Assembly: GCF_000147715.2 (NCBI RefSeq)
Contig: NC_017934.1
Location: 1,860,001 to 1,924,000 of the forward strand
Source: Mesotoga prima MesG1.Ag.4.2
Lineage (GTDB): Bacteria; Thermotogota; Thermotogae; Petrotogales; Kosmotogaceae
DNA length: 64,000 nt
Direction: 5' to 3'
The position numbers were made by a program, and so were the translations under genes. Numbering within the stretch: the first letter of the stretch is position 1; each line of letters opens with the position of its first letter. The notes under the pieces are model-generated. The model saw only the letters and a list, made by a program, of their open reading frames with translations, made no database searches and was not told the DNA's origin. This document shows, piece by piece, positions 1-64,000 of the stretch.

Positions 1-1398
1 AGAAATCTGGAATTATCATCGAACTATGCGTAATGCTTTCTACATTCACAAATAATTAACGCTATTTCAAGGTAAACCGTGTAGCCTTCCGCATGCATTA
101 TCTGAATTATCTTTAGTGAAGTTCGTGTAAGTGTTATTCTCTCACAATAGAGTGACAAAGATGAATTTGTTTTTGCCGTTTTATGCGGAGAATGTTTTTC
201 GAAGGACCCAAATGAAATCCTCGCATATGAAAATGGTTTTCATGTATCGGTTCGTTAGGGTCGAAATCCTTATGGCAAGAACCCGCCCTTGGATAAGATC
301 AAACTTAGATCCCGAAACAAGTTCGGGATGACAGCTAACGGTTACTCCGAAAAGGCTAGATTCCATCGTTCCGACAAAGCTCCTGGTCGGAATCTCGATG
401 CTATTGCTTCCCGGCTCTCCCCGATGGACAGAGAATCGTTTAACTGAGGACCACTTTCTTTTGCTCTTTCAAACCACGGACCTCCAACCCCCAACCCCGG
501 TCTTTCAATTCCCGAAACAATTTCAGGCTGACAGTGTTAGGCGATTACGAAAACTTCACATACCGTCATCAAGAAGCCCGACCTTGATCCTTCCAAGAGC
601 ATGGACCCGTCCTTCGGGAAGAACGGTTCTTCGTTGCTAAGCGTCCGGGTTGTTCGTGGTTTGCCTTCCCGATCAGGTGAGGACTTCTGCGACATCGTAT
701 CCTTGTCATTCAGGTCTTTCAATTGATCTTCAAAGGGTTTGGTTAGTTTTTGGTCGACACTTTACGTAGCTCGTTAAGGAAACGTTCACATTCTTTTCGA
801 CCAGCCGTTCAGTTTGTTCACGGGCGGGACCGTTCCGAGCGTACCGTACGCAGCCGATAACAATCCATAAGAGCCCGCTCGAAAGAATGACTCACCGAGT
901 ACAGCGTCGAAGGGCTCTGACGAATCGCTCTTTCATCGGTTTGGGCAACAAGATTGTTTTAGGTTTCTCATGCAGCCGTGTGGCATTGGAGGATTCACTT
1001 TTTCTACTCAGGCAGCGTTATCTTTCCCGACAACTGGTCTTTGGTGGCTTTCAATACGTTTTGGGAAGCGGGTCGTCCAGAAGGTTTCTGCCCCAGAGCG
1101 GCAACTGAACTCTCGGAACAATCAAACGCAAGATTTGCCAGTGCCGATTTGCTCTGCTTCTTTATCGATCTCAGGAGTGACTGGATATACGGCGCATCCC
1201 AGCCACCAAGTGTTTTCTTGCTTCCGGCATACTCACACTCCGGCTGGCTGTGATTAAACTTTTCAGGGACTTGGCTACCAATTCAGCGAATGATTCGACT
1301 CTGTCGGCACATCGATAATGGCTGTCAGTCTTGTGCCTTGACAGTGTTCCCGAATAAAAACCAGGCGTGAATACAGGCCCTTTCTGGAGTTTCTATCA
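1..1398. other. Gene-poor region with interspersed repeats
   Basis: No convincing gene. It carries one copy of the dispersed palindrome (308-332) and a short version of the second repeat element (307-395). Reading frames on the minus strand between about 1000 and 1390 have protein-like stretches broken by stops and frame changes. They may be remnants of a decayed gene, but I recognise no family. Confidence 0.5.
307..395 (+). repeat. Internally deleted copy of type II palindromic element
   Basis: It begins with the left palindrome (arms ATCCCGAA and TTCGGGAT) and ends with the second palindrome, which has TTCCGAC/GTCGGAA arms around a short loop. Full copies at 20282 and 25645 are about 155 bp. 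This one lacks most of the middle. Confidence 0.6.
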
Positions 1399-3011
1399 TT
1401 AAGCAGGGGAGGGGGAGTTCATGTGCTCGATCAAAGGTATCGCATAGGCATTCCAGGCCTGGATCGTACAACCGCCAGCGGGAAGTATTTCCGGTAACGC
1501 CCCGTACATTTCGCTTTTTAGAGAGTTCTCAAGAGACAAGATGAACTTTTCAGAAAGGTCCGGCCTTCCGTATCTAATTCCCGCTTCTATGGCAAGGAGA
1601 GTGGGAAGTGACCAGACAATATCGTTTTTGTCTCCCTCTCCATAATCGCCTGCTTCGAAGGTTTTTAGAGGGAGCGAGTGTATCAGCCCCGGCTCTTTGA
1701 AGTAGCCTATCTTCTCCATTTTTGCCAGCAATCTCTCCCCGATTTCTCTCCGGATGAGACCCATGGACAGTGGGTAAATTTGTATAAAGTGACCCTCGAA
1801 ATTCCCGCTTTTTTCGGTGAGGGCATCGTAAAAAAGGCCATCTTTGCCGTACCAGTCTTTTAGAAACTCACGATCGTATCTTTCAAGGAGCCAAGCCGCG
1901 AACTGAGAGTTTTTGAGATCTTTCATCATGTTCGAGTCGCGTAGCTCTTTCAGCATAGAGTATAGCCAGCAGGCGGAATCCAGCAGAGCAAATTCGCCAC
2001 TGATGGGTACTTCTACGATGCCTTCACCCTGAGGATACAGCTTTCGCGAAAGGTGACCGGAAACATGTGAAAGCGCGTTGTCCACAAGTTCTAAGTACTC
2101 TTTTTTGGAAGTCTTTACCGCATACTTCAGGGCTAGATAGGCAAAAGCGATTATCTCGTTCATTCTTCCGTAAGCGTATATCCTGCCCGCCGTAGTAACT
2201 TCGTGAGGGGCCAGGCCGTTGCCAAATTTCGCGAGATTGTCTACTGTCTTTCCCACAAGTTCCAGCATGGGCGTGTCGAGCAGTCCGAGGCAGGTATAGA
2301 CTCCATCGATCCCGAACCACCAGGGGAACTCTCCCAGCCCAGCGACAAATCCGCATCCCACGTCTCTTTCGAAGAAGAGTTCAAGAGCTCCAGCCCTTGC
2401 CCAGAATGGTATAGTGTCCTGGAATGGTGGAAGATATCGACGGTTGTGTTCCTCCCGCTCAAGGAGGTATTGTTCGTAACCCTCTTTCCCTGGTCTGCCC
2501 AGAGCAATAACCGCTTCAAGTCTGCCCCTTCTGCTGAGTTTCAGCCAGTCGCCTTCCGATGTGGCCTTTCCGTTCACTTTGACGAAAGAACTCATGCCCT
2601 CTAATTCGCGCCATACGATCGTGTCCCGGTCTTGATTCTCCACTCTCAGCGAGATGTTTCCAGAAGGTCTGTCTTCGAGCCACACTAGATCCATCTCCTG
2701 TCTGAGGCAGAACTCGATCTTGGCACGACTCTCAATTCTGATGGCGATAAGTGGCCGTTCAGGGTGGGCAAGAATCCGGAGGTCGGCCCCGGGATAGTTG
2801 ACAATTCGTTCCGAGACTTTGTTCTGAAAACTTGTCGGCGAAACCCTCTTTCCATTGAGCGAGAGAAAATACGAAGAGAATAGCCTGTATTTATCTAGCC
2901 AAAACCCGCCCATCTTTCCCTTCAAGTGCCAGCCAATGTTTTCTGCGTTTCCGTCGATACCTCCAAAAAATATGCCCTTCTACCTGCCACGTAGTAGTCA
3001 AAATTATCCAT
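1399..3011 (-). pseudogene. (alpha/alpha)6-barrel glycosidase-like protein, 5' frameshift
   Basis: Last gene of the carbohydrate operon. The main open frame (2925 to 1399, 508 codons from a TTG) has the look of a six-hairpin glycosidase: an N-terminal beta-rich part, then helical repeats including FPWWFGIDGVYTCLGLL, which parallels the FGRDSLIFGL region of the debranching-type gene at 6362. The natural start is the ATG at 3011, overlapping the upstream permease stop as TGATG and preceded by GGGGTG. That frame runs into a TGA after about 29 codons. One extra T in the T6 run at 2965-2970 would join it to the main frame and give a sensible N-terminus (start MDNFDYYVAGRRAYFFGG). The gene is therefore either a recent frameshift pseudogene, a homopolymer error, or a product restarting downstream. 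Substrate is unknown; an oligosaccharide hydrolase is inferred from the operon. Confidence 0.65.
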
Positions 3012-3895
3012 CAGCCTTTCACCCCGGATGAAACGCCTGTATCTATGAACTGCCTCTGGAAGATCAGGAAAATGATTATCATGGGAATCGTCATCATTAT
3101 GGAAGCTGCCATCATATACTGCCAGTACGTATAGTAACTTGTCCGGTAAAAATCAAGGCCCACAGTTAGGGTAAACATCTCCTTTCTCGAGGTCATGAGC
3201 AGCGGCCAGAGAAAGTCGTTCCAGGTGCCAACAAAGATGTATATGGCCAATGCTGAAATGGCCGGTTTTGAGATTGGCAACACGACTTTGAAGTAAGTCT
3301 TGATTATCGAGGCGCCATCGATTCTTGCGGCCTCTTCCATCTCCCTGGGAATAGCCATGAAGAACTGCCTCATCAGAAAGATCCCAAAGACACCGGTTAG
3401 CTTGGGGAGAAAGAGGCCGTAATAAGTGTTCACGAATCCGAACCTCACCATGAGGTTGTAATTGGGTATCAGCGTGACGTGACCGGGGATCATGAGTGTG
3501 GCTAGAAAGAGTGCGAACCACAGATCCCTCAGCGGAAAACGCAACCTAGCGAAGGCGTAACCTCCAAGGGCATCGAAGATAAGGTGGCCAATTGTTACCA
3601 GCGCGGCATAGATGATCGTGTTAAGTATCCATCTGGCGTAGGGCGTGATCTTGAAGACTTGTACGTAATTCTCGCCGGTAGCGGGGGCTCCGAAAAACTC
3701 CGGAGGCCACTTAAACAAATTTATCTCGGGAGGCCACTTCATTATATCCGTACCCGTTGTCACACCGTTTTCGGTGTATCTCATAGGAGTGAGAGATACT
3801 ATGGCCGACCAGAGGAAGGGAAAGAGCGAAACGACCGCATAGAGAATCAACACGACGTAGGCGATAATCATACCAATCTTTAGTTTTTTCTTCAT
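3011..3895 (-). CDS. Carbohydrate ABC importer permease, MalG type (CUT1)
   Basis: A 294-residue inner-membrane protein with about six membrane segments, the first at residues 8-28. The cytoplasmic coupling (EAA) loop is visible as EEAARIDGASIIKTYFKVVLP, near residue 195. It pairs with the permease encoded just upstream (3908-5074) to form the channel of a CUT1-class importer; as usual no dedicated ATPase is in the operon, so a shared MsiK/MalK-type ATPase encoded elsewhere is likely. The start is supported by an AAGGGGGCG ribosome site 8 nt before the ATG. Its stop overlaps the ATG of the glycosidase gene, indicating translational coupling. Confidence 0.93.
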   Translation of the reverse strand: MKKKLKIGMIIAYVVLILYAVVSLFPFLWSAIVSLTPMRYTENGVTTGTDIMKWPPEINLFKWPPEFFGAPATGENYVQVFKITPYARWILNTIIYAALVTIGHLIFDALGGYAFARLRFPLRDLWFALFLATLMIPGHVTLIPNYNLMVRFGFVNTYYGLFLPKLTGVFGIFLMRQFFMAIPREMEEAARIDGASIIKTYFKVVLPISKPAISALAIYIFVGTWNDFLWPLLMTSRKEMFTLTVGLDFYRTSYYTYWQYMMAASIMMTIPMIIIFLIFQRQFIDTGVSSGVKG

Positions 3896-3907
3896 GTAAT
3901 CGCCCCC

Positions 3908-5074
3908 TTAAAAATACGACTCTTCCTTTATCAGTTTGCGCTGAAGGGCAGTGATCGCGAAAATTATCAGAAAGAGGACCATCGCGATCGCAGAAGCATA
4001 GCCCATCCTGTGATATTCAAAAGCGTTCTTGTATATGTAATAGGAAATCGTTATATTTCGCATGTTTTTGATTAGGAAGTATATCTGGTCAAAAACCTGC
4101 AGACAACCTATTATTCCCATTATCGATACGAAGAGCATCTGAGGTCTGAGAAGGGGCACAGTGATCTTCCAGAAGGTCTTCCAGAATTTCGCCCCATCGA
4201 GCTGGGAGGCCTCGTAAATGGATGATGGAATACTCTGCAGCGCGGCCAGAAAGGTTATCATGAAGTAACCGGCTGTGGTCCATATGTTCATCACCATAAT
4301 TGCTCCGAGAGCCGTATTCGGTTCATTGAGCCAGTCAACAGCCTGAAACCCGAACGTTGAAAGGAACCTGTTCAAAACGCCGGGCTTGGAGTATATAAGC
4401 CAGAAGATCATCGAGATAGCCGCGGAAGAAGAAATTGAAGGGAGGAAGAAAACCGTCTTGAAGAATCTCTGTCCCATGATTTTCATGTTGGCGGCTACGG
4501 CCAGGAGGATTGCCAGTAACGTTTGGATGGGTACGACTACGATGGAATAGACAAAGGCGTTCTTTAACGAGATCCAGAAATACTGATCCTTGAACATCTC
4601 TCTGAAATTCTTTAATCCTACAAATTCCGGCACGTATCTCGTGAAGAGTTCACTCTTTGAGGACATGTATTCCTTCATGAAGTCTTTGACAGATACCGAA
4701 CTGTTGAGCCGGCCTGCCAGAAAGTCTTCTACTATTTTGTCCGTATCTAGAAAGCTACTTACGGCTTCCTTTTGCTCTGCGTTCAGTTTTACCCCCATAT
4801 CCAGCGTCAAGAAAGTTACCGGGTCAAAAAGAGAGAGAAGCTCATTCTTGACAAGTCCTTCTTCATCGGGGAAAACGCCCAGATGAAATGAAACGGATTC
4901 TTCAGGGACGAAGGTCATGTTGAATTTTTGGGCTTCCGTGGGCTGGTAGTTGGTGAAGCTGTAGTACAAGCCTGCGAAAACAGGATAGATCGTGAAGATC
5001 AAGATGGTGATTATTATAGGCGCTGCGAAGAGATAACCAACCATGGCTTCTCTCGTTTTGAAATTCAGCTTCAT
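3908..5074 (-). CDS. Carbohydrate ABC importer permease, MalF type (CUT1)
   Basis: A 388-residue integral membrane permease, longer than the usual 290-310. The first membrane segment (residues about 13-33) is followed by an insert of roughly 120 residues (about 40-160), expected outside the membrane and recalling the periplasmic domain of MalF. The core permease fold follows, with the coupling loop containing YEASQLDGAKFWKTFWKITVP. The gene starts with ATG behind GAGGGGTGAGGAT. It lies 12 nt ahead of the partner permease and is separated from the binding-protein gene by a strong hairpin. Transported substrate cannot be read from sequence; the neighbouring hydrolases suggest an oligosaccharide. 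Confidence 0.92.
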   Translation of the reverse strand: MKLNFKTREAMVGYLFAAPIIITILIFTIYPVFAGLYYSFTNYQPTEAQKFNMTFVPEESVSFHLGVFPDEEGLVKNELLSLFDPVTFLTLDMGVKLNAEQKEAVSSFLDTDKIVEDFLAGRLNSSVSVKDFMKEYMSSKSELFTRYVPEFVGLKNFREMFKDQYFWISLKNAFVYSIVVVPIQTLLAILLAVAANMKIMGQRFFKTVFFLPSISSSAAISMIFWLIYSKPGVLNRFLSTFGFQAVDWLNEPNTALGAIMVMNIWTTAGYFMITFLAALQSIPSSIYEASQLDGAKFWKTFWKITVPLLRPQMLFVSIMGIIGCLQVFDQIYFLIKNMRNITISYYIYKNAFEYHRMGYASAIAMVLFLIIFAITALQRKLIKEESYF

Positions 5075-5096
5075 ATCCTCACCCCTCTAAAGAGAT

Positions 5097-5120
5097 CCGG
5101 GCGGATCGCAATCCGCCCGG
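5097..5120 (-). promoter_or_regulatory. Intercistronic hairpin between binding protein and permeases
   Basis: A perfect 10-bp stem (CCGGGCGGAT pairing with ATCCGCCCGG) around a 4-nt loop, 11 nt after the binding-protein stop. No T tract follows on the minus strand, so it is better read as an mRNA-stabilising or partial-attenuation hairpin than a full terminator. Confidence 0.75.
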
Positions 5121-5131
5121 CAAGAGACAGG

Positions 5132-6346
5132 TTATTCGGCTACCCAGCCCGAATAATTCTCTTCGACAAAGGTTAAGGCTTCGGAGAGGCTGATTTTCTG
5201 ATAGAAGAGATCCTTTAACAACGAATTGAGCTGGTCGTGTGCTCTGGAAAAAACTCCGCTGGGTGTCTTGACCTTCCAGGGAGTGCCATACTCCGCGCCT
5301 CTGTAGAATGCCTGTTTCGTTGGATCGGTATCCTTTTCAGCGTTCTGTATGTTGGAGGCCAGTACTCCCGCTTCGCTGACAAACCGCTCTTGTCCCTTCG
5401 TAACAAGGAATTTCAAGACTTCCCAGGCTGCATCCTTGTTTGGAGTAGTTCGGTTTATGCTCCAGGAGACCGTATAAACCATCGTTGACTTCTCAATAAG
5501 ATGCGGCATCTCGACTATACCGGTGTTCTTCAGAACTTCCGGGTAATCGCCGGCGAGGAATCCGATGGTCCAGGGGCCGGTCATCGCCATAGCCACCCTT
5601 TCCTTTCCATAAGCTTCTCCAATCCAACCAGCACCCAGGTTTGCCGGTTCCTGAGCGACTTTGTACTTGTTGACCAGATCGAGATAGAAATTGAGGCCGA
5701 ATTTGGCATCTGGTTTACCCAGAGCTACGTTTAGATCCTCGTCAACGATGTCTCCGCCTGTTCCATAAACAAAAGGTAGTATCCTATTGAGATCGGCCGC
5801 AAGAACCAGAGGGGTTTCAAAGCCCTTTCTCTTGAGTTGAAGAGCCTTATCAAGCATATCGAACCAGGTGTCTTCGTCTGTAGGGTAGGCGACATCGTAC
5901 TGGTCGAATATTTTCTTGTTGAAAACAAGTGCAAGGGTCGAAAAGTCCTTCGGGATCCCGTAGATCCTATCTTCGTACTTGAAGGCTTCGATGAGATTGG
6001 GGTAGAACCAGTCGATGTCGAAACTATCGTCTCTTTTGATGTATAGATCTAGTGGAAGGAGCATATTCTGCTTGGCCAGTTCTTCGAACCAGAAGGCTTC
6101 AACATAGAAGAGATCAGGAGCGGTGCCAGCAGAATACTGGGTGATAAGCATTTGCCTGAAGTCCCCCGGTATAGGCTGCCATTCGACCACGATATCCGTT
6201 TGCATGTTGTTGAATTCTTCGACGTTCTTCATTATGACGGCCTCTTCAACAGGGTTTCCAGGCCAGCCGCTGATTCTGATGTTCGTGACCCCTAATACCA
6301 TGAGTCCAGCTAACAAAACAAGACTTACCAACAGAAATCTTTTCAT
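5132..6346 (-). CDS. Carbohydrate ABC importer substrate-binding protein
   Basis: A 404-residue family 1 extracellular solute-binding protein. Residues 1-20 form a signal peptide with a hydrophobic core (LLVSLVLLAGLMVLG). The mature part starts with the beta strand NIRISGWPGN, followed by the hallmark AGTAPDLFYVEAFWFEELA segment. The start follows AAGGAGGG at good spacing. It lies 15 nt downstream of the hydrolase gene in the same minus-strand operon and delivers substrate to the two permeases at 3011-5074. An acylated cysteine is not obvious at the signal-peptide end, so it is probably periplasmic and soluble. The ligand is unknown. Confidence 0.93.
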   Translation of the reverse strand: MKRFLLVSLVLLAGLMVLGVTNIRISGWPGNPVEEAVIMKNVEEFNNMQTDIVVEWQPIPGDFRQMLITQYSAGTAPDLFYVEAFWFEELAKQNMLLPLDLYIKRDDSFDIDWFYPNLIEAFKYEDRIYGIPKDFSTLALVFNKKIFDQYDVAYPTDEDTWFDMLDKALQLKRKGFETPLVLAADLNRILPFVYGTGGDIVDEDLNVALGKPDAKFGLNFYLDLVNKYKVAQEPANLGAGWIGEAYGKERVAMAMTGPWTIGFLAGDYPEVLKNTGIVEMPHLIEKSTMVYTVSWSINRTTPNKDAAWEVLKFLVTKGQERFVSEAGVLASNIQNAEKDTDPTKQAFYRGAEYGTPWKVKTPSGVFSRAHDQLNSLLKDLFYQKISLSEALTFVEENYSGWVAE

Positions 6347-6361
6347 ACTAAACCCTCCTTT

Positions 6362-8173
6362 TCAGGCGTCCAGCGCCTTGGATATTACTAGAACAGTTCC
6401 TATAGACCACAGCTGAGGTGAGCAACTTGTTGGATATTCAATCAACTTTCCAGATGTTTCAGATACTGACAGACCGCTAAAGAGCTCGGGGAGGCGATTG
6501 TCATGATGTTTGTCCTTCACTTTCAACAGATCCCGCGCGAGCTGTCTGGCCTTTTCGTAAAAACCATATTTTATCAGGCCAAGCATAATCAGTGAGTTGT
6601 CGTGCGGCCAGACACTTCCGTTGTGGTAGGAGAATGGATTGTAACGCTTCATTTTGCTGGAGAGCGTTCTTATCCCCCATCCGGTGTATAGTTCATCGGA
6701 AAAGAGACGGTTCACCAACGCCTCGGCTCTATCTTCGTCCACTATGCCCGTCATTAGGCAGTGCCCGGGATTTGATGTTATTGAATCGACCGGTTTCTTG
6801 TTTTTATCCAGCGCCGTAGCGAAGTAGTCTTCGCTCTCCAGCCAGAAGTCCCGGTTGAAATTTTCTTTCAGGGCGGCTGCCTTCAGTGCATACACATTTG
6901 CCCTTTCTTCGTCCTCAAAGAGAGCCATGAGTTTTTCGAGACACTTGAAGGCATCATACAGATATCCCTGGACCTCTACTGGCGCCAGTGGAGGCTCTGC
7001 CAGCGTACCGTCGGAGAAGCTCACGGAGTCGGCGGAATCTTTCCAGCTCTGAATAGATAGACCGGTGCCTGAAGGTGCGAATTCGATGTATCCGTCGTTA
7101 TCTAGATCAGCGTAAGTATCGATCCATTTGGCAGCTGCCATGATGCTGTTTTTTATAGATCTTATAAAGTTCCAGTCATTAGTCTGTGAGTAGTACCTGT
7201 GTGAGAGCATAATGAACAGGAGCGTTGCATCTATCGATCCGTAGTATCTTTCAAAAGGTAGCCTTCCGGCTAGCGATAGTTCATTCAGACGGGTTTCATG
7301 AACGATCTTTCCGGGTTGTGCTTCGGTCTGGCTGTCTTCTTCTTTACTTTGAAGATGAGTATGCACCGTAAGGATATTTCTCGTTATTTCAGGAAGAAGA
7401 TCCACGGTCTGGAGGCCAAAGATAAGGCTATCCCTCCCAAAAACTGTGGCGAACCAGGGTAGGCCTGCGCCTGGAAAATCACCGTAGACTGTGGGAATCA
7501 TGAGCATTTTCAGATCTCCCAGTTCCCTTTCATCCAGCAGCGAAGTCTTTTTGATAGGCGCAATATCCTTCACCGGTCTTTCGGACAACATCTTCTTGAA
7601 AACAACGTCCTTTTTCACATATTTGCCGAGCCTCAATTTCCCGGATACTCTCTCAATCTGACCTGGTCTAACTTCCAGAGAGAGTGAAGTCAGAGAGTTC
7701 TCAACGGTATCCCTTTCGAGGTCGGTCTCATATTGAAAACTCCTCGGTGGAGAAGAGGAAAGAGTTCTCGAGCTTTCGAGCTCATTGTATGAGTCATTCT
7801 TTTTCCTCACTGAGAAAATGTCTTCGAAGACGCAAATGATATCATATTCGAAAGAGATCCGAACTTCTTCCAGAGAATAACTCCTCACCGTCAACTCTGT
7901 TTGAAGAGCATTTCCTTCAGCCCGGAGACATTCGGAGACTGCGATATCGTAATGTGGAATTCCCGGTTTTGATCGCCCCAGATAATGGGTTTCAATCCTG
8001 TCCCAGGAAAAATCTGTGTGTAGTCTTCTGAGCTTGTGCGAGGACTTTAATATCATTCTGGATATGAAACGGGTATCCTCCAGATAAAGTCCGGCCGCCT
8101 TTTCATACTCGCAGTCGATGATCCCTCTGTCATCGGTAACTACCATAAGGTTTCCGTTCTTGAAAACCTTCAT
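6362..8173 (-). CDS. Glycogen-debranching-type amylo-alpha-1,6-glucosidase family hydrolase
   Basis: A 603-residue cytoplasmic enzyme with two parts: an N-terminal beta-sandwich domain (about 1-190, start KNGNLMVVTDDRGI, then YLEDTRFISRMIL) typical of the GDE N-terminal domain, and a C-terminal (alpha/alpha)6 barrel. Barrel motifs include FATVFGRDSLIFGLQ, SWKDSADSV and NGSVWPHDNSLIMLGLIKYG. Proteins of this type hydrolyse alpha-glucosidic or related linkages in oligosaccharides; the precise substrate is not determined here. The gene start overlaps the LacI-family regulator stop by 4 nt, and the binding-protein gene follows within 16 nt. The family is often annotated simply as amylo-alpha-1,6-glucosidase, and that label should be taken as a fold assignment. 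Confidence 0.85.
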   Translation of the reverse strand: MKVFKNGNLMVVTDDRGIIDCEYEKAAGLYLEDTRFISRMILKSSHKLRRLHTDFSWDRIETHYLGRSKPGIPHYDIAVSECLRAEGNALQTELTVRSYSLEEVRISFEYDIICVFEDIFSVRKKNDSYNELESSRTLSSSPPRSFQYETDLERDTVENSLTSLSLEVRPGQIERVSGKLRLGKYVKKDVVFKKMLSERPVKDIAPIKKTSLLDERELGDLKMLMIPTVYGDFPGAGLPWFATVFGRDSLIFGLQTVDLLPEITRNILTVHTHLQSKEEDSQTEAQPGKIVHETRLNELSLAGRLPFERYYGSIDATLLFIMLSHRYYSQTNDWNFIRSIKNSIMAAAKWIDTYADLDNDGYIEFAPSGTGLSIQSWKDSADSVSFSDGTLAEPPLAPVEVQGYLYDAFKCLEKLMALFEDEERANVYALKAAALKENFNRDFWLESEDYFATALDKNKKPVDSITSNPGHCLMTGIVDEDRAEALVNRLFSDELYTGWGIRTLSSKMKRYNPFSYHNGSVWPHDNSLIMLGLIKYGFYEKARQLARDLLKVKDKHHDNRLPELFSGLSVSETSGKLIEYPTSCSPQLWSIGTVLVISKALDA

Positions 8174-9153
8174 CTTTTCACCTCTGAGGATTCTCTGACA
8201 ATCAGCTCGACCGGAAGAATCGTCGTTTCCGTGTGGTCTTCGGATATGAGTCTGATAAGATTGATAGCGGCCCTTCTTCCGACCTCGTCTATTGGCTGGT
8301 GGATCGTTGTCAGAGAGGGCGAAACGTCTGATGAAATGGGAATATCGTCAAATCCCACGACTGGCAGAGAAACCCCCTCTTCCCTCAAGGCTTTCAACGC
8401 GCCAATCGCCATCAGGTCTGAAGCCGCAAAGATGCCGTCGAACTGGCCAAGGTGTTTTTTCGTTATTTCGAAGCCGCTCTTTTCAACGAAGTCTCCATTG
8501 CGGCCGAGAAAGGTGAAATTCATTTCCTGCGCCGCTTTTTGAAAGCCGCGTTCCCTCCATAGAGAAACGCTTTGATCGGCTGGGCCGTTAATAAAGAGAA
8601 CATGCGAGCAACCTTTTCGGGCGAGGTGCTTCCCTGCAAGATACGCACCTCCTTCATTATCGGTATCTACAAATGAGATGTCCTTATCTTTTTCGTTTCT
8701 ACCGACTGCCACAAAAGGAATGTTCCGCAATTTGAGAAAGTCCACTCTTTCGTCTTCGTTTTTCAAGTCAAGTACCACAAATCCATCCACTAGTCTTTTG
8801 TCTGTGAATACACGGTAAGTATCTATCACGGAGTTATGTGGTTCGTCGGTTGTCAGAATAAGATGGTAACCGAGACGACTCAATTCGAGCGAGGTCTCCC
8901 TCAAGAAAATCGAAAAATACGGATATGTGAAGAGATAATCAGCGCTGTGCGGAACAATAATCGCAATCATCTTCGTCTGCTGGCTTCTAAGGCTTCGCGC
9001 CTGCTGATTTGGCACGTAGCCTAGCTTGCTTATTACACTTTCAACTCTCTCGCGGGTTTTAGCTGATACCTTCTCTGGATTGTTTATTACCCGGGAAACA
9101 GTCGCCGTAGATACTCTTGCCATCTTCGCTATTTTGGAAATGTTAATGTTCAT
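8170..9153 (-). CDS. LacI-family transcriptional regulator of the carbohydrate operon
   Basis: A 327-residue repressor. The N-terminal helix-turn-helix (ISKIAKMARVSTATVSRVIN) is at residues 3-22, followed by the hinge helix with VPNQQARSLRS and a periplasmic-binding-protein-like sensor domain (FDGIFAASDLMAIGALKAL, VVGFDDIPIS). I start it at the ATG at 9153 rather than the upstream in-frame ATG at 9189, because AGGAG lies 8 nt before 9153 and the longer start falls inside the operator. It is the first gene of the operon, overlapping the hydrolase gene by 4 nt. Two LacI-type operators lie just upstream, so self-repression and control of the whole operon are expected. The effector sugar is unknown. 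Confidence 0.93.
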   Translation of the reverse strand: MNINISKIAKMARVSTATVSRVINNPEKVSAKTRERVESVISKLGYVPNQQARSLRSQQTKMIAIIVPHSADYLFTYPYFSIFLRETSLELSRLGYHLILTTDEPHNSVIDTYRVFTDKRLVDGFVVLDLKNEDERVDFLKLRNIPFVAVGRNEKDKDISFVDTDNEGGAYLAGKHLARKGCSHVLFINGPADQSVSLWRERGFQKAAQEMNFTFLGRNGDFVEKSGFEITKKHLGQFDGIFAASDLMAIGALKALREEGVSLPVVGFDDIPISSDVSPSLTTIHQPIDEVGRRAAINLIRLISEDHTETTILPVELIVRESSEVKR

Positions 9154-9174
9154 ATAAGCAACTCCTGCAAAAGA

Positions 9175-9188
9175 TGTAATCGATTTCA
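9175..9188 (-). promoter_or_regulatory. Second, imperfect LacI-type operator
   Basis: TGTAATCGATTTCA differs by one base from the core of the perfect palindrome beside it. The two cores start 15 bp apart, between the promoter and the ribosome site of the lacI-type gene. Confidence 0.6.
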
Positions 9189-9205
9189 ATGTAATCGATT
9201 ACATT
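9188..9205 (-). promoter_or_regulatory. LacI-type operator, perfect palindrome
   Basis: AATGTAATCGATTACATT is an 18-bp perfect palindrome with the central CG typical of LacI-family sites. It overlaps the -10 box of the minus-strand promoter, the expected position for repression. Confidence 0.85.
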
Positions 9206-9232
9206 ATATAGACAGTTAGTTTTTAACAACAA
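9203..9232 (-). promoter_or_regulatory. Promoter of the LacI-controlled carbohydrate operon
   Basis: On the minus strand TATAAT (9208-9203) is preceded by TTGTTG (9232-9227) with an 18-bp spacer. The operator palindrome overlaps the -10 box. Confidence 0.6.
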
Positions 9233-10461
9233 ACACAAATGCCGGCAATTTGCAGGCATTTTTCCTGTTTATTCATTAATAGGGACGAATGTACGGTTTT
9301 TCCTCACTGTACGGGAAAGTTTGGCAGAATTCCATAATTTCTAGATATGAGAAATGTGAGTAGTCTCGCTGGTTCTCTCGAGAGCAGTTTCAGGTTACCA
9401 ATTTCAGAGCGGGATGCTGTGGGCATTGACAAGAGACTGACAGCGATGTGTTCAGAAGCTTGCGGCGGACTATATACCTATGTTTTCACTCTCCATATCG
9501 AAAAGCATCAGTGCCATGCAACCTTGTGGCCCAATATTTAGCCTGTGAACCAATAATACAAAAAAACTCACTCATCATATTGTCCCTTGCCCTCGTGACT
9601 CCATTTTCTGCATTCAGTCAACCTAGGGATCAGGATACCAGGAGATAGACTCTTGTTGTTGAGGTCTCCCTGGTCCTCCGTGACCGCAGGCCCATCCTTC
9701 GAGCAGAGCCGCGCGACTCTGATGAAAACCACGTTGTTTGTCAACGGTCTACCGTCCTCCGAGAGGATCAAAACAAGATCCCGAAACAAGTTCGGGATGA
9801 CATTGTGAGGGGCTTCTTGAAGCCGCTGCTCGGATAATTTTTTTCAGTTGCAGTGAGCCCCTGAATTGATTGCCGGTTCTGTTCACGAGACCCCATACCC
9901 TGTAATCGATACCCCGTGCTCAACGTATCTGAACCTGTTTCAGCATCGATGGTCGTCCCAGCGAGCAGCGTCTCTTAGCGAGCGACAAGCGTCTCTCTTC
10001 AACTATGACCTGCTTAACGGACAGTTTTTGATTAAAATGTCCAGTATATAAAACACAATTTCATATTGTCGCTCTAGAGATCTTTTGATGAGGAATGTAA
10101 AGCTGTATTCTTCGCTCAGGATTTTTCCCTCTCGCATCCGGCTCTCCTTACCTCCAATTCTCGCTCTTGCTCATGGTCAAATCAGAAGCTAAGGAATTGA
10201 TTATAGGCTCTTACTGAACAAGGTTGCGCTTGGAATTGACAACTGTTCCGGTTCACTTGGTCTGGCCGAACTAAACATCCCAGCGACACTGAGGAATACG
10301 ACCCTTTCATGCAGCATTCTGAAAATGAAAGGGTGAGATTCTTTCAGCTGGTACACGTTCGAAAACTACTCTTAATAGAGAACACAGTGTAATGGTCTAT
10401 ATGCCGCATAAAAGCTTAATTGCAGCAAAAGAAACGCTTCACGAAGAAAGTGTAGAATAAA
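9233..10461. other. Intergenic region with a type I repeat element
   Basis: No gene is supported. A small stem (AAATGCC/GGCATTT, about 9238-9260) lies near the left end. A module reading GTCAACGGTCTACCG precedes the type I element at 9776-9948. The remainder up to the GntR gene shows nothing I recognise. Confidence 0.5.
9776..9948 (+). repeat. Type I palindrome-bounded repeat element, copy 1
   Basis: Left end is the palindrome with ATCCCGAA/TTCGGGAT arms. Right end is a diverged inverted relative (CTGAACCTGTTTCAG). The internal sequence matches the copies at 23843, 50931, 51221 and 52889 and has almost the same length. Confidence 0.75.
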
Positions 10462-10477
10462 ACTGGTATAGACATAT
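10462..10477 (+). promoter_or_regulatory. Probable GntR/HutC operator upstream of the BtpA operon
   Basis: ACTGGTATAGACATAT resembles the dre-type sites (ACTGGTCTAGACCA and relatives) bound by HutC-subfamily GntR regulators. It lies 32 bp ahead of the GntR start, just after a possible TAGAAT -10 box at 10453. Binding is inferred by resemblance. Confidence 0.45.
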
Positions 10478-10508
10478 AGATATCTGTGTGTGAATGCGAG
10501 GTGTCAAC

Positions 10509-11225
10509 ATGATACCTATCTATCTTAAAATCAGAAACTACATGATCAAGCAGATCGAAAAAGGCATACTTATCCCCGGTGACAGAATTCCGTCTGAAAG
10601 GGAGCTTGTTGATCTCTTCAAGGTAAGTCGCATGACTGTTAGACACGCCATCGATCAGCTGGTTAACGATGGAATCCTTGTCAGAATGGTAGGCAAGGGT
10701 ACTTACGTAAGCAGTGAGAAGTTTGCAACCGAGCTAAATGTTTTGAGAAGCTTCTCAGAGGAAATAATCTCTACCGGGCATCGCCCCTCAGCCAAATTGA
10801 TACGGATCGAGAGAGGTCAGGCTGGAAACTCAGTCACTTCTCTTCTAAGGATTGACAGCAGTCATGAGGTGATGAGAGTTGAAAGACTGAGGTTGGTTGA
10901 CGATCTAGAAATGGCGATTACTGTTTCGTACTTTCCTTTGTCAAGAGCATTTCCGGTAGATGAGATAGACTTCAGCGCGACTTCGATCTACAACCAAATT
11001 GAGTCCCTAGGCCTTCGAATAGAAAAGGCTACCGAAACGGTTACAGCTGAAGCAGCCGACAAAAGGACTGCGAACTTTCTGCGTGTGAAAGACAAAGCCC
11101 CCCTCCTGAAAATAACTAGGCTCACATTTATTTCGAACAACGTACCTATTGAATACATGGAGGGATTGTTCAGGCCAGACAGATATTTTATATCCCAAGA
11201 ACTCTATAGACAGGAAGTGAGATGA
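10509..11225 (+). CDS. GntR-family regulator, HutC/UTRA type
   Basis: A 238-residue cytoplasmic regulator. The N-terminal winged helix (about 1-68) shows IPSERELVDLFKVSRMTVRHA and the wing GKGTYVS. A UTRA ligand-binding domain follows (about 85-235), with VMRVERLRLVDDLEM and the closing PIEYMEGLFRPDRYFI. I place the start at the ATG at 10509, preceded by GAGGTG at 5 nt; an in-frame ATG at 10494 has no ribosome site. The stop overlaps the first BtpA gene by 4 nt (ATGA). HutC-type proteins usually bind sugars, sugar phosphates or small metabolites, so it should sense the substrate of the operon it heads. Confidence 0.92.
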   Translation: MIPIYLKIRNYMIKQIEKGILIPGDRIPSERELVDLFKVSRMTVRHAIDQLVNDGILVRMVGKGTYVSSEKFATELNVLRSFSEEIISTGHRPSAKLIRIERGQAGNSVTSLLRIDSSHEVMRVERLRLVDDLEMAITVSYFPLSRAFPVDEIDFSATSIYNQIESLGLRIEKATETVTAEAADKRTANFLRVKDKAPLLKITRLTFISNNVPIEYMEGLFRPDRYFISQELYRQEVR

Positions 11226-12046
11226 TGAAGATGTTTGAAGAAATGTTTGGAAAGAAGCTCCCAATAATCGGTGTAGTTCATCTGCAGCCACTGCCAGGTG
11301 CGCCGAGATATGAAGGAATGTCTATGAAAGAGATTACCAGGCTCGCTGTTGAAGAAGCCAAAACCATGGTGGAGAATGGCGTGGACGGCCTGATAATCGA
11401 AAACTTCCGCGACATGATGTTCAAAAAGAGAGTCGGTCCCGAGACCGTTGCATCTATGACCTATGTTGCTTCGGAAGTAGTCGCTAATCTCTCTGTTCCA
11501 ATAGGGCTCTGCGTTCTCCAATCCGATGCGATTTCTGCTCTTGCGATCGCGAAAGCAGTTGGGGGCAAGTTTATCAGGGTACCTTACTACACGGAGACAT
11601 ACATAGTTGATGCTGGAATGATGGAGAGTATTGCAGCCGATGCACTGAGATTCAGAAAGATGATCGAAGCCAGAGACGTAAAGATATTTGCAGATGTACA
11701 CATCAAGCACGGCTATTCGCTTTCACGCAGACCCATTGAGGAATCGGCCGAAGATGCCTTTGAACGAGGACTTGCCGATGCCGTTATTGTCACGGGGAAA
11801 AAGACCGGCGGCAAGACCAAACCAGAGGATGTAAAGGCGGTAAGAGATTACCTTCCAAAGCTTCCACTTATTGTGGGAAGCGGGGTGACTCCAGAAAGTC
11901 TTTCCGAGTACTTCCCACAACTTGGCGATGCTGTAATTGTTGGAACGAGCCTTAAGAAAGACGGTAAGACTGAAAGCCCTGTGGACCCCGAGAGAGTCAG
12001 GCAGTTTGCAAATCATATGGAGAAGTGCAGAAAGGAGCTTGATTGA
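11222..12046 (+). CDS. BtpA/SgcQ-family protein, copy 1
   Basis: A 274-residue predicted TIM-barrel protein of the BtpA/SgcQ family. Family features seen are PIIGVVHLQPLPGAP near the N-terminus, ENGVDGLIIENFRD, the central FADVHIKHGYSL and a phosphate-site-like end (LIVGSGVTPES, AVIVGTSLKKDG). The family takes its name from a cyanobacterial photosystem I biogenesis factor, a role that cannot apply here. In other bacteria, members sit in sugar-utilisation loci such as sgc. The glycine-rich C-terminal strands suggest a phosphorylated ligand. A nearly equally long paralogue follows directly with a 1-nt overlap, and a PfkB kinase and BMP importer come next. The reaction is not known to me. Confidence 0.85.
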   Translation: MMKMFEEMFGKKLPIIGVVHLQPLPGAPRYEGMSMKEITRLAVEEAKTMVENGVDGLIIENFRDMMFKKRVGPETVASMTYVASEVVANLSVPIGLCVLQSDAISALAIAKAVGGKFIRVPYYTETYIVDAGMMESIAADALRFRKMIEARDVKIFADVHIKHGYSLSRRPIEESAEDAFERGLADAVIVTGKKTGGKTKPEDVKAVRDYLPKLPLIVGSGVTPESLSEYFPQLGDAVIVGTSLKKDGKTESPVDPERVRQFANHMEKCRKELD

Positions 12047-12864
12047 TGACCACAATAACTGAGTTCAACCAGTTGTTTGGTACTTCGAAACCAATAATTG
12101 GGATGATTCATCTAAAGCCATTACCAGGCTCACCAGTTTATGATGGGGAGGGTTTAAGAAAAGTAATAGATCATGCGCTGGACGAAGCGGGAAAGCTCAT
12201 TGAAGGCGGAGTAGATGGCGTTCAAGTCGAGAATTACAACGATCCGTCTTACTTCCCGGATGTTGCCGCCCCCGAGACTGTTTCCTCGCTCTCCATTGTT
12301 GCACACGAAGTTCACAAAGCTTTTCCGGATACGCCTATGGGCATCTGTCTTCTTGCCGATCCAATAGCATCCATTGCTGTAGCGCATTCCTCCGGCGCGA
12401 AATTCGTGAGAGCGACCGTGTTCACCGAAGCATCTGTAGATGTTTCGGGCTTAGCAATAAGAAGACCTCATGAAATTCTTAGATACCGCAAATTCCTCGA
12501 TCCTTCCATAAGGATCTTTGCAGACGTTCATATCAAACATTCCGCGCCTCTTGCGATGAGACCGATTGAAGAATCCGCCTACGATGCCGCATATTTCCTG
12601 GCGGATTCTGTAATCATTAGTGGAAAGCACACTGGATTTGAGACGCCTCTCGAAGATCTGAAAAAGGTGCGAGGCGTACTTCCAAATTACCCGATTATGG
12701 TGGGTTCAGGAATGAACAAGGTTAACGCTGGAAAGATCTTCGAAGTAGCTTCAGGAGCTTTTGTTGGTTCCACTTTCAAGGTCGACGGTGATTCTTACAA
12801 GTCAGTGGATTCCGAGAGAGTCAAGGAGTTCATGAAGGTCATCAAGGAGATAAGAAAGCGATGA
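12046..12864 (+). CDS. BtpA/SgcQ-family protein, copy 2
   Basis: A 272-residue paralogue of the preceding gene, with matching blocks: PIIGMIHLKPLPGSP, GGVDGVQVENYND, FADVHIKHSAPL and PIMVGSGMNK. It differs around the segment after ENYND, where copy 1 has a charged stretch and this one has SYFPDVAAPETV. Distinct substrates or a heteromeric complex are both possible. The ATG overlaps the previous stop as TGATG, with AGGAG upstream; the TTG one codon earlier is less likely. The stop overlaps the kinase start by 4 nt. Two different BtpA proteins in one operon is notable. Function remains unknown. Confidence 0.85.
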   Translation: MTTITEFNQLFGTSKPIIGMIHLKPLPGSPVYDGEGLRKVIDHALDEAGKLIEGGVDGVQVENYNDPSYFPDVAAPETVSSLSIVAHEVHKAFPDTPMGICLLADPIASIAVAHSSGAKFVRATVFTEASVDVSGLAIRRPHEILRYRKFLDPSIRIFADVHIKHSAPLAMRPIEESAYDAAYFLADSVIISGKHTGFETPLEDLKKVRGVLPNYPIMVGSGMNKVNAGKIFEVASGAFVGSTFKVDGDSYKSVDSERVKEFMKVIKEIRKR

Positions 12865-13820
12865 GCAGATCCGTTCTTGTTCTGGGTGATGTAAACGTAG
12901 ATATAATCGGGAAGTTTGATGGGTTTCCCACACCGGGTAGCTGTGCCTACAGCGAGAAACCGGCTTTGCGACCCGGTGGCTCAGGACTGAACACTTATGT
13001 TGGATTGAGAAAGCTTGGGATCGATGCTGATTTTTTCACTATGATAGGAGAGGACATTTTTGGCGATTTCATAAAGGCCGAACTTTTGACACTTGGAATT
13101 GAATTCTCTCCTAAAATCTCGGAGTCGTATTCAACCGGTGTAGTGTTTTCTCTCTCTACAAACAACGAGCGGACCTTCTTCTCATTCAGAAGAGGTGCGG
13201 CCGATGTACATATAACTTACGAAGATCTTTCGGGAACCTCTCTGGATTCAGGTATATTGTATCTTACGGGTGTGTCTGTTGTAGAAGGTGAGGAGACTTT
13301 CGAGACATTTCTTAGAGTTGTTGAGGAAACCAAGTCTTCCGGCACGAAGATCTTCTTCGATCCCAACATAAGAAAGACCGATTTGGTTTCGATTTCGAGA
13401 ATAGAAAAGATAATTCCTTTCGTGGATGTCTTCCTTCCCGCTCAAGATGAGTTGAAAGCTCTATTTTCAAAGTCTGACAAGTTCAGGTTTTGCTCGGACT
13501 TGCTTTCAACTGGTATTTCTGACATCTGGATAAAGAGAGGAGCAAATGGTTGTTCTCTCTTTTCGAAGGATAGCTGTTTTGACTTTCCCGCTCCAAGAGT
13601 AACGGCTCTTGAATGCACGGGAGCAGGTGATGCCTTCAACGCAGCCGTTATCTGGGGTTATGTCAACAATCTTGAAGAGAAGGAGATTGGCATTTACGGA
13701 AATATTTACGCAGGGATCAGCACAGAAAGAATCGGTGCTGCTACATCTTATCCCTATAGAAAAGAGATGTTAGAAAGCAAGCACTATAAATCTATCAAAA
13801 CGGGGGTGAAAGTATCATGA
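12861..13820 (+). CDS. PfkB-family carbohydrate/nucleoside kinase
   Basis: A 319-residue ribokinase-superfamily kinase. The N-terminal signature is LGDVNVDIIGKF and the substrate-binding glycine motif is RPGGSGLNTYVGLRKLG. The C-terminal PfkB motif TGAGDAFNAA holds the catalytic aspartate. These enzymes phosphorylate the sugar hydroxyl of pentoses, hexoses or nucleosides with ATP. Its position between the BtpA pair and a BMP-type importer makes an imported nucleoside or pentose the most likely substrate. It overlaps its neighbours by 4 nt on each side, so the module is translationally coupled. Exact substrate specificity cannot be assigned. Confidence 0.9.
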   Translation: MSRSVLVLGDVNVDIIGKFDGFPTPGSCAYSEKPALRPGGSGLNTYVGLRKLGIDADFFTMIGEDIFGDFIKAELLTLGIEFSPKISESYSTGVVFSLSTNNERTFFSFRRGAADVHITYEDLSGTSLDSGILYLTGVSVVEGEETFETFLRVVEETKSSGTKIFFDPNIRKTDLVSISRIEKIIPFVDVFLPAQDELKALFSKSDKFRFCSDLLSTGISDIWIKRGANGCSLFSKDSCFDFPAPRVTALECTGAGDAFNAAVIWGYVNNLEEKEIGIYGNIYAGISTERIGAATSYPYRKEMLESKHYKSIKTGVKVS

Positions 13821-14803
13821 AACGAATGATTCTCGTTCTATTTCTACTGGGGATCGTTGCAACGGGTTTCGGCGCATTGAAGGTGGCCATTGTTGCAGGA
13901 GACGCAATCGGAGACCGTGGATTTACGGACATGGCTTACATTGGCATTCAAGAAGCAGAAAAGCAGTTCGATATTGAATACAAAGTATTCGAGTGCCATG
14001 TCGACCCTTCGAAGTATTTTGATTCTTTGAGAGCGGCAGCTATGAACTACGATCTAATCTTCGTAGATCCTGGCTACTTCTTTGACAAGGAGCTCGCGGA
14101 GGTAAGCGCAATGTTCCTGTCGAAGACCTTTGTCTATATCGACGGCGCATCGGATCTTCCAAACGTCGTTTCAGTTCCTTTCAAGCAGAATGAAGGAGCT
14201 TTCCTCGCTGGATGCCTTGCTGCGCTATTGACTGACAAGACTGAACTGTGCAAGATCAATTCCGAGAAGATAGTTGGATTTGTCGGCGGTTTCGATATGC
14301 CCGTAATCAGGGACTATCAGGTCGGTTACGAACATGGTGTCAGATATGTCGATCCAGAAGTCAAGGTCATTGCGAGATATGCCGGAGATCATTACGATCC
14401 AGCCCTTGGAAAAGAGACGGCCTATTCAGTATCTAAAGAAGGAGCCGATGTGATTTTCCAGGCCGCGGGCCCCACGGGTCTCGGAATTCTCGAGGCAGCT
14501 AAGGACTATGGCTTCTTTGCAATTGGCGTTGATACGGATCAGGGCTATCTTCAGCCAGGTTTCATAGTGTCTAGTATGATGAAAAAAGTTGACGTCGCAG
14601 TTCTGGATATCGTTAGAATGCAGGTTGAGAATAAGCTTGAAAAGGGTTCCCTCCATGTCTACGGTATTGCTAATGGCGGAGTGGGACTCGCGTATAACGA
14701 ATTCATGATGGATACAGTACCAGCGTCAGTCTACATAGAAATCAGAGAGATTCAGGAGAAGATCGCGAACGGAGAAATCGTAGTAGACTCATATCTCAAC
14801 TGA
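13817..14803 (+). CDS. BMP-family (PnrA-like) ABC importer binding protein
   Basis: A 328-residue basic membrane protein family binding protein. Residues 1-19 form a signal peptide (LVLFLLGIVATGFG); no lipobox cysteine is evident. Family landmarks are KVAIVAGDAIGDRGFTDMAY, the GAFLAGCLAALLT segment, VGFVGGFDMPVIRDYQVGYE and the C-terminal FAIGVDTDQGYL. Characterised members (PnrA, BmpA) bind nucleosides; others bind related compounds. Start overlaps the kinase stop by 4 nt. A strong hairpin follows its stop, then the ATPase and two permeases complete the importer. Confidence 0.92.
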   Translation: MKRMILVLFLLGIVATGFGALKVAIVAGDAIGDRGFTDMAYIGIQEAEKQFDIEYKVFECHVDPSKYFDSLRAAAMNYDLIFVDPGYFFDKELAEVSAMFLSKTFVYIDGASDLPNVVSVPFKQNEGAFLAGCLAALLTDKTELCKINSEKIVGFVGGFDMPVIRDYQVGYEHGVRYVDPEVKVIARYAGDHYDPALGKETAYSVSKEGADVIFQAAGPTGLGILEAAKDYGFFAIGVDTDQGYLQPGFIVSSMMKKVDVAVLDIVRMQVENKLEKGSLHVYGIANGGVGLAYNEFMMDTVPASVYIEIREIQEKIANGEIVVDSYLN

Positions 14804-14811
14804 TGTTTTTT

Positions 14812-14831
14812 GGAGCCCCTCCGGGGGCTCC
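14812..14831 (+). promoter_or_regulatory. Intercistronic hairpin after the BMP binding-protein gene
   Basis: GGAGCCCC pairs with GGGGCTCC over a 4-nt loop, 9 nt after the stop codon and about 20 nt before the ATPase start. It is followed by GTCTTCAAT, not a true T tract. It probably limits downstream expression or stabilises the upstream message. Confidence 0.75.
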
Positions 14832-14850
14832 GTCTTCAATATCTCGGGGG

Positions 14851-16386
14851 GTGTTACCAATTCTTGTCTGCAATAAAGTCTCGAAGACATACCCAAATGG
14901 CCTGGAAGCACTCAAAGAAGTGAGTTTCGATGTAAAAAGAGGCGAGATTCACGCGATCGTGGGAGAGAATGGCGCTGGAAAGTCGACTCTGATGAACATT
15001 CTATTTGGAATGTTCAAACCGACTTCGGGAGAAATAACGTTCAAGGACAAGCAGTTCTCGCCAAAACATCCCTCGGAAGCGATAGGCCTTGGCATAGGAA
15101 TGGTACACCAGCACTTCAAGCTCGTGCAGAGCATAACGGTTGCCGAGAATGTAGTGCTTGGTATGGAGAAACGCTTTCAGAACAGAATTGGAAAGATCAA
15201 CAACGCCGAGATGAACAGTTCGGTTTCTTCGTTGATTGAGAGGCTTAGAATGTCGATCTCTCCGGATGACAGAATACAGGACTTACCGATAAGTAAGAAG
15301 CAGCAGGTTGAGATTCTTAAGGTTCTCTATAGAGATACGGATTTCGTTATTCTTGATGAACCAACCGCAGTGCTAGCCCCGAACGAGGTGGATGACTTTC
15401 TTGAATTTGTGACTGGAATTAGGGACATGGGTAAGACGGTGGTTTTCATCTCTCATAGACTGGGAGAGGTCTTCGCTATTGCTGACCGAATAACGATTTT
15501 GAGAAGGGGCAAGGTCGTAGGTACTTTTGACAAGAAGGACGTGAACAGAGAGAGTGTGGCAAACATGATGATCGGAACAGCCAGTGATCTCTATGAACGA
15601 CCAGAAAACTTCGTGAGAGATGAAATCGTTTTGTCTGTGAAGCAGATTTCCGACGCATCGGGAATACTAAAGAATTTGAGCTTTGACCTCCACGAAGGGG
15701 AGGTCCTAGGTTTCGCAGGAGTTGGAGGAAATGGTCAGGAGGAGCTCTTTGAGGTGCTTGCAGGAAATCTGATGTTGTCCTCGGGAGAAATCTTACTAAA
15801 GGGATCTTCGATCGAATCACTAAATACGCTCGAAAGAAGAAAAGCAGGACTTGCCTATATCACCGACGATCGAATGAAGAAGGGGCTAGCGCCTGACAGA
15901 AGTATAGTCGAGAACAGCATTGCGGGCCACCATAAATCTGGAAGATTTGGGAAACTGGCGATAAATAGCTCGAAGGCAAACGCGTTCACCGAGTCAATCA
16001 TTGCCGATTACGACGTTAGAACAGGTAAGAATATTCGAACCCCTGTGAGGGCTTTGTCGGGGGGCAACATGCAGAAACTTCTCGTCGGACGCGAAATCGC
16101 ATATGATCCTGCCGTTCTTATTGCTTCTCAGCCCACAGCAGGAGTCGATGTGGCAGCGAGAAAGCTCATCCACGATTCGTTCAGGAGACTTTCAAAGAGT
16201 GGTTCCGGTATTATCTTGATCAGCGGTGATCTCGAGGAGATAATGGATCTTGCGAATAGAATTATTGTGTTATACCGCGGTAGAGCCGTTGCGGAGCTGG
16301 CATACCCTCATTACGATACGACGGAGATCAGTTATTACATGACGGGGATAAGGGGGTCGCAGAATGCAAGCTGCACGAACTCTTAG
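14851..16386 (+). CDS. BMP-type ABC importer, double ATPase
   Basis: A 511-residue ATPase with two fused nucleotide-binding domains. The first has Walker A GENGAGKST, a Q-loop at GMVHQHFKL and Walker B FVILDEPTAVL. The second is degenerate: FAGVGGNGQEEL at its Walker A position, then the signature LSGGNMQKLLVGREI and an altered Walker B (VLIASQPTAGVDV), as is usual for the RbsA/YufO group. I use the GTG at 14851 behind a G-rich ribosome site; the longer frame from 14803 would run through the hairpin. It energises the permeases at 16364-18299. Its 3' end overlaps the first permease by 23 nt. Confidence 0.92.
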   Translation: MLPILVCNKVSKTYPNGLEALKEVSFDVKRGEIHAIVGENGAGKSTLMNILFGMFKPTSGEITFKDKQFSPKHPSEAIGLGIGMVHQHFKLVQSITVAENVVLGMEKRFQNRIGKINNAEMNSSVSSLIERLRMSISPDDRIQDLPISKKQQVEILKVLYRDTDFVILDEPTAVLAPNEVDDFLEFVTGIRDMGKTVVFISHRLGEVFAIADRITILRRGKVVGTFDKKDVNRESVANMMIGTASDLYERPENFVRDEIVLSVKQISDASGILKNLSFDLHEGEVLGFAGVGGNGQEELFEVLAGNLMLSSGEILLKGSSIESLNTLERRKAGLAYITDDRMKKGLAPDRSIVENSIAGHHKSGRFGKLAINSSKANAFTESIIADYDVRTGKNIRTPVRALSGGNMQKLLVGREIAYDPAVLIASQPTAGVDVAARKLIHDSFRRLSKSGSGIILISGDLEEIMDLANRIIVLYRGRAVAELAYPHYDTTEISYYMTGIRGSQNASCTNS

Positions 16387-17398
16387 TCTAAGAAAGCTCC
16401 TTCTCTCGCTTCTTCTCGTAGTTTGTATCTTATCGGTTTGGGCACTGATTATATGGTTTGGCGGAGAGTCACCTTTCAAAGGATTCAGCTTTATTATTGA
16501 AGGTTCACTAGGCAACCACTATCAGCTTTTGTCTACTTTAAACAAAATGGTTCCATTGATTTTAGCCGCAGCCGCCGTTGCCGTTCCTGCATGGACCGGA
16601 ATGTGGAACATCGGTGGAGAGGGTCAGTTATTGTTGGGAGCATTCGGGGCTGCTCTAGTCGGTTTTTCTATAGATTTCGGAGCGGGTATCGTGAACATTG
16701 TCGTGGCCCTTTTGGTATCTGCTGCATTTGGTATGGCCTGGGCTGCGTGGCCTGCGATATTCAAGATCAAGTTGAGAATGGATGAGGTAGTTACTACTCT
16801 GATGGGGAACTACATCGCCGCTCAGTTGATAGCCTATTTGATCAACAAACCATTTAGAGACCCTCGATCACCTCTTGCCCAGACTCCCTATATAAAGTCG
16901 AATTATGTCATTCCATATTTGTTCGAAGGGTCACAGTTTTCCGCGACTTTTTTTATTGCTATAGGGATAGTTTTGGTTCTATTCGTATTCAGGAAGAAGT
17001 TCATCATGGGATATGAATTTGAAATCACTGGAAGCAACTCGGTTTTTGCAGAGTTGAGTGGAGTTAAGGTCAAGAAGATAAAGCTTCTGTCGATGCTCAT
17101 TGGAGGTGCTTTGGCAGGTCTAGCCGGTGGTCTTCTGGTCCTGGGAATGACACAAAGGGTTATGCAAAGTTTTCCACCGGGATACGGATTTACTGGTCTC
17201 CTGATTTGTCTACTTGCATTCAATGATCCACTGATCATTATTGGGATTGCCTTTCTCTTCTCTGTACTTCAAACCGGAAGTGTGAATCTACAGTTGTTCT
17301 CGTCGGTTCCGGCTGAGATTAGCGGTGTTCTTCAAGCGGTTATGGTTTTATTTGTAGCTGCATTCAAGACCTTCATTGTTGGACGGGGGGATAATTAG
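16364..17398 (+). CDS. BMP-type ABC importer permease 1
   Basis: A 344-residue integral membrane protein of the branched-chain/ribose permease superfamily, YufP/NupP-like. About nine hydrophobic segments are visible, beginning at residues 10-30. The motif WTGMWNIGGEGQLLLGAFGA and the cytoplasmic loop region EFEITGSNSVFAELSGVKV are typical. It forms the pore with the following permease. It overlaps the ATPase gene by 23 nt, showing tight coupling. Confidence 0.92.
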   Translation: MQAARTLSLRKLLLSLLLVVCILSVWALIIWFGGESPFKGFSFIIEGSLGNHYQLLSTLNKMVPLILAAAAVAVPAWTGMWNIGGEGQLLLGAFGAALVGFSIDFGAGIVNIVVALLVSAAFGMAWAAWPAIFKIKLRMDEVVTTLMGNYIAAQLIAYLINKPFRDPRSPLAQTPYIKSNYVIPYLFEGSQFSATFFIAIGIVLVLFVFRKKFIMGYEFEITGSNSVFAELSGVKVKKIKLLSMLIGGALAGLAGGLLVLGMTQRVMQSFPPGYGFTGLLICLLAFNDPLIIIGIAFLFSVLQTGSVNLQLFSSVPAEISGVLQAVMVLFVAAFKTFIVGRGDN

Positions 17399-17399
17399 A

Positions 17400-18299
17400 A
17401 TGGACATGGAATTGATCACTACACTATTTCGAACATCAATCCGAATGGCGACTCCAATTCTGCTTGCATCGTTAGGAGGGGCACTAACTTATCATGCAGG
17501 TATAATCAACGTGGCTATGGAAGGACTCATGCTGATTAGCGCCTTCTTCTCCGTAGTGTTTTCATATCTTACAGGGAATGCTTTTTACGGCATAATTGCC
17601 GGAATGATGGCTTCCATTCTAATATCATTGCTGTACTCAGTTTTTGTAAGTTTCTTGAAAGCAAACAACTTCGCAATCGGTTTTGCAATAAACATATTGG
17701 TGAGTTCACTCACTTTATTCCTTATGAGAATCATGTTTAAGGGAGAAAATGCATTCAACTCTCCAGATATAGCGCCAATTCCTGAACTCAAACTCATAAC
17801 TGGAAACTACTTTCTAGACAACTACATTCTGAATTTCAGTATACTCACTTATCTTTCAATTCTGATTGCTTTTGTCTTGGCATTCATAGTCTACAAGACC
17901 TCCTTTGGGCTCAGGCTTAGGGTTTGTGGAGAGATGCCTCAGGCCCTTACAACAGCAGGTGTGAAGGTGGGGTTTGTTCAACTGTGTTCCAGCGTTTTGT
18001 GTGGAGCTCTCTGTGGACTTGCGGGGGCACAGCTTTCGCTATACAACGTAAGGATGTTCTCCCGCGAGATGACGGGCGGGAGAGGTTTTGTAGCACTTGC
18101 CGCGATTCTAATTTCGGGGGGAAAACCGAAGAGGATACTTGTCATCTCTCTGCTCTTTGGTGTTTTCGATGCTCTTTCTGTCAAGCTGCAAGGCGAGAAG
18201 GTCGCGCCTCAGTTCGCTCTAATGCTGCCTTATGTGATGAGTGTAGTCGTTCTGCTGTTGTTTCATCTGAAGTCCAGAAAGGGACTGAAGAACGCCTGA
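17400..18299 (+). CDS. BMP-type ABC importer permease 2
   Basis: A 299-residue membrane permease, YufQ/NupQ-like. It has the characteristic GGALTYHAGIINVAMEG near residue 25 and the coupling-loop segment GLRLRVCGEMPQALTTAGVKV. I start it at the ATG at 17400, one base after the preceding stop, with GGGGGG upstream; an in-frame ATG at 17376 lies inside the previous gene. It is the last gene of the operon. Confidence 0.92.
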   Translation: MDMELITTLFRTSIRMATPILLASLGGALTYHAGIINVAMEGLMLISAFFSVVFSYLTGNAFYGIIAGMMASILISLLYSVFVSFLKANNFAIGFAINILVSSLTLFLMRIMFKGENAFNSPDIAPIPELKLITGNYFLDNYILNFSILTYLSILIAFVLAFIVYKTSFGLRLRVCGEMPQALTTAGVKVGFVQLCSSVLCGALCGLAGAQLSLYNVRMFSREMTGGRGFVALAAILISGGKPKRILVISLLFGVFDALSVKLQGEKVAPQFALMLPYVMSVVVLLLFHLKSRKGLKNA

Positions 18300-19276
18300 A
18301 GCAGAATCTTTCACATGGCTGGACTAGATTACTTGAGCAAGTCAACTTCTGAATCAAGATACCCAAATTATGCGGGCCACAAAAAAGACTGAGCTCTTTT
18401 GTGAAGAGCACTTCAAATAACCGTCAATAAGCCTTATGAAACTAGCTTCTTAGGACACCCGTAGCGGCAACATTGCGCCTTTCGTTTTGCTGGCGGTATT
18501 GGCTATTATAAGAACTTCAAATGACTAACTCGGAAGCAATTGTGTGTGCACAATCTGAAGCTACAGCTTTATCTTACTGTGGTAGTGAGTTTTGATTCTG
18601 TTTCAATAGAGATTTCCTGTAGCCTGATGAAGGTTGACGGGTTGTTAAAAATGGAGTCCAGAAAAGGTTTTTCATCCAACGGCAGGAAGGAAGGGATTGC
18701 ATGCCACTCTCTAGTAACAGATCAACCTAGACATGTGATGATCTCAATCTGCTTAATATGCGTATGAACCAGAAATGCTAGTTTGGAAAAGACTACACTT
18801 TACACTTATTAGTTATGTAGACTTATACTGAAAAGCCAACTTTGTGAACGAAAATCCGGAGCATAAAGTGGCATTTTTTATTTTCGCAGTGACTAACCGT
18901 ATGTTAACTATTTAGAGAAAGCTGACGAATATCATACCTCAAAGTCTGTCTTGAACTGCCAAAATCCTTCGTATTCTTCAGACTCAGTGATACCCATTGA
19001 GCTTACTATAATTTGTTGAGGCTTATCCTAAGCGATTATTGTCACTTATAGTTCTTAATCATTGGTTTTTTACTCAATAAAAGACATAAATGGACCAGGC
19101 TCTCTTTCTTTATGTAACTAATCACATTGTCTAATTAGAACAGGGAAACTTCCATTTTGTTTATAATGTAACAAGTGGTATATTAATCGCATCAGTACAT
19201 TGCACCTCTTCCCATATTTTCCCTGAGCCCTCACTTATTTTGTATAGATGCAAAGCCTCACTTGTGGAGGTGGGTA
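18300..19276. other. Intergenic region without recognisable genes
   Basis: A+T-rich and free of the dispersed palindromes found in most other gaps. A weak stem (GCTCTT/AAGAGC, 18393-18409) about 95 nt after the importer operon could be a poor terminator. I see no coding frame or RNA gene. Confidence 0.5.
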
Positions 19277-19848
19277 ATGAAGAGCGAAATTTTCTCGTTT
19301 TGTTTGCTGGTGCTTATAGCAGCTGTGGTGCTATTTATAAGTCGATGTCCACCCGTTCCAAACACGCTTCCAACAATCACCAAAGCAAGTAGCCCTTCCG
19401 GAGCAATATCCCAGAACAGCAGCACATTCAGCTGGAATGGAAGTGATCCGGATGGAACTATTTCCAAGTACGAATACAGAAAAGATGGTGACAGCTGGGT
19501 AAGAATGGCACGAGCACAAGCTATACATGGAGTGGATACTCTAAAGGCTTGCACACATTCGAAGGCAAGGCTCAGGACAACGAAGGTACTAACTCGAGTG
19601 TGATAAGCGAATTGTTTTCTCTCATGAATTGCAAATGCAACCTACCGGTTCGCCGAATAACCTAGATGGAACTACGAAGACGGGTTTGAAAGTATGCGTT
19701 TTAAACGAACAAGGAGATTATTCGCCTGAAATGAAAAACCACTGGTATTCCTGGGAAGATGTTTTTCACAGTACAAGGAGCTAATTACTTCGAGAATATG
19801 CAAGTTGCCGAAATGGTTACTGAATATCGCGGGTTTATAATAATATAG
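19277..19848 (+). pseudogene. Decayed lipoprotein gene with PKD/Fn3-like domain
   Basis: ATG at 19277 follows GGAGGTG and opens a lipoprotein-like start (hydrophobic core, then SRCPPVPN). The frame continues with SDPDGTISKYEYRKDGDSW, typical of PKD/Fn3-like extracellular repeats. After about 19503 the match jumps to another frame (SYTWSGYSKGLHTFEGKAQD), as if one base were lost. Two further frame changes follow (FTVQGANYFENMQVAEMV near the end, up to the TAG at about 19848). At least three frameshifts make it a pseudogene. It resembles in style the intact lipoprotein at 20728-21345. Confidence 0.65.
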
Positions 19849-20281
19849 GAGGTAAGTTGATGCCGCAATTTCAGTTTGTTGTTTTACGATCCAATAGAGT
19901 TTCTTACCGCTTTTAGAAAAACCTATAACCTTTTGGGAAGTTAGTACCCATTTCCGATAAAATGCCGATATATTTCCGATAAATTGCTTCTTTCGTTCTT
20001 TCGTGACTCCATTTTTTGCATTCAGTTAACCCTGCTTTTTTTGCTATGAGATAGATCTTCATTCGAGAGCTAAGAGCTTTGCTCTTGGTCCTTAGGAAGC
20101 CCTCGGCGGACGCGCTGCCGACTCCATTGAGAAGTGATACAGTTGTAGAACATTGAACGCAAGGCTGTGCAAGAACTGCCCAGGTCGCAATGCCCGCTTC
20201 GCGGGGAAAGAGCGGATGAACGCTGCTAAAAACCACGTTATCCGTCAACGATCTTCCGGCCCCGCCGAGAGGATCAAAACC

Positions 20282-20436
20282 AGATCCCGAAACAAGTTCG
20301 GGATGACTCTGAACAGGAGACCCCAAACAGGGGCCCTGAGCAAGAGCATTTCAGGGTAGGCTCATTGGGGTGACAACTAACGGTTATTGCAAAAGGCTAG
20401 ATTCCGTCATTCCGACAAAGCTCCTGGTCGGAATCT
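20282..20436 (+). repeat. Type II palindrome-bounded repeat element, copy 2
   Basis: Left palindrome with ATCCCGAA/TTCGGGAT arms. The right end is a different palindrome (ATTCCGAC/GTCGGAAT arms, 10-nt loop) that still begins GTCAT and ends ATCT. The internal sequence matches the copy at 25645-25800. Confidence 0.7.
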
Positions 20437-20537
20437 CGATGCTATTGCTTCAAAGTTCTCCTCGGCGAACGCTGACTACTCTCTTGCTCTTCTGACCTCT
20501 GACCACTGACCTCTAACCTCGGCTTCTCCAAAACCCG

Positions 20538-20562
20538 GATCCCGAAACAAGTTCGGGATGAC
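20538..20562 (+). repeat. Solo dispersed palindrome
   Basis: An isolated copy of the 25-bp palindrome (arms ATCCCGAA and TTCGGGAT, followed by GAC) without a recognisable partner end. Confidence 0.8.
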
Positions 20563-20727
20563 AGAGTGAGGAGTCTCACAGGAATGACGCATAGAGAAAC
20601 TTTCAAAAACCCGTTGTTCGATAACGCAGTGAGAGCTACAGGAAAGCCGCTACTGGACAACGATGTTTGATAATTTTAGGAGACTCCAACGGTTTTCAGG
20701 GTCTCCACAACATTCAGCCAGATAGAA

Positions 20728-21345
20728 TTACTTTTTTGTTGTGAAACTCCAAATTGGACCAACTACTGGTTCTGAGCCTTCGTTCTTTGCGGCGATCTTC
20801 CAGTAGTATGTAGTATTTGGAAGGAGGCCGATTTTGTTATAAGTGTTCGTAGTTCGATTCGATCTGAAAAGGGAAGGATTGTGGAAAGTAGAAAGGTATA
20901 AATCGTACAATACCGCATCCCCGTCGGGATCTCCGCCTTCCCAAGACAAGAGAACTTCAAGATCAGTGTCTTTCGCGTCATTTGCAGGGGAAGGGTTCGA
21001 GGGAACGTTGGGGAATGATTTGACCGTTACTGTGAATGTCTTGTCAGATGACGCTTCCTTCTCGTCTTCTGCTTTTATAGTAACTGCAATATCGCCGAGT
21101 GGTCCGCTGACTGTCCATTCATAAAGGCTGCCTGAGACGGTTCCCGGTCCTCCAATAAGACTATATGAAAGAAGATGGCCGTCCGGATCTGAACAATAGT
21201 TGGCAAGGTTGATCTGGATTAGCTCTCCAATATTCTCGACAATTGTCTCTATGACACCCCATTCAGGCTTGCTATTCTTAATTGGACAGGCCGTAAGAAA
21301 TAATACAGTAAGCACAAGAACCACCGTCAGGCGAAAACTCTTCAT
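20728..21345 (-). CDS. Predicted lipoprotein with Fn3-type domain
   Basis: A 205-residue secreted lipoprotein. The signal peptide ends in a lipobox (LFLTAC) with the lipidated cysteine at residue 20. A cadherin/Ig-like stretch follows (YCSDPDGHLLSYSLIGGPG), then a C-terminal fibronectin III-like domain starting near NVPSNPSPANDAKDT and closing TYYWKIAAKN...WSFTTK. I start it at the ATG at 21345 behind GGAGG; an in-frame upstream ATG at 21423 has no ribosome site. Extracytoplasmic location is clear; the binding partner is unknown. No operon neighbours. Confidence 0.8.
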   Translation of the reverse strand: MKSFRLTVVLVLTVLFLTACPIKNSKPEWGVIETIVENIGELIQINLANYCSDPDGHLLSYSLIGGPGTVSGSLYEWTVSGPLGDIAVTIKAEDEKEASSDKTFTVTVKSFPNVPSNPSPANDAKDTDLEVLLSWEGGDPDGDAVLYDLYLSTFHNPSLFRSNRTTNTYNKIGLLPNTTYYWKIAAKNEGSEPVVGPIWSFTTKK

Positions 21346-21905
21346 CTCATTATCCTCCACAATCTGAATTAGGAGATGAGAATGCTGCTTAGTCTGAAAA
21401 GTGAGTGGTTCTCTAACAAACATCTCCTTATAGATTTTAGAACAGTATCGGCCGATTCAGGCTCTTCTGGCCAGAGTGTTCTTTGCTGATTCCTTGGAGA
21501 AGGAGTTAAGATACACGTGTTCCTACGATAAGATCAGCCGAGAAAGAGCATTATAGAGAGTTTGCTGCGCTAACGAGAGACGAGAAATGGAGAAGCCAGT
21601 CTTCTGGCGCAGGCCATTCAAAAGGCGATAATCATCGCTGCCAGTGAAGGCTTCGCCTTCGCCAGTACCACTTCGCGGGAGAAGAGCCGCTGCACGCTTA
21701 AAAGCGGAGAACCCGCTGAACGCTGTGAAGAGCCGGTTCTTCGATAAGATCAAAAAACTAAAGAGGTCAGAGGTATGAGGGTAGACGTATGAAGATCAAG
21801 ATCAAACATCACATACCAACATCATGAACTATTATCAGTATCTTGTGTTCCGTAGCTCTTTTCGAACCTGCAACCACCTACCTGCAACCCCGATCGGTTC
21901 AAAAC
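21346..21905. other. Intergenic region with repeat module
   Basis: Holds a copy of a roughly 70-bp module (21621-21693) with an inner GAAGGC/GCCTTC stem, also present near 25518 and 38674. The rest shows no gene. The group II intron begins at its right end. Confidence 0.55.
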
Positions 21906-23841
21906 ATCGAGTAGGAGAGGGGCGGAGCCCCTCGTCCTCTCACAGAACCGTGCGTACGGGCCGCGTACACGGCTCATGGATCAAGTATCGGAAATTTCGA
22001 CAGGGGATGATGGTATTTTGTCATATCGACTAGGTTCATCTCTTCAAAGAACCTGTTGGGGATGGCGTAATTGGCTGCTTTTGAGTGAGAAGATCGCCAT
22101 TTGTTCATTCTCATGTTGACTTTCTCTTTCCATCCGGTCCTTCTGAGAACTCTGTTCAGTTTCTTAGTTGTCTTCCACTGGTGTAGTATGATGGCTCTTA
22201 GCCTTCTCCTTATCCAGCTCAGAAGTCCCCTCAAAATGGATTGGAAATCCACTATCCTGAAATAGCTGGCGAATCCCCTCAACAGTGGATTGAGCTGTTT
22301 CACTATCTCCTTTACCGGCCTGCTCTGATTCCTTCTTGTAAGTTTCCTGACCTTTTCCTTGAATCTCTTCAATCTGGATTTCTCTATCCCCACTCTCTCG
22401 CCTTTTATTTCAAAGCCAAGAAAGTGAAATCCATCTTCAAGTGTTGTGATTCTCGTCTTGTTCCTGTTGACTTTGAGCTTCATGTCAATCTCCAGTATGT
22501 TTATCGCGATTGCCAGAAACTCTCGGGCTTCTTCCTGGGTTTTCGAGAAGATCAGTATGTCGTCTGCGTATCTGACTATCCTTATTCCTCTGGCTTTCAT
22601 CTTCTGATCGAATTCGTTCAGATAGATGTTAGCCAGCAGCGGGCTTATTACTCCTCCCTGTGGACTGCCAGTCTCTGTTTCCTTCCAGACTCCATCTTCC
22701 ATTACTCCGCTCTTCAGTATTGCCCGTATGAGTTTGAGTATCTTTCCATCACTCACTCTCTCGGCTACGGAGTCTATTATCTTCTCATGATCCAGAGTGT
22801 CGAAACATTCACTGAGGTCAAGTTCCACTACATTACACAGTCCGTATTTGGATGCAAAGGCTTTCGCCTTCTCCACTGCCTGCCAGGCATTTCTTCCCTT
22901 TCTGTAACCGTAACTGGAGGGATGGAATCCTTCCTCGAATATCGGTTCGAGTACCTCCTTAAGAGATTGCTGTACAACCCTGTCCCTTACGGCAGGTATT
23001 CTCAATTGCCTCGTTTTACCGTCGGCTTTCGGGATCTCTACCCCCCTGAGTGACATGGGTTTGTATTCGCCTCTCTTGATTTCTCCGGATAGTCTCTCGA
23101 TTTCTTCGGGAAGTTTCTCTGCGAATATCTCTACGCTTACTCCGTCTATCCCAGGGGCTCCTCTGTTGGATTTTACCCTGCCATAGGCTTCTAAAAGGTT
23201 CTTCTCCAAATAGACTTTGTCGATTAGACTGTAATACTTCATCTCTTTCTCCTGTATGCTCTCTTCCAACGGTTGTAGTCTCAGATGTTATTGCGACAAC
23301 TAATGACTGGCTTCTCTACCCTTTCGGGAATATGTACCTTGTCTTTAACTGTCTAACCTGAATCTCTTCACTGTCTTCCGATCACATTTCTTCGATCCTT
23401 CCCCCCTTCGCAAGTGATGGAGCCTTTCGACTTCCCCATCACCCCCTTGGCTTTTAGCCAAGGTCCCTTCCCCTTTCGGAGAGGTTCTTCACTACTACGG
23501 GTTCATCTGCCATCCTCCTGAGCTTTCCGTTAACTTGGATCACCTCCTTGCTAACGGTTACCCCTTTCGGACTCATGAGGACTTCCCCGGGTAAGATACA
23601 CCACTTTCATCCGAATCCTGCCATCCAAACCTTTACAGCTGGAGTCAGGGCTTTCCCTTATCTGGCAGGGTTACCCTACTGTAACGGCCATCCCTGGTTC
23701 ACTTTCGTTCAGTTCCGGACTTTGCCTCGGGCTTCCTTCAGATTCACCGTTACCAGTGACACCCTTGCCTCTGGCTAATGCTTCTTTGACTCCCCGCATT
23801 CGGGTCTTTCACCCTATAGTTGTGTATCATGCCGGGCGCAC
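21906..23841 (-). mobile_element. Group IIC intron
   Basis: Complete-looking bacterial group II intron of about 1.94 kb. On the minus strand the 5' end reads GTGCGCCCGGCATG, followed by the TATAGGGTGAAAGACCCGAA region typical of class C introns. The reverse transcriptase is encoded within. Domain V is visible just after the ORF stop (GAGCCGTG...CACGGTTC, about 21940-21970), then a domain VI hairpin, ending near CTACTCGAT at 21906. The 5' exon ends 2 nt after the dispersed palindrome hairpin, as expected for class C introns, which home to hairpins. Confidence 0.88.
21974..23269 (-). CDS. ltrA: Group II intron reverse transcriptase/maturase
   Basis: A 431-residue intron-encoded protein. Reverse transcriptase blocks are seen in order: NRGAPGIDGVSVEIF, RQLRIPAVRDRVVQ, SSYGYRKGRNAWQAV, TGSPQGGVISPLLANIYL and the catalytic RYADDILIF. 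A maturase/thumb domain follows (PLLRGFASYFRI). No C-terminal HNH endonuclease is present and the length is typical for class C introns, which use hairpin targets and nick-independent retrohoming. It splices and mobilises the surrounding RNA. The frame is intact, so the element may be active. Confidence 0.93.
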   Translation of the reverse strand: MEESIQEKEMKYYSLIDKVYLEKNLLEAYGRVKSNRGAPGIDGVSVEIFAEKLPEEIERLSGEIKRGEYKPMSLRGVEIPKADGKTRQLRIPAVRDRVVQQSLKEVLEPIFEEGFHPSSYGYRKGRNAWQAVEKAKAFASKYGLCNVVELDLSECFDTLDHEKIIDSVAERVSDGKILKLIRAILKSGVMEDGVWKETETGSPQGGVISPLLANIYLNEFDQKMKARGIRIVRYADDILIFSKTQEEAREFLAIAINILEIDMKLKVNRNKTRITTLEDGFHFLGFEIKGERVGIEKSRLKRFKEKVRKLTRRNQSRPVKEIVKQLNPLLRGFASYFRIVDFQSILRGLLSWIRRRLRAIILHQWKTTKKLNRVLRRTGWKEKVNMRMNKWRSSHSKAANYAIPNRFFEEMNLVDMTKYHHPLSKFPILDP

Positions 23842-23842
23842 C

Positions 23843-24014
23843 AGATCCCGAAACAAGTTCGGGATGACAATGTGAGGGACTTCCCAAACGCGCTGCCCGA
23901 ATAACTTTCTCAATTACAGAAAAACCCTGAATCTATGAGCCTTTTCCGTTCGCGGGACTCCATACCTTGTAATCGATACTCCGTGCTCGGCGTCATGAAC
24001 TTGTTTCAGCATCT
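23843..24014 (+). repeat. Type I palindrome-bounded repeat element, copy 2
   Basis: The left palindrome starts 2 bp from the group IIC intron 5' end. The right end reads GTCATGAACTTGTTTCAGC then ATCT, with the 3-nt left stem arm lost. Length 172 bp. Confidence 0.8.
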
Positions 24015-24147
24015 ATGTTCTTCTACAATAAATCGAAAAAGAGTCTTGTCGACAGTTTCCATTGCTCTTGATAGAAGGGAAACAGAGCCCACGGCGCTTG
24101 TTTACTCCTTAAATGCTTCAATTTAGGTAACTTCTCCGATCAAAAAA

Positions 24148-24175
24148 ATTATACTCATGAGCACTATAGTATAAT
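24148..24175 (+). promoter_or_regulatory. Inverted repeat in the fic upstream region
   Basis: ATTATACT and AGTATAAT are perfect 8-bp inverted arms with a 12-bp spacer. The right arm contains TATAAT, so a repressor bound here would block a promoter. Binding protein unknown. Confidence 0.5.
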
Positions 24176-24187
24176 TGTCTTGAAAAG

Positions 24188-24207
24188 AATTGTACTTGCG
24201 CACAATT
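24188..24207 (+). promoter_or_regulatory. Second inverted repeat before the fic start
   Basis: AATTGT and ACAATT arms around ACTTGCGC, ending just before the GGAGGG ribosome site. It could be an operator or an mRNA hairpin restricting translation of the Fic gene. Confidence 0.4.
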
Positions 24208-24218
24208 TGGAGGGCAAA

Positions 24219-25367
24219 ATGATACCGGATCAGTTTTCCTCTAATTCACCAGGAAAAGTGAAGAAGATAGTCGGTCCGAGCTTCACATACTGGGCGTTTG
24301 TACCTAATCCCTTACCACCAAAGCTCGTATATGACAATGACCTTCTGTTTTTTCTCGGTGAAGCAAATCGAGCGATGGGAGAGTTTTCGGGGTTTCTTTC
24401 TGGGAGTCCAGGATCGCGATTATTGATCAGGCCTCTCTTTCGCAGGGAAGCCGTTGCTTCGTCACAGATCGAGGGAACGACTTCGGACATTGAAGATCTC
24501 TACTTTTTTGAAGCTGACCAAAATAGTGTTCCCTTGGCAGATGATGTTCGGGAGGTGTCGAATTATCTAAAGGCACTTGAGTATGGTCTTGAACGCCTGA
24601 AGTCTTTGCCGATTTCAACACGACTTTTCAAGGAGTTACATTCCGTGCTCATGTCGGGAGTGCGCGGAGGCTATTCATATCCCGGAGAATTAAGGAGAAC
24701 GCAGAACTGGATTGGAAAACCGGGCTGCACTTTGAATGAAGCTGATTATGTACCCCCACCTCCCGAAGAGCTGAACGATTGTCTTGGCGAACTGGAGAAT
24801 TTCATCAACTCTGAATCTAGACTACCTCCACTTGTTAGGTTGGCTTTGGTTCATTATCAGTTTGAAGCCATCCATCCATTTGTGGACGGAAATGGGAGGG
24901 TTGGGAGGCTATTGATCTCTTTACTCAAAACTTATTGGGGACTGATGGATCAACCGGGATTGTATCTCAGCGGCTATTTCGAAGCTAATCGACAGGAATA
25001 CTATTCAAGACTGAGAAGCGTAAGCTTTGAGGGCGACTGGAATGGATGGATTTTCTTCTTTCTCAAGGCGATCCTTCAGCAGTCTGAGCTAGGAAAGAAT
25101 AAGCTGAAGGAGATCATGGATCTTAGAAGCAACTGGATAGGTCGTCTAAAACCTGTTTCTTCAGCCCTTCCACTAGCGCTAATTGATTCTCTATTCGAGA
25201 ATCCTGTAATTACAATTCCGCTAGCTGCTGAAAGACTAAACGTGACTTACGTTAGCGCCAGAAGGGCGGTCACTGCTTTGTGTGAGAAGGGAGTCCTTTC
25301 ACAAACAGATCAAAGCAAATACGGAAAGAAATACATTGCTTCAGAGTTGATTGAGATTGTTAAATGA
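24219..25367 (+). CDS. Fic-domain protein (predicted AMP transferase)
   Basis: A 382-residue cytoplasmic Fic protein. The active-site motif HPFVDGNGRVGR lies at residue 219. An inhibitory-helix motif (SSQIEG, residues 81-86) precedes it, so this is a self-inhibited class II Fic protein. The N-terminal part matches the Fic N-terminal domain. The C-terminal 80 residues form a winged helix (IPLAAERLNVTYVSARRAVTAL) that may bind DNA. Family members usually transfer AMP to a hydroxyl of a target protein. The ATG at 24219 follows GGAGGG; the upstream ATG lies inside an inverted repeat. It is monocistronic and lies between mobile elements, without a visible antitoxin gene. Confidence 0.9.
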   Translation: MIPDQFSSNSPGKVKKIVGPSFTYWAFVPNPLPPKLVYDNDLLFFLGEANRAMGEFSGFLSGSPGSRLLIRPLFRREAVASSQIEGTTSDIEDLYFFEADQNSVPLADDVREVSNYLKALEYGLERLKSLPISTRLFKELHSVLMSGVRGGYSYPGELRRTQNWIGKPGCTLNEADYVPPPPEELNDCLGELENFINSESRLPPLVRLALVHYQFEAIHPFVDGNGRVGRLLISLLKTYWGLMDQPGLYLSGYFEANRQEYYSRLRSVSFEGDWNGWIFFFLKAILQQSELGKNKLKEIMDLRSNWIGRLKPVSSALPLALIDSLFENPVITIPLAAERLNVTYVSARRAVTALCEKGVLSQTDQSKYGKKYIASELIEIVK

Positions 25368-26193
25368 AGACTCGTCCTCCAGAAGTACCAAGTATATTGG
25401 AGATGCTGCTTTTGGCAGGAAGCATTCTCAGGTCCACCGTCAAAGGTTCTCCGTCCTCCGAGGAGACTAAGAGCAGAAGTGATGCGGCTTTCAGCGGGAA
25501 GCACTCAGAAGCCGGTCAAAAGGCGAGAATCATCGCCGCCAGTGAAGGCTTCGCCTTCTTGGCACACTGCATCTTGCAACTGATCCTTTGCTCTTTCCAA
25601 CCTCCGACCTCCGACCCCCAACCACGGTTTCCCCTTCAAAACCAAGATCCCGAAACAAGTTCGGGATGACCCTGAACAGGAGACCCCAAACAGGAGCATT
25701 TTGGCGCAGGGTTTCAGGACAGGCTCAGTGGGATGACAACTGACGGTTATTGCGAAAAGGCTAGATTCCGTCATTCCGACAAAGCTCCTGGTCGGAATCT
25801 TGATGCTACTGCTTACGATTTCAACCAAGAACGAAGAACAGATCCTCGCTCTTGAACGAGCAACGGGTTCTCCTCGGTGAACGGAGAACGATTCAACGGT
25901 CAACCACTTTCTCTTGCTCTTTAGAATCTCCAACGAAGGTTTCTCAAAAGACCTTAGATTCTTCATCTCAAAGAGAGGAAGCGAACTACAGTGTTTTCTG
26001 CCTTCAGCGCGCGGTCGAAGTTGCCTGTCAAGATATCATCGACGAATCTATCAATGCAACTGAATAACCGACCTATTATGTGTAGATTGAAACCAAGGCG
26101 AGTTTTTTTCTACAAAAATGGTCTTTCCAGCGTGAAGTTGTGATAAAATCACGATAGTAGACGGAGTCAAGATTGTACCAGATACCTGTGAAC
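25368..26193. other. Intergenic repeat cluster
   Basis: Contains part of the GAAGGCTTCGCCTTC module (25518-25558), a full type II element (25645-25800) and short related fragments up to about 25925. No gene is supported. Confidence 0.6.
25645..25800 (+). repeat. Type II palindrome-bounded repeat element, copy 3
   Basis: Same architecture and length (156 bp) as the copy at 20282: left ATCCCGAA/TTCGGGAT palindrome, right ATTCCGAC/GTCGGAAT palindrome. Confidence 0.7.
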
Positions 26194-26209
26194 AGGAGGG
26201 GTGATTGTT

Positions 26210-26392
26210 ATGTCAAGAACTGTATTGATGCTCGCCGGTGTGGTAGTCCTGGTTATGGCTCTTCTAGCTTCATTCAACGTCGGAGGTATTGTAATACCCG
26301 CCTGGTACGTTTCATTGAAATGGATAGGCGGTGCTATTATGATCCTTGTTGCTTATATGGATAAGGGCAAGAAGGCTAAGTCGGACTCTTAG
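26210..26392 (+). CDS. Small two-segment membrane protein
   Basis: A 60-residue protein with two hydrophobic segments (residues about 4-25 and 31-49) and a basic C-terminal tail (DKGKKAKSDS). ATG at 26210 lies 8 nt after AGGAGGGG; a GTG at 26201 overlaps that ribosome site. A strong terminator follows, so it is a single-gene unit. Coding is supported by the ribosome site, the terminator and the composition. Function unknown. Confidence 0.75.
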   Translation: MSRTVLMLAGVVVLVMALLASFNVGGIVIPAWYVSLKWIGGAIMILVAYMDKGKKAKSDS

Positions 26393-26400
26393 TATTACAA

Positions 26401-26430
26401 GGCCCGGAGGATTCTCCGGGCCGTTTATTT
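26401..26430 (+). terminator. Rho-independent terminator after the small membrane protein
   Basis: GGCCCGGAG pairs with CTCCGGGCC over a 4-nt loop, followed by GTTTATTT. It also lies 36 nt past the readthrough end of the SIR2 gene on the minus strand. Confidence 0.85.
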
Positions 26431-26465
26431 GTGATATCTCGTTATGAATCCTTTCGTTTGAAGTT

Positions 26466-28706
26466 TCACTTTCTTATTTCAAGATCTTTCAGTATCTTTG
26501 GCGCTTCATGAAGCTCTGAATTTGGCACATCATACTGGTCGCCACGGCTGTCTTTCTCTTCAACGAAGAACTCCGGTATTACATTGTGCCTGCGAATCAA
26601 ATTATATTCTGAGGCTTTGAGGCGCTATGACCGTTCTTTTTCTTTAAGCGGTTTGACTAGTTTTTTGATTTCGGGGGAGTCGACTCCTGACTTTTCGATT
26701 GCCAAGAGGATTTCTCCAATAGCGGGATTAGATCTCTGACCGTCACCAAGATTAGGTACTCTGCTCAGTCTGTCTAGTTCTCTTTCGATTGTTTCAACGA
26801 CTTTCATAAGAACAGATGTGGAGGTTGTTCGAAGAGAGTTAGAGATGATCTTCGCAGTTTCTGCTTTCAGAACGGGATTTATCAGCCACCCATTATCCAG
26901 GACGATCCTAACACGGTCATCGTCAGAGCACGAAGGGTCTTCGGATACAGCATAAAGCAGTATACGCCACAGGATAGGGGCCCTGGATCGTCTCCACCAT
27001 TCGTAATAGAAGTTCCTGTCTTTGTTGTCGGTTTTTATCAAGTGAAGGATCGTATCACGTACGAAATCTATATAGATATGAAGCCATTCCGGGCTCGATT
27101 CCGGCTCGCTCTCTTCGATGGTCTTTCTCGCGCTGCAAATGCTGTCGTACTCTCTTACCGAGCCGTTGATTACCGACATGTCTGTGACGGCCTTCATTAG
27201 CTGCGAGGTAAGAATCGAAAGGATGTCTTCATGTAGTATATCAAGGTTTGGTTCAATGATCTCGGACCAAAATTTCTTCAAGCAATCGGTTTTGACGAGA
27301 GGCTCAAGATCGTATTGCCTGTGAAAGAGGGAAAGCTTCGCCGGTTTTCCAGTCTGAGAAAGAGAGAAGAAGCTCTGTATGGCCTTCGTGATTATCCATG
27401 GGTTTGTGGTGACATCGACCTTCTTCAGGGCTTTCAGCATTGCGAGACATGGAGTTTCTCCTTTGTGCCAGTTGTTGAGGATCAGATTCAACCATTCTGC
27501 CTGACAGGTATCTGGAATCTCCAGATCACTGTCTGCCATTTGTTCCACGATCGAAGAGACCAGATATGGGTTCAAGGATGATCTTCTAGAGGCCAAGAAA
27601 GTCAGGTGTTCCTGGCTGCTGCTTACGAAAGCAGTTTTTACGAACCAGCGGGTTAGAGACTTTTCGATCTCTGTGAGCGGCTCTTCCTCGCGGAAGAGAT
27701 TATCCAGCATCGCTTTCGAATCGAGCCATTCCACCCATGCGAAGCCCTCAGCGAAACGACAAAAGACCTCTGTGAGGTCTTCACGGTTGAGACAGTATGT
27801 TAGGTAACTGTCGACCTTTTGATCTATTCCGGGTTTCTTGCCGGCAATGCTTTTAATTCTGTCGGTATGGATTTCAAGATCTGAACTGGCCAGGGAAGTC
27901 CAGTTTTCAAGAGCCTTCTGAAGTTCGTAATGAACTTTCTTCTTTTCGGGTGTTAGGGGATAGGAGACGGGAATCACATTGATCTCTTTCCACCTCTCGG
28001 CATCGCTCGCGCTGACAAGTGCGTATCTATTCGATTGCCTTATGTCCAGTCCTCTTGCCAGATAATCGACTATGGTATCTCTGTGACTGTACCCTATGAA
28101 AAGAATCGTGTAGTCCGATAGGTACAGATCCCTAAGAAAGTCCCTCGCCCAACCTTCGGTTAGGTAAGCTCTTCCGAAGTCCCTGTTCGTAACGACAAGC
28201 CATCTAGAATCCTGTTCCACGTTTCCGTGAAGATATACTATTCCCCTGAAGTCATCGCCCCTCGGTAGAGCGGGCGCTCTGAAGATATCGAAGCCGTCGT
28301 ATCTCTCTCCGTAATTCTTCAAAACGGTTAGAAAGTGCGCGTCGTAATTTGTCGTTACGATTTTGAGGTCCCGGGCGCTCTTGAATAGAAGAGGAATAAG
28401 GTTGTGAAGCTGCGACGGTCTAGAGGTTTCTCTACTCATAATCTGTTTTACGATTTCGTGGACGCCCTGTCCGCCATTCTTGGAGTTTAGACTGCCGAGA
28501 AAGACGTCCGGAGGTTGGACTCGCTGCTGTTTGACGTAGTATTTTTGGCCGTAGCTTTTCGCGACGGCTTTTGCGAGGTCGACAAAACCGGGTATGTTTG
28601 AAGGAGAGGCCATTGAAACGCCGGCACCCGCGAAGACTACCAGCCTTTCTTCCTCCTGCGCCCTTATTAATTCTGTAGGAATATCTACATGGTCTGTTAA
28701 GAGCAT
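26466..28706 (-). pseudogene. SIR2-domain protein with in-frame TAG (DUF4020-type)
   Basis: The first open frame (28706 to 26625) is 693 codons. Residues 20-250 form a SIR2-like NAD-binding domain: GAGVS at 27-31, TTNYD at 118-122, the catalytic-type histidine in YLHGN at 160, and IGYSHRD at 204-210. A long helical region follows, as in SIR2 proteins of the DUF4020 kind. The frame ends at a TAG (26625-26627), yet continues in the same phase for 52 protein-like codons (YNLIRRHNVIPEFFVEEKD, then LHEAPKILKDLEIRK) to a TGA at 26466. It may thus be a recently truncated gene or need suppression. Related SIR2 proteins deplete NAD during phage infection; that role is inference here. The start is supported by GGGAGG. 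Confidence 0.7.
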
Positions 28707-29300
28707 TATTCCTCCCGCCGTCTCTCTTTCTAATAACCTTCATTCACAAATTGAGACCCTTGAATAGAGAGCGTCCTTGATGCAATGATACTCCATTGCC
28801 GAACACGGTGTCGAGGAAGGTGCTTAATCCAAGAGGCTTTACCTAGAGAGAAAAACCGAATCTGGCGTCTTTCATGCCTGTCTTGAACGGTGGGAAAATG
28901 CGTAATTCTCACGCCGTTTTCTTCGTATGTAACTCCGCCCACCTTCATGTAGGGAAATTTCTTTGCGAACAAATGGGATCTAGATTTGGTTTGCCTGATG
29001 ACTGTGAGACAAGCTCCAGGTGACATCTTGAACATCAGTTATTGATTTACCCAGTGATTTGTCGAGAAGACTATCAAGCGGAGATTACCTGAAAGCCTTT
29101 CTTCGGTGCCTTGTCAAGACGCTCTTTTCAAATGTCTCGCAGTAGTTCTAGAAGCCACTTGTTTCGCATACATGACTTACTTTTGCTTTCCATTAAGTGA
29201 TTAGGCATCTCGAATATTCAGAATCTACTGTGGAAAAAACTGCACTCTAGAATTCTCTATGGATAGTAATCGGGTCAAATTCTTTCAGGAGGTAAGTATT
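28707..29300. other. Intergenic region with possible metallo-beta-lactamase remnant
   Basis: On the minus strand 29035-28900 reads MSPGACLTVIRQTK, FPYMKVGGVTYEENG and VRITHFPTV, reminiscent of MBL-fold hydrolases before their HxD metal motif. The match fails after about 28880. Flanking frames (YAKQVASRTTARHLKRAS upstream) fit the same idea but are stop-broken. I treat it as a possible decayed remnant, not a gene. Confidence 0.3.
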
Positions 29301-30704
29301 ATGAAGAAAGCACTGCTACTTTTCTCGCTTGTGGTTCTATTTGCGTTAACGGCTCTTGCGGGTCCAAAGTATGTTTTCCTGTTTATTGGCGATGGCATGG
29401 CTCTTCCACAGATCAACGCAGCACAACTATTTCTAAGTTCATCATTTGAGGATGCGGTAACTCCTAAGCTAAACATGCTTAGGTTTCCAGTCCAGGGTAT
29501 GACGACAACCTACTCCTCAAACTCCTTCATAACCGACTCAGCCTCGGCCGGTACTGCGATAGCAACAGGAAGGAAGACGAATGATGGCGTTATTAGCATG
29601 GATCCAACACTTACTGAATCCTACCAAACGGTTGCAGAATTTGCCAAAAGCAGGGACATGAAAGTCGGGATCATTTCAAGCGTCTCCATCGACCATGCCA
29701 CGCCGGCAGTTTTTTACGCTCATGAGAAATCAAGAAACAATTACTACTCAATTGGGCTTCAGGCAGTAACAAGTAATTACGACCTCTTCGGTGGCGGAAC
29801 TTTCAACAGGCCTGACAACAAAGGTAAAGACAGAAATCTCTTTGAGATAGCTGTAGAAAATGGATTCACGGTTGTAAGAACTCAGGAAGAGTTCGAATCA
29901 CTTGAATCAGTTGAAGGAAAGGTCATTATCACAAACGAAGTAATTCCTGGCAGCGGAGCGATGGCTTACGAAATCGATAGAGAGAACGAATTCTCTCTGG
30001 CAGATATTACTGCAAAAGCAATACAACTTCTCTCAAATGACAATGGCTTCTTCATAATGGTCGAGTCAGGCAAGATAGACTGGGCGTGTCACGCAAACGA
30101 CGCAGCAGCATCAGTTGGAGATACGATAGCTTTCGATAAGGCAATAGCGGAAGCAATAAAGTTCTACAATGAACATCCGGAAGATACCCTTATTGTTGTT
30201 ACCGGTGATCACGAAACGGGAGGACTCACACTAGGTTTTGCTGGAACAAAGTACGTTGCCAACGTTCCAACAATCGGAAATCAGAAGATGTCCTACGAGG
30301 CCTTCGATGCTCTCCTCTCTTCTGAAAAGGCTCTGGGCAAACTCAACACGTTCGAAGATCTTCTCGTTCTTGTTGAGGACAACTTTGGTCTTGTGACCAC
30401 TGGCAAACCTCAGGGCATCCCTCTAAACGATACAGAGATTGAAAGACTTCGGGAAGCCTTCGGTTACTACGTGAATGGTAGCGTACCAAAGGATAGCAGA
30501 ACATACATCCTCTACGGTGGTTACAATCCAGTTAGCGTAACACTCACTCATATTCTGAATGAAAAAGCCGGACTCGGTTGGACATCTTACTCGCATACCG
30601 GTGTTCCAGTTGCAACATTCGCCATGGGTGTTGGCCAAGAAATGTTCGCAGGTTTCTACGACAATACCGATATCGGCAAGAATCTCTTCAAACTCCTAGA
30701 CTAA
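29301..30704 (+). CDS. phoA: Secreted alkaline phosphatase
   Basis: A 467-residue PhoA-superfamily alkaline phosphatase. The signal peptide ends at LTALA|GPK (residue 20). Motifs follow in order: metal-binding FIGDGM (28-33), the nucleophile in TDSASAGTA (Ser80), DHATPAVFYAH, MVESGKIDWACHANDA and GDHETGGL. It removes phosphate from many monoesters outside the cytoplasm using two zinc ions and usually magnesium. The ATG at 29301 follows AGGAGG; the ATG at 29259 would bury the signal peptide. It ends in a strong terminator and stands alone. No Pho box is evident. Confidence 0.92.
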   Translation: MKKALLLFSLVVLFALTALAGPKYVFLFIGDGMALPQINAAQLFLSSSFEDAVTPKLNMLRFPVQGMTTTYSSNSFITDSASAGTAIATGRKTNDGVISMDPTLTESYQTVAEFAKSRDMKVGIISSVSIDHATPAVFYAHEKSRNNYYSIGLQAVTSNYDLFGGGTFNRPDNKGKDRNLFEIAVENGFTVVRTQEEFESLESVEGKVIITNEVIPGSGAMAYEIDRENEFSLADITAKAIQLLSNDNGFFIMVESGKIDWACHANDAAASVGDTIAFDKAIAEAIKFYNEHPEDTLIVVTGDHETGGLTLGFAGTKYVANVPTIGNQKMSYEAFDALLSSEKALGKLNTFEDLLVLVEDNFGLVTTGKPQGIPLNDTEIERLREAFGYYVNGSVPKDSRTYILYGGYNPVSVTLTHILNEKAGLGWTSYSHTGVPVATFAMGVGQEMFAGFYDNTDIGKNLFKLLD

Positions 30705-30723
30705 TAGTATCGATAAATGTAGT

Positions 30724-30759
30724 GGCCAGTGCGCAGAAAAACGCACTGGTCTCTTGTTC
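30724..30759 (+). terminator. Rho-independent terminator after the alkaline phosphatase
   Basis: A 10-bp stem (CCAGTGCG pairing with CGCACTGG, extended by two pairs) with an A-rich loop and TCTTGTTCT after it. Confidence 0.85.
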
Positions 30760-30768
30760 TGATTGGAG

Positions 30769-31992
30769 ATGAGAAAAGTGAGCATAAGTGGATCCAAAAA
30801 ACGGTACGAGCTGCTCTTTGTATTGATCCTGGTGGCTGTGAACATTGTGCTCATCATCATGCCAAACAGGTATGATAAGAGTTCAAATTACAGCTACACA
30901 GTTGGAAAGATTGTTGAAGTAGACAATACCGAACTCAAGCAGTATGGACTGATAAAACAGGGGAGTCAGTATTTGACCGTTGAGATCAAACGCGGCGAAC
31001 TGAAAGGTCAGGTTTTTGAAACAGACAACAACCTTATAGGTAAAATGGAACTTGATAAAGTACTCAGTGAAGGCGATACCGTCTATGTCGAATACTCAAC
31101 CATCGGTGACGGATCAATCTACGTTAAGGTCGTTGATTTCTACCGTCTTGGTACTGAAATGCTTCTTTTCACAGTATTCGGAGTAATGCTTATACTCTTC
31201 GCGGGGTTCACCGGACTCAAAACACTACTCTCGTTCACCACGACGCTTCTGGTTCTGTGGAAAGTGATGATTCCGCTCTATTTACAAGGCTTCAATCCTG
31301 TACTGATAGCTTTCGCAATTGTTTCAGCACTCACTTTGGCAATCATCTTTCTTGTTGGAGGATTCACCCGTAAGGGATTTGTTGCCTTCCTTGGATCGAT
31401 ATCGGGAGTCTTGGTAACCCTGATTCTTTCTTTAAGCTTTTCAGACCCATTTTACATAAACGGTTCGGTGATGCCGTTTGCGGAAACACTGCTTTATTCA
31501 GGTTTTGCACACCTTGATCTGAACCAGCTCTTTCTGGCCAGCATTTTTATCGGGAGTTCAGGGGCAGTAATGGATATCGGTATGGATCTTTCTGCATCTA
31601 TGCAAGAAGTGGTATTCAAAAACCCCGACATTACCACAAGAGAACTGATGTTTTCCGGATTTCGTGTAGGTAGGGCGGTGGTAGGCACAATGACGACCAC
31701 TCTTCTTTTTGCCTACTCAGGTGGCTATCTGACACTACTCATGGCCTTCATGGCGCAGGGTGTGAATACATCAGCGATGCTGAATCTCAACTATTTTTCG
31801 TCAGAAGTACTCATAACTGTAATCGGGAGTTTTGGGCTGGTTCTTACCGCGCCTCTCACAGCCATAATCGGAGCCTTCGTATTCACCAGAAAAGGGAGCG
31901 AGCTTCTTATCCCAGCGAACCAAGAAGCCGGACAAAGTGTGGACAAGAAGGCTCGAGAACTTGGGCCCGCCATTAACGATTCCGTCGATTGA
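30769..31992 (+). CDS. YibE/F-family membrane protein
   Basis: A 407-residue integral membrane protein of the YibE/F family. After one N-terminal membrane segment (about 12-32) comes an extracytoplasmic beta-rich domain (to about 125), then seven or so membrane helices, including SGAVMDIGMDLSASMQEVV and the TTTLLFAYSGGYLTLL segment. Transport has been suggested for the family but substrates are not established. The start is ambiguous: ATG at 30769 is used, but GTG at 30778 sits at better spacing from GGAG. Downstream it abuts the truncated repeat-domain frame. Confidence 0.88.
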   Translation: MRKVSISGSKKRYELLFVLILVAVNIVLIIMPNRYDKSSNYSYTVGKIVEVDNTELKQYGLIKQGSQYLTVEIKRGELKGQVFETDNNLIGKMELDKVLSEGDTVYVEYSTIGDGSIYVKVVDFYRLGTEMLLFTVFGVMLILFAGFTGLKTLLSFTTTLLVLWKVMIPLYLQGFNPVLIAFAIVSALTLAIIFLVGGFTRKGFVAFLGSISGVLVTLILSLSFSDPFYINGSVMPFAETLLYSGFAHLDLNQLFLASIFIGSSGAVMDIGMDLSASMQEVVFKNPDITTRELMFSGFRVGRAVVGTMTTTLLFAYSGGYLTLLMAFMAQGVNTSAMLNLNYFSSEVLITVIGSFGLVLTAPLTAIIGAFVFTRKGSELLIPANQEAGQSVDKKARELGPAINDSVD

Positions 31993-32615
31993 GGAATGGC
32001 TGGTACACCGACGGGGAAAAGTTGAGTGAGGATCTTCCATACACATTTAACACATCTGATTGGCTGCCGACACAGGGTGTGACCGATACCCTTCCGATAG
32101 TAGCCTGGTTCCCGCCAGTCTTCTATCATTTCAACGTAGTTGCAAATCCTCCCGAAGGCGGGGAAGTCATGGAAAGTGGTGTATTCATATACGGCGCTCC
32201 AATGACGCTGGGTGCAATTCCTAATGACAATTACGTATTCAGGAACTGGACTTTCGAGGGAGCTGAGTTCAGCGATAATCCATTGTGGGAAGGGAATTCC
32301 ACCTTCTTCCTTGCTAGATCGACTTGTATCGGCTGCACTGAATTCACCATAGTCGGCAATTTCGACCTGGATGTGCCCGACACAATTACTGTGAACTTGA
32401 GAGCCGAGCCACCTGAGGGTGGTGAAGTAAGCGGCGGAGGCAAATTTTCAAAAGGATCGAGCACTACTATCAGCGCCGTGCCAAATTCCGGATATGAGTT
32501 TAGTGGCTGGTACTTTGATCCATGTGGGAGCCCTTTCAGTGATTCTCAGACTTTGACTCTAAGCAATTTGCAGGTTGATTGGGCTCTTTTTGCGTCTTTC
32601 CACAAGCCTTTTTAG
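31989..32615 (+). pseudogene. Truncated InlB-type repeat-domain protein (3' remnant)
   Basis: An open frame of 208 codons with two and a half bacterial repeat domains of the divergent InlB B-repeat kind. The repeats start VVANPPEGGEV and LRAEPPEGGEV; each has a GYxF/NYVF...W core and ends in an F/SF strand. The frame begins mid-repeat (WYTDGEKLSEDLPYTF) with no signal peptide and no credible start or ribosome site, and overlaps the YibE/F stop. Full relatives are large secreted or surface proteins. A deletion probably removed the 5' part and joined the remainder to the YibE/F gene. Expression as a short cytoplasmic protein is unlikely. Confidence 0.6.
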
Positions 32616-32676
32616 ATCGAAGCTCTCTTTTTGAGACATAGCTTTTTAGTTTATTTGATTTTGTGTACAAAGAAGG

Positions 32677-32710
32677 AGCCTGAGGAGAGAATCCTCAGGC
32701 TTCTATCTTT
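32677..32710. terminator. Bidirectional terminator
   Basis: AGCCTGAGGA pairs with TCCTCAGGCT over a 5-nt loop. The plus strand continues TCTATCTTTT and the minus strand CCTTCTTTGT. It serves the repeat-domain frame and the convergent VOC gene, whose stop lies inside the stem. Confidence 0.8.
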
Positions 32711-33048
32711 TCAACAAAACCGATTCTGAAACCGTCCGGATCTCTGATGACGAATTTAAGGATTCCATAGGGAGTCGTTTCGAGAGGAGTATCGATCTCA
32801 ACAGTGTCTTTGATTCTATTCCACAGCTCCTCGACACCGGTGATTCGGAAGTTCAAGATGTCTGAATTCCTGTTTCTTTTCAATCCCGGAGTTTCGATTA
32901 TCCCAAAGCCGGCCGTTCCATCGAGTTTATAGGACTGCCAGTTGGTCTGTTCGTAAAAAATATCCGGTTCGAACCCGAGGATCTCTTCGTAGAAGACTCT
33001 TGCTCTCTCAAGAGAGCTAACAGATATAGTAGCAACTTGAATTTCCAT
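32695..33048 (-). CDS. VOC-superfamily (glyoxalase-like) protein
   Basis: A 117-residue single VOC module pair with two beta-alpha-beta-beta-beta units: SVSSLERARVFYEEILGFEP at the N-terminus and KFVIRDPDGFRIGFVE at the C-terminus. Such small proteins are glyoxalases, bleomycin-type resistance proteins, dioxygenases or uncharacterised metal-dependent enzymes. The metal ligands are not clearly complete, so no reaction is assigned. It stands alone between two terminators. Confidence 0.85.
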   Translation of the reverse strand: MEIQVATISVSSLERARVFYEEILGFEPDIFYEQTNWQSYKLDGTAGFGIIETPGLKRNRNSDILNFRITGVEELWNRIKDTVEIDTPLETTPYGILKFVIRDPDGFRIGFVEKIEA

Positions 33049-33072
33049 TTAAGCCTCCCAATATTAATTTGT

Positions 33073-33119
33073 TTTAAGAAGAATGAGGCCGGCGATAAAA
33101 CCTATCAGAGTCCGACCTC
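33073..33119 (-). terminator. Terminator after the FtsX-type permease
   Basis: On the minus strand GAGGTCGG pairs with CCGGCCTC (one G-U pair) over a long loop, followed by ATTCTTCTT. It closes the response regulator to permease operon. Confidence 0.6.
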
Positions 33120-33146
33120 AGTCAAACTGAAAGATTCATTTCTACA

Positions 33147-35651
33147 TCACTCTATAGTTCTGATCGATTCGGTTATACTTAGAGACGTCACCTTTCTCGA
33201 CGAAGCGAGCGTGGTCAGTATTCCTGCCCCTATCGCGCCGGCAACCGCTAGAACAATTCCCATCCATGGTATCGACCAGTTGAGATGACTCATCTCGGAT
33301 CTCAAGAGCGAATAGACCGTGTAAGAGAGAATCAGGCCTAGAACGACAGACGATATGGCACTTATGAATCCGAAGATCAGGCCTTCGTAAGTAAGCATGG
33401 CCTTGAGTTGTTTTCCGGTCATGCCCACCGCTCTGAGTATTCCAAACTCTCTGCGACGCAGGATGATAGTAGTGTTCATGGTGTTTGTTATACCGCAGAT
33501 GCCTATGAAGCCAACTATTGCAATAAGCCCGTACACTAGGGTTGAAAGTGTGCTGATCGCGTCTTCAGCCTCTTTCTTGTATTCACTGTATGAGATGAAG
33601 GTAGAGTTCCTGTATCTGTCGGCGATCTCTTCGATTGTTGATTCGAGAGCTTCAGCGTCGCTTCCCCTTCGAAGGTATATATCTACATACGAGTAGTGGT
33701 CCATGTAGTCCATCATGGTGAGATGGACATTGCCGTTCTCAGGCCTGAAAACCTCAATTATCTTCTCGCTGCATGCCGCAACAAGTATTCCGCCCTCGAC
33801 CGTGTAGCCGACGACTGATGGCAGCTCCTGCACCACAGCGGCAACGACGAACTCCGAGGCGACGGGAACTTGTACCATAGACTCGTTCAGATAGTACGTC
33901 TTGAGCAAAACTCTGTCTCCTGCCTCGATTCCGTGCTTGTTGCTGTTTTCTATGTCGATAATGATTACCGGTTCGGAAGTTGCTCTCGTCAAATCTATCG
34001 ATCCCGAAATGACTTTCGTCTTCATCAGCTCGATACCGAGATCGTTGTAAGCGAGGAGAGCCATGAACATTCCGCTATTATCAACTATTGTCGCGCGCAT
34101 TCCAGCCTCAGGGGTGGAGAAGGTTGCGAATGACTTGTTATCAAGGTCGCGGTCTTCCCATTCGGTGAGCAGTCTTCCCGTAATGAACTTCGCAGCCGCT
34201 ACTGTCTGTACATCTTCAAATGAGAGTATCTCTTCGATCGTTTCCTCATCGGGTCCGTCATCGTACATGCTTGCCACTCTTATTGAGAAATCCGACTTCA
34301 CAACGCCCCGCGCAATTCTCTCAGTATCGAAGTTTGCGGCAAAGTACGAGAAGGCTATGAAAAGAGTTGCCGCCATCGTCATTGAAATGACAGAAATAAT
34401 CGTCGTGCGAAGATTTCTCCTCATGTTTCTTTTCGCAAGTTTCAACGGGATCTTCTCTCCAAACGAACTTTGTCCTTTAACGATCCCTCTGACTTCGAAG
34501 TCAGAGGGTTCGACACCGTACTGTCTCATCGCCTCTACGGGTGAGACTTTCCCCGCCCTTAGTGCGGGAATAAGAGAAGATACGACTACCGACAGGAATC
34601 CGAGAATGGCTCCAAGTAAGAGTGATAGGGGTGAAATCATGGTTGCGAAGCCGCCTAGCCCCGTAAGCTGAGATCCCGCATAGAGCGCTATGGCGAAGGA
34701 AAGCAAAACGCCTGTCGCCAGTCCTAAGGGAATACCAACAAGACTTACGAGGATCGATTCTCGGAAGACGACCTTCCTTATCTGTGCGGGAGTGGCACCG
34801 GCCGCCCTGAGAAGCCCGAATTCACGTATTCTTTCGAGAACGGATATTTGTACGGTGTTATAGATAGAGACCATTGAAGCCACTGCGACGAGCAGTCCCA
34901 GAACGACGGCCGGCCAGTTGACGGGAGATAGGTTCTCAAGAAAGTAGATCAACGAACCGTTGTAAGTTGTCTTATCTCTTATTTCGAGATCCGAGGCAAC
35001 CTTCAGTGCGGCAACTCTTATTCCGTTGTTTGGTGCTTCAACGGTGAAATAGGCGTTCTTCACCACTCTCGACTCTTCAGAAATCTCTGAAAACTCCTCA
35101 GGTGAGATTTCCACAAAGGCCTTTGACATTGCACTCTCCTGTCTAGCCTTTGATACTATCCCTACTACTTCATAGGTACGTTTCTTGCCTCCAATATCAA
35201 GTGAGACCATTTGGCCGGTTTCCGGAGTGATTCCCAGAAGCTGTGCCGAAAATGAGTCTAACGCTATCTCTCCAGGCCTTTCCGGGAGACGGCCTTCTTT
35301 TACACTCTTTCCTCTCAGGTTGAGCGTCAGCTCATTGGCCTCTTCAATAAACAGAGAAGCCCTTTCTTCGGGGAATTCAATTGTTCCGGCTATTTTCTGA
35401 ATACCCAGCTCTTCAATCAAAACATGTATCTTCAGGTCCATGAGCTCAGATTCACTTGTCTCCACTACTTTGCCATGGTATCTCCCCACAGAGTTCTCCA
35501 TGCTCTGGAGCTCCGAAGCTTCGATGCTTTCGAAAGTGATCATGATTGCGGTTATGAAGGCTACGGCAAGGGCCACTCCCAGGAGTGTGTACAACGTTCT
35601 CCTAAGTCGTCTCGAAAGGTACTTTCTGCTTAGTTCTGTATAACGTTTCAT
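33147..35651 (-). CDS. ABC transporter permease, FtsX/MacB type (duplicated)
   Basis: An 834-residue permease with two FtsX units. The N-terminal segment (about 17-37) leads to an extracytoplasmic MacB-like domain (about 40-245). A three-helix FtsX core follows (about 250-375), then a cytoplasmic link and a second half starting at KLAKRNMRRNLRTTIIS (about 415) with its own large external domain and final helices. This 8-10 helix duplicated arrangement handles lipoproteins, peptides or envelope stress rather than solute uptake. It overlaps the ATPase gene by 4 nt. With the two-component genes upstream it resembles BceAB/YxdLM-type detoxification modules, but the substrate is unknown. Confidence 0.9.
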   Translation of the reverse strand: MKRYTELSRKYLSRRLRRTLYTLLGVALAVAFITAIMITFESIEASELQSMENSVGRYHGKVVETSESELMDLKIHVLIEELGIQKIAGTIEFPEERASLFIEEANELTLNLRGKSVKEGRLPERPGEIALDSFSAQLLGITPETGQMVSLDIGGKKRTYEVVGIVSKARQESAMSKAFVEISPEEFSEISEESRVVKNAYFTVEAPNNGIRVAALKVASDLEIRDKTTYNGSLIYFLENLSPVNWPAVVLGLLVAVASMVSIYNTVQISVLERIREFGLLRAAGATPAQIRKVVFRESILVSLVGIPLGLATGVLLSFAIALYAGSQLTGLGGFATMISPLSLLLGAILGFLSVVVSSLIPALRAGKVSPVEAMRQYGVEPSDFEVRGIVKGQSSFGEKIPLKLAKRNMRRNLRTTIISVISMTMAATLFIAFSYFAANFDTERIARGVVKSDFSIRVASMYDDGPDEETIEEILSFEDVQTVAAAKFITGRLLTEWEDRDLDNKSFATFSTPEAGMRATIVDNSGMFMALLAYNDLGIELMKTKVISGSIDLTRATSEPVIIIDIENSNKHGIEAGDRVLLKTYYLNESMVQVPVASEFVVAAVVQELPSVVGYTVEGGILVAACSEKIIEVFRPENGNVHLTMMDYMDHYSYVDIYLRRGSDAEALESTIEEIADRYRNSTFISYSEYKKEAEDAISTLSTLVYGLIAIVGFIGICGITNTMNTTIILRRREFGILRAVGMTGKQLKAMLTYEGLIFGFISAISSVVLGLILSYTVYSLLRSEMSHLNWSIPWMGIVLAVAGAIGAGILTTLASSRKVTSLSITESIRTIE

Positions 35652-36373
35652 ACCTTCTGACCTCCCAGGGCCGAAGAAAAGACGTTGCCCACGTCTGTAT
35701 TCGAGTAGTCCGAAACGATCTCGCCGTCCTCCAGGGTGATTATTCTGTTGGCTCTTTCTGCAATATCCTCTTCATGAGTCACTATTACGAGAGTCTGGTG
35801 GAATTTCCTCGCGCTTATTTTAAGCAGGTCCATGACTTCCTGGCTCGTCTTGCTGTCGAGATTTCCTGTCGGTTCGTCGGCAAAGACGATTGCCGGTTTC
35901 GTTATGAGAGCCCTGGCTATGGCCACCCTTTGTTGCTGGCCGCCTGAAAGGGCAGACGGGAGGTGACCGACCCTGTCTTCTAGTTTCATAAGCCTTATGA
36001 GTTCGTTCAGATAGGGCTCATCGACCTTTCTTTCGTCCAGGATCAGCGGGAGTTCTATGTTTTCCCTGGCAGTCAGGACGGGAATCAGGTTGAAAAACTG
36101 AAAGACAAACCCGATTCTTCTTCTTCTGAAGATCGAAAGTTGCGTATCCGTCATGGCGTAGAGATTCTTGCCGTCTATGTGGACGCTTCCCGCGGTAGGC
36201 CGATCAAGCCCCGCAAGCAGATGAAGGAGCGTACTCTTTCCCGAGCCACTAGGCCCGACTATCGCGATGAACTCGCCCTCCTCGACGGAAAGCTCCGCCC
36301 CTTTTAGCGCAGTGACTGCGTTCGCGCCAGATCCATATACTTTTCTCAGTCCAGTAGTTTTGAGTACTTCCAT
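35648..36373 (-). CDS. ABC transporter ATPase, LolD/MacB type
   Basis: A 241-residue nucleotide-binding protein with Walker A GPSGSGKST, Q-loop FVFQFFNLIP, signature LSGGQQQRVAIARAL, Walker B IVFADEPTGNLD and H-loop VTHEEDIAERA. This is the class that drives FtsX-type permeases, here the overlapping downstream gene. The start follows AAGGAGG. A 93-nt gap separates it from the histidine kinase and contains a pair of direct repeats, so the pump genes may also have their own regulated promoter. Confidence 0.95.
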   Translation of the reverse strand: MEVLKTTGLRKVYGSGANAVTALKGAELSVEEGEFIAIVGPSGSGKSTLLHLLAGLDRPTAGSVHIDGKNLYAMTDTQLSIFRRRRIGFVFQFFNLIPVLTARENIELPLILDERKVDEPYLNELIRLMKLEDRVGHLPSALSGGQQQRVAIARALITKPAIVFADEPTGNLDSKTSQEVMDLLKISARKFHQTLVIVTHEEDIAERANRIITLEDGEIVSDYSNTDVGNVFSSALGGQKV

Positions 36374-36438
36374 AATCCGCCTCCTTATTGATTTCTGTTC
36401 AGAGTTTAAGGAGTCTTTCTTATTCGTAGATGAAGGAT

Positions 36439-36463
36439 AAGCTTAAGAAATCGCAAGGTTAAG
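36439..36463 (-). promoter_or_regulatory. Direct repeat upstream of the ABC pump genes
   Basis: AAGCTTAAG and AAGGTTAAG (plus strand) occur 16 bp apart in the gap between kinase and ATPase genes. OmpR-type regulators bind direct repeats, so this is a candidate site for the neighbouring response regulator. The spacing is unusual. Confidence 0.3.
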
Positions 36464-36466
36464 CCC

Positions 36467-37723
36467 TCATTCTCCCCGTCTTACGGGGAGCTCTATTGTG
36501 AAAGTCGACCCTCTTTCCGTAGATGACTTCAGCTTTATGTCGCCTTGGTGTCTCTCAATAATCGCTTTAGCCAGCGATAGCCCGAGCCCTGAACCCTTTT
36601 TCGATCTGCCGGCAGAACTGCCCCGGTAGAAACTCTGAAAGATCTTCGATGAATCTTCTTGCGGGATCCCAGGGCCTTCGTCCGAGACGCTTATATAGGC
36701 GTAGGTCTCGCTCCCTGAAATTGACACAGATACCGAGCCGCCTTCAGGAGAGTAATCGATGGCGTTCTTAAGGAGATTGCCAATAGCTTGCGTAATCCAC
36801 TTCTCATCACAGAAGACAATAGCCGACGATTCGGTATTCAGTGAAATCTCGATCTTCTTTCTGCGAGCTATCTCGATGTAGTTTCTCATTATATCTCTCG
36901 CCAGTTCTGCGAGATCTGCCTTTCTGAAACTAAATCTGATAGCGCCCGATTCTATCCTTGCTATGTTGAGAACGTCACCGATGAGCCATTCCATTCTCTC
37001 GATATCTTCGCCGCTTCTACCCAGAAACTCTTCAATCTGTTCTCTTTCCATATTTTTGCCGTCTAGCATTAATTCATTCATCGTTTTTAGGGAGGCAAGT
37101 GGCGTCTTGAGTTCATGCGATATGAAAGAGATGAAGGCCCTCATCTTGTCGCGCTCGGAATCAACGCTTTCCATGGTCTTCTCCAGTCTTCTGCTGAGCG
37201 CGTTCAGTTGTGCCGAGAGAATGGCCGTGTCCCCCTCGCCATCGAAAATCGATTTACCATCGTATCTCCCGCTCATCAGGGCGTCCAATCTCAGCGATGT
37301 TTCTTTCAGAAAGTCGGACTGTTTTTTCGCTATGAGGGAGAGCAGTGAAACCCAAAGAAGAACAAGAGTTATAGAAGAGAGCGAAATTATCGTAATTATC
37401 CTGGAGCGGAAATTCTTGTAAGTAGATCCATAGCTTTCGGGAGGCGCTTCTGTGTATCCATAGGGCTTGAGAAGATTCAGCGCAGCTTCGAAGTCCTCCG
37501 GCCGACTCTCAGAAAGCAGCCTCTGAAACGTCTCATCCGAAAGACCACCCAGCGAAACCAGCCTTCCAATTAACGAGATCTCCCTTTCATACTGACGACT
37601 TCTCTGTTCCTGCAATGCAGACCATATGAGCAGCACGGCGATAATGACGACCGCGAGAGAGATCACAATGCCGGCAACTGAGGCCAGTCTATTGGCTTTT
37701 TCTCTGAAGAGGAATCTTAACAT
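36467..37723 (-). CDS. Sensor histidine kinase
   Basis: A 418-residue membrane kinase. Two membrane segments (about 14-35 and 110-131) flank a short external sensor of about 75 residues. HAMP-like linker, then the dimerisation domain with phosphorylated His203 in ISHELKTPLAS. The catalytic domain shows N-box NLLKNAIDYSPEGG, G1 VSDEGPGIP and G2 KGSGLGLSLAKAI. It autophosphorylates and passes phosphate to the response regulator encoded directly upstream; the regulator stop and this ATG abut (TAGATG). The larger external domain than in BceS-type intramembrane kinases suggests direct signal sensing. Confidence 0.94.
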   Translation of the reverse strand: MLRFLFREKANRLASVAGIVISLAVVIIAVLLIWSALQEQRSRQYEREISLIGRLVSLGGLSDETFQRLLSESRPEDFEAALNLLKPYGYTEAPPESYGSTYKNFRSRIITIISLSSITLVLLWVSLLSLIAKKQSDFLKETSLRLDALMSGRYDGKSIFDGEGDTAILSAQLNALSRRLEKTMESVDSERDKMRAFISFISHELKTPLASLKTMNELMLDGKNMEREQIEEFLGRSGEDIERMEWLIGDVLNIARIESGAIRFSFRKADLAELARDIMRNYIEIARRKKIEISLNTESSAIVFCDEKWITQAIGNLLKNAIDYSPEGGSVSVSISGSETYAYISVSDEGPGIPQEDSSKIFQSFYRGSSAGRSKKGSGLGLSLAKAIIERHQGDIKLKSSTERGSTFTIELPVRRGE

Positions 37724-38422
37724 CTACTTCCCTCCATTCCACCTGTAACCCAGGCCTCTCAGCGTTTCAATAAGCTTCGGCTTTGAGGGATCTTCCTCCA
37801 CCTTCTCTCTGAGCTTTCGGATATGAACAGAGAGGGTGTTGTCATCAATGAATTCACCGTCTACATCCCATACCTTCTGAAGGAGCCGATCCCTTCCGAG
37901 GACAATACCTTCGTTCTCCATAAGAGTTCTGAGTATTTTGAACTCCGTTGGAGTGAGTATGATCTCTTTCCCGGATCTGTAAGCCCTCAGCTTAGAGGTG
38001 TTCAGTTCTAAGGGGCCTGACTTTAGCGAACCACCTTCCTCAACGGAACGCTTCTGGATTCTCCGTGCATTGGCTTTGATTCGCGATATGAGCTCCCTTA
38101 GTCTGAATGGTTTCGTTACGTAATCGTCCGCCCCGCTCTCGAGACCCATTACGATATTCACTTCCTCGTCCCTTGCAGTAAGGAAGATTATTGGCATCTC
38201 TGATCTTTCGCGTATCTTCTTGCAGAGTTCAAATCCGTTTCCGTCGGGGAGCATTACATCTAGGAGCGCCAGATCAAAGTCTCCGCTCTCTAGCATTTCG
38301 AGAGCATACGACACACTCCCGGCTAAGGTCGTTGCCCACCCCTCCTGCGTGAGCGCATAGCTTATGCCGTTCGCAAGGTTTTCGTCGTCTTCAACTAGCA
38401 GAATCCTGAGCAATCGTATCAC
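37724..38422 (-). CDS. OmpR-family response regulator
   Basis: A 232-residue regulator. The receiver domain (about 5-120) has the acidic pair EDD, phosphoacceptor Asp55 (LALLDVMLPDG), FLTARDEE and the lysine of VTKPFRLREL. The C-terminal winged helix (about 140-230) shows LTPTEFKILRTLMENEG and VHIRKLREKVEEDP with GLGYRW. I start it at GTG 38422; the open frame continues another 120 codons upstream, but that part is dispersed repeat DNA and is not conserved-looking protein. A TATAAT lies at 38466-38471 upstream. It heads the operon with the kinase and ABC pump. Confidence 0.92.
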   Translation of the reverse strand: MIRLLRILLVEDDENLANGISYALTQEGWATTLAGSVSYALEMLESGDFDLALLDVMLPDGNGFELCKKIRERSEMPIIFLTARDEEVNIVMGLESGADDYVTKPFRLRELISRIKANARRIQKRSVEEGGSLKSGPLELNTSKLRAYRSGKEIILTPTEFKILRTLMENEGIVLGRDRLLQKVWDVDGEFIDDNTLSVHIRKLREKVEEDPSKPKLIETLRGLGYRWNGGK

Positions 38423-38465
38423 TTCCGAATGGCCATGACCGGTCCTTGTAGATCCGGCGTTTCTA

Positions 38466-38471
38466 TTATAT
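38466..38471 (-). promoter_or_regulatory. Probable -10 box of the two-component/ABC operon
   Basis: TATAAT on the minus strand, 44 nt before the response regulator start, with a weak TTTCTA at 17-bp spacing upstream. It sits between repeat DNA and the gene. Confidence 0.45.
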
Positions 38472-38519
38472 ATGGAATGTAAATGTATAGAAAAGCGCTG
38501 AAAAACATCGGCGGGCGCA

Positions 38520-38640
38520 ATGCCGACTCCATTGAGAAGTGATGCTGGGAAGAGCATCCCCGGAAGTGATGCGCCGAAAGATCCCGGCGGAAGTGATGCC
38601 CGGAGGATCATCCGGGGAAGTGAGGCTGCTTCGCAGGAGG
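38520..38640 (+). repeat. Array of GGAAGTGATGC-type short repeats
   Basis: Seven or so near-repeats of GAAGTGATGC/GAAGTGAGGC separated by small GGATCATCC- or GCGCCG-type stems. The same array occurs inverted at about 51618-51725 and 55765-55870. Confidence 0.6.
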
Positions 38641-38673
38641 GGAAAGGGAGCCAGTGTGCTGCGCTGGCCGGCC

Positions 38674-38754
38674 AAAAGGCGAGAATCATCGCCGCAAGTG
38701 AAGGCTTCGCCTTCGCCAGTACCACTTCGCGGGAGAAGAGCCGCTGAACGCTTA
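38674..38754 (+). repeat. GAAGGCTTCGCCTTC repeat module
   Basis: Matches 21621-21693 over about 70 bp and 25518-25558 partly. It contains the GAAGGC/GCCTTC stem and CACTTCGCGGGAGAAG. Confidence 0.6.
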
Positions 38755-38921
38755 AAATCAAGAACACGCTGATCGCTGTCAAGAGCCGTGCTTGGTCCGT
38801 CGTTGTTTGTTAGAATAAGAGAGGCGGGGGATGCAAGATAAGTCCAGTCCTTCGAGAAGAGCATGAAGATCAGATCCTAGCTCTGTAAGTAAAAACTGAC
38901 TCTCCTCGGTGAACGAAGAAC

Positions 38922-40250
38922 GGTTCTGTCTCTTTTTTTGTGTAAACCCCTTTTTTGTAATGGGTTTAAGAATCAGCTTATGTACTTAGCTAATCTTTCA
39001 TACTTTATCACAAGTTGAGTAAGGATCCTGGACCAATCAAGAGTTCTTACTGTCCATTTCTTTGTTATGTTCATTATTGCTAGATAAGCCATCTTTAAGA
39101 GAGAATTGTCTGTTGGAAAGACTCCTTTGTTCTTCGTCACCTTCCTGAGTTGTCTATTAACTGATTCAATGGGATTAGTTGTATAAACCAATCTTCTCAG
39201 TTCCTCTGGATATTGAAAGAAGGTTGAGAGAGTTTCCCAGTTATCTTTCCAGCTTTTTATTGACAAGTGGTATTTGTCGCCCCACTTCTCTTCTAGTGCA
39301 AGCAATGCATTCCATCCTGCCTCTCTTGTAGGTGCCTGATAAATTGTCTTGAGATCGCGTGCTAGAGGTCTACGATCCCTCCAGGTAACATATCTCATGG
39401 TGTTTCTTATCTGGTGAACTATGCACTTCTGAACCTCTGAGAATGGATATACAGCCTCTATGGCTTCTTCCATTCCGCTTAATGCATCTATTGAGAAGAT
39501 TGCCACGTCTTCAACCCCGCGATTCTTCAATTCGTTGAGAATGCTTAGCCAGTAGCTTGCTCCTTCTGTTTCACTTATCCACATGCCTAGAATGTCTTTG
39601 TGGCCATTTAGGGATACTCCTAAGGCTATATAGAGTGCTTTCTTCCTTACCTGGTTGCTTTCAACGACCCTGAAGAATACGGCATCCATGTAGACTATCG
39701 CATACGCAGATTCTAATGGTCTGTTTCTCCATTCGGAGACCAGTGGCAGTATCTTGTCCGTTATCCTGCTTACGCTCTCTGCAGACAATCTGGAACCGTA
39801 GATATCCTCTATATGACTCTGAATATCTCTTACTGTCATTCCCCTTGCATACATGGAGATTATCTGATCCTCTATACCAGAAATGTCCCTCTGGTGTTTC
39901 TTCACAACAACCGGTTCAAATTCACCTTTCCTGTCTCTTGGTATCTCAAGTTCTATTTCTCCGTAATCGCTCCTAACTGTCTTCTTGCTATGTCCATTCC
40001 TGGAATTGTCAGTCTCTTTGTTCTTGTAGTCATGCTTCGAATATCCAAGCTCATCTTCCAGTTCTCCTTCAAGCATTTCTTTGATTACGTCACCAAACAA
40101 TTCCTTCATTGCCTCTTGAACATCTCCAACGTTTTCAAATCCATTCTTCTCGATTAACGACTTGATCTTTTCTCTGTCAAATTTCATCTTCTTTTCCCTC
40201 CAATCTTCTCTTCCATTCTAGAGGGTTTACACAATCTTCTTTACATACTC
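38922..40250 (-). mobile_element. IS256-family insertion sequence, complete
   Basis: A 1329-bp element carrying one transposase gene. Its ends are imperfect inverted repeats of about 28 bp sharing TTGTGTAAACCC, 16 nt in from each tip. It is flanked by the 8-bp direct repeat CGAAGAAC (38914-38921 and 40251-40258), the normal IS256 target duplication. The insertion splits a repeat module that reads uninterrupted elsewhere (around 51440-51480). Confidence 0.92.
38973..40187 (-). CDS. IS256-family (Mutator-type) transposase
   Basis: A 404-residue DDE transposase. The DDE residues are expected in YAIVYMDAVFF, FSIDALSGMEEAIEAVYP and the glutamate of TNPIESVNRQLRK; the family's C/D-x2-H is seen as QKCIVHQIRNTMRYV. 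The frame is intact. The same protein, identical over the first 240 residues or so, is encoded by the second copy at 63033, indicating very recent transposition. Confidence 0.96.
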   Translation of the reverse strand: MKFDREKIKSLIEKNGFENVGDVQEAMKELFGDVIKEMLEGELEDELGYSKHDYKNKETDNSRNGHSKKTVRSDYGEIELEIPRDRKGEFEPVVVKKHQRDISGIEDQIISMYARGMTVRDIQSHIEDIYGSRLSAESVSRITDKILPLVSEWRNRPLESAYAIVYMDAVFFRVVESNQVRKKALYIALGVSLNGHKDILGMWISETEGASYWLSILNELKNRGVEDVAIFSIDALSGMEEAIEAVYPFSEVQKCIVHQIRNTMRYVTWRDRRPLARDLKTIYQAPTREAGWNALLALEEKWGDKYHLSIKSWKDNWETLSTFFQYPEELRRLVYTTNPIESVNRQLRKVTKNKGVFPTDNSLLKMAYLAIMNITKKWTVRTLDWSRILTQLVIKYERLAKYIS

Positions 40251-40258
40251 CGAAGAAC

Positions 40259-41217
40259 CGCTCAACGGTCAATCAGTGTCTCTTGCTCTTCCGACCCCGT
40301 ACGCCCAACCTCTAACCTCGTTTTTTGTGATCCCTTCTTAAATCCCCGCTTGAGCGGGGGGGACCGCTTGCGGTGGGGAGTGTGCTCTTTGAACAACGTT
40401 TTGAATAGATTGGCCTGTTCGAAATTGAACGATATATTCACTACTTCACGTTATTTGGTCTGTGATCCATATGTATGCACCTACCAGCAACCAGGAATGA
40501 ACATCGAACAACCGCTCTAAAATGACTATTTGAGAGCATCAACTTTTCTCGCATACAAAGACCAACACCCTCCGCCACTACGTGGCCCTCCTCCCTCAAG
40601 GGAGGATTTAAGATCAGGATCATTAGGAGCCAAATATAAACTCGTGCAAAAAAGCAGCTAATTTATGGTATTTGACTCCCTGACGTATAGGTAATGAAGA
40701 GCTCTAAAGAGGGGATTTAGGAGCGAAGATCAGAATTAGTGAGAAAGAAGATTGTTGAGAGCTTCGCATGGAGAATATAAGAGAGTTGATAATTCTGAGA
40801 ACGTCATATCTCATCATGCTTAAGCAAGAGCCATCCTTGGCCCTTCGTCCCAGATCATAGACCTGTCCTCAGACAAGATCGAGATAGGACGAGGAAGATA
40901 ATTTCGAGACATTCGCTATGCTCACTAGAAGGCGAGAGAAACGTCTCGCCCGGTTCTCCTTATCTCGTGGTCCTTAACGAAGAACTTTGACACAAAGTGT
41001 CGAAGAAGCATTTTTCCAGCGTAAGCCTTCAGTGTTTCTTATCCAGGTGGCTCTTTCCTTCTCGAAGGACGCCTTTTCACAACGTTTTACGACCAGAGAG
41101 GAGAGGGTGTCTTTTCTTGCGCTAGCGAGCATCACTTCCAGACGAAGTCGGCCTCACTTCTGATCTTGATGCCACAAACCCGTTACCCCCTAACACGTTT
41201 CTTACAATAAAGCATTC
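40259..41217. other. Intergenic region with repeat fragments
   Basis: Contains fragments of the dispersed modules (GCTCAACGGTCAATC directly after the IS, and short inverted GGAAGTG-type units near 41130-41165). No gene, RNA or clear promoter is evident. Confidence 0.5.
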
Positions 41218-41727
41218 CTAATTTGAATAAATTACATCGGCAAATTCCTGAAGCTCATCCGGAGAGATCAAGTAGTAAATATCCTCGGATTTCATGACGA
41301 AGGCTTTCGATCTTGCAGTCATGATGAAGGCCTTGGAGCCATTTCTGAGTCGGAACCAGCCCACTTTGTATAGGCCTGTAGATGCTCCGTTGGTTCTTAC
41401 CGTCGGCTCGAAGTCCCTCTCTTCAGTCCAGTCGATAATTCCAACGATTTCAGCTGAATCTATTGCTATCGTCTTTCTTCCGAAGGGAAGTGCATTCAGA
41501 ACAACGTTTTCGCCGTCAAATTTCACGGCGTTTGTGAATGGAAATATCAGGAAGAGAAATATGAAGAAGACGAACAGACTGCCTATGATTATTAGTGAAA
41601 TAGTCTTCTGCCAGCCCTTTGTCTTGAATAGAGAGAAAACGAATATCACCGCAACAAAAACAACGATTCCAATATTCAGCATAATCGCAGATGTGGGTAA
41701 TGAAAACTTGAACACGATTGTCTCCAT
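41218..41727 (-). CDS. Membrane protein with PH-like cytoplasmic domain
   Basis: A 169-residue protein with two membrane helices (about 15-34 and 43-68) followed by a soluble C-terminal part of about 100 residues. That part is built from short strands and a closing helix (SPDELQEFADVIY), as in bacterial PH-like domains. I start it at the ATG at 41727, 6 nt after GGAGG. It stands alone and its function is unknown. Confidence 0.75.
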   Translation of the reverse strand: METIVFKFSLPTSAIMLNIGIVVFVAVIFVFSLFKTKGWQKTISLIIIGSLFVFFIFLFLIFPFTNAVKFDGENVVLNALPFGRKTIAIDSAEIVGIIDWTEERDFEPTVRTNGASTGLYKVGWFRLRNGSKAFIMTARSKAFVMKSEDIYYLISPDELQEFADVIYSN

Positions 41728-41890
41728 ATCTTGCCTCCTCACAAGAAATTCGATTCAATTATTACACATTCGAGTGCTCCTGATCTTCATATGATCGTTG
41801 ACATCATGACTTTGTGGCGGTTCGGACAGAGAGCTCTTTATCTGAAGGGTTCAAACTGCAAAACTTCTATCGTAACGCCGTTCGACCTCC

Positions 41891-42256
41891 ATGAAGAAGC
41901 AATACCTGGTGTCTCTAGCCGTGATTATGGTATTGCTGCTTGGCGGATGTTTTTCATTTGACGACATGCTAGACGGAACGTGGAGTGGTGTTCTGAATGA
42001 TTATTATGGGAACCACAATGTTGTTCTCATAGTGAACTCGAACAATACCGGATGGATATCTTTCGACAATGACCCGTACAACGTGGACATAGTAAGTAGA
42101 AGAGCCAACCGGAGTTTTGTCGGAGAGTACGGCTGGTACGACTCCTATTGGATCGAGAGAACCATTCAGGCCGAAATGATAAACTACGGCACATTGCGGA
42201 TAAAGATATACGATAATTTCGGCGATCTCATCAGCGATGGCTTCCTGTATAAGTAG
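41891..42256 (+). CDS. Predicted small lipoprotein
   Basis: A 121-residue protein with an N-terminal signal peptide and a clear lipobox (LLGGC, cysteine at residue 20). The mature part of about 100 residues is rich in Tyr, Asn and beta strands (GTWSGVLNDYYGNHNVVLIV), suggesting a small beta-barrel/lipocalin-like fold. No ribosome site is visible before the ATG. No family recognised. Confidence 0.7.
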   Translation: MKKQYLVSLAVIMVLLLGGCFSFDDMLDGTWSGVLNDYYGNHNVVLIVNSNNTGWISFDNDPYNVDIVSRRANRSFVGEYGWYDSYWIERTIQAEMINYGTLRIKIYDNFGDLISDGFLYK

Positions 42257-42828
42257 CCTTGTACTTACGGCTTAAGTACGGCCGCCCTGATACAAAAAAG
42301 CTAGTATTATTCCTGAAACTATAACTTTCAAACTTCGGTCTGGGAGTTTTCTTTTGTACGGTAGATTCCGAATCCAAGCATTATATTTCACCGGTTCTAG
42401 TCAGGGCAAGCAAGTTTAATCAATATAACTCAAACGACCTTATCACTTTTTCTTTCCGCTATTGCTTTGCAAATTTTAGATGTCAAAACGTGTTAATTTC
42501 CGAAGATCTCTTCATAAGCGAGTTATTGCAGATATCTGGAACCTGCCAGGAGTAGTCAATGAAAGAGATTTGGCTTGCATTTGTTCATTATTCGAAGCGC
42601 GAAGTTTTCTTCGAGTAGATATCTGGCATTTGCTCTGATTTCGAAGGTCTTTATGATAGTATCTTGAAGGCATTTATCTTGTGACTATATTAACTATCTT
42701 CGATCGTTTTCTTCTATGCCAATAAGGTTATCCGAGAACGGTCCCGGAATGCTGCTTTCAAAAATTATTTCGTGGTTTTTCACTTCCAGAAAGGTTATTA
42801 GAAAGTGAATCCAAGAGGAGATGGTTGT
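42257..42828. other. Intergenic region, nothing recognised
   Basis: A 6-bp stem (GTACTT/AAGTAC) shortly after the lipoprotein gene lacks a T tract. The rest is A+T-rich, without dispersed repeats or a recognisable regulatory motif. It presumably contains the sulfatase promoter. Confidence 0.4.
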
Positions 42829-44439
42829 ATGGAAATTCAAAGTTCCAGGTTACTGAGAAAAGTGCTTATTGGAGCCACCGGAAGCGCTCTCGCTCTCACA
42901 TCTGCGCTTGCGGCCAACTATGAAGACACTATGCCGCTCGAAACCGTGAAGCCGGCCCCGAATCTGGAGGAGGTATTACCTCATCCGGAGCAGAGAGAAG
43001 AAGCAATGGCGAAGTTGGCCGAATTTGAGAGCAGAACTGGGAAACGGCCCAACATACTTGTATACCTAATGGATGATGTCGGTTGGGGGGACCTTGGTGT
43101 TTATGGTGGAGGTGTCGCTGTAGGAGCGCCGACTCCAAACATGGATGCACTTGCAAGAGACGGACTCATGCTTACTTCTGCTTATTCGCAACCTTCTTCT
43201 TCACCAACCAGGGCGACTCTTCTTACGGGACAGCTCCCAGTCAGGCATGGAATACTAAGGCCAACGCTGTACAACGAGCCCGGAGGACTGACAAATGCAG
43301 TTACACTTGCCCAGTTGTTGAGCGATGCCGGTTACGTTACTCAAGCTGTTGGAAAATGGCACATGGGAGAGAATCCCGGTTCTCAGCCTCAAAACGTTGG
43401 ATTTGATGACTTCTCGGGTTTTCTCAGTGTGTCGGACCTGTACACAGAGTGGCGGGATCCATACTTCTACCCCGAAATTGCCACCAGCGAAGAGAGAACC
43501 GAGATGATACGGGAGTGGGCTTTCGAGAAGTACTGGGTTCACGCAGAAAAGGGCGGCACAATCGAACAGGTTAAAGAGATAGATATCGAGGTATCTTCAC
43601 ATCTAGACGAGTACTGGAAAGACTACTCGATTGAATTTATTGAAAAGATGGCCGATAGCGACCAGCCGTTCTTCCTTTACCACTGCACGAGGGGAGCTCA
43701 CTTTGACAACTATCCCAGAGACGAGTATGAGGGGTCGTCTCCGGCCAAGCAGGTTTACAAAGACACAATAGTCGAACTTGACGACATACTGGGTGAGCTG
43801 GTCGCAGCGCTCGAGAGAACTGGACAACTCGAGAACACACTGATTTTCATCGCGTCCGACAACGGCCCAGAGATGGAATCATGGCCGGACAGCGCTTATT
43901 CGCCGTTTAGAGGTGCGAAAGGTTCAACCTGGGAAGGTGGCGTCAGAGTACCCGCAATCTTCTACTGGAAGGGAATGATAGAACCTGGACGGGCCTCCGA
44001 CGGCCTCTTCGACATTGCCGATATCTTCAATACATGCCTTACACTTGCGGGCGCAACCGATTCTATCCCTACAGACAGGTTTATCGACGGAGTAGACCAG
44101 ACTTCATTCCTCCTAGCCGAGGAGGGACTCTCAAACAGGAAGTACATCTACTACTGGCTTATGAGCTACTTCTCTGCCGTAAGGGTAGCCGAGTACAAAT
44201 ACGTACAGTTTGCCGAATCGGATTCGGGAGAGGGAATCGTTAATCCCGGAGGCTTTACCGGTTACATAATGGCCTTCCCGTATTATCACCTGTACAATCT
44301 CTATCTGGATCCGAAGGAAGAACACAACGTCTCCATAAGAAAACTGGTTTTCACAGATCTCTTCTTGGAAGCCATGAAGAAACATATTGACACATTCCTT
44401 GAATATCCACCTGTAGTTGAAATCATTACGGGTCACTAG
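42829..44439 (+). CDS. Secreted Ser-type sulfatase
   Basis: A 536-residue sulfatase of the alkaline phosphatase superfamily. N-terminal signal peptide (cleavage likely after TSALA, about residue 28). Metal-binding NILVYLMDDVGWGD comes first. The modification motif is SSPTR, with Ser124 as the residue converted to formylglycine; this marks it as Ser-type. KWHMGE and FIASDNGPE complete the active site. It hydrolyses a sulfate ester; aryl, glycan or steroid sulfate is not decidable. Start chosen at the ATG at 42829 behind AGAGGAG. The dedicated maturase follows 40 nt later, which fits the Ser-type motif. Confidence 0.92.
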   Translation: MEIQSSRLLRKVLIGATGSALALTSALAANYEDTMPLETVKPAPNLEEVLPHPEQREEAMAKLAEFESRTGKRPNILVYLMDDVGWGDLGVYGGGVAVGAPTPNMDALARDGLMLTSAYSQPSSSPTRATLLTGQLPVRHGILRPTLYNEPGGLTNAVTLAQLLSDAGYVTQAVGKWHMGENPGSQPQNVGFDDFSGFLSVSDLYTEWRDPYFYPEIATSEERTEMIREWAFEKYWVHAEKGGTIEQVKEIDIEVSSHLDEYWKDYSIEFIEKMADSDQPFFLYHCTRGAHFDNYPRDEYEGSSPAKQVYKDTIVELDDILGELVAALERTGQLENTLIFIASDNGPEMESWPDSAYSPFRGAKGSTWEGGVRVPAIFYWKGMIEPGRASDGLFDIADIFNTCLTLAGATDSIPTDRFIDGVDQTSFLLAEEGLSNRKYIYYWLMSYFSAVRVAEYKYVQFAESDSGEGIVNPGGFTGYIMAFPYYHLYNLYLDPKEEHNVSIRKLVFTDLFLEAMKKHIDTFLEYPPVVEIITGH

Positions 44440-44479
44440 AACGAATAAGGAAATAGCTCGCATAGAGGGAGAGCAGTAA

Positions 44480-45718
44480 ATGGCAGAGGGCGCAGTCGAT
44501 AGGAGAACGAGGGAAAGTATAAATGCGTTTCACGTTATGGTCAAACCCACGGGAGCCCTATGCAATCTCGACTGCGCCTACTGCTTTTATTTGCATAAAC
44601 AGGAGCTTATAAACAGCAGAAACGTTATAAGCGACGAGGTCCTGGAGAGGTTCATCTATGAATACATCAACTCACAGACAGTTCCAGAGATAGTCTTCAC
44701 CTGGCAGGGAGGGGAGCCCACACTACTTGGAATCGACTTCTTCAAAAAGGTTGTCGATTACGAGAGGCTTTACTGTCCTCCGGGCAAGAAGATTGCCAAC
44801 GATCTCCAGACAAACGGAACGCTGCTGGATGAAAAGTGGTGCTCGTTTCTCAAAGAACACAACTTTCTCGTTGGAATAAGCATCGACGGCCCGGAGAGAC
44901 TGCATAACGTCTACAGAAAAAGCAGGAGCGGCGGTCCGACCTTCCAGAAGGTCCTCAATGCTGTAAGACTTTTGCACAAGTACGAGATTCTTTTCAATAC
45001 CCTGACCGCGGTTAACAGAATAAACGCGAAGTATCCTGGAGAGGTGTATCGCTTTTTGAGGGATACAGCCGGTTCAACCAGAATGCAGTTCATCCCTATA
45101 GCAGAACCGAAGGTATTCAAAAGTTCGCCCACTACATTCATTCCCGAAGACAGTATGCCGATTACAGGATCTACTGAAGCCCTGCCAGGTAAGCACGCTT
45201 CGCTCGTTGCCGACTGGTCGGTCGTTCCTGAAGACTACGGGAGTTTTCTCAACGGGGTTTTCGATATCTGGTACAGGGAGGATATTGGCAAGGTTTTTGT
45301 CTTCCTCTTTGAGTGTGCCCTTGCCCAGTGGCTCGGGATGGAGGCATCGTTGTGCATCTTCTCTGAAACTTGCGGAAAGGCACTTGCGCTGGAGGCCGAT
45401 GGAAGCCTGTACTCCTGCGATCACTTTGTCTATCCCGAGCACAGGCTCGGAAACATTAAGGACCGGAGGTTGCTCGAAATGGTGACTTTGACATCACAGA
45501 CTGTCTTCGGGGTTTCGAAAGCTGCCACACTGCCGGAATACTGCAACAAGTGCGAATACCTTTTCGCCTGTCACGGAGAATGCCCGAAGAACAGATTTGT
45601 CAAAACGCCAGACGGAGAACCGGGACTGAACTACCTTTGCTCCGGACTGAAAAAATACTTCTCCCATATAGATCCATACATGAAAAAGCTTGCCGAAGAG
45701 TATCGGTCGAGAAAGTGA
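44480..45718 (+). CDS. Anaerobic sulfatase-maturating radical SAM enzyme
   Basis: A 412-residue radical SAM/SPASM protein. The [4Fe-4S] SAM motif CNLDCAYC (Cys28, 32, 35) is followed by FTWQGGEPTLLG and DLQTNGTLL. The C-terminal SPASM region has LEADGSLYSCDHFVYPEH and CNKCEYLFACHGECP, which binds two auxiliary clusters. It oxidises the serine of the sulfatase encoded immediately upstream to formylglycine without oxygen, in the cytoplasm before export. Oxygen independence suits an anaerobe. The gene ends 18 nt from the convergent MarR gene. Confidence 0.94.
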   Translation: MAEGAVDRRTRESINAFHVMVKPTGALCNLDCAYCFYLHKQELINSRNVISDEVLERFIYEYINSQTVPEIVFTWQGGEPTLLGIDFFKKVVDYERLYCPPGKKIANDLQTNGTLLDEKWCSFLKEHNFLVGISIDGPERLHNVYRKSRSGGPTFQKVLNAVRLLHKYEILFNTLTAVNRINAKYPGEVYRFLRDTAGSTRMQFIPIAEPKVFKSSPTTFIPEDSMPITGSTEALPGKHASLVADWSVVPEDYGSFLNGVFDIWYREDIGKVFVFLFECALAQWLGMEASLCIFSETCGKALALEADGSLYSCDHFVYPEHRLGNIKDRRLLEMVTLTSQTVFGVSKAATLPEYCNKCEYLFACHGECPKNRFVKTPDGEPGLNYLCSGLKKYFSHIDPYMKKLAEEYRSRK

Positions 45719-45736
45719 GAGAGTCCGGAACTCATC

Positions 45737-46174
45737 TTACCGAAGTGTGTTCAGTGATTCAAGTAACTTGTCCAGGACTGAGTTCACCGTGTCTCTTTTC
45801 TTCTCCGAAATTGAATTAGCAGTCGGACCATAGCTCTCTCTAAGCACTGCCATGGACTTTTGAAATATCTCTCTTCCCTTTGCTGTTATTGAGACGATGT
45901 TTGCCCGCTTGTCTTCAGAGGACTGTTCTCTCGTTATGAGCTGCTTCTTCTCCAGTCCGACACATATCACCATGGTGTTCGTTGTGTCCGTTTCGAGATG
46001 TGAGGAGAGCTGCTTCTGGGTCATCTCTCCGCGGCTTGAAAGAACGAGCAGTGCGCCGAACTGTGGGTAGGTAATACCATGAGGTTCCAGGGCAAGCCGT
46101 GCATGTCTGCTGAGGTTTATGTGCAACGAAGCAATTTTCTCGAATAGGCTTCCAATCTTGTCATCGAAGATCAT
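45737..46174 (-). CDS. MarR-family regulator
   Basis: A 145-residue winged-helix regulator. The DNA-binding core reads MTQKQLSSHLETDTTNTMVICVGLEKKQLI with the wing EDKRANIVSITAKG. Dimerisation helices lie at both ends. It is the last gene of a three-gene minus-strand operon and overlaps the small membrane protein gene by 14 nt. Two conserved-looking neighbours of unknown role are thus its likely targets. Effector unknown. Confidence 0.92.
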   Translation of the reverse strand: MIFDDKIGSLFEKIASLHINLSRHARLALEPHGITYPQFGALLVLSSRGEMTQKQLSSHLETDTTNTMVICVGLEKKQLITREQSSEDKRANIVSITAKGREIFQKSMAVLRESYGPTANSISEKKRDTVNSVLDKLLESLNTLR

Positions 46175-46403
46175 CGGACAACCTCAGAAACCTCTTCAGC
46201 AGCCTCTTGGTTGCTATAACAAGTCCTAGAGTAGCAAATGCAATCCCTGCAAGAATAATGGAGCTATACGGTGCAAAAGAGCAGACAGAATAGTAGCCGA
46301 CGCAGTTTGGCTTTGAAGCTTCCCACGGGAAAAGCGTGACAATCGCTGGTACGAGCGGAGAAAGCGCCACAGCCAACAGGATGCGGTTGATCAGTTTTCT
46401 CAT
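46161..46403 (-). CDS. Small two-helix membrane protein
   Basis: An 80-residue protein with two membrane helices (about 7-25 and 46-66), a short loop containing FPWEASKPNCVGYYSVC, and a basic C-terminal tail. The start overlaps the stop of the Cys-rich gene upstream (ATGA), and its end overlaps MarR by 14 nt. The tight coupling supports a real gene. Function unknown. Confidence 0.75.
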   Translation of the reverse strand: MRKLINRILLAVALSPLVPAIVTLFPWEASKPNCVGYYSVCSFAPYSSIILAGIAFATLGLVIATKRLLKRFLRLSDDLR

Positions 46404-46531
46404 TTCCTCCGATTCCTCCTTCTCTTCCTTTCACAGGCAGGAAGCGACCCGAGTCTTTCGTGTTTTTCCCGGCATCTGTCGCATATACCGTGGAACTCGC
46501 ACTTCGTTTCTCTGCATGAGCAGTCATTCAT
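46400..46531 (-). CDS. 43-residue Cys-rich small protein
   Basis: A short gene easily missed by length cut-offs. ATG at 46531 lies 8 nt after AAGGTG and the stop overlaps the next start as ATGA. The product has cysteines at 4, 6, 11, 17, 20 and 33 (CxC-x4-C-x5-C-x2-C), the core CEFHGICDRC, then LPACERKRRR and a strongly basic tail. The pattern resembles a family of tiny metal-binding proteins with C-x-RHG-x-C-x2-C and LPAC motifs (remembered as DUF6485-like). Zinc or Fe-S binding is inferred. Confidence 0.75.
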   Translation of the reverse strand: MNDCSCRETKCEFHGICDRCREKHERLGSLPACERKRRRNRRK

Positions 46532-46708
46532 ATCAGATTCACCTTCTTCATTCAACACCGATATTAATAATAATCATGATTACGATAATCAGTATTGAAT
46601 GAGAAACAAAGAGTTTTTTGTGAGACACCAGTCGGTAGATAGACATGACCGCTAGAAGAAAGCACTTGAGGAAATAAGCAGACATGAGAAAACGTGGGCG
46701 ACCCTTAG

Positions 46709-46737
46709 TTGAAAGAGTAGAAAAAATGGACTAGAAT
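46709..46737 (+). promoter_or_regulatory. Promoter of the ArsR-ABC operon
   Basis: TTGAAA and TAGAAT with a 17-bp spacer, ending 5 bp before the ArsR-type inverted repeat and 43 bp before the regulator start. Confidence 0.65.
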
Positions 46738-46741
46738 TTGG

Positions 46742-46757
46742 TTAAGTATTCACTTAA
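46742..46757 (+). promoter_or_regulatory. ArsR-type operator
   Basis: TTAAGT-ATTC-ACTTAA, a perfect 6-bp inverted repeat immediately downstream of the promoter, matching the style of SmtB/ArsR sites. Self-repression is expected. Confidence 0.6.
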
Positions 46758-46779
46758 TTGGATTGGAGAAAACATTTTT

Positions 46780-47130
46780 GTGAATCTCGAAATCAATGTA
46801 TTGAAGGCACTTGCAGATAATACAAGGTACGAAATTATTAAGCTGCTTCTTCGGAGGGAGTTCTGCGTTAGAGCTCTTTCAAGAAGACTCGGTATTTCCG
46901 AGCCAGCCGTCTCTCAGCATCTTAAGGTGCTTCGGAGCGCGCATCTTGTCAAGGGTCATAAGAAAGGATATTTCACCCATTATTCTGTGGACAGAGGAAA
47001 GTTGAAGGAGTTGTCGAATCAACTTGCTGAGCTCTGTGAAGAATCTTCAGATACTCTTCTCTCTGACAGCATTGCAATTCTGCAGGAATCGATTAGCGGT
47101 AGTTTGGACTCCAGTGGGGAAAGCGATTAG
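46780..47130 (+). CDS. ArsR/SmtB-family regulator
   Basis: A 116-residue winged-helix protein. The DNA-binding helix-turn-helix is RALSRRLGISEPAVSQHLKVLRSA with wing GYFTHYSVD. The ELCVC-type metal site of classical ArsR proteins is absent (the corresponding region reads EFCVRAL with one Cys), so metal sensing is doubtful. I start it at GTG 46780, 11 nt after GGAG, because the longer TTG start (46738) would include the operator. It precedes an ABC exporter pair by 59 nt and probably controls it. Confidence 0.85.
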   Translation: MNLEINVLKALADNTRYEIIKLLLRREFCVRALSRRLGISEPAVSQHLKVLRSAHLVKGHKKGYFTHYSVDRGKLKELSNQLAELCEESSDTLLSDSIAILQESISGSLDSSGESD

Positions 47131-47189
47131 GTTTCTAGGATAAGTCTATAGGGATTTGGTGAAATATACAAGTTTGGGGGGTAATCGCT

Positions 47190-48155
47190 TTGGGAATTAT
47201 TGAAGTCTCCGGCCTTTCAAAAAACTACAACGGCTTCACTGCCGTGAAAAGTATCGACTTCTCGGTTGAAAAGGGAGAGGTATTCGGTTTCCTTGGACCT
47301 AACGGAGCCGGAAAGACTACTACGATAAACATGCTCACGGGTCTGGCAAGACCCACTTCGGGAAGGATCGATATTGCAGGCAAAGACGGTATCAGAGAGA
47401 TCAAGAAGGTTCAGAGATTGATCGGGATTGTTCCTGATGAGAGCAACCTTTACGATGATCTTAGCGGCTATGAGAACCTTGTCTTCTGTTCGGCTCTCTA
47501 TGGGGTTAGAAAGTCTGAAAGAGAAGAAAAGGCGAGGTCTCTGCTGAAGCAGTTTGGTCTTGATGATACAGGAAAGAGACCTTTCAAGGCTTTTTCAAAG
47601 GGGATGAAAAGAAAGCTCACGATCGCCGCGGGCTTAATTCACGATCCAGAGATTCTCTTCCTCGATGAACCCACTACAGGTATCGACGTCGAAAGCGCAA
47701 GGCAGATAAGGTCTTTGGTAAGAGAACTGAACGACCGGGGAACCACGATCTTTCTGACCACGCATTACATAGAAGAGGCCGAAAGGTTGTGCGATAGGAT
47801 TGGTTTCATCGTCGGGGGAAGAATTGTAAAGATAGGTACCGTGGCCGACCTGATGAAAGAAGCTCAGAGAGAAAATATTGTTGAATTCACTCTTGGAAGT
47901 GATCCCGTTGATCTCAAGAAGCAATTGATTGAAGAGTTCAGCAACGTGACTATAAACCTCCGACCTGGTAACACACTTAGAATAACCTCTTTGGAGCCAA
48001 TAAAACTGATGCCGTTTATGAGCTTCTTCGGTTCCCGTGGGATTGATGTGTACGAGGCGAAGATAGTCAGACCGTCCCTTGAGGAGGTCTTTGTTAAAGT
48101 GACCGGAATAGAGGTTGAGAAGATGAAGACAGAGAAAGAGGGGAAGAAAAAATGA
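47190..48155 (+). CDS. ABC exporter ATPase, DrrA/CcmA type
   Basis: A 321-residue ATPase with Walker A GPNGAGKTT, signature FSKGMKRKLTIAAGL (a variant of LSGGQ), Walker B ILFLDEPTTGID, and H-loop TTHYIEEAE. The C-terminal extension of about 90 residues is typical of drug/antibiotic ABC-2 exporters. The start is TTG behind GGGGGGT. It overlaps the permease gene by 4 nt. The regulator upstream suggests inducible efflux; the substrate is unknown. Confidence 0.92.
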   Translation: MGIIEVSGLSKNYNGFTAVKSIDFSVEKGEVFGFLGPNGAGKTTTINMLTGLARPTSGRIDIAGKDGIREIKKVQRLIGIVPDESNLYDDLSGYENLVFCSALYGVRKSEREEKARSLLKQFGLDDTGKRPFKAFSKGMKRKLTIAAGLIHDPEILFLDEPTTGIDVESARQIRSLVRELNDRGTTIFLTTHYIEEAERLCDRIGFIVGGRIVKIGTVADLMKEAQRENIVEFTLGSDPVDLKKQLIEEFSNVTINLRPGNTLRITSLEPIKLMPFMSFFGSRGIDVYEAKIVRPSLEEVFVKVTGIEVEKMKTEKEGKKK

Positions 48156-48883
48156 GTGGAGTAGCCTACTGGACAATCCTTATGAAGGATATGAAGAACT
48201 ACTATTTGAAGCCACCAAACATAAGCTGGGGAATTGTGTTTCCTATCTCATGGACCCTCATGTTCTTTGTGCGATCGGGAAGCGACGTAGAAATAAGAGA
48301 CATTTTGCCGGGGGTTATGGCTCTCTCCGTTCTCTTTGGGACTACATCGATGCTTGCAGTTACGATAACTTTCGAACGAAAAAGTAGGTCATTTGAACGC
48401 TTGCTTCTAGCTCCCATAAGCCTCAAGCTTCTAATGCTTGCAAAAACCACTGGGGCAATACTTTTCGGAATTATCAACGCTTTTGTTCCGGTTCTCTTTG
48501 CCCTCTTGATTGTCGACCTATCTGGAATAAACTGGTTCCTGGTTTCAGTTAGTGTGCTGCTAATTGCCGTGACTTCGACCTTTCTTGGTCTTTTCATAGC
48601 AGTTTCGGCTAGCGAAGTATTCGAAGCGCAGACGTTTTCTAACTTCTTCCGTTTTCCTATGATGTTTCTTTGTGGTCTCTTCATCCCTATAGAGAATCTG
48701 CCGGCGTTTTTGAGACCATTTTCCTTCGTCCTTCCACTGACCTATGGTGCCGATTCTCTTAAACACGCTATAAACAGAAATGGAATCATAGATCCTCTGG
48801 CGAGCGTTTTTATATTGCTGGGCTTTGCCGCACTGCTCTTTTTAATAAGTACGCGGAATATTGAGAGAAGATGGATCTACTAG
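48152..48883 (+). CDS. ABC-2 type exporter permease
   Basis: A 243-residue membrane protein with about six helices. It contains the ABC-2 signature region FRFPMMFLCGLFIPIENLP and LPLTYGADSLKHA. It partners the ATPase that overlaps it by 4 nt. DrrB/NodJ-like proteins of this size export drugs or lipids. Confidence 0.92.
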   Translation: MSGVAYWTILMKDMKNYYLKPPNISWGIVFPISWTLMFFVRSGSDVEIRDILPGVMALSVLFGTTSMLAVTITFERKSRSFERLLLAPISLKLLMLAKTTGAILFGIINAFVPVLFALLIVDLSGINWFLVSVSVLLIAVTSTFLGLFIAVSASEVFEAQTFSNFFRFPMMFLCGLFIPIENLPAFLRPFSFVLPLTYGADSLKHAINRNGIIDPLASVFILLGFAALLFLISTRNIERRWIY

Positions 48884-48974
48884 AGTCCAGGGTTAAATGA
48901 GTCTGATTTTTCAGTAATCCTTTGGGACCAAGTACAATGTCTTCTTTTCGGTTGAAGCTGCGCCGATTACTCTG

Positions 48975-50540
48975 TCAAGAGCCTTTCTGAAATTCGACTC
49001 TGTTCTTTCCTTTGCCTTTCGCTGCGTATAACAGGTGGTCGGTCTTTTGAATGAAATGAGTCGCATCTTCGCCTGACCAGCTGGAGACACCAGCGCTCAT
49101 CGTCACCTTAGGATATGTGGTCTTGGCCAGCTCATCCCGGAGACGATCTGCGGTAGAACTTGCCATTTGCAAATCGCTTGAGGGCAAAAGAACAAGAAAT
49201 TCCTCGCCACCATACCTGAAAACGAAGTCAACCTTTCTTAGAGAAGACCTGATTATGCCCGCCACATTCTTGAGAAGGATGTCCCCCTGCAGGTGACCAT
49301 AAGTATCGTTGACGTTTTTGAAGTTGTCAAGATCTATCATGATCATGGATAGAGGAGTCCCGTATCTTGTGGCTCTATTTATCTCTCTTTCTATTATGGG
49401 GTACATCTTCTTCTGGTTGAGGAGGCCGGTCAATGGATCTATCTCGGCCTGTTTCTCGAGTAGCTCATTTGCCTTCTTGAGTTTGCTGTCGATTTCGAGA
49501 AGTTCTTCATATTGCTTTTCGATAGTTGTCTTTGCTTCCTGAAGTTCTAAGTTCTGATTGCTCAGTAACTGTATTTCGTGCATCTTCTGCTGAAATCTGA
49601 ATGAAGCCGCCAGCTCAGCGGCCCTGGCACTGCAGGTTTCCTTGTAAGTTCTTTGGGACAAGAGGTCAAGTTCCCTGTACGTTTCGAGAGCCAGCCCCTC
49701 TTCTCCAAGCTCTTCATGAATCTTAATCTTATTTCTTAGTGCGCCAGGCACTTTCGACATGCTTCCAGACTCTTTCTGATACTCTATATAACTTTCGATT
49801 TTTTCCAGAGCCTTTGCATAGTTGCCAGTTCCCATGTAGTACTGAGCCTTAAGAAAATCGAATTCAGCAGACCCTGCAGGATCTTCGATTTCTTTGACTA
49901 GAGGTTCGGTTTTCTTGAAGATCGCGGGAACTTCGTCATACCTTTCCGCGCTGATCAGCACTTCGGAGAGATTGAAGTAGCTGTTGCAGAGATCTGCTTT
50001 CTTTCGTAGAGAGAGCTTTATTTCTATCGCCTTGTTCAAGCAATCCATGGCTTCTTCAAATCTTTCCAGACCTTTCAGTGCGACGGCTTTATTGTTCTGA
50101 AAGTTAGCTACTGCGAGATCATCACCTATTGCTCTAGCGTATTCTAGAGCCTTGTCGGTGTACTCGAGAGATTCTTCAAAACGCTCCATGTAGACATATA
50201 CGCCACCAATGTTTCCAATCACGTCGTTGACATCGTCGGCCGTTCCGAACTCCTTGAAAAGGTCAACTGCCTTCAATGCATACTCGATAGATGCATCATA
50301 ATTGCCCACAACGCATGAGTACTTAATCATGTTATGCGTAATGTTTGCCAGCTCGATACATGCCGGGGCTTCAATTCTAGAAAGCTCGGCTTTAACAGTC
50401 TCCGATGCGAGAAGAGGCTTGCCCTCTTTGAACATAGTCTGAGAAAGCTCATTCAAAATTTTGAGCTTTTGCCGGAAATCCTTATCGGGGACTTCTGAAT
50501 AGGCTTTCATAATCTCTTTGATCGATCTCTTCTCGGTCAT
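48975..50540 (-). CDS. TPR-repeat diguanylate cyclase (GGDEF)
   Basis: A 521-residue cytoplasmic protein. Residues about 15-330 are tandem TPR helices (ANITHNMIKYSCVVGNYDASI, YTDKALEYARAIGD and similar). A coiled-coil linker (about 330-370) joins them to the GGDEF domain. The domain begins DPLTGLLNQKKMYP and has the active site GGEEF at 444-448 with an intact inhibitory site RKVD at 435-438. It should make cyclic di-GMP and be product-inhibited. The TPR part probably senses a protein or peptide partner. I use the ATG at 50540, after GGGAGG. It is a single gene with no membrane segment. Confidence 0.92.
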   Translation of the reverse strand: MTEKRSIKEIMKAYSEVPDKDFRQKLKILNELSQTMFKEGKPLLASETVKAELSRIEAPACIELANITHNMIKYSCVVGNYDASIEYALKAVDLFKEFGTADDVNDVIGNIGGVYVYMERFEESLEYTDKALEYARAIGDDLAVANFQNNKAVALKGLERFEEAMDCLNKAIEIKLSLRKKADLCNSYFNLSEVLISAERYDEVPAIFKKTEPLVKEIEDPAGSAEFDFLKAQYYMGTGNYAKALEKIESYIEYQKESGSMSKVPGALRNKIKIHEELGEEGLALETYRELDLLSQRTYKETCSARAAELAASFRFQQKMHEIQLLSNQNLELQEAKTTIEKQYEELLEIDSKLKKANELLEKQAEIDPLTGLLNQKKMYPIIEREINRATRYGTPLSMIMIDLDNFKNVNDTYGHLQGDILLKNVAGIIRSSLRKVDFVFRYGGEEFLVLLPSSDLQMASSTADRLRDELAKTTYPKVTMSAGVSSWSGEDATHFIQKTDHLLYAAKGKGKNRVEFQKGS

Positions 50541-50930
50541 CATTGCCTCCCACACATCTGCCGTGCAAAATTCTTTGCTCTTCTTCAACGATACAGAAAT
50601 TAGAAGCGCTTGCAAACAAACAGAGAGTGACTTGAAAATTGTTCGATTGCATAATTTATTACATGATTACACAAGGTTATTTCATATGATTGAAAGCTAT
50701 GCCACACTCACCAAGCAATTTCATGCCATCGTTTACCGAGGTTTGACGTCGGTGGTCAGAAGTAGGAAGAGCAAGAGAAACTGGTTCGCCGAGAAAAGCC
50801 ACTTCACGCTTGAGAGTACACGCTGTACGCTGATGAAGACCACGCTGTCCGTCAACGGTCCACCGTCCCCGCCGAGAATCGCGGTTCCTCGTTCCGACGC
50901 TACGCGTCCAGGCTCTTCGTTCTTGGAATT

Positions 50931-51103
50931 AATCTCGAAACAAGTTCGGGATGACAGAGTAAGGGACTTCCAAAAGCCGATGTCGGGGTAGCTTTCTCAA
51001 TTACAGAAAAACCCTAAACTGATGGCCGATTCTGTTCACGAGACCCCATACCCTGTAATCGAAACCTCGTTCGCGGCGTCATGCTGAACTTGTTTCAGCA
51101 TCT
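50931..51103 (+). repeat. Type I palindrome-bounded repeat element, copy 3
   Basis: Its left palindrome is diverged (AATCTCGAAAC in place of GATCCCGAAAC). The right end is fully formed: GTCAT, arms GCTGAA/TTCAGC, then ATCT. Length 173 bp. Confidence 0.8.
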
Positions 51104-51220
51104 CTATCCTAAGAACCGCTGTACGCTCATGAAAAGCACGTTGCCCGTCAACGGTCTACCGTCCCCGCCAAGAATACGGGTTCTTCGACGGTACATGTCC
51201 GGGTTCTTCGTTCTTGGAAC

Positions 51221-51390
51221 AGATCCCGAAACAAGTTCGGGATGACAGAGTAAGGGACTTCCGAAAGCCGATGTCGGGATGGCTTCCTCAGTTGCAGCAA
51301 AACCTTGAATTGTAAGCCAGTTCTGTTCACAAGACCCATACCCTGTAATCGATACCCCGTTCTCGGCGTCATGAACTTGATTCAGAATCT
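51221..51390 (+). repeat. Type I palindrome-bounded repeat element, copy 4
   Basis: Left palindrome intact; the right end reads GTCATGAACTTGATTCAGA then ATCT, having lost the 3-nt left stem arm. Length 170 bp. Confidence 0.8.
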
Positions 51391-51617
51391 CGCTCTTTCC
51401 AGCGTTCAGCGTTTCTTAGCAAGCGGGAAGCGGCTCTTCTCGATGAACGGAGAACCGCTCAACGGTCGACTAGTTTCTCTTGAACTTTCGAACGCCCAGC
51501 CACGGTTTCTCCAAAGCCCAGATCCTGAACAGGAGCACTTCACTGACAAAATGAGTTCGTCTGATGAGATTACTTCAATTTGCTTGCTCTTTTTTTGGTT
51601 TTTGCCTCCTGGTGTGT

Positions 51618-51725
51618 AAGCGCCAGCATCGCTTCCCCGGATGACCTTCCGGGCATCACTTCCTCGCGCCAGAGAGCCCACTTCCTGCCGGAGGCAGCAT
51701 CACTTCTGATCTTGATGCCACCAAC
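51618..51725 (-). repeat. Inverted GGAAGTGATGC-type repeat array
   Basis: Same array as 38520-38640 in the opposite orientation (GCATCACTTCC-type units), and nearly the same as 55765-55870. Confidence 0.6.
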
Positions 51726-51933
51726 CTCCGACCACCAACCGCGGTCTTGCAACTGATTCTTTCCTCTGAAAAGAAGCGTCGATACTGCCTTCTTGAATAT
51801 GATCCCCACTCTAGTTCTTATCGCTGCTACTCTTAGTGTGTGATAACATCTAAGTGTCCCTCATCATTGTCGGCTTTTCGGGAAGTTCCGTATGAATGGT
51901 TTCCAGATGTATAGATAACAGGGGGTTTTTGAA

Positions 51934-52779
51934 ATGGAAAGGTCTGTTGTAAGTCCTTCGGAAAATGCTGAGAGTTTTGTCGAGATAGGTTTTGCGAAAA
52001 CCAATTTGACTATCGTGAAGGAATTCGTGCTGGGTATTCTGGGCGGTGCATTCATTGCATTTGCGGCGCAGGGGTCCAACGTGGCGATACACACTATCGG
52101 TTCAGTGGGACTTTCCAAGACCCTGGCAGGCGCATTATTTGCGACGGGCCTTATGATGGTAGTCGTTTCCGGAGCAGAGCTTTTCACGGGTAACAGTCTT
52201 ATTGTCATTTCCTGTTTGCAAAAGAAGTCGAAATGGGTTTCTATGTTCAGGAACTGGCTCTTCGTTTACTTAGGAAACTTTGCGGGTTCCTTACTTATAG
52301 CTTACTTCGTTCTCCATTCAGGCCAGCTCGGCTTTTCCGAAGGTCTGCTGGGTGGATATACAATCAAGATTGCGGCTTATAAGACGGGTCTTAGTTTCGA
52401 AAGCGCATTCTTTATGGGGATTTTGTGCAACTGGCTCGTCTGCATAGCCATATGGATGGCATCCGCATCCAAAGACATAGCCGGCAAGATTCTCGCCATC
52501 TTCTTCCCGATATGGCTTTTCATTACCTCAGGCTTTGAACATTCCGTGGCAAACATGTATTATATTCCCGCAGGAATTCTCGCAAAGGCAAATGAAGAAT
52601 TTGCCAAGGCCGCGATTTCTCTTGGAGTCAGTGCTGAGCAGATCGCCAATCTAAACTGGGGAACTCTCTTCACGAAGAATCTAATACCGGTGACTCTTGG
52701 AAACATCGTAGGAGGCGCTTTCTTTGTCGGTACAATCTACTGGTTTGTCTACTTGAAGAAAGGAAAGTCGGCACAATAA
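51934..52779 (+). CDS. Formate/nitrite transporter family channel (FocA/NirC)
   Basis: A 281-residue FNT channel with six membrane helices. Family motifs are GGAFIAFAAQGSN (helix 1), ELFTGNSLI (the helix 2 break), GNFAGSLLIAYF, GILCNWLVCIAIWMA and GFEHSVANMYYIPAGI, which contains the conserved pore histidine. It moves formate, nitrite or hydrosulfide as a pentamer. Start ATG is preceded by AGGGGG. No operon partner (such as pyruvate formate-lyase) is present in the window, so the substrate is open. Confidence 0.93.
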   Translation: MERSVVSPSENAESFVEIGFAKTNLTIVKEFVLGILGGAFIAFAAQGSNVAIHTIGSVGLSKTLAGALFATGLMMVVVSGAELFTGNSLIVISCLQKKSKWVSMFRNWLFVYLGNFAGSLLIAYFVLHSGQLGFSEGLLGGYTIKIAAYKTGLSFESAFFMGILCNWLVCIAIWMASASKDIAGKILAIFFPIWLFITSGFEHSVANMYYIPAGILAKANEEFAKAAISLGVSAEQIANLNWGTLFTKNLIPVTLGNIVGGAFFVGTIYWFVYLKKGKSAQ

Positions 52780-52888
52780 TGGTGATCCCGGACTGTAAGC
52801 TTCAAAGAAAGCGTAAGTATAAATTTGATTTGTTGGAAAAGCGATAAGAAAGGGCAGCGTACTTAATTTAATAGTGAGGTCGACGCCC

Positions 52889-53061
52889 AGATCCCGAAAC
52901 AAGTTCGGGATGACAATTTGAGGGACTTCCCAAAACCGCTGTCTGGATAACTACCTCATTTGCAGCAAAACCTTGAATTGGTAAGCCAGTTCTGTTCACA
53001 AGGCCCCGATCCTGTAATCGAAACCCCTTTCTCGGCGTCATCTGAACTTGTTTCAGCATCT
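52889..53061 (+). repeat. Type I palindrome-bounded repeat element, copy 5
   Basis: Intact left palindrome; right end GTCAT-CTGAACTTGTTTCAG-CATCT. Length 173 bp. Confidence 0.8.
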
Positions 53062-53293
53062 CTATCCTAAGAATCGCTGTACGCTTAAGAGTAAAAACCC
53101 GCTGAGCGCTGTAAAGAGCAACCGTTGGCCCTTCGTCCAAAACCATGAACCCGTCCTTCGAAAGCGCATGAAGAACAGATCCTCTCTCTGGAACGAAGAA
53201 CAGGTTTTCTTCGGAGAACGGAGAACCATTAAACGGCAGACCAGTTTCATTTGCTTTTCCAACCTCCGACCCCGACGCGGTCTTCAAAAGTGC

Positions 53294-53379
53294 AGATCCC
53301 GAAACAAGTTCGGGATGACAGTTATCGGCTTTTTCGAAGACGTCGCATCCCGTCATTCTGAACTTGATTCAGAATCTCT
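53294..53379 (+). repeat. Internally deleted type I element
   Basis: Left palindrome followed after a short interval by a right palindrome with arms TTCTGAA and TTCAGAA. The middle of the usual 173-bp element is missing. Confidence 0.65.
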
Positions 53380-53513
53380 CGTTTTTTCACTTTGATCAGG
53401 AATGAAGAACAGGTTTTCTTCGGAGAACGGAGAACCATTAAACGGCGAACCGGTTTCACTTAGCTCTTTCCAACCACCAACCTGCTACCCCCAGCCACGG
53501 TTTCCCGAAGAGC

Positions 53514-53655
53514 AGATCCCGAAACAAGTTCGGGATGACAGAGTAAGGGACTTCCGAAAGCCGATATCGAGATAACTTCCTCAGTTACAGTGAAACCCTG
53601 AATTGGTGAGCCGGTTTTGTTCACGAAACCCCAGACTCGAAACCCGAGCCCCGTT
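53514..53655 (+). repeat. Type I element with missing right end
   Basis: The left palindrome and the body match the other copies until about CCCCGTTTTG. The right palindrome is absent, and the second group II intron starts about 20 bp further on. Confidence 0.6.
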
Positions 53656-53674
53656 TTGTTAGGTCTTTTTACTG

Positions 53675-55545
53675 GTGAGTAGCCCAGGGGGATTTCACCC
53701 CCAGGCTCTCTCAGAACCGGACTTGAATCTCTCGATTCATCCGGCTCCCATTATCCAGCCGTATAGAATATCCCCATTGTCCAGTGTACAAATAGACGAG
53801 GCTCCCTGCGAGCAAGAGTTTCTAGCCATTTACCCGCTTTTGTACGACCTCTCCTTTTCTTGTACTTGTTTCTTACCCACTGAACTAAGGCTTTGTTTAG
53901 CCGACTCAGTACTGTATACATCTCAAATCTGCGAAAGTGTCCATAGTAGTTTATCCAACCTCTTATTACCGGGTTGATTCTTTCTGAGAGTTCTTCAATA
54001 CTCAGGTATGACTTGGTTTGAAGTCTCATTCTCCGGATCTTCTGTCTCATCGCCTTCTTTGCCTGTTCACTCACTGCAGGGGTGAAGCTGTAGAAGATCC
54101 TCCCGTTTCTGGCTTTGCAGCTACGGACTCTGAAGGTGTATCCTAGAAAGTCAAAGCTTGTATTTGGATACTCGCCCTTCCTTTTATCGTCTTTGCAGTA
54201 GACAATACGGGTCTTCTCTGGATGAAGCTTTAGTTTGCATTCTTCCATTCTTTCTTTGAGACTTTCAAGAAGAAGCCGGGCTTCCTCCAGAGTTCTACAG
54301 TGTATCACTCCATCATCTGCGTATCTGGCAAAGGGCTTATCCGGATGAGTTCTCTCCATCCACTTGTCGAAGGCGTAATGCATGAAGAGGTTAGCCAGTA
54401 CAGGGCTTATTACCCCTCCCTGTGGCGTTCCCTTGCTCCTCTCTTCGACTCTTCCATTCGCTTGCATAAAGGGTGCTTTCAGCCATCTCTCTATGTAGAG
54501 TATTAGCCATGGAATCTTCACATGTTTCTTGACTGCCCTCATTAGTAGTTCATGGTCTATGTTGTCGAACAGTCCTTTAATGTCGAATTCCAGTACCCAG
54601 TCATACTGCCAGCATCTCTGCCTCGTTACTTCAAGGGCATCTATCGCTGACTTTCCCTCCCTGTATCCGTAGGAGTCCTTATGGAAGTATGGATCTACCA
54701 GGGGATTTAGATAGATTTTGGCTACCATCTGGGCTACTCTGTCCCCCACTGTGGGGATTCCCAGTACTCTCTTTCCTCCACTCTTCTTTTCTATCTCTAT
54801 AGCTTTTACTGGAGGTGGAAAGTAACTGCCCGAGGTCATTCGATTCCAAATCTTGTAGAGATTGTTGTCAAGATCGGCTTCGAACTCTTCCAGGCTTACC
54901 TCGTCTATTCCTTCTGCCCCTCTGTTCTCTTTCACTTTCTTGAATGCTTCCAGTACTACTTTCTTGGGGATTTCATACGACCTCATCTTGTCTGTTGGCT
55001 CCTTCCTTGTCTCTGTTCACAGTTCCTCCCTTTCGGTTGTCTGCACAGAGTTGGTTGACTAACCTACAAAACTGGATAACACAGTCCCTTCGCTCCACTC
55101 CCATTACAGGAGCTTCATCACTACTACGGACTGTTCCGCCCCTGAATCTGGCATCGGTACTTTCACCCTCGTGGGTTCTTCCACTTGCGGCTTTTCCCTT
55201 AACATCCAGATCCAGGTTCCCAAGTTCCTAATCGAAGCCTGTACCAGGGTCACGCCACCTATATGCCGGTCACCATCTGGACAGTAAGCAGGTTTCCTCC
55301 AGACTTATCCCGGGATAGTTGCACCTCCCGGTTTAGATGACACTAGTAGTTCTTACGACACGTTCACGGTGATTCACTTGTATTCGTCTCCTCTGGTACT
55401 CACCTGACGGGATCACTGTCCCGCCTTTTCCCGTAACGTTCACTACCATGGCTCTTTACCACAGCAGCTTACGGCGGTTTGAAGCCTCCACCTGCATGGC
55501 GGCTTCGAGGGGCCCTCCCTCATCTTCAATTAAGCATGGCTAGAA
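53675..55545 (-). mobile_element. Group II intron (5' end not resolved)
   Basis: On the minus strand, domain V is clear just after the reverse transcriptase stop (GAGCCGGATGAATCG...CAAGTCCGGTTC). A GC-rich domain VI hairpin (CTGGGGG/CCCCCTGG type) follows, ending near GGGCTACTCAC at 53675. Upstream of the ORF, structured sequence extends to about 55545. The expected GTGYG start is not visible; the region reads CTAGCCATGC instead, so the 5' tip may be altered or lost. Flanking DNA is dispersed repeat. Confidence 0.75.
53751..54986 (-). CDS. ltrA: Group II intron reverse transcriptase/maturase
   Basis: A 411-residue intron-encoded protein of a different lineage from the one at 21974. Blocks: NRGAEGIDEVSLEEFEADL, GIPTVGDRVAQMVAKIYL, KDSYGYREGKSAIDAL, KGTPQGGVISPVLANLFMHY and catalytic RYADDGVIHC. 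A thumb/maturase part follows (INPVIRGWINYYGHF). It ends shortly after LFVHWTMGIFY with no endonuclease domain. The frame is intact. Confidence 0.92.
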   Translation of the reverse strand: MRSYEIPKKVVLEAFKKVKENRGAEGIDEVSLEEFEADLDNNLYKIWNRMTSGSYFPPPVKAIEIEKKSGGKRVLGIPTVGDRVAQMVAKIYLNPLVDPYFHKDSYGYREGKSAIDALEVTRQRCWQYDWVLEFDIKGLFDNIDHELLMRAVKKHVKIPWLILYIERWLKAPFMQANGRVEERSKGTPQGGVISPVLANLFMHYAFDKWMERTHPDKPFARYADDGVIHCRTLEEARLLLESLKERMEECKLKLHPEKTRIVYCKDDKRKGEYPNTSFDFLGYTFRVRSCKARNGRIFYSFTPAVSEQAKKAMRQKIRRMRLQTKSYLSIEELSERINPVIRGWINYYGHFRRFEMYTVLSRLNKALVQWVRNKYKKRRGRTKAGKWLETLARREPRLFVHWTMGIFYTAG

Positions 55546-55947
55546 GTTTCCTTCTTCGCCTTCTTGGCACACTACAACTTGGAACTTACATCTTGCAACT
55601 GATCCTTTGCTCTTTCCAACCCCCAACCCGCAACCCCCGACCACGGTTTTTCAAGAGCTCAGATCCTGAACAAGAGCACTTCAGTGACAAAATAAGTTCG
55701 TTCTGATCAGATCACTTTAATTTGCATGCTCTTTTTCTTTGGTTTTTGCCTCCTGGCACGTAAGCGCCAGCATCACTTCCCCGGATGATCTTCCGGGCAT
55801 CACTTCCTCGCGCCAGCGAGCCTCACTTCCTGCCGGAGGCAGCATCACTTCTAATCTTGATGCCACTAACCTGCTACCCCCAGCCACGGTCTTCGTACGA
55901 CGACGGCGATATGCTATCATTTTTACACCACATTCAGGGATGGTGAA
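55546..55947. other. Intergenic repeat region
   Basis: Starts with TTCGCCTTCTTGGCACAC, shared with 25549, and includes the inverted GGAAGTGATGC array at 55765-55870. No gene apart from the start of the acetyltransferase. Confidence 0.6.
55765..55870 (-). repeat. Inverted GGAAGTGATGC-type repeat array, second copy
   Basis: Nearly identical to 51618-51725, with the same order of units and the same closing sequence (ATCTTGATGCCAC). Confidence 0.6.
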
Positions 55948-57135
55948 ATGATGTTTGAATGCAGGAGAATAAGCAATCAGAAGGATTATCTTGATCTTAT
56001 GAAGTTCTCTTTCGGTATTACAGAAAATTGGATGAGGGTCGCTTCGAAACATGCTGGTGAGATCTTCAATAACGATCTAAGGGACCCCTTTGGGGCCTAT
56101 GACGGTTCTACTCTTGCCGCCGAGTATCTTCTACTTTCTTTGAAGATGCGACTCAGAGATTCCGTCATTCCGATGGGTGGAATCGGCAACGTGTGTACAA
56201 GTCCCCTTTACAGGGGTAAGGGCGCAGTCAAATTCCTTCTGCAGAAATCACTCGAGACTATGAGAGAGAAGGGGCAGGCCGTATCTCTGCTCTATCCCTT
56301 TAGCAGGAGCTTCTACAGAAAGCTCGGATGGGAGGAGTTTGACACGATGCTCAGGGCGAAGTTCTCCCCAGGTTCTATAGATCTTCCCGATCAGAAGGTC
56401 GAAGTGAAGATTGAGGAGATGGAAGATGCCGACGGTGAAATCAGGGAGTTCTACAACGAGTACGCAAGCAGTCACTACAGCATGATCTTGAGAGACGAAG
56501 AGATGTGGAAAAGCGATTTCGAGTTTCGAACCGATAACGATGTTTCCAAGAAATTCGTGAAGTTCAAGCGAGAAGGAAGGACTACGGGGATGCTCCGCTA
56601 CGTCTTTCTCTACGATAAGTTTGACAAGGACAGCGGACTTAAGTTTTTAGTCACGATCTTCCTTGCGGACGATGTCGAAACAAGGCATGCAATGTTCCGT
56701 TTCTTGAAAGGTCTTTCTCTTCAAATCGATCAGATCCACGCCTTCCTTCCGCCTGATTTCCTTCTCTGGCCGTATCTAAAGGAAAGGCCGTCCGAGATGA
56801 AGATAGTACCCAGGACTATGATCAGAATCGTAGACCTCCAGCTACTAAATGGTCTGAGAATCGATGCTCCGGACATGCGGGTCGGAATCAAAATCGACGA
56901 CAGTCAGGCATCCTGGAACGACGGAGTTTTCGAACTATGCGTTGAGAATGGAGAACTTAGCTTCTCGCCGAGTGACTCTTTTGATCTTGAGTGTGATATC
57001 TCGACCTTGTCTTCAGTTGTTGGCGGCAGCACTAATTTCAAAGAGATGATAGAGTTCGGCAGGGTTAAGGTATCGGACGGCTACAAAGGTCAGGATCTTC
57101 CAAAGAGCTTGCCCTTCGAGCTTCAACACTTCTAG
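55948..57135 (+). CDS. Eis-like GNAT N-acetyltransferase
   Basis: A 395-residue protein with the Eis layout: an N-terminal GNAT domain, a second GNAT-like domain and a C-terminal sterol-carrier-like domain (DLECDISTLSSVVGGSTNFKE). The acetyl-CoA loop is VCTSPLYRGKGAVKFLL, followed by LYPFSRSFYRKLGWEEF. Eis enzymes acetylate amines such as aminoglycoside or lysine side chains; the natural substrate here is unknown. The last residues are SLPFELQHF; Eis enzymes use the terminal carboxylate in catalysis. Either of two adjacent ATGs may start it. It ends in a bidirectional terminator. Confidence 0.88.
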   Translation: MMFECRRISNQKDYLDLMKFSFGITENWMRVASKHAGEIFNNDLRDPFGAYDGSTLAAEYLLLSLKMRLRDSVIPMGGIGNVCTSPLYRGKGAVKFLLQKSLETMREKGQAVSLLYPFSRSFYRKLGWEEFDTMLRAKFSPGSIDLPDQKVEVKIEEMEDADGEIREFYNEYASSHYSMILRDEEMWKSDFEFRTDNDVSKKFVKFKREGRTTGMLRYVFLYDKFDKDSGLKFLVTIFLADDVETRHAMFRFLKGLSLQIDQIHAFLPPDFLLWPYLKERPSEMKIVPRTMIRIVDLQLLNGLRIDAPDMRVGIKIDDSQASWNDGVFELCVENGELSFSPSDSFDLECDISTLSSVVGGSTNFKEMIEFGRVKVSDGYKGQDLPKSLPFELQHF

Positions 57136-57156
57136 TATTATCCTGACACCAATGAA

Positions 57157-57190
57157 TATGCCCCGGCTCGATCCGGGGCATACTTATTCT
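57157..57190. terminator. Bidirectional terminator
   Basis: TATGCCCCGG pairs with CCGGGGCATA over a 6-nt loop, with CTTATTCTT on the plus side. It separates the acetyltransferase from the convergent nucleoside operon. Confidence 0.85.
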
Positions 57191-57206
57191 TCTATGCTTT
57201 GTAGCA

Positions 57207-57968
57207 TCAAACCAAACCAAGTCCACCGTCGGACATTATCACCTGGCCCGTTATCCAGTTCGATTCATCCGAAGCCAGGAATACCATGAGGCCTGTATGG
57301 TCTTCGGGATGACCAATCCTCCCGGCCGGAGTCTTTTCCTCTATTCTTTTCAGTACTTCGGGATGTTGAGAATAGAAGGGAGAAGTAAATGGAACGGTCT
57401 CTGTTGGACCGGGGGCAATGACGTTTACCTGAATATTGGCCGAGGCTAGTTCAAGCGCCATTACCTTTGAAATCGCAATAATCCCCGCTTTTGCTGCGCA
57501 GTGGCCTGCGTGCTCCTTTTCCGGAAAGAGGCCTCCGACCGAGGCCAGGTTGATGATCTTTCCGCCGCCGTTTTTCGACATCATCTTAGCAACAACCTGC
57601 GACAACATGAAGACTATTCTCACATTGACATGCCACTGCTTGTCAATCTCTTCTATTGGGTGATCGACAAATGGTGCCCTGTATATGTAGGCTGGGCAGT
57701 TAAAAAGGATGTCGACCTTCCATGTCTTTTCTTCCAGTAGATCTGAGATCTCATTCACATCTCTTTGACTGTCTATGTTTGCGCATATCGTCGAACAGAA
57801 TCCCTTTCTCGATTCTTCAAGTTTCTTCTTCAAAGCTTCGAGCCTTTCCTCGTCTCTATCCAGCAGAATAACCTTTGCACCCTCGTTTACAAATGCATTG
57901 GCAGCGGAGCTTCCAACTCTGCCAGCTCCGAAGATAAGGGCCGTCTTTCCGGTCAGTCTCTCACTCAT
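57207..57968 (-). CDS. SDR-family protein with altered catalytic residues
   Basis: A 253-residue short-chain dehydrogenase/reductase-fold protein. The nucleotide-binding motif is FGAGRVGSSAA, and DRDE after strand 2 suggests NAD(H). The catalytic serine is present (NLASVGG, Ser143) and lysine is Lys160, but the tyrosine of YxxxK is His156 (HCAAK). The NNAG motif is replaced by FNCPAY. The C-terminal IAPGPTETVPF and SDGGLGLV regions are normal. It closes the operon with nucleoside phosphorylase and importer genes, 6 nt after the phosphorylase stop. It may have an unusual mechanism or have lost redox activity. Confidence 0.85.
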   Translation of the reverse strand: MSERLTGKTALIFGAGRVGSSAANAFVNEGAKVILLDRDEERLEALKKKLEESRKGFCSTICANIDSQRDVNEISDLLEEKTWKVDILFNCPAYIYRAPFVDHPIEEIDKQWHVNVRIVFMLSQVVAKMMSKNGGGKIINLASVGGLFPEKEHAGHCAAKAGIIAISKVMALELASANIQVNVIAPGPTETVPFTSPFYSQHPEVLKRIEEKTPAGRIGHPEDHTGLMVFLASDESNWITGQVIMSDGGLGLV

Positions 57969-57974
57969 TGTTCA

Positions 57975-58787
57975 TTACCCCCGCTCTGCAATCGGAGGAA
58001 GGGTGAAATTCCTCCCCCGCTTCACTGAGATCTTTTTCCAGTTATTGAATTTATAAGCTGCTTCGCAGGCTGCTCTTATAGCGTTTTTGTTCGAAGGAGG
58101 AGTCTCCGGTCTTTCACCTCGTGAGATGTTGGATCCTGCGGTGCATATGGCGGCGGCGTTGATCTTCAGAAGAGAAGAAAGCACATAGAGAGTAGCCGCT
58201 TCCATGTCGAGCTGCAAGGCACCTGCCGCGATCCATTCTTCAAGTTTTCCGTAGATAGATGATGGGAAGTCTTCTCTTAAGAGATCGGGCTTTGTTGCAT
58301 AGAAGGAATCGAGTGAAAGACCGATTCCCACGTGATAGTCCACTCCGGCCTCTTCACAGGCTGAGATCAGCGCCGTAAGTAGCCGGTAATCGGCTACGGC
58401 GGGGAAGTTCTCAGGAATGAAGAGGTTTGCTGTCCCCGAGTATCTTATGCAACTCGAAAGCACAATCAAGTCTCCCGGTTTCACATCGTCGGCAAGTCCT
58501 CCGGAGGTTCCGACACGGATGATTGTCTTAACGCCCAGCCTGTTTAGCTCGACCACTGCGATCTCAGTCGAGGGTCCTCCGATTCCGCTTGAACATACAG
58601 TAAGCGGCAGGCCTTTATAGGTTCCGGTAACGGTTATGTAGTCTCTGTTGTTTCCTATTTCCTCCACATTACTCAGACACTCTGCGATCTCGTATACTCT
58701 TGCCGGATCACCGGGCAGAAGAGCTATCTCGGGAATAGAGTCGCTGGAAATCTGCAAGTGGTTTTTCGCCTTCTTCGAATTATTCAT
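57975..58787 (-). CDS. Nucleoside phosphorylase (uridine phosphorylase-like, PNP/UDP family)
   Basis: A 270-residue nucleoside phosphorylase-I family enzyme. Phosphate-binding GDPARVYEIAE is at the N-terminus, followed by VCSSGIGGPSTEIAV, IRVGTSGGL and the base/ribose site DMEAATLYVLSSL. It cleaves a nucleoside with phosphate to base plus ribose-1-phosphate. The base cannot be decided; spacing of motifs is closest to uridine phosphorylases. It lies 4 nt from the permease gene, so the imported compound is probably its substrate or a precursor. Confidence 0.9.
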   Translation of the reverse strand: MNNSKKAKNHLQISSDSIPEIALLPGDPARVYEIAECLSNVEEIGNNRDYITVTGTYKGLPLTVCSSGIGGPSTEIAVVELNRLGVKTIIRVGTSGGLADDVKPGDLIVLSSCIRYSGTANLFIPENFPAVADYRLLTALISACEEAGVDYHVGIGLSLDSFYATKPDLLREDFPSSIYGKLEEWIAAGALQLDMEAATLYVLSSLLKINAAAICTAGSNISRGERPETPPSNKNAIRAACEAAYKFNNWKKISVKRGRNFTLPPIAERG

Positions 58788-58791
58788 GAAA

Positions 58792-59634
58792 TCATCCTTT
58801 CAACCCCGTTCCGCTTATCCCCCTTACGAAGTACTTCTGGAGGAACAGGAAGAGAATTACCGGCGGCAGACTGCCGGCGATGGCCGAGCTGAAGAGATTT
58901 GCCCAACTTGTATTTTCCGTTGATCTATGTGCGGCGATGGCTACCTGTACAACTTCGAATCTGCTTGAATGGGTTGCTACAAGAGGCCAGAACAGCGAGT
59001 TCCACTGGAACATGAAGACCATTACGATTACCGTGACTATGGCCGGAACGCTCAGCGGAAGGACTATCCTCCAGTAGATTCTGAACCAGGACGCGCCGTC
59101 TATTCTTGCCGCTTCCATTATCTCTGAAGGCACTTCAGAGAAGAACTGCCTGAAAAGGAATATCGCAAGGCCGTTGGCTACGCCCGGAAGAATGAGCGCC
59201 CAGTATGTGTTGTCTATATGTAGCTGTTTTATGAGTATATAAAGCGGTATGACAATAGACTCGAAGGGAACCATGAAGGTTATCAGCACTATTGTGAAGA
59301 GCGCAGCCTTGCCTCTGAATTCGAACTTCGCAAGCGCGAAGCCTGCCATGGAGGAAACCAGGACCGTAAGAACTATGGTTGAGACTGAAACGAAAAGGCT
59401 GTTCATGAGAGCCCTGCCAAAGTTGAGGTTCACAAATATATGTACGAAATTCTCCAGCGTCGGTTGAGTCGGAATGAAACTCTTCCAGGTCAGAGGATTG
59501 GCGTACTCGTAGAGCGGACTGGCAGGCCTCAAAGCGGATGCAACGACCCAGATGAGTGGGATCAGAAAGAAAAGACTTATAATGCCGAGAACGGCAAAGA
59601 GAATAAGTGTTTTCCAAAGGCTTCGCTTCTTCAT
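58792..59634 (-). CDS. Nucleoside-operon ABC importer permease, MalG type (CUT1)
   Basis: A 280-residue permease with six membrane helices; the first is at about 12-33. The coupling loop is EIMEAARIDGASWFRIYWRIVLP. It closes with KYFVRGISGTGLKG, typical of UgpE/MalG relatives. It sits 9 nt after its partner permease. As with the first operon, no ATPase is encoded locally. Confidence 0.93.
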   Translation of the reverse strand: MKKRSLWKTLILFAVLGIISLFFLIPLIWVVASALRPASPLYEYANPLTWKSFIPTQPTLENFVHIFVNLNFGRALMNSLFVSVSTIVLTVLVSSMAGFALAKFEFRGKAALFTIVLITFMVPFESIVIPLYILIKQLHIDNTYWALILPGVANGLAIFLFRQFFSEVPSEIMEAARIDGASWFRIYWRIVLPLSVPAIVTVIVMVFMFQWNSLFWPLVATHSSRFEVVQVAIAAHRSTENTSWANLFSSAIAGSLPPVILFLFLQKYFVRGISGTGLKG

Positions 59635-59643
59635 GATTCCACC

Positions 59644-60516
59644 TCAATACTCGAATCGAGCTCTTGTAAACCTCAGCTCGAAGAAACTGAAAACAAGGAT
59701 GATTCCCAGCAAGATCGTAGTGATCGCAGAGGCCCTTCCCATGTCGAGATTTACGAAGGCGCTCTTGTAAGACTCGTACATCAGGAGATTTGTCGAGCCC
59801 ATGGGGCCGCCCTTGGTAATTATGTAGACCGGCGCGAAACTAAGAAAATTGAAGGCCGTATTTGCGACGAGAACAAATGAAATGGTCCTAGTAAGCAGAG
59901 GCAACGTTATCTTGAAAGTCTTCCTCAGAGTTGAGGCCCCGTCGATCTCGGCAGCTTCGTACAGCGTCTCGGGAATGTTCTGCAATCCTGCAAGGAAGTA
60001 CATCATCCAGTAGCCCGAGCTTCTCCAGACGTTAAGAAGTATCAGCCCCCAAAGCGCCTGATCGGGAGAGGCGAAGAAGGGCTGAGGTTTGAAGCCGAAC
60101 ATGGTCAGAAAGCTGTTTGCCAGCCCGTTATACGGATCGAGGACTATCATCCAGATTACCGAGACAACGGCGAACGAGATCGCCGTCGGCAAGAAGAAGA
60201 CAGTCCTGAAGAACTTGGTGAAGAAGTGGCTGGAATTCAGAAGCAACGCCATCAACAATGAGGTCAGGACAATCAAGGGATTTACGATTATCGAGTACAA
60301 GAGAGTAACAGAAAAGGATTTCCAGAAAACGGGATCATGCTTGAAGAGGTATTCATAGTTTTCGAACCCTACGAATGACTTTGTCCCGGTGTAACTCGTC
60401 ATAGTAAGGCTCTCAATAACCGAGACGCCTATTGGCCAGATCTTGAATACAAGAAGAAATACCAGCGCGGGCAGAACAAAAAGCCACGCTACTTTGTTAT
60501 TTCGAAACATCTGCAC
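59644..60516 (-). CDS. Nucleoside-operon ABC importer permease, UgpA/MalF type (CUT1)
   Basis: A 290-residue permease with six membrane helices and the coupling loop ETLYEAAEIDGASTLRKTFKI. Unlike the MalF-type protein at 3908 it lacks the large external insert. It lies 42 nt after the binding-protein gene and directly before the second permease. Confidence 0.93.
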   Translation of the reverse strand: MQMFRNNKVAWLFVLPALVFLLVFKIWPIGVSVIESLTMTSYTGTKSFVGFENYEYLFKHDPVFWKSFSVTLLYSIIVNPLIVLTSLLMALLLNSSHFFTKFFRTVFFLPTAISFAVVSVIWMIVLDPYNGLANSFLTMFGFKPQPFFASPDQALWGLILLNVWRSSGYWMMYFLAGLQNIPETLYEAAEIDGASTLRKTFKITLPLLTRTISFVLVANTAFNFLSFAPVYIITKGGPMGSTNLLMYESYKSAFVNLDMGRASAITTILLGIILVFSFFELRFTRARFEY

Positions 60517-60558
60517 ACCATCCGGAATAATCTAGATTCAGGCACGATCCCTGGAAAA

Positions 60559-61803
60559 CTATCTGTACTTTCTAAGTTCTCTGTCGATTCGTACGGCGAC
60601 CTCTTCAAGGGTGCTTCTTGGATCGGCACCGTAGTGAATAGAGTTGAATGCCTCCCGCAGCATTAGCTCGTACTGAGAGTATCCGGGTGTTCTAGGTCTC
60701 GGGACTGCGGTGGTCTCCATTTCTTTAACGAAGAGCTGCCACATTGGGTTATCGAAAACCTCGGGAAGGGCCTCGTAAACATCTGGCCTTGCCGGTGCAA
60801 TACCGTTCAGCTTGTGCCAGGTTATTACAGCTTCCTTGCCGGTAATATACTTTGTGAAGGCCAGAGCCTCCTCAAGCTTCTTTGTCTTGGAGTTAATTCC
60901 AACATGCCAACTGCCTGTCGGGGTGACTGCAACTCCGCCCTCGAAATAGGGGAAGGGGGAAAGTCCATAATCCACGTCGGGATACTGGAGCATCCTTCTC
61001 AAGTTCCACTCGTTTCCAAGCATCATTGCGGCTCTGCCAGTTCCGAAATACTCTCGTGAAATGGCCGAGTCGTTGAGCCCTTGGGGACTGACCTTCCATT
61101 CGTTGAAGAGTTTCCAGTAGAAGGTGGTTCCTTCAACGAACTCATCTGAAGTGATATATCCCTGAGATTCAAGACCGTCGTCAGAAAGGACTTTCGCGCC
61201 TAGTGACTGAACCATGGGGAAGATCAGATACGGTCTGTCTATCTGTTCAATCACAAGACCCCAGATATCTGTAAGTCCGTCACCGTTGGTGTCTTTGGTG
61301 AGTTTCTTCGCAATTTCGGCCACCTCTTCCCACGTAAGTCTCTCTTCTATTGTCTCCGGCAGAAATGGAACACCGTATTCCTCGAAGATAGCTTTATTGT
61401 AGAATATGCCGGCCGATGAAGTTCCGTAAGGAACCGAATAGAAAGTGCCCTGATAGCTGCCCTCTTCTATAGAGGCATCGAACCACGCAGACATCTCCTC
61501 ATCGCTGAAGTGTTCATCCAGGGGAAGGAGATAACCTCGTGCCGCATAAGAGGCCGTGTTTGGACCATCCACAATATACACATCCGGTGTACCGTCGCCA
61601 GCCGCAAGTCTGACTTCAATCGTCTGGAAGAGCTGGCCGAAGGGGACCAGTTGAATGTCCACGTCGATTCCTGTCTCTTCTTTGAACGCATTGACGAGCT
61701 GCATAACCTGATCCTGGGGCCACCCCATCCATAGGACCTCAATGGTTGTGGCTGAAAGCATAACACCCAGTAATAGAACCGTCACCAGTAAAAGCTTTCT
61801 CAT
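60559..61803 (-). CDS. Nucleoside-operon ABC importer binding protein
   Basis: A 414-residue family 1 solute-binding protein. Signal peptide at residues 1-18 (LLLVTVLLLGVMLSA). Mature start IEVLWMGWPQ and the hallmark AAGDGTPDVYIVDGPNTASYA are typical. It carries a calcium-site-like loop (KDTNGDGLTDIWG). CUT1 binding proteins normally bind oligosaccharides or glycerol-phosphate compounds; the phosphorylase downstream makes a nucleoside-like ligand worth testing. ATG follows AGGAGG. Confidence 0.93.
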   Translation of the reverse strand: MRKLLLVTVLLLGVMLSATTIEVLWMGWPQDQVMQLVNAFKEETGIDVDIQLVPFGQLFQTIEVRLAAGDGTPDVYIVDGPNTASYAARGYLLPLDEHFSDEEMSAWFDASIEEGSYQGTFYSVPYGTSSAGIFYNKAIFEEYGVPFLPETIEERLTWEEVAEIAKKLTKDTNGDGLTDIWGLVIEQIDRPYLIFPMVQSLGAKVLSDDGLESQGYITSDEFVEGTTFYWKLFNEWKVSPQGLNDSAISREYFGTGRAAMMLGNEWNLRRMLQYPDVDYGLSPFPYFEGGVAVTPTGSWHVGINSKTKKLEEALAFTKYITGKEAVITWHKLNGIAPARPDVYEALPEVFDNPMWQLFVKEMETTAVPRPRTPGYSQYELMLREAFNSIHYGADPRSTLEEVAVRIDRELRKYR

Positions 61804-61833
61804 TTCCCTACACCTCCTGTTTAGCTATCTATC

Positions 61834-62574
61834 TCAACGTCTTCTGATGAGCTTGAAAGTGAATTTTCCCGACGGAAAGTAACTCTTCGAATACAGAACC
61901 TTTCTATCCAAAACGTCGTAATGAATCTGCTCCAGTAAGAGAAGTGAAGTACCCACGTCGACCTTGAGCCTTTCAGATAGGACTTCGTCACAACTTGAAG
62001 GAATTAAATCGCACTCGGCATATCTGATATCGATATTATAGTGTTTACCCAGTCCCTCAAAGACAGAATTGTGAATTCTGTCGGGATCTATATCTTTCAC
62101 TATGGACTTCGGAATGTAATCAATGCAAACGGCAACGGGCATTTCCGAAGCGTATTTGGTAGTCTCAAGAACATGAACCAGACAGCCGACTTCCAGGTCG
62201 AGGAACTCACAGATTTTTTCTTCGCAAACACACTGATCGAATCGGCTTATCTCGCTTCTGGCAGAATGACCCTGGGATTCGATAAAGCTCCCTATGCTTG
62301 AGAGCCTCTCGATTCCTCCCCTAATGATCGGATATCTATCTGTAACGAAAGTCCCAATTCCATGCTTCTTAAGTAGCAAACCCTCTCTTTGAAGGAGGCC
62401 GATAGCTTCTCTCAGGGAATTCCTGCTAACCCCAAGCTCATGAGCAAGGTCCGGTTCCGAGGGCAATCACTCTCCTGCTTTGAGTTCACCATTCAAGATC
62501 AGTTTTCTCAGTTCGCTATGAATCTTCCCAGAAAGTGAGACATGGGAATTGTGGTCGATACCTATCTCCCTCAT
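61834..62574 (-). pseudogene. GntR/HutC-type regulator interrupted by TGA
   Basis: The ATG at 62574 follows GAGG and opens a GntR winged helix (KIHSELRKLILNGELKAGE). An in-frame TGA at 62467-62469 stops it after 35 codons, exactly where the family has G-x-x-LPSE. The frame continues LPSEPDLAHELGVSRNSLREA, the wing GIGTFVTD and a UTRA-like effector domain to 61834. One base change would restore a 246-residue protein. A restart at TTG 62466 would lack the first DNA-binding helix. The regulator is therefore probably inactive, which may leave the operon unrepressed. Sequence error is the alternative. Confidence 0.8.
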
Positions 62575-62594
62575 TCGCACCGCCTCTTGAATGT

Positions 62595-62610
62595 TGTAGG
62601 ATGTCCTACA
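62595..62610 (-). promoter_or_regulatory. GntR-type operator
   Basis: TGTAGGA and TCCTACA, 7-bp inverted arms with a 2-bp centre, lie just downstream of the promoter and 21 bp before the regulator start. This is the likely autoregulatory site of the GntR gene. Confidence 0.65.
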
Positions 62611-62614
62611 GCTT

Positions 62615-62642
62615 AATATACACTATTCATCTTCAGAAACAA
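62615..62642 (-). promoter_or_regulatory. Promoter of the nucleoside operon
   Basis: On the minus strand TTGTTT (62642-62637) and TATATT (62620-62615) are 16 bp apart, directly upstream of the operator. Confidence 0.55.
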
Positions 62643-62969
62643 AGACTGTGGAACCCTTTTAGTTTGCGATTTGCCATCATCAGTCCACTGTACTAGGAAT
62701 CGGAATTCCGGCGAAGATCGTGCTGGAGCGCAAGGCAGGGCAGGGACATCCCAGGTCGCAATGCCGGCTAAGAACATGCCGGGACGCGAGGCCGACTGCT
62801 TCGGGAAGTGATGCCCTTATAGAACATTGGACGCAATACACTGAGGAGCATCAGTGGACGCAAGGCTGGGCAAGAACTGCCCAGGTCGCAATGCTCGCTT
62901 CGCGGGGAAAGAGCGGATGAACACTGATGAAAGCCACGTTGCCGGTCAACGGTTCTCCCTGCCGAGCGG
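62643..62969. other. Intergenic repeat region
   Basis: Includes two versions of a 43-bp module, the second with a perfect CTGGGCA/TGCCCAG stem (about 62728-62768 and 62852-62893; relative at 20156), and a GGTCAACGGTTC module cut by the IS256 insertion. No gene is supported. Confidence 0.55.
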
Positions 62970-64000
62970 GAGTATGTAAAGAAGATTGTGTAAACCCTCT
63001 AGAATGGAAGAGAAGATTGGAGGGAAAAGAAGATGAAATTTGACAGAGAAAAGATCAAGTCGTTAATCGAGAAGAATGGATTTGAAAACGTTGGAGATGT
63101 TCAAGAGGCAATGAAGGAATTGTTTGGTGACGTAATCAAAGAAATGCTTGAAGGAGAACTGGAAGATGAGCTTGGATATTCGAAGCATGACTACAAGAAC
63201 AAAGAGACTGACAATTCCAGGAATGGACATAGCAAGAAGACAGTTAGGAGCGATTACGGAGAAATAGAACTTGAGATACCAAGAGACAGGAAAGGTGAAT
63301 TTGAACCGGTTGTTGTGAAGAAACACCAGAGGGACATTTCTGGTATAGAGGATCAGATAATCTCCATGTATGCAAGGGGAATGACAGTAAGAGATATTCA
63401 GAGTCATATAGAGGATATCTACGGTTCCAGATTGTCTGCAGAGAGCGTAAGCAGGATAACGGACAAGATACTGCCACTGGTCTCCGAATGGAGAAACAGA
63501 CCATTAGAATCTGCGTATGCGATAGTCTACATGGATGCCGTATTCTTCAGGGTCGTTGAAAGCAACCAGGTAAGGAAGAAAGCACTCTATATAGCCTTAG
63601 GAGTATCCCTAAATGGCCACAAAGACATTCTAGGCATGTGGATAAGTGAAACAGAAGGAGCAAGCTACTGGCTAAGCATTCTCAACGAATTGAAGAATCG
63701 CGGGGTTGAAGACGTGGCAATCTTCTCAATAGATGCATTAAGCCGGAATGGAAGAAGCCATAGAGGCTGTATATCCATTCTCAGAGGTTCAGAAGTGCAT
63801 AGTTCACCAGATAAGAAACACCATGAGATATGTTACCTGGAGGGATCGTAGACCTCTAGCACGCGATCTCAAGACAATTTATCAGGCACCTACAAGAGAG
63901 GCAGGATGGAATGCATTGCTTGCACTAGAAGAGAAGTGGGGCGACAAATACCACTTGTCAATAAAAAGCTGGAAAGATAACTGGGAAACTCTCTCAACCT
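62970..64000 (+). mobile_element. IS256-family element, second copy (runs off window)
   Basis: The end GAGTATGTAAAGAAG and the inner TTGTGTAAACCC match the end of the copy at 38922-40250. The bases CCGAGCGG (62962-62969) are the expected target duplication, whose partner lies outside the window. Confidence 0.9.
63033..64000 (+). pseudogene. IS256-family transposase, frameshifted copy
   Basis: It is identical to the transposase at 38973-40187 for about 240 codons, up to DALS. There an extra C (AAGCCGG against AAGCGG, at 63742-63745) shifts the frame, giving RNGRSHRG in place of GMEEAIEA. The original sequence continues in the other frame to the window edge. The lesion falls within the catalytic domain, so this copy cannot make functional transposase but could be moved by the intact one. 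Confidence 0.9.

Follow-up and report, generated by a model that had tools for sequence, protein, structure and literature searches.

A conserved operon joining two BtpA-family proteins, a PfkB kinase and a BMP-type importer in Mesotoga prima: a candidate route of riboside catabolism

BtpA/SgcQ proteins are widespread, with members in archaea, in cyanobacteria and in E. coli, and our search of the literature found for them no assigned reaction, no link to ribose or to a kinase, and no role as a sugar enzyme. What, then, do two of them do in a single operon with a kinase and an importer? The window in which this operon lies is a stretch of 64 000 nucleotides from Mesotoga prima MesG1.Ag.4.2. 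The reading that we favour, with moderate confidence, is that of a catabolic operon under GntR/UTRA control, through which a non-standard riboside would be imported, phosphorylated by the PfkB kinase and processed by both BtpA proteins.

A compact operon and its distribution

All eight genes of the module that was originally predicted are present on the + strand, from 10509 to 18299. Gene 1 codes for a GntR/UTRA-family regulator (10509-11225; Pfam GntR + UTRA, 110.7 bits). It is followed by BtpA1 (11222-12046; PF03437, 268.8 bits), a predicted TIM barrel of the PfkB-linked 'K-type' BtpA subfamily, by the second paralogue, BtpA2, with a TTG start (12043-12864; PF03437, 222.7 bits), and by a sugar or nucleoside kinase of the PfkB/ribokinase superfamily (12861-13820; Pfam PfkB, 138.4 bits). 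The importer consists of a BMP/PnrA-type substrate-binding protein with a modified nucleoside pocket (13817-14803; Pfam Bmp, 198.4 bits), an RbsA-like double ATP-binding protein (14803-16386; two ABC_tran stretches, 161.4 bits, the closest NCBIfam model being below its cut-off) and two permeases (16364-17398 and 17376-18299; BPD_transp_2, 125 and 123 bits). The Pfam scores of the operon proteins are all well above the cut-offs. For the regulator, the mechanical ORF begins at 10494; its start had been placed at 10509, correctly so because the ATG there is preceded by a Shine-Dalgarno-like AGGTG.

Overlaps of 4 bp join the regulator gene to btpA1, btpA1 to btpA2, btpA2 to the kinase gene and the latter to the BMP gene, and overlaps of 23 bp join the ATPase gene to permease 1 and permease 1 to permease 2. 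With nearly all junctions overlapping, the proposal of one expression unit is supported. An overlap of the BMP and ATPase genes, by 1 bp, presupposes 14803 as the start of the ATPase; this start codon is uncertain, because in relatives the ATPase begins ∼20-50 bp past the BMP stop and because here its first codons cross a GC hairpin at the junction. A search of Rfam near the operon gave no match, so that no upstream riboswitch names the ligand. The operon is found twice in the assembly owing to an apparent tandem duplication of ∼80 kb, at the bounds of which lie group II introns.

The BtpA1 and BtpA2 genes are adjacent and keep their order in 16 loci from Thermotogota, Bacillota, Chloroflexota and Caldisericota. 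A PfkB gene is present in every twin-BtpA locus with a long enough contig (14/14), and the twin-BtpA modules inspected have a GntR-type regulator inside or adjoining. Since the same gene order recurs in four phyla, the arrangement is not a matter of chance, and the neighbourhood, on whose conservation the original prediction had staked itself, is indeed conserved; genes, order and conservation are here direct observations. Because a wide search, through 400 Chloroflexota and 398 Bacillota genomes, returned no BtpA2 orthologue beyond the genomes already known, the twin module is judged rare, and it probably spread horizontally. The two proteins, 41% identical, had been taken for distinct paralogues and this holds: each forms a monophyletic clade in the tree (pair1, BtpA1, 100/99; pair2, BtpA2, 100/100), and judged by this tree they are separate old lineages.

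BtpA proteins and their kinase neighbours

Membership of PF03437 was judged over the whole length with the curated cut-off of 30 bits; both paralogues pass, and they cover nearly the whole profile (positions 2-254 for BtpA1, 2-253 for BtpA2). Both have the family-invariant H, N, R and K (H20, N61, R119 and K245 in BtpA1) and an E/D/H/K/H set that in BtpA1 is formed by E60, D158, H160, K162 and H163. The branch that contains SgcQ and the FGGY-linked proteins is marked instead by C/G/S60, N158 and E162, whereas both paralogues, with E60, D158 and K162, fall outside the FGGY/PTS clade. In Foldseek comparisons (lowest E 8e-10, TMq ∼0.55-0.6), the top matches of the AF2 models were RPE, PRAI and KDPG aldolase for BtpA1 (pLDDT 89, pTM 0.90) and TrpA, RPE and KDPG aldolase for BtpA2 (pLDDT 86, pTM 0.87). 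GSG and GT/GS motifs, of the C-terminal phosphate-binding Gly motif type, are conserved, and according to the models both proteins are predicted ribulose-phosphate-binding-type TIM barrels. A search by sequence for a solved BtpA structure found none, the best match (E 0.03) being a TrpA-type protein.

The linkage to sugar kinases is directly observed. In Thermotogota, a sugar kinase gene lies within 6 kb of the BtpA gene at 35 of 38 loci, and in the sampled Bacillota and Chloroflexota at 24 of 36, against an expectation of about 9% at a density of 23 kinase genes in 2.98 Mb. The family is linked to PfkB, FGGY and PTS, three phosphorylating systems that are unrelated to one another. Position 162, putatively in the active site, is K or R in 60/61 PfkB-linked BtpA proteins versus 0/31 of those linked to FGGY or PTS. 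This match represents one evolutionary split: two changes on the tree suffice to explain the kinase label, and the Fisher p for the comparison is no test of independent events. (For the Pseudomonadota loci the deposited annotation was used, since at GC-rich loci ORF calling missed several genes for BtpA proteins and kinases or gave them wrong starts.) In ten genomes, that of the window included, a BtpA gene is found inside a ribose operon, LacI-RbsD-BtpA-RbsK-RbsACB, of which the RbsD and RbsK of the window genome pass an NCBIfam equivalog cut-off; the BtpA gene of this copy lies in the region of C1:2242266. The idea that the substrate of BtpA is phosphorylated draws support both from these linkages and from the predicted phosphate-binding-type fold. 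Taken together, the linkage, the partition of K and E between kinase superfamilies and the BtpA genes inside ribose operons reduce the candidate substrates to a short, testable list, the products of the neighbouring kinases. We also considered BtpA as the sole ribose-5-phosphate isomerase and rejected it: an RpiB-family gene is present in 17/17 Kosmotogaceae genomes.

One alternative concerns just the last step and is compatible with the riboside route: BtpA1 and BtpA2 could be the catalytic and the supporting subunit of a single heteromeric enzyme. The invariable adjacency and order of the genes, their translational coupling and the correlated divergence of their products (r = 0.89 between the pairwise distances) are all consistent with it. 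However, both paralogues keep the invariant residues and the E/D/H/K/H set, and the paired BtpA genes of other subclades, seen in Sagittula (L006) and in a second genome from the window's genus (L063), would also suit two reactions, so that we consider a heteromer somewhat unlikely. In Sagittula, two hypothetical genes separate the BtpA pair, and for these neither a family nor a structure match was obtained.

The imported compound and its possible fate

The kinase belongs to the PfkB family (PF00294, 138.4 bits against a cut-off of 25.8) and has intact GG-N and GAGDAF motifs (protein positions 36-53 and 247-266). It is below the cut-off of every NCBIfam equivalog, including that for ribokinase (TIGR02152, 115.9 bits against 299.65), and a pseudouridine kinase model is absent among the profile matches reported for it. 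The PDB matches of the binding protein are Lbp, BmpD, PnrA and BmpA. Its pocket residues are F36, T37, D109, H192, D239 and K256, with roles assigned after PMC13325309. The ribose contacts (D109, D239 and K256) and one stacking Phe (F36) are kept, but the second stacking Phe is replaced by His192 and the base-side Asn by Thr37. F214 was considered as the second stacking residue and discarded, since alignment with BmpA and BmpD puts this residue at 192, which is His. Models of a putative vitamin B6 BMP-type transporter (NF047927-30) were also rejected, with 47.1, 396.7, 151.2 and 138.8 bits against cut-offs of 400-670.

Would ordinary purine or pyrimidine nucleosides then be the ligand, with a nucleoside kinase and with BtpA proteins that serve as nucleotide glycosidases or salvage parts? 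The family of the binding protein, with its PnrA, BmpD and BmpA relatives in the PDB, and the retained ribose contacts would agree with this, as would the uridine-phosphorylase-like genes of some BtpA operons (L026, and L128/L135, where an isochorismatase gene, RutB/biuret-hydrolase-like, also accompanies PfkB and BtpA). We nevertheless find it unlikely, because 11/11 twin-module binding proteins have His for the stacking Phe and Thr or Ile for the base-side Asn, while in L189, another BMP protein of the same genome, the F/N/D/F/D/K set is canonical. The nucleoside-type importer originally proposed is supported by the BMP family and the ribose contacts, but the binding protein is probably not an ordinary nucleoside receptor, since all twin modules replace a stacking Phe and the Asn on the base side. 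Less probable still is that the ligand would be a pentose in free form, or a sugar acid, handled by a plain sugar kinase and an epimerase or aldolase route. This could account for BtpA genes inside ribose operons and beside FGGY + SDR + CUT1 sugar importers, for best fold matches that are sugar-phosphate enzymes and for the phosphotriesterase/lactonase-type gene of Chloroflexota modules, but BmpA depends on its aromatic platform and fails to bind ribose by itself (PMC13325309), and F36 and the polar set are retained in the window's protein. For cyanobacterial BtpA, a role as chaperone or stabiliser of a partner protein has been proposed; in the account of Skotnicova 2024 given in PMC11449065 it binds and stabilises glutamyl-tRNA reductase, a role that may be non-catalytic. 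For the BtpA proteins of the operon such a non-catalytic role is very improbable in view of the invariant polar residues of catalytic type, the linkage to three unrelated phosphorylating systems, and scores of 235.5 (BtpA1) and 196.7 bits (BtpA2) against the 400 bits of NF045918, the equivalog for the BtpA of cyanobacterial photosystem I biogenesis; the PSI/GluTR role is therefore not transferable.

The riboside route would thus begin with uptake, by the BMP protein and the RbsA-type ABC importer, of a compound in which a ribose-like sugar is combined with a base-like group other than a canonical nucleobase. The uridine-phosphorylase-like and isochorismatase genes beside PfkB and BtpA in L128/L135, and the uridine-phosphorylase-like gene of L026, would agree with this route too. 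As the second stacking residue is His192, the ligand could also be a sugar derivative with no aromatic base. The PfkB kinase would phosphorylate the sugar, and BtpA1 and BtpA2, as phosphate-gripping TIM barrels of the PfkB-linked subfamily, would process the product. What we infer is the riboside nature of the ligand, its site of phosphorylation, an enzymatic role for each of the BtpA proteins and the order in which the two act; their exact reactions are a guess, the best being that one releases or rearranges the aglycone and the other isomerises or epimerises the pentose phosphate, with the sugar then feeding pentose phosphate pools. Since no known type of glycosidase, phosphorylase, isomerase or aldolase is encoded in the operon, the route is not closed downstream. 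More tentatively, the PfkB-linked branch of BtpA may be a class of enzymes, so far unrecognised, that act on pentose phosphates or riboside phosphates in bacteria and haloarchaea, and the twin module a complete, undescribed route for one non-canonical riboside, marked by the His192 binding protein and present in several phyla. The ligand of that binding protein being directly readable, the pathway could be approached from its first step.

Comparison with known systems

The E. coli sgc operon also combines a BtpA-family protein, SgcQ, with sugar uptake and phosphorylation. However, it uses a PTS in place of an ABC importer and PfkB, it has an RPE-like SgcE and an M42 SgcX, and SgcQ, with N158 and E162, is a member of the other BtpA branch; deletions of sgcC and sgcX, the operon partners of SgcQ, gave no growth phenotype (PMC13343008). 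Related, too, are the Alphaproteobacterial and Pantoea PTE-GATase1_like-PfkB-BtpA-TenA/M20 operons, for which our literature search found no study. They share a sugar-type ABC importer, PfkB and a K-type BtpA, but usually have one BtpA, of another subclade, and extra PTE, GATase1_like, TenA and M20 genes, and they lack BMP. The pseudouridine pathway (PsuK-PsuG) follows the same logic, a PfkB kinase and then an enzyme acting on the nucleotide, although the window operon has no member of the PsuG family. Importers of the PnrA/BmpD/BmpA type resemble that of the window in the families of binding protein, ATPase and permeases, in the ribose contacts and in one stacking Phe; the importer of the window differs by His192 and Thr/Ile, and its genes belong to an operon that also codes for a kinase and for two BtpA proteins. 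With respect to the ribose operon rbsDACBK, the window operon has no RbsD, BMP replaces RbsB, there are two BtpA genes and the kinase is below the ribokinase cut-off, but both combine an RbsA-type importer with a kinase of the ribokinase superfamily, and the rbs operon of this lineage itself bears a BtpA gene.

The operon and its duplicated surroundings

The eight genes originally predicted at window positions 10509-18299 are all present on the + strand and belong to the families claimed: a GntR/UTRA regulator, BtpA1, BtpA2, a PfkB kinase, a BMP/PnrA-type binding protein (BMP), an RbsA-like double ATPase and two permeases. Junctions between genes include four overlaps of 4 bp and two of 23 bp. 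The BMP/ATPase junction is uncertain because the ATPase start is itself uncertain: a strong GC hairpin is found there (window 14812-14833; GGAGCCCC TCCG GGGGCTCC region) and relatives start further downstream. The hairpin is perhaps an mRNA stabiliser of the binding-protein transcript. On the 5′ side of the operon, about 1.3 kb is devoid of any sizeable gene, and a search for Rfam matches in this stretch gave none. Within this intergenic stretch lies one copy, also lacking an Rfam match, of a ∼175-bp repeat family of ∼80-88% identity (window 9778-9947, 23840-24014, 50821-51391 and 52887-53062).

The assembly carries a direct tandem duplication (C1:1761475-1849975 and 1848007-1926279; ∼99.9% identical, ∼76-86 kb) whose second copy contains the entire window (1-64000), so that the operon occurs twice. 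The first copy is ∼10 kb longer near 1795375-1809246, and the extra stretch is flanked by mobile elements. Group II introns (Rfam RF00029, RF02001, RF01999) are found on the - strand at window 21886-23877 and ∼53401-55674. Copies of the former element, which has group II intron signatures, bound and join the duplication, and this suggests that it arose by recombination between intron copies. Another possibility is that the duplication may be an assembly artefact.

Conservation of the twin BtpA module

BtpA1 and BtpA2 are 41% identical, and each falls into a single clade of an 83-protein BtpA tree (support 100/99 and 100/100, respectively). They are adjacent, in the same order, in 16 loci from Thermotogota, Bacillota, Chloroflexota and Caldisericota, with a GntR-type regulator adjoining or near the pair, and PfkB accompanies them in all 14 loci where the contig continues; the neighbourhood described in the original prediction is thus conserved across four phyla. 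Identity to the window proteins is 51-91% for BtpA1/BtpA2 and 27-71% for the kinase and, since the BtpA proteins are the better conserved, the pair constitutes the core of the module. The importer is of BMP type in Thermotogota and Chloroflexota and of RbsB type in Caldisericota; Chloroflexota loci on long contigs have the importer and a phosphotriesterase-family gene, then PfkB. Additional genes are a CN-hydrolase in a Thermotoga-like genome and a uridine-phosphorylase-like gene in Caldisericota. The module is rare, since 400 Chloroflexota and 398 Bacillota genomes yielded no further BtpA2 orthologue. In a Clostridiaceae twin module (locus L020), an in-frame TAG interrupts BtpA1 (1220-2089), indicating a pseudogene or a sequencing error.

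Kinase linkage and the branches of the BtpA family

We found no reaction for BtpA in the earlier literature, as the original prediction had held. The E. coli sgc genes, which include the BtpA homologue SgcQ, are induced on certain carbon sources that contain nitrogen, and the sgc deletions tested gave no growth phenotype (PMC13343008); a cyanobacterial BtpA reportedly stabilises glutamyl-tRNA reductase (PMC11449065).

A PfkB or FGGY kinase gene lies within 6 kb of BtpA in 35 of 38 Thermotogota loci (two of the other three end at a contig edge), and a sugar kinase gene does so in 24/36 Bacillota/Chloroflexota loci from an even draw of genomes; the chance expectation, calculated from the ∼14 PfkB and 9 FGGY genes of this 2.98-Mb genome, is ∼9%. 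SgcQ has a PTS as neighbour. The pairing of one family with three unrelated phosphorylating systems points to the phosphorylated product as the compound on which BtpA acts. AlphaFold models of BtpA1 (pLDDT 89, pTM 0.90) and BtpA2 (pLDDT 86, pTM 0.87), built on shallow alignments of 14 and 15 rows, resemble ribulose-phosphate 3-epimerase, phosphoribosylanthranilate isomerase, KDPG aldolase and tryptophan synthase alpha. The predicted fold would place both proteins among the phosphate-binding TIM barrels, a class that does not by itself define the reaction.

Residues H20, N61, R119 and K245 (BtpA1 numbering) occur together in 108/119 BtpA proteins. Position 60 is E/Q in PfkB-linked members and C/G/S in those linked to FGGY or PTS; position 158 is nearly always D in the former and mostly N in the latter; position 162 is K/R in 60/61 of the former and in 0/31 of the latter, which have E or a gap there. 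As the FGGY/PTS-linked members form a single clade and the tree needs only two changes of kinase label, the association with position 162 reflects one old split, not repeated evolution. A Pelolinea (Chloroflexota) BtpA (L144, 3323-4132), 73% identical to SgcQ, is possibly a horizontally transferred sgc-type gene.

In this genome and nine others, a lone BtpA is part of a LacI-RbsD-BtpA-RbsK-RbsA-RbsC-RbsB ribose operon (RbsD and BtpA being swapped in one). The copy here (L015, 3913-10631; C1 ∼2237900-2244600) has RbsD and RbsK scores of 132.5 (cut-off 93) and 305.3 (TIGR02152 cut-off 299.65). Two other Thermotogota loci combine BtpA with BMP-type permeases, a RutB/biuret-hydrolase-like member of the isochorismatase family, PfkB and a uridine-phosphorylase-like protein. 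On the strength of these two kinds of loci, gene context places the PfkB-linked branch in ribose/riboside metabolism. A role as sole ribose-5-phosphate isomerase is ruled out by the presence of RpiB throughout the Kosmotogaceae (Thermotogota), the family in which its closest named relatives place this genome. Another recurrent operon (L109-L126 and similar alphaproteobacterial/Pantoea plasmid loci) brings together PTE, GATase1_like, PfkB, BtpA, a sugar-type ABC importer, and either TenA or an M20 N-carbamoylase-like hydrolase; we found no study of it in the literature.

The binding protein and a possible route

Among PDB entries, the window BMP is related to three nucleoside receptors, BmpD, PnrA and BmpA. 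The BmpA pocket stacks the base with two Phe and has Asp98, Asp225 and Lys242 positioned for contact with the ribose (PMC13325309). These ribose contacts are retained in the window protein as D109, D239 and K256, and so is the first Phe (F36); the second Phe is replaced by His192 and the Asn by Thr37. His192 with Thr/Ile37 is found in 11/11 twin-module binding proteins, from two phyla; His192 is absent from four other BMP proteins of this genome, one of which (L189) has the full canonical pocket, and from three near other BtpA genes. Judged from these residues, the ligand would be a riboside whose base-side group is non-canonical.

The genes and their order, the kinase linkage, the predicted fold class and the pocket residues form the observed basis of a route in which a riboside-like compound would be imported and phosphorylated by PfkB, both BtpA proteins then acting on the product, either one after the other or as a heteromer. 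As a guess, one BtpA might remove or rearrange the aglycone and the other might isomerise the pentose phosphate. The operon, with its ABC importer, kinase and regulator, is of a type already known; it is set apart by a pair of enzymes with no assigned reaction and by a distinct binding-protein signature.
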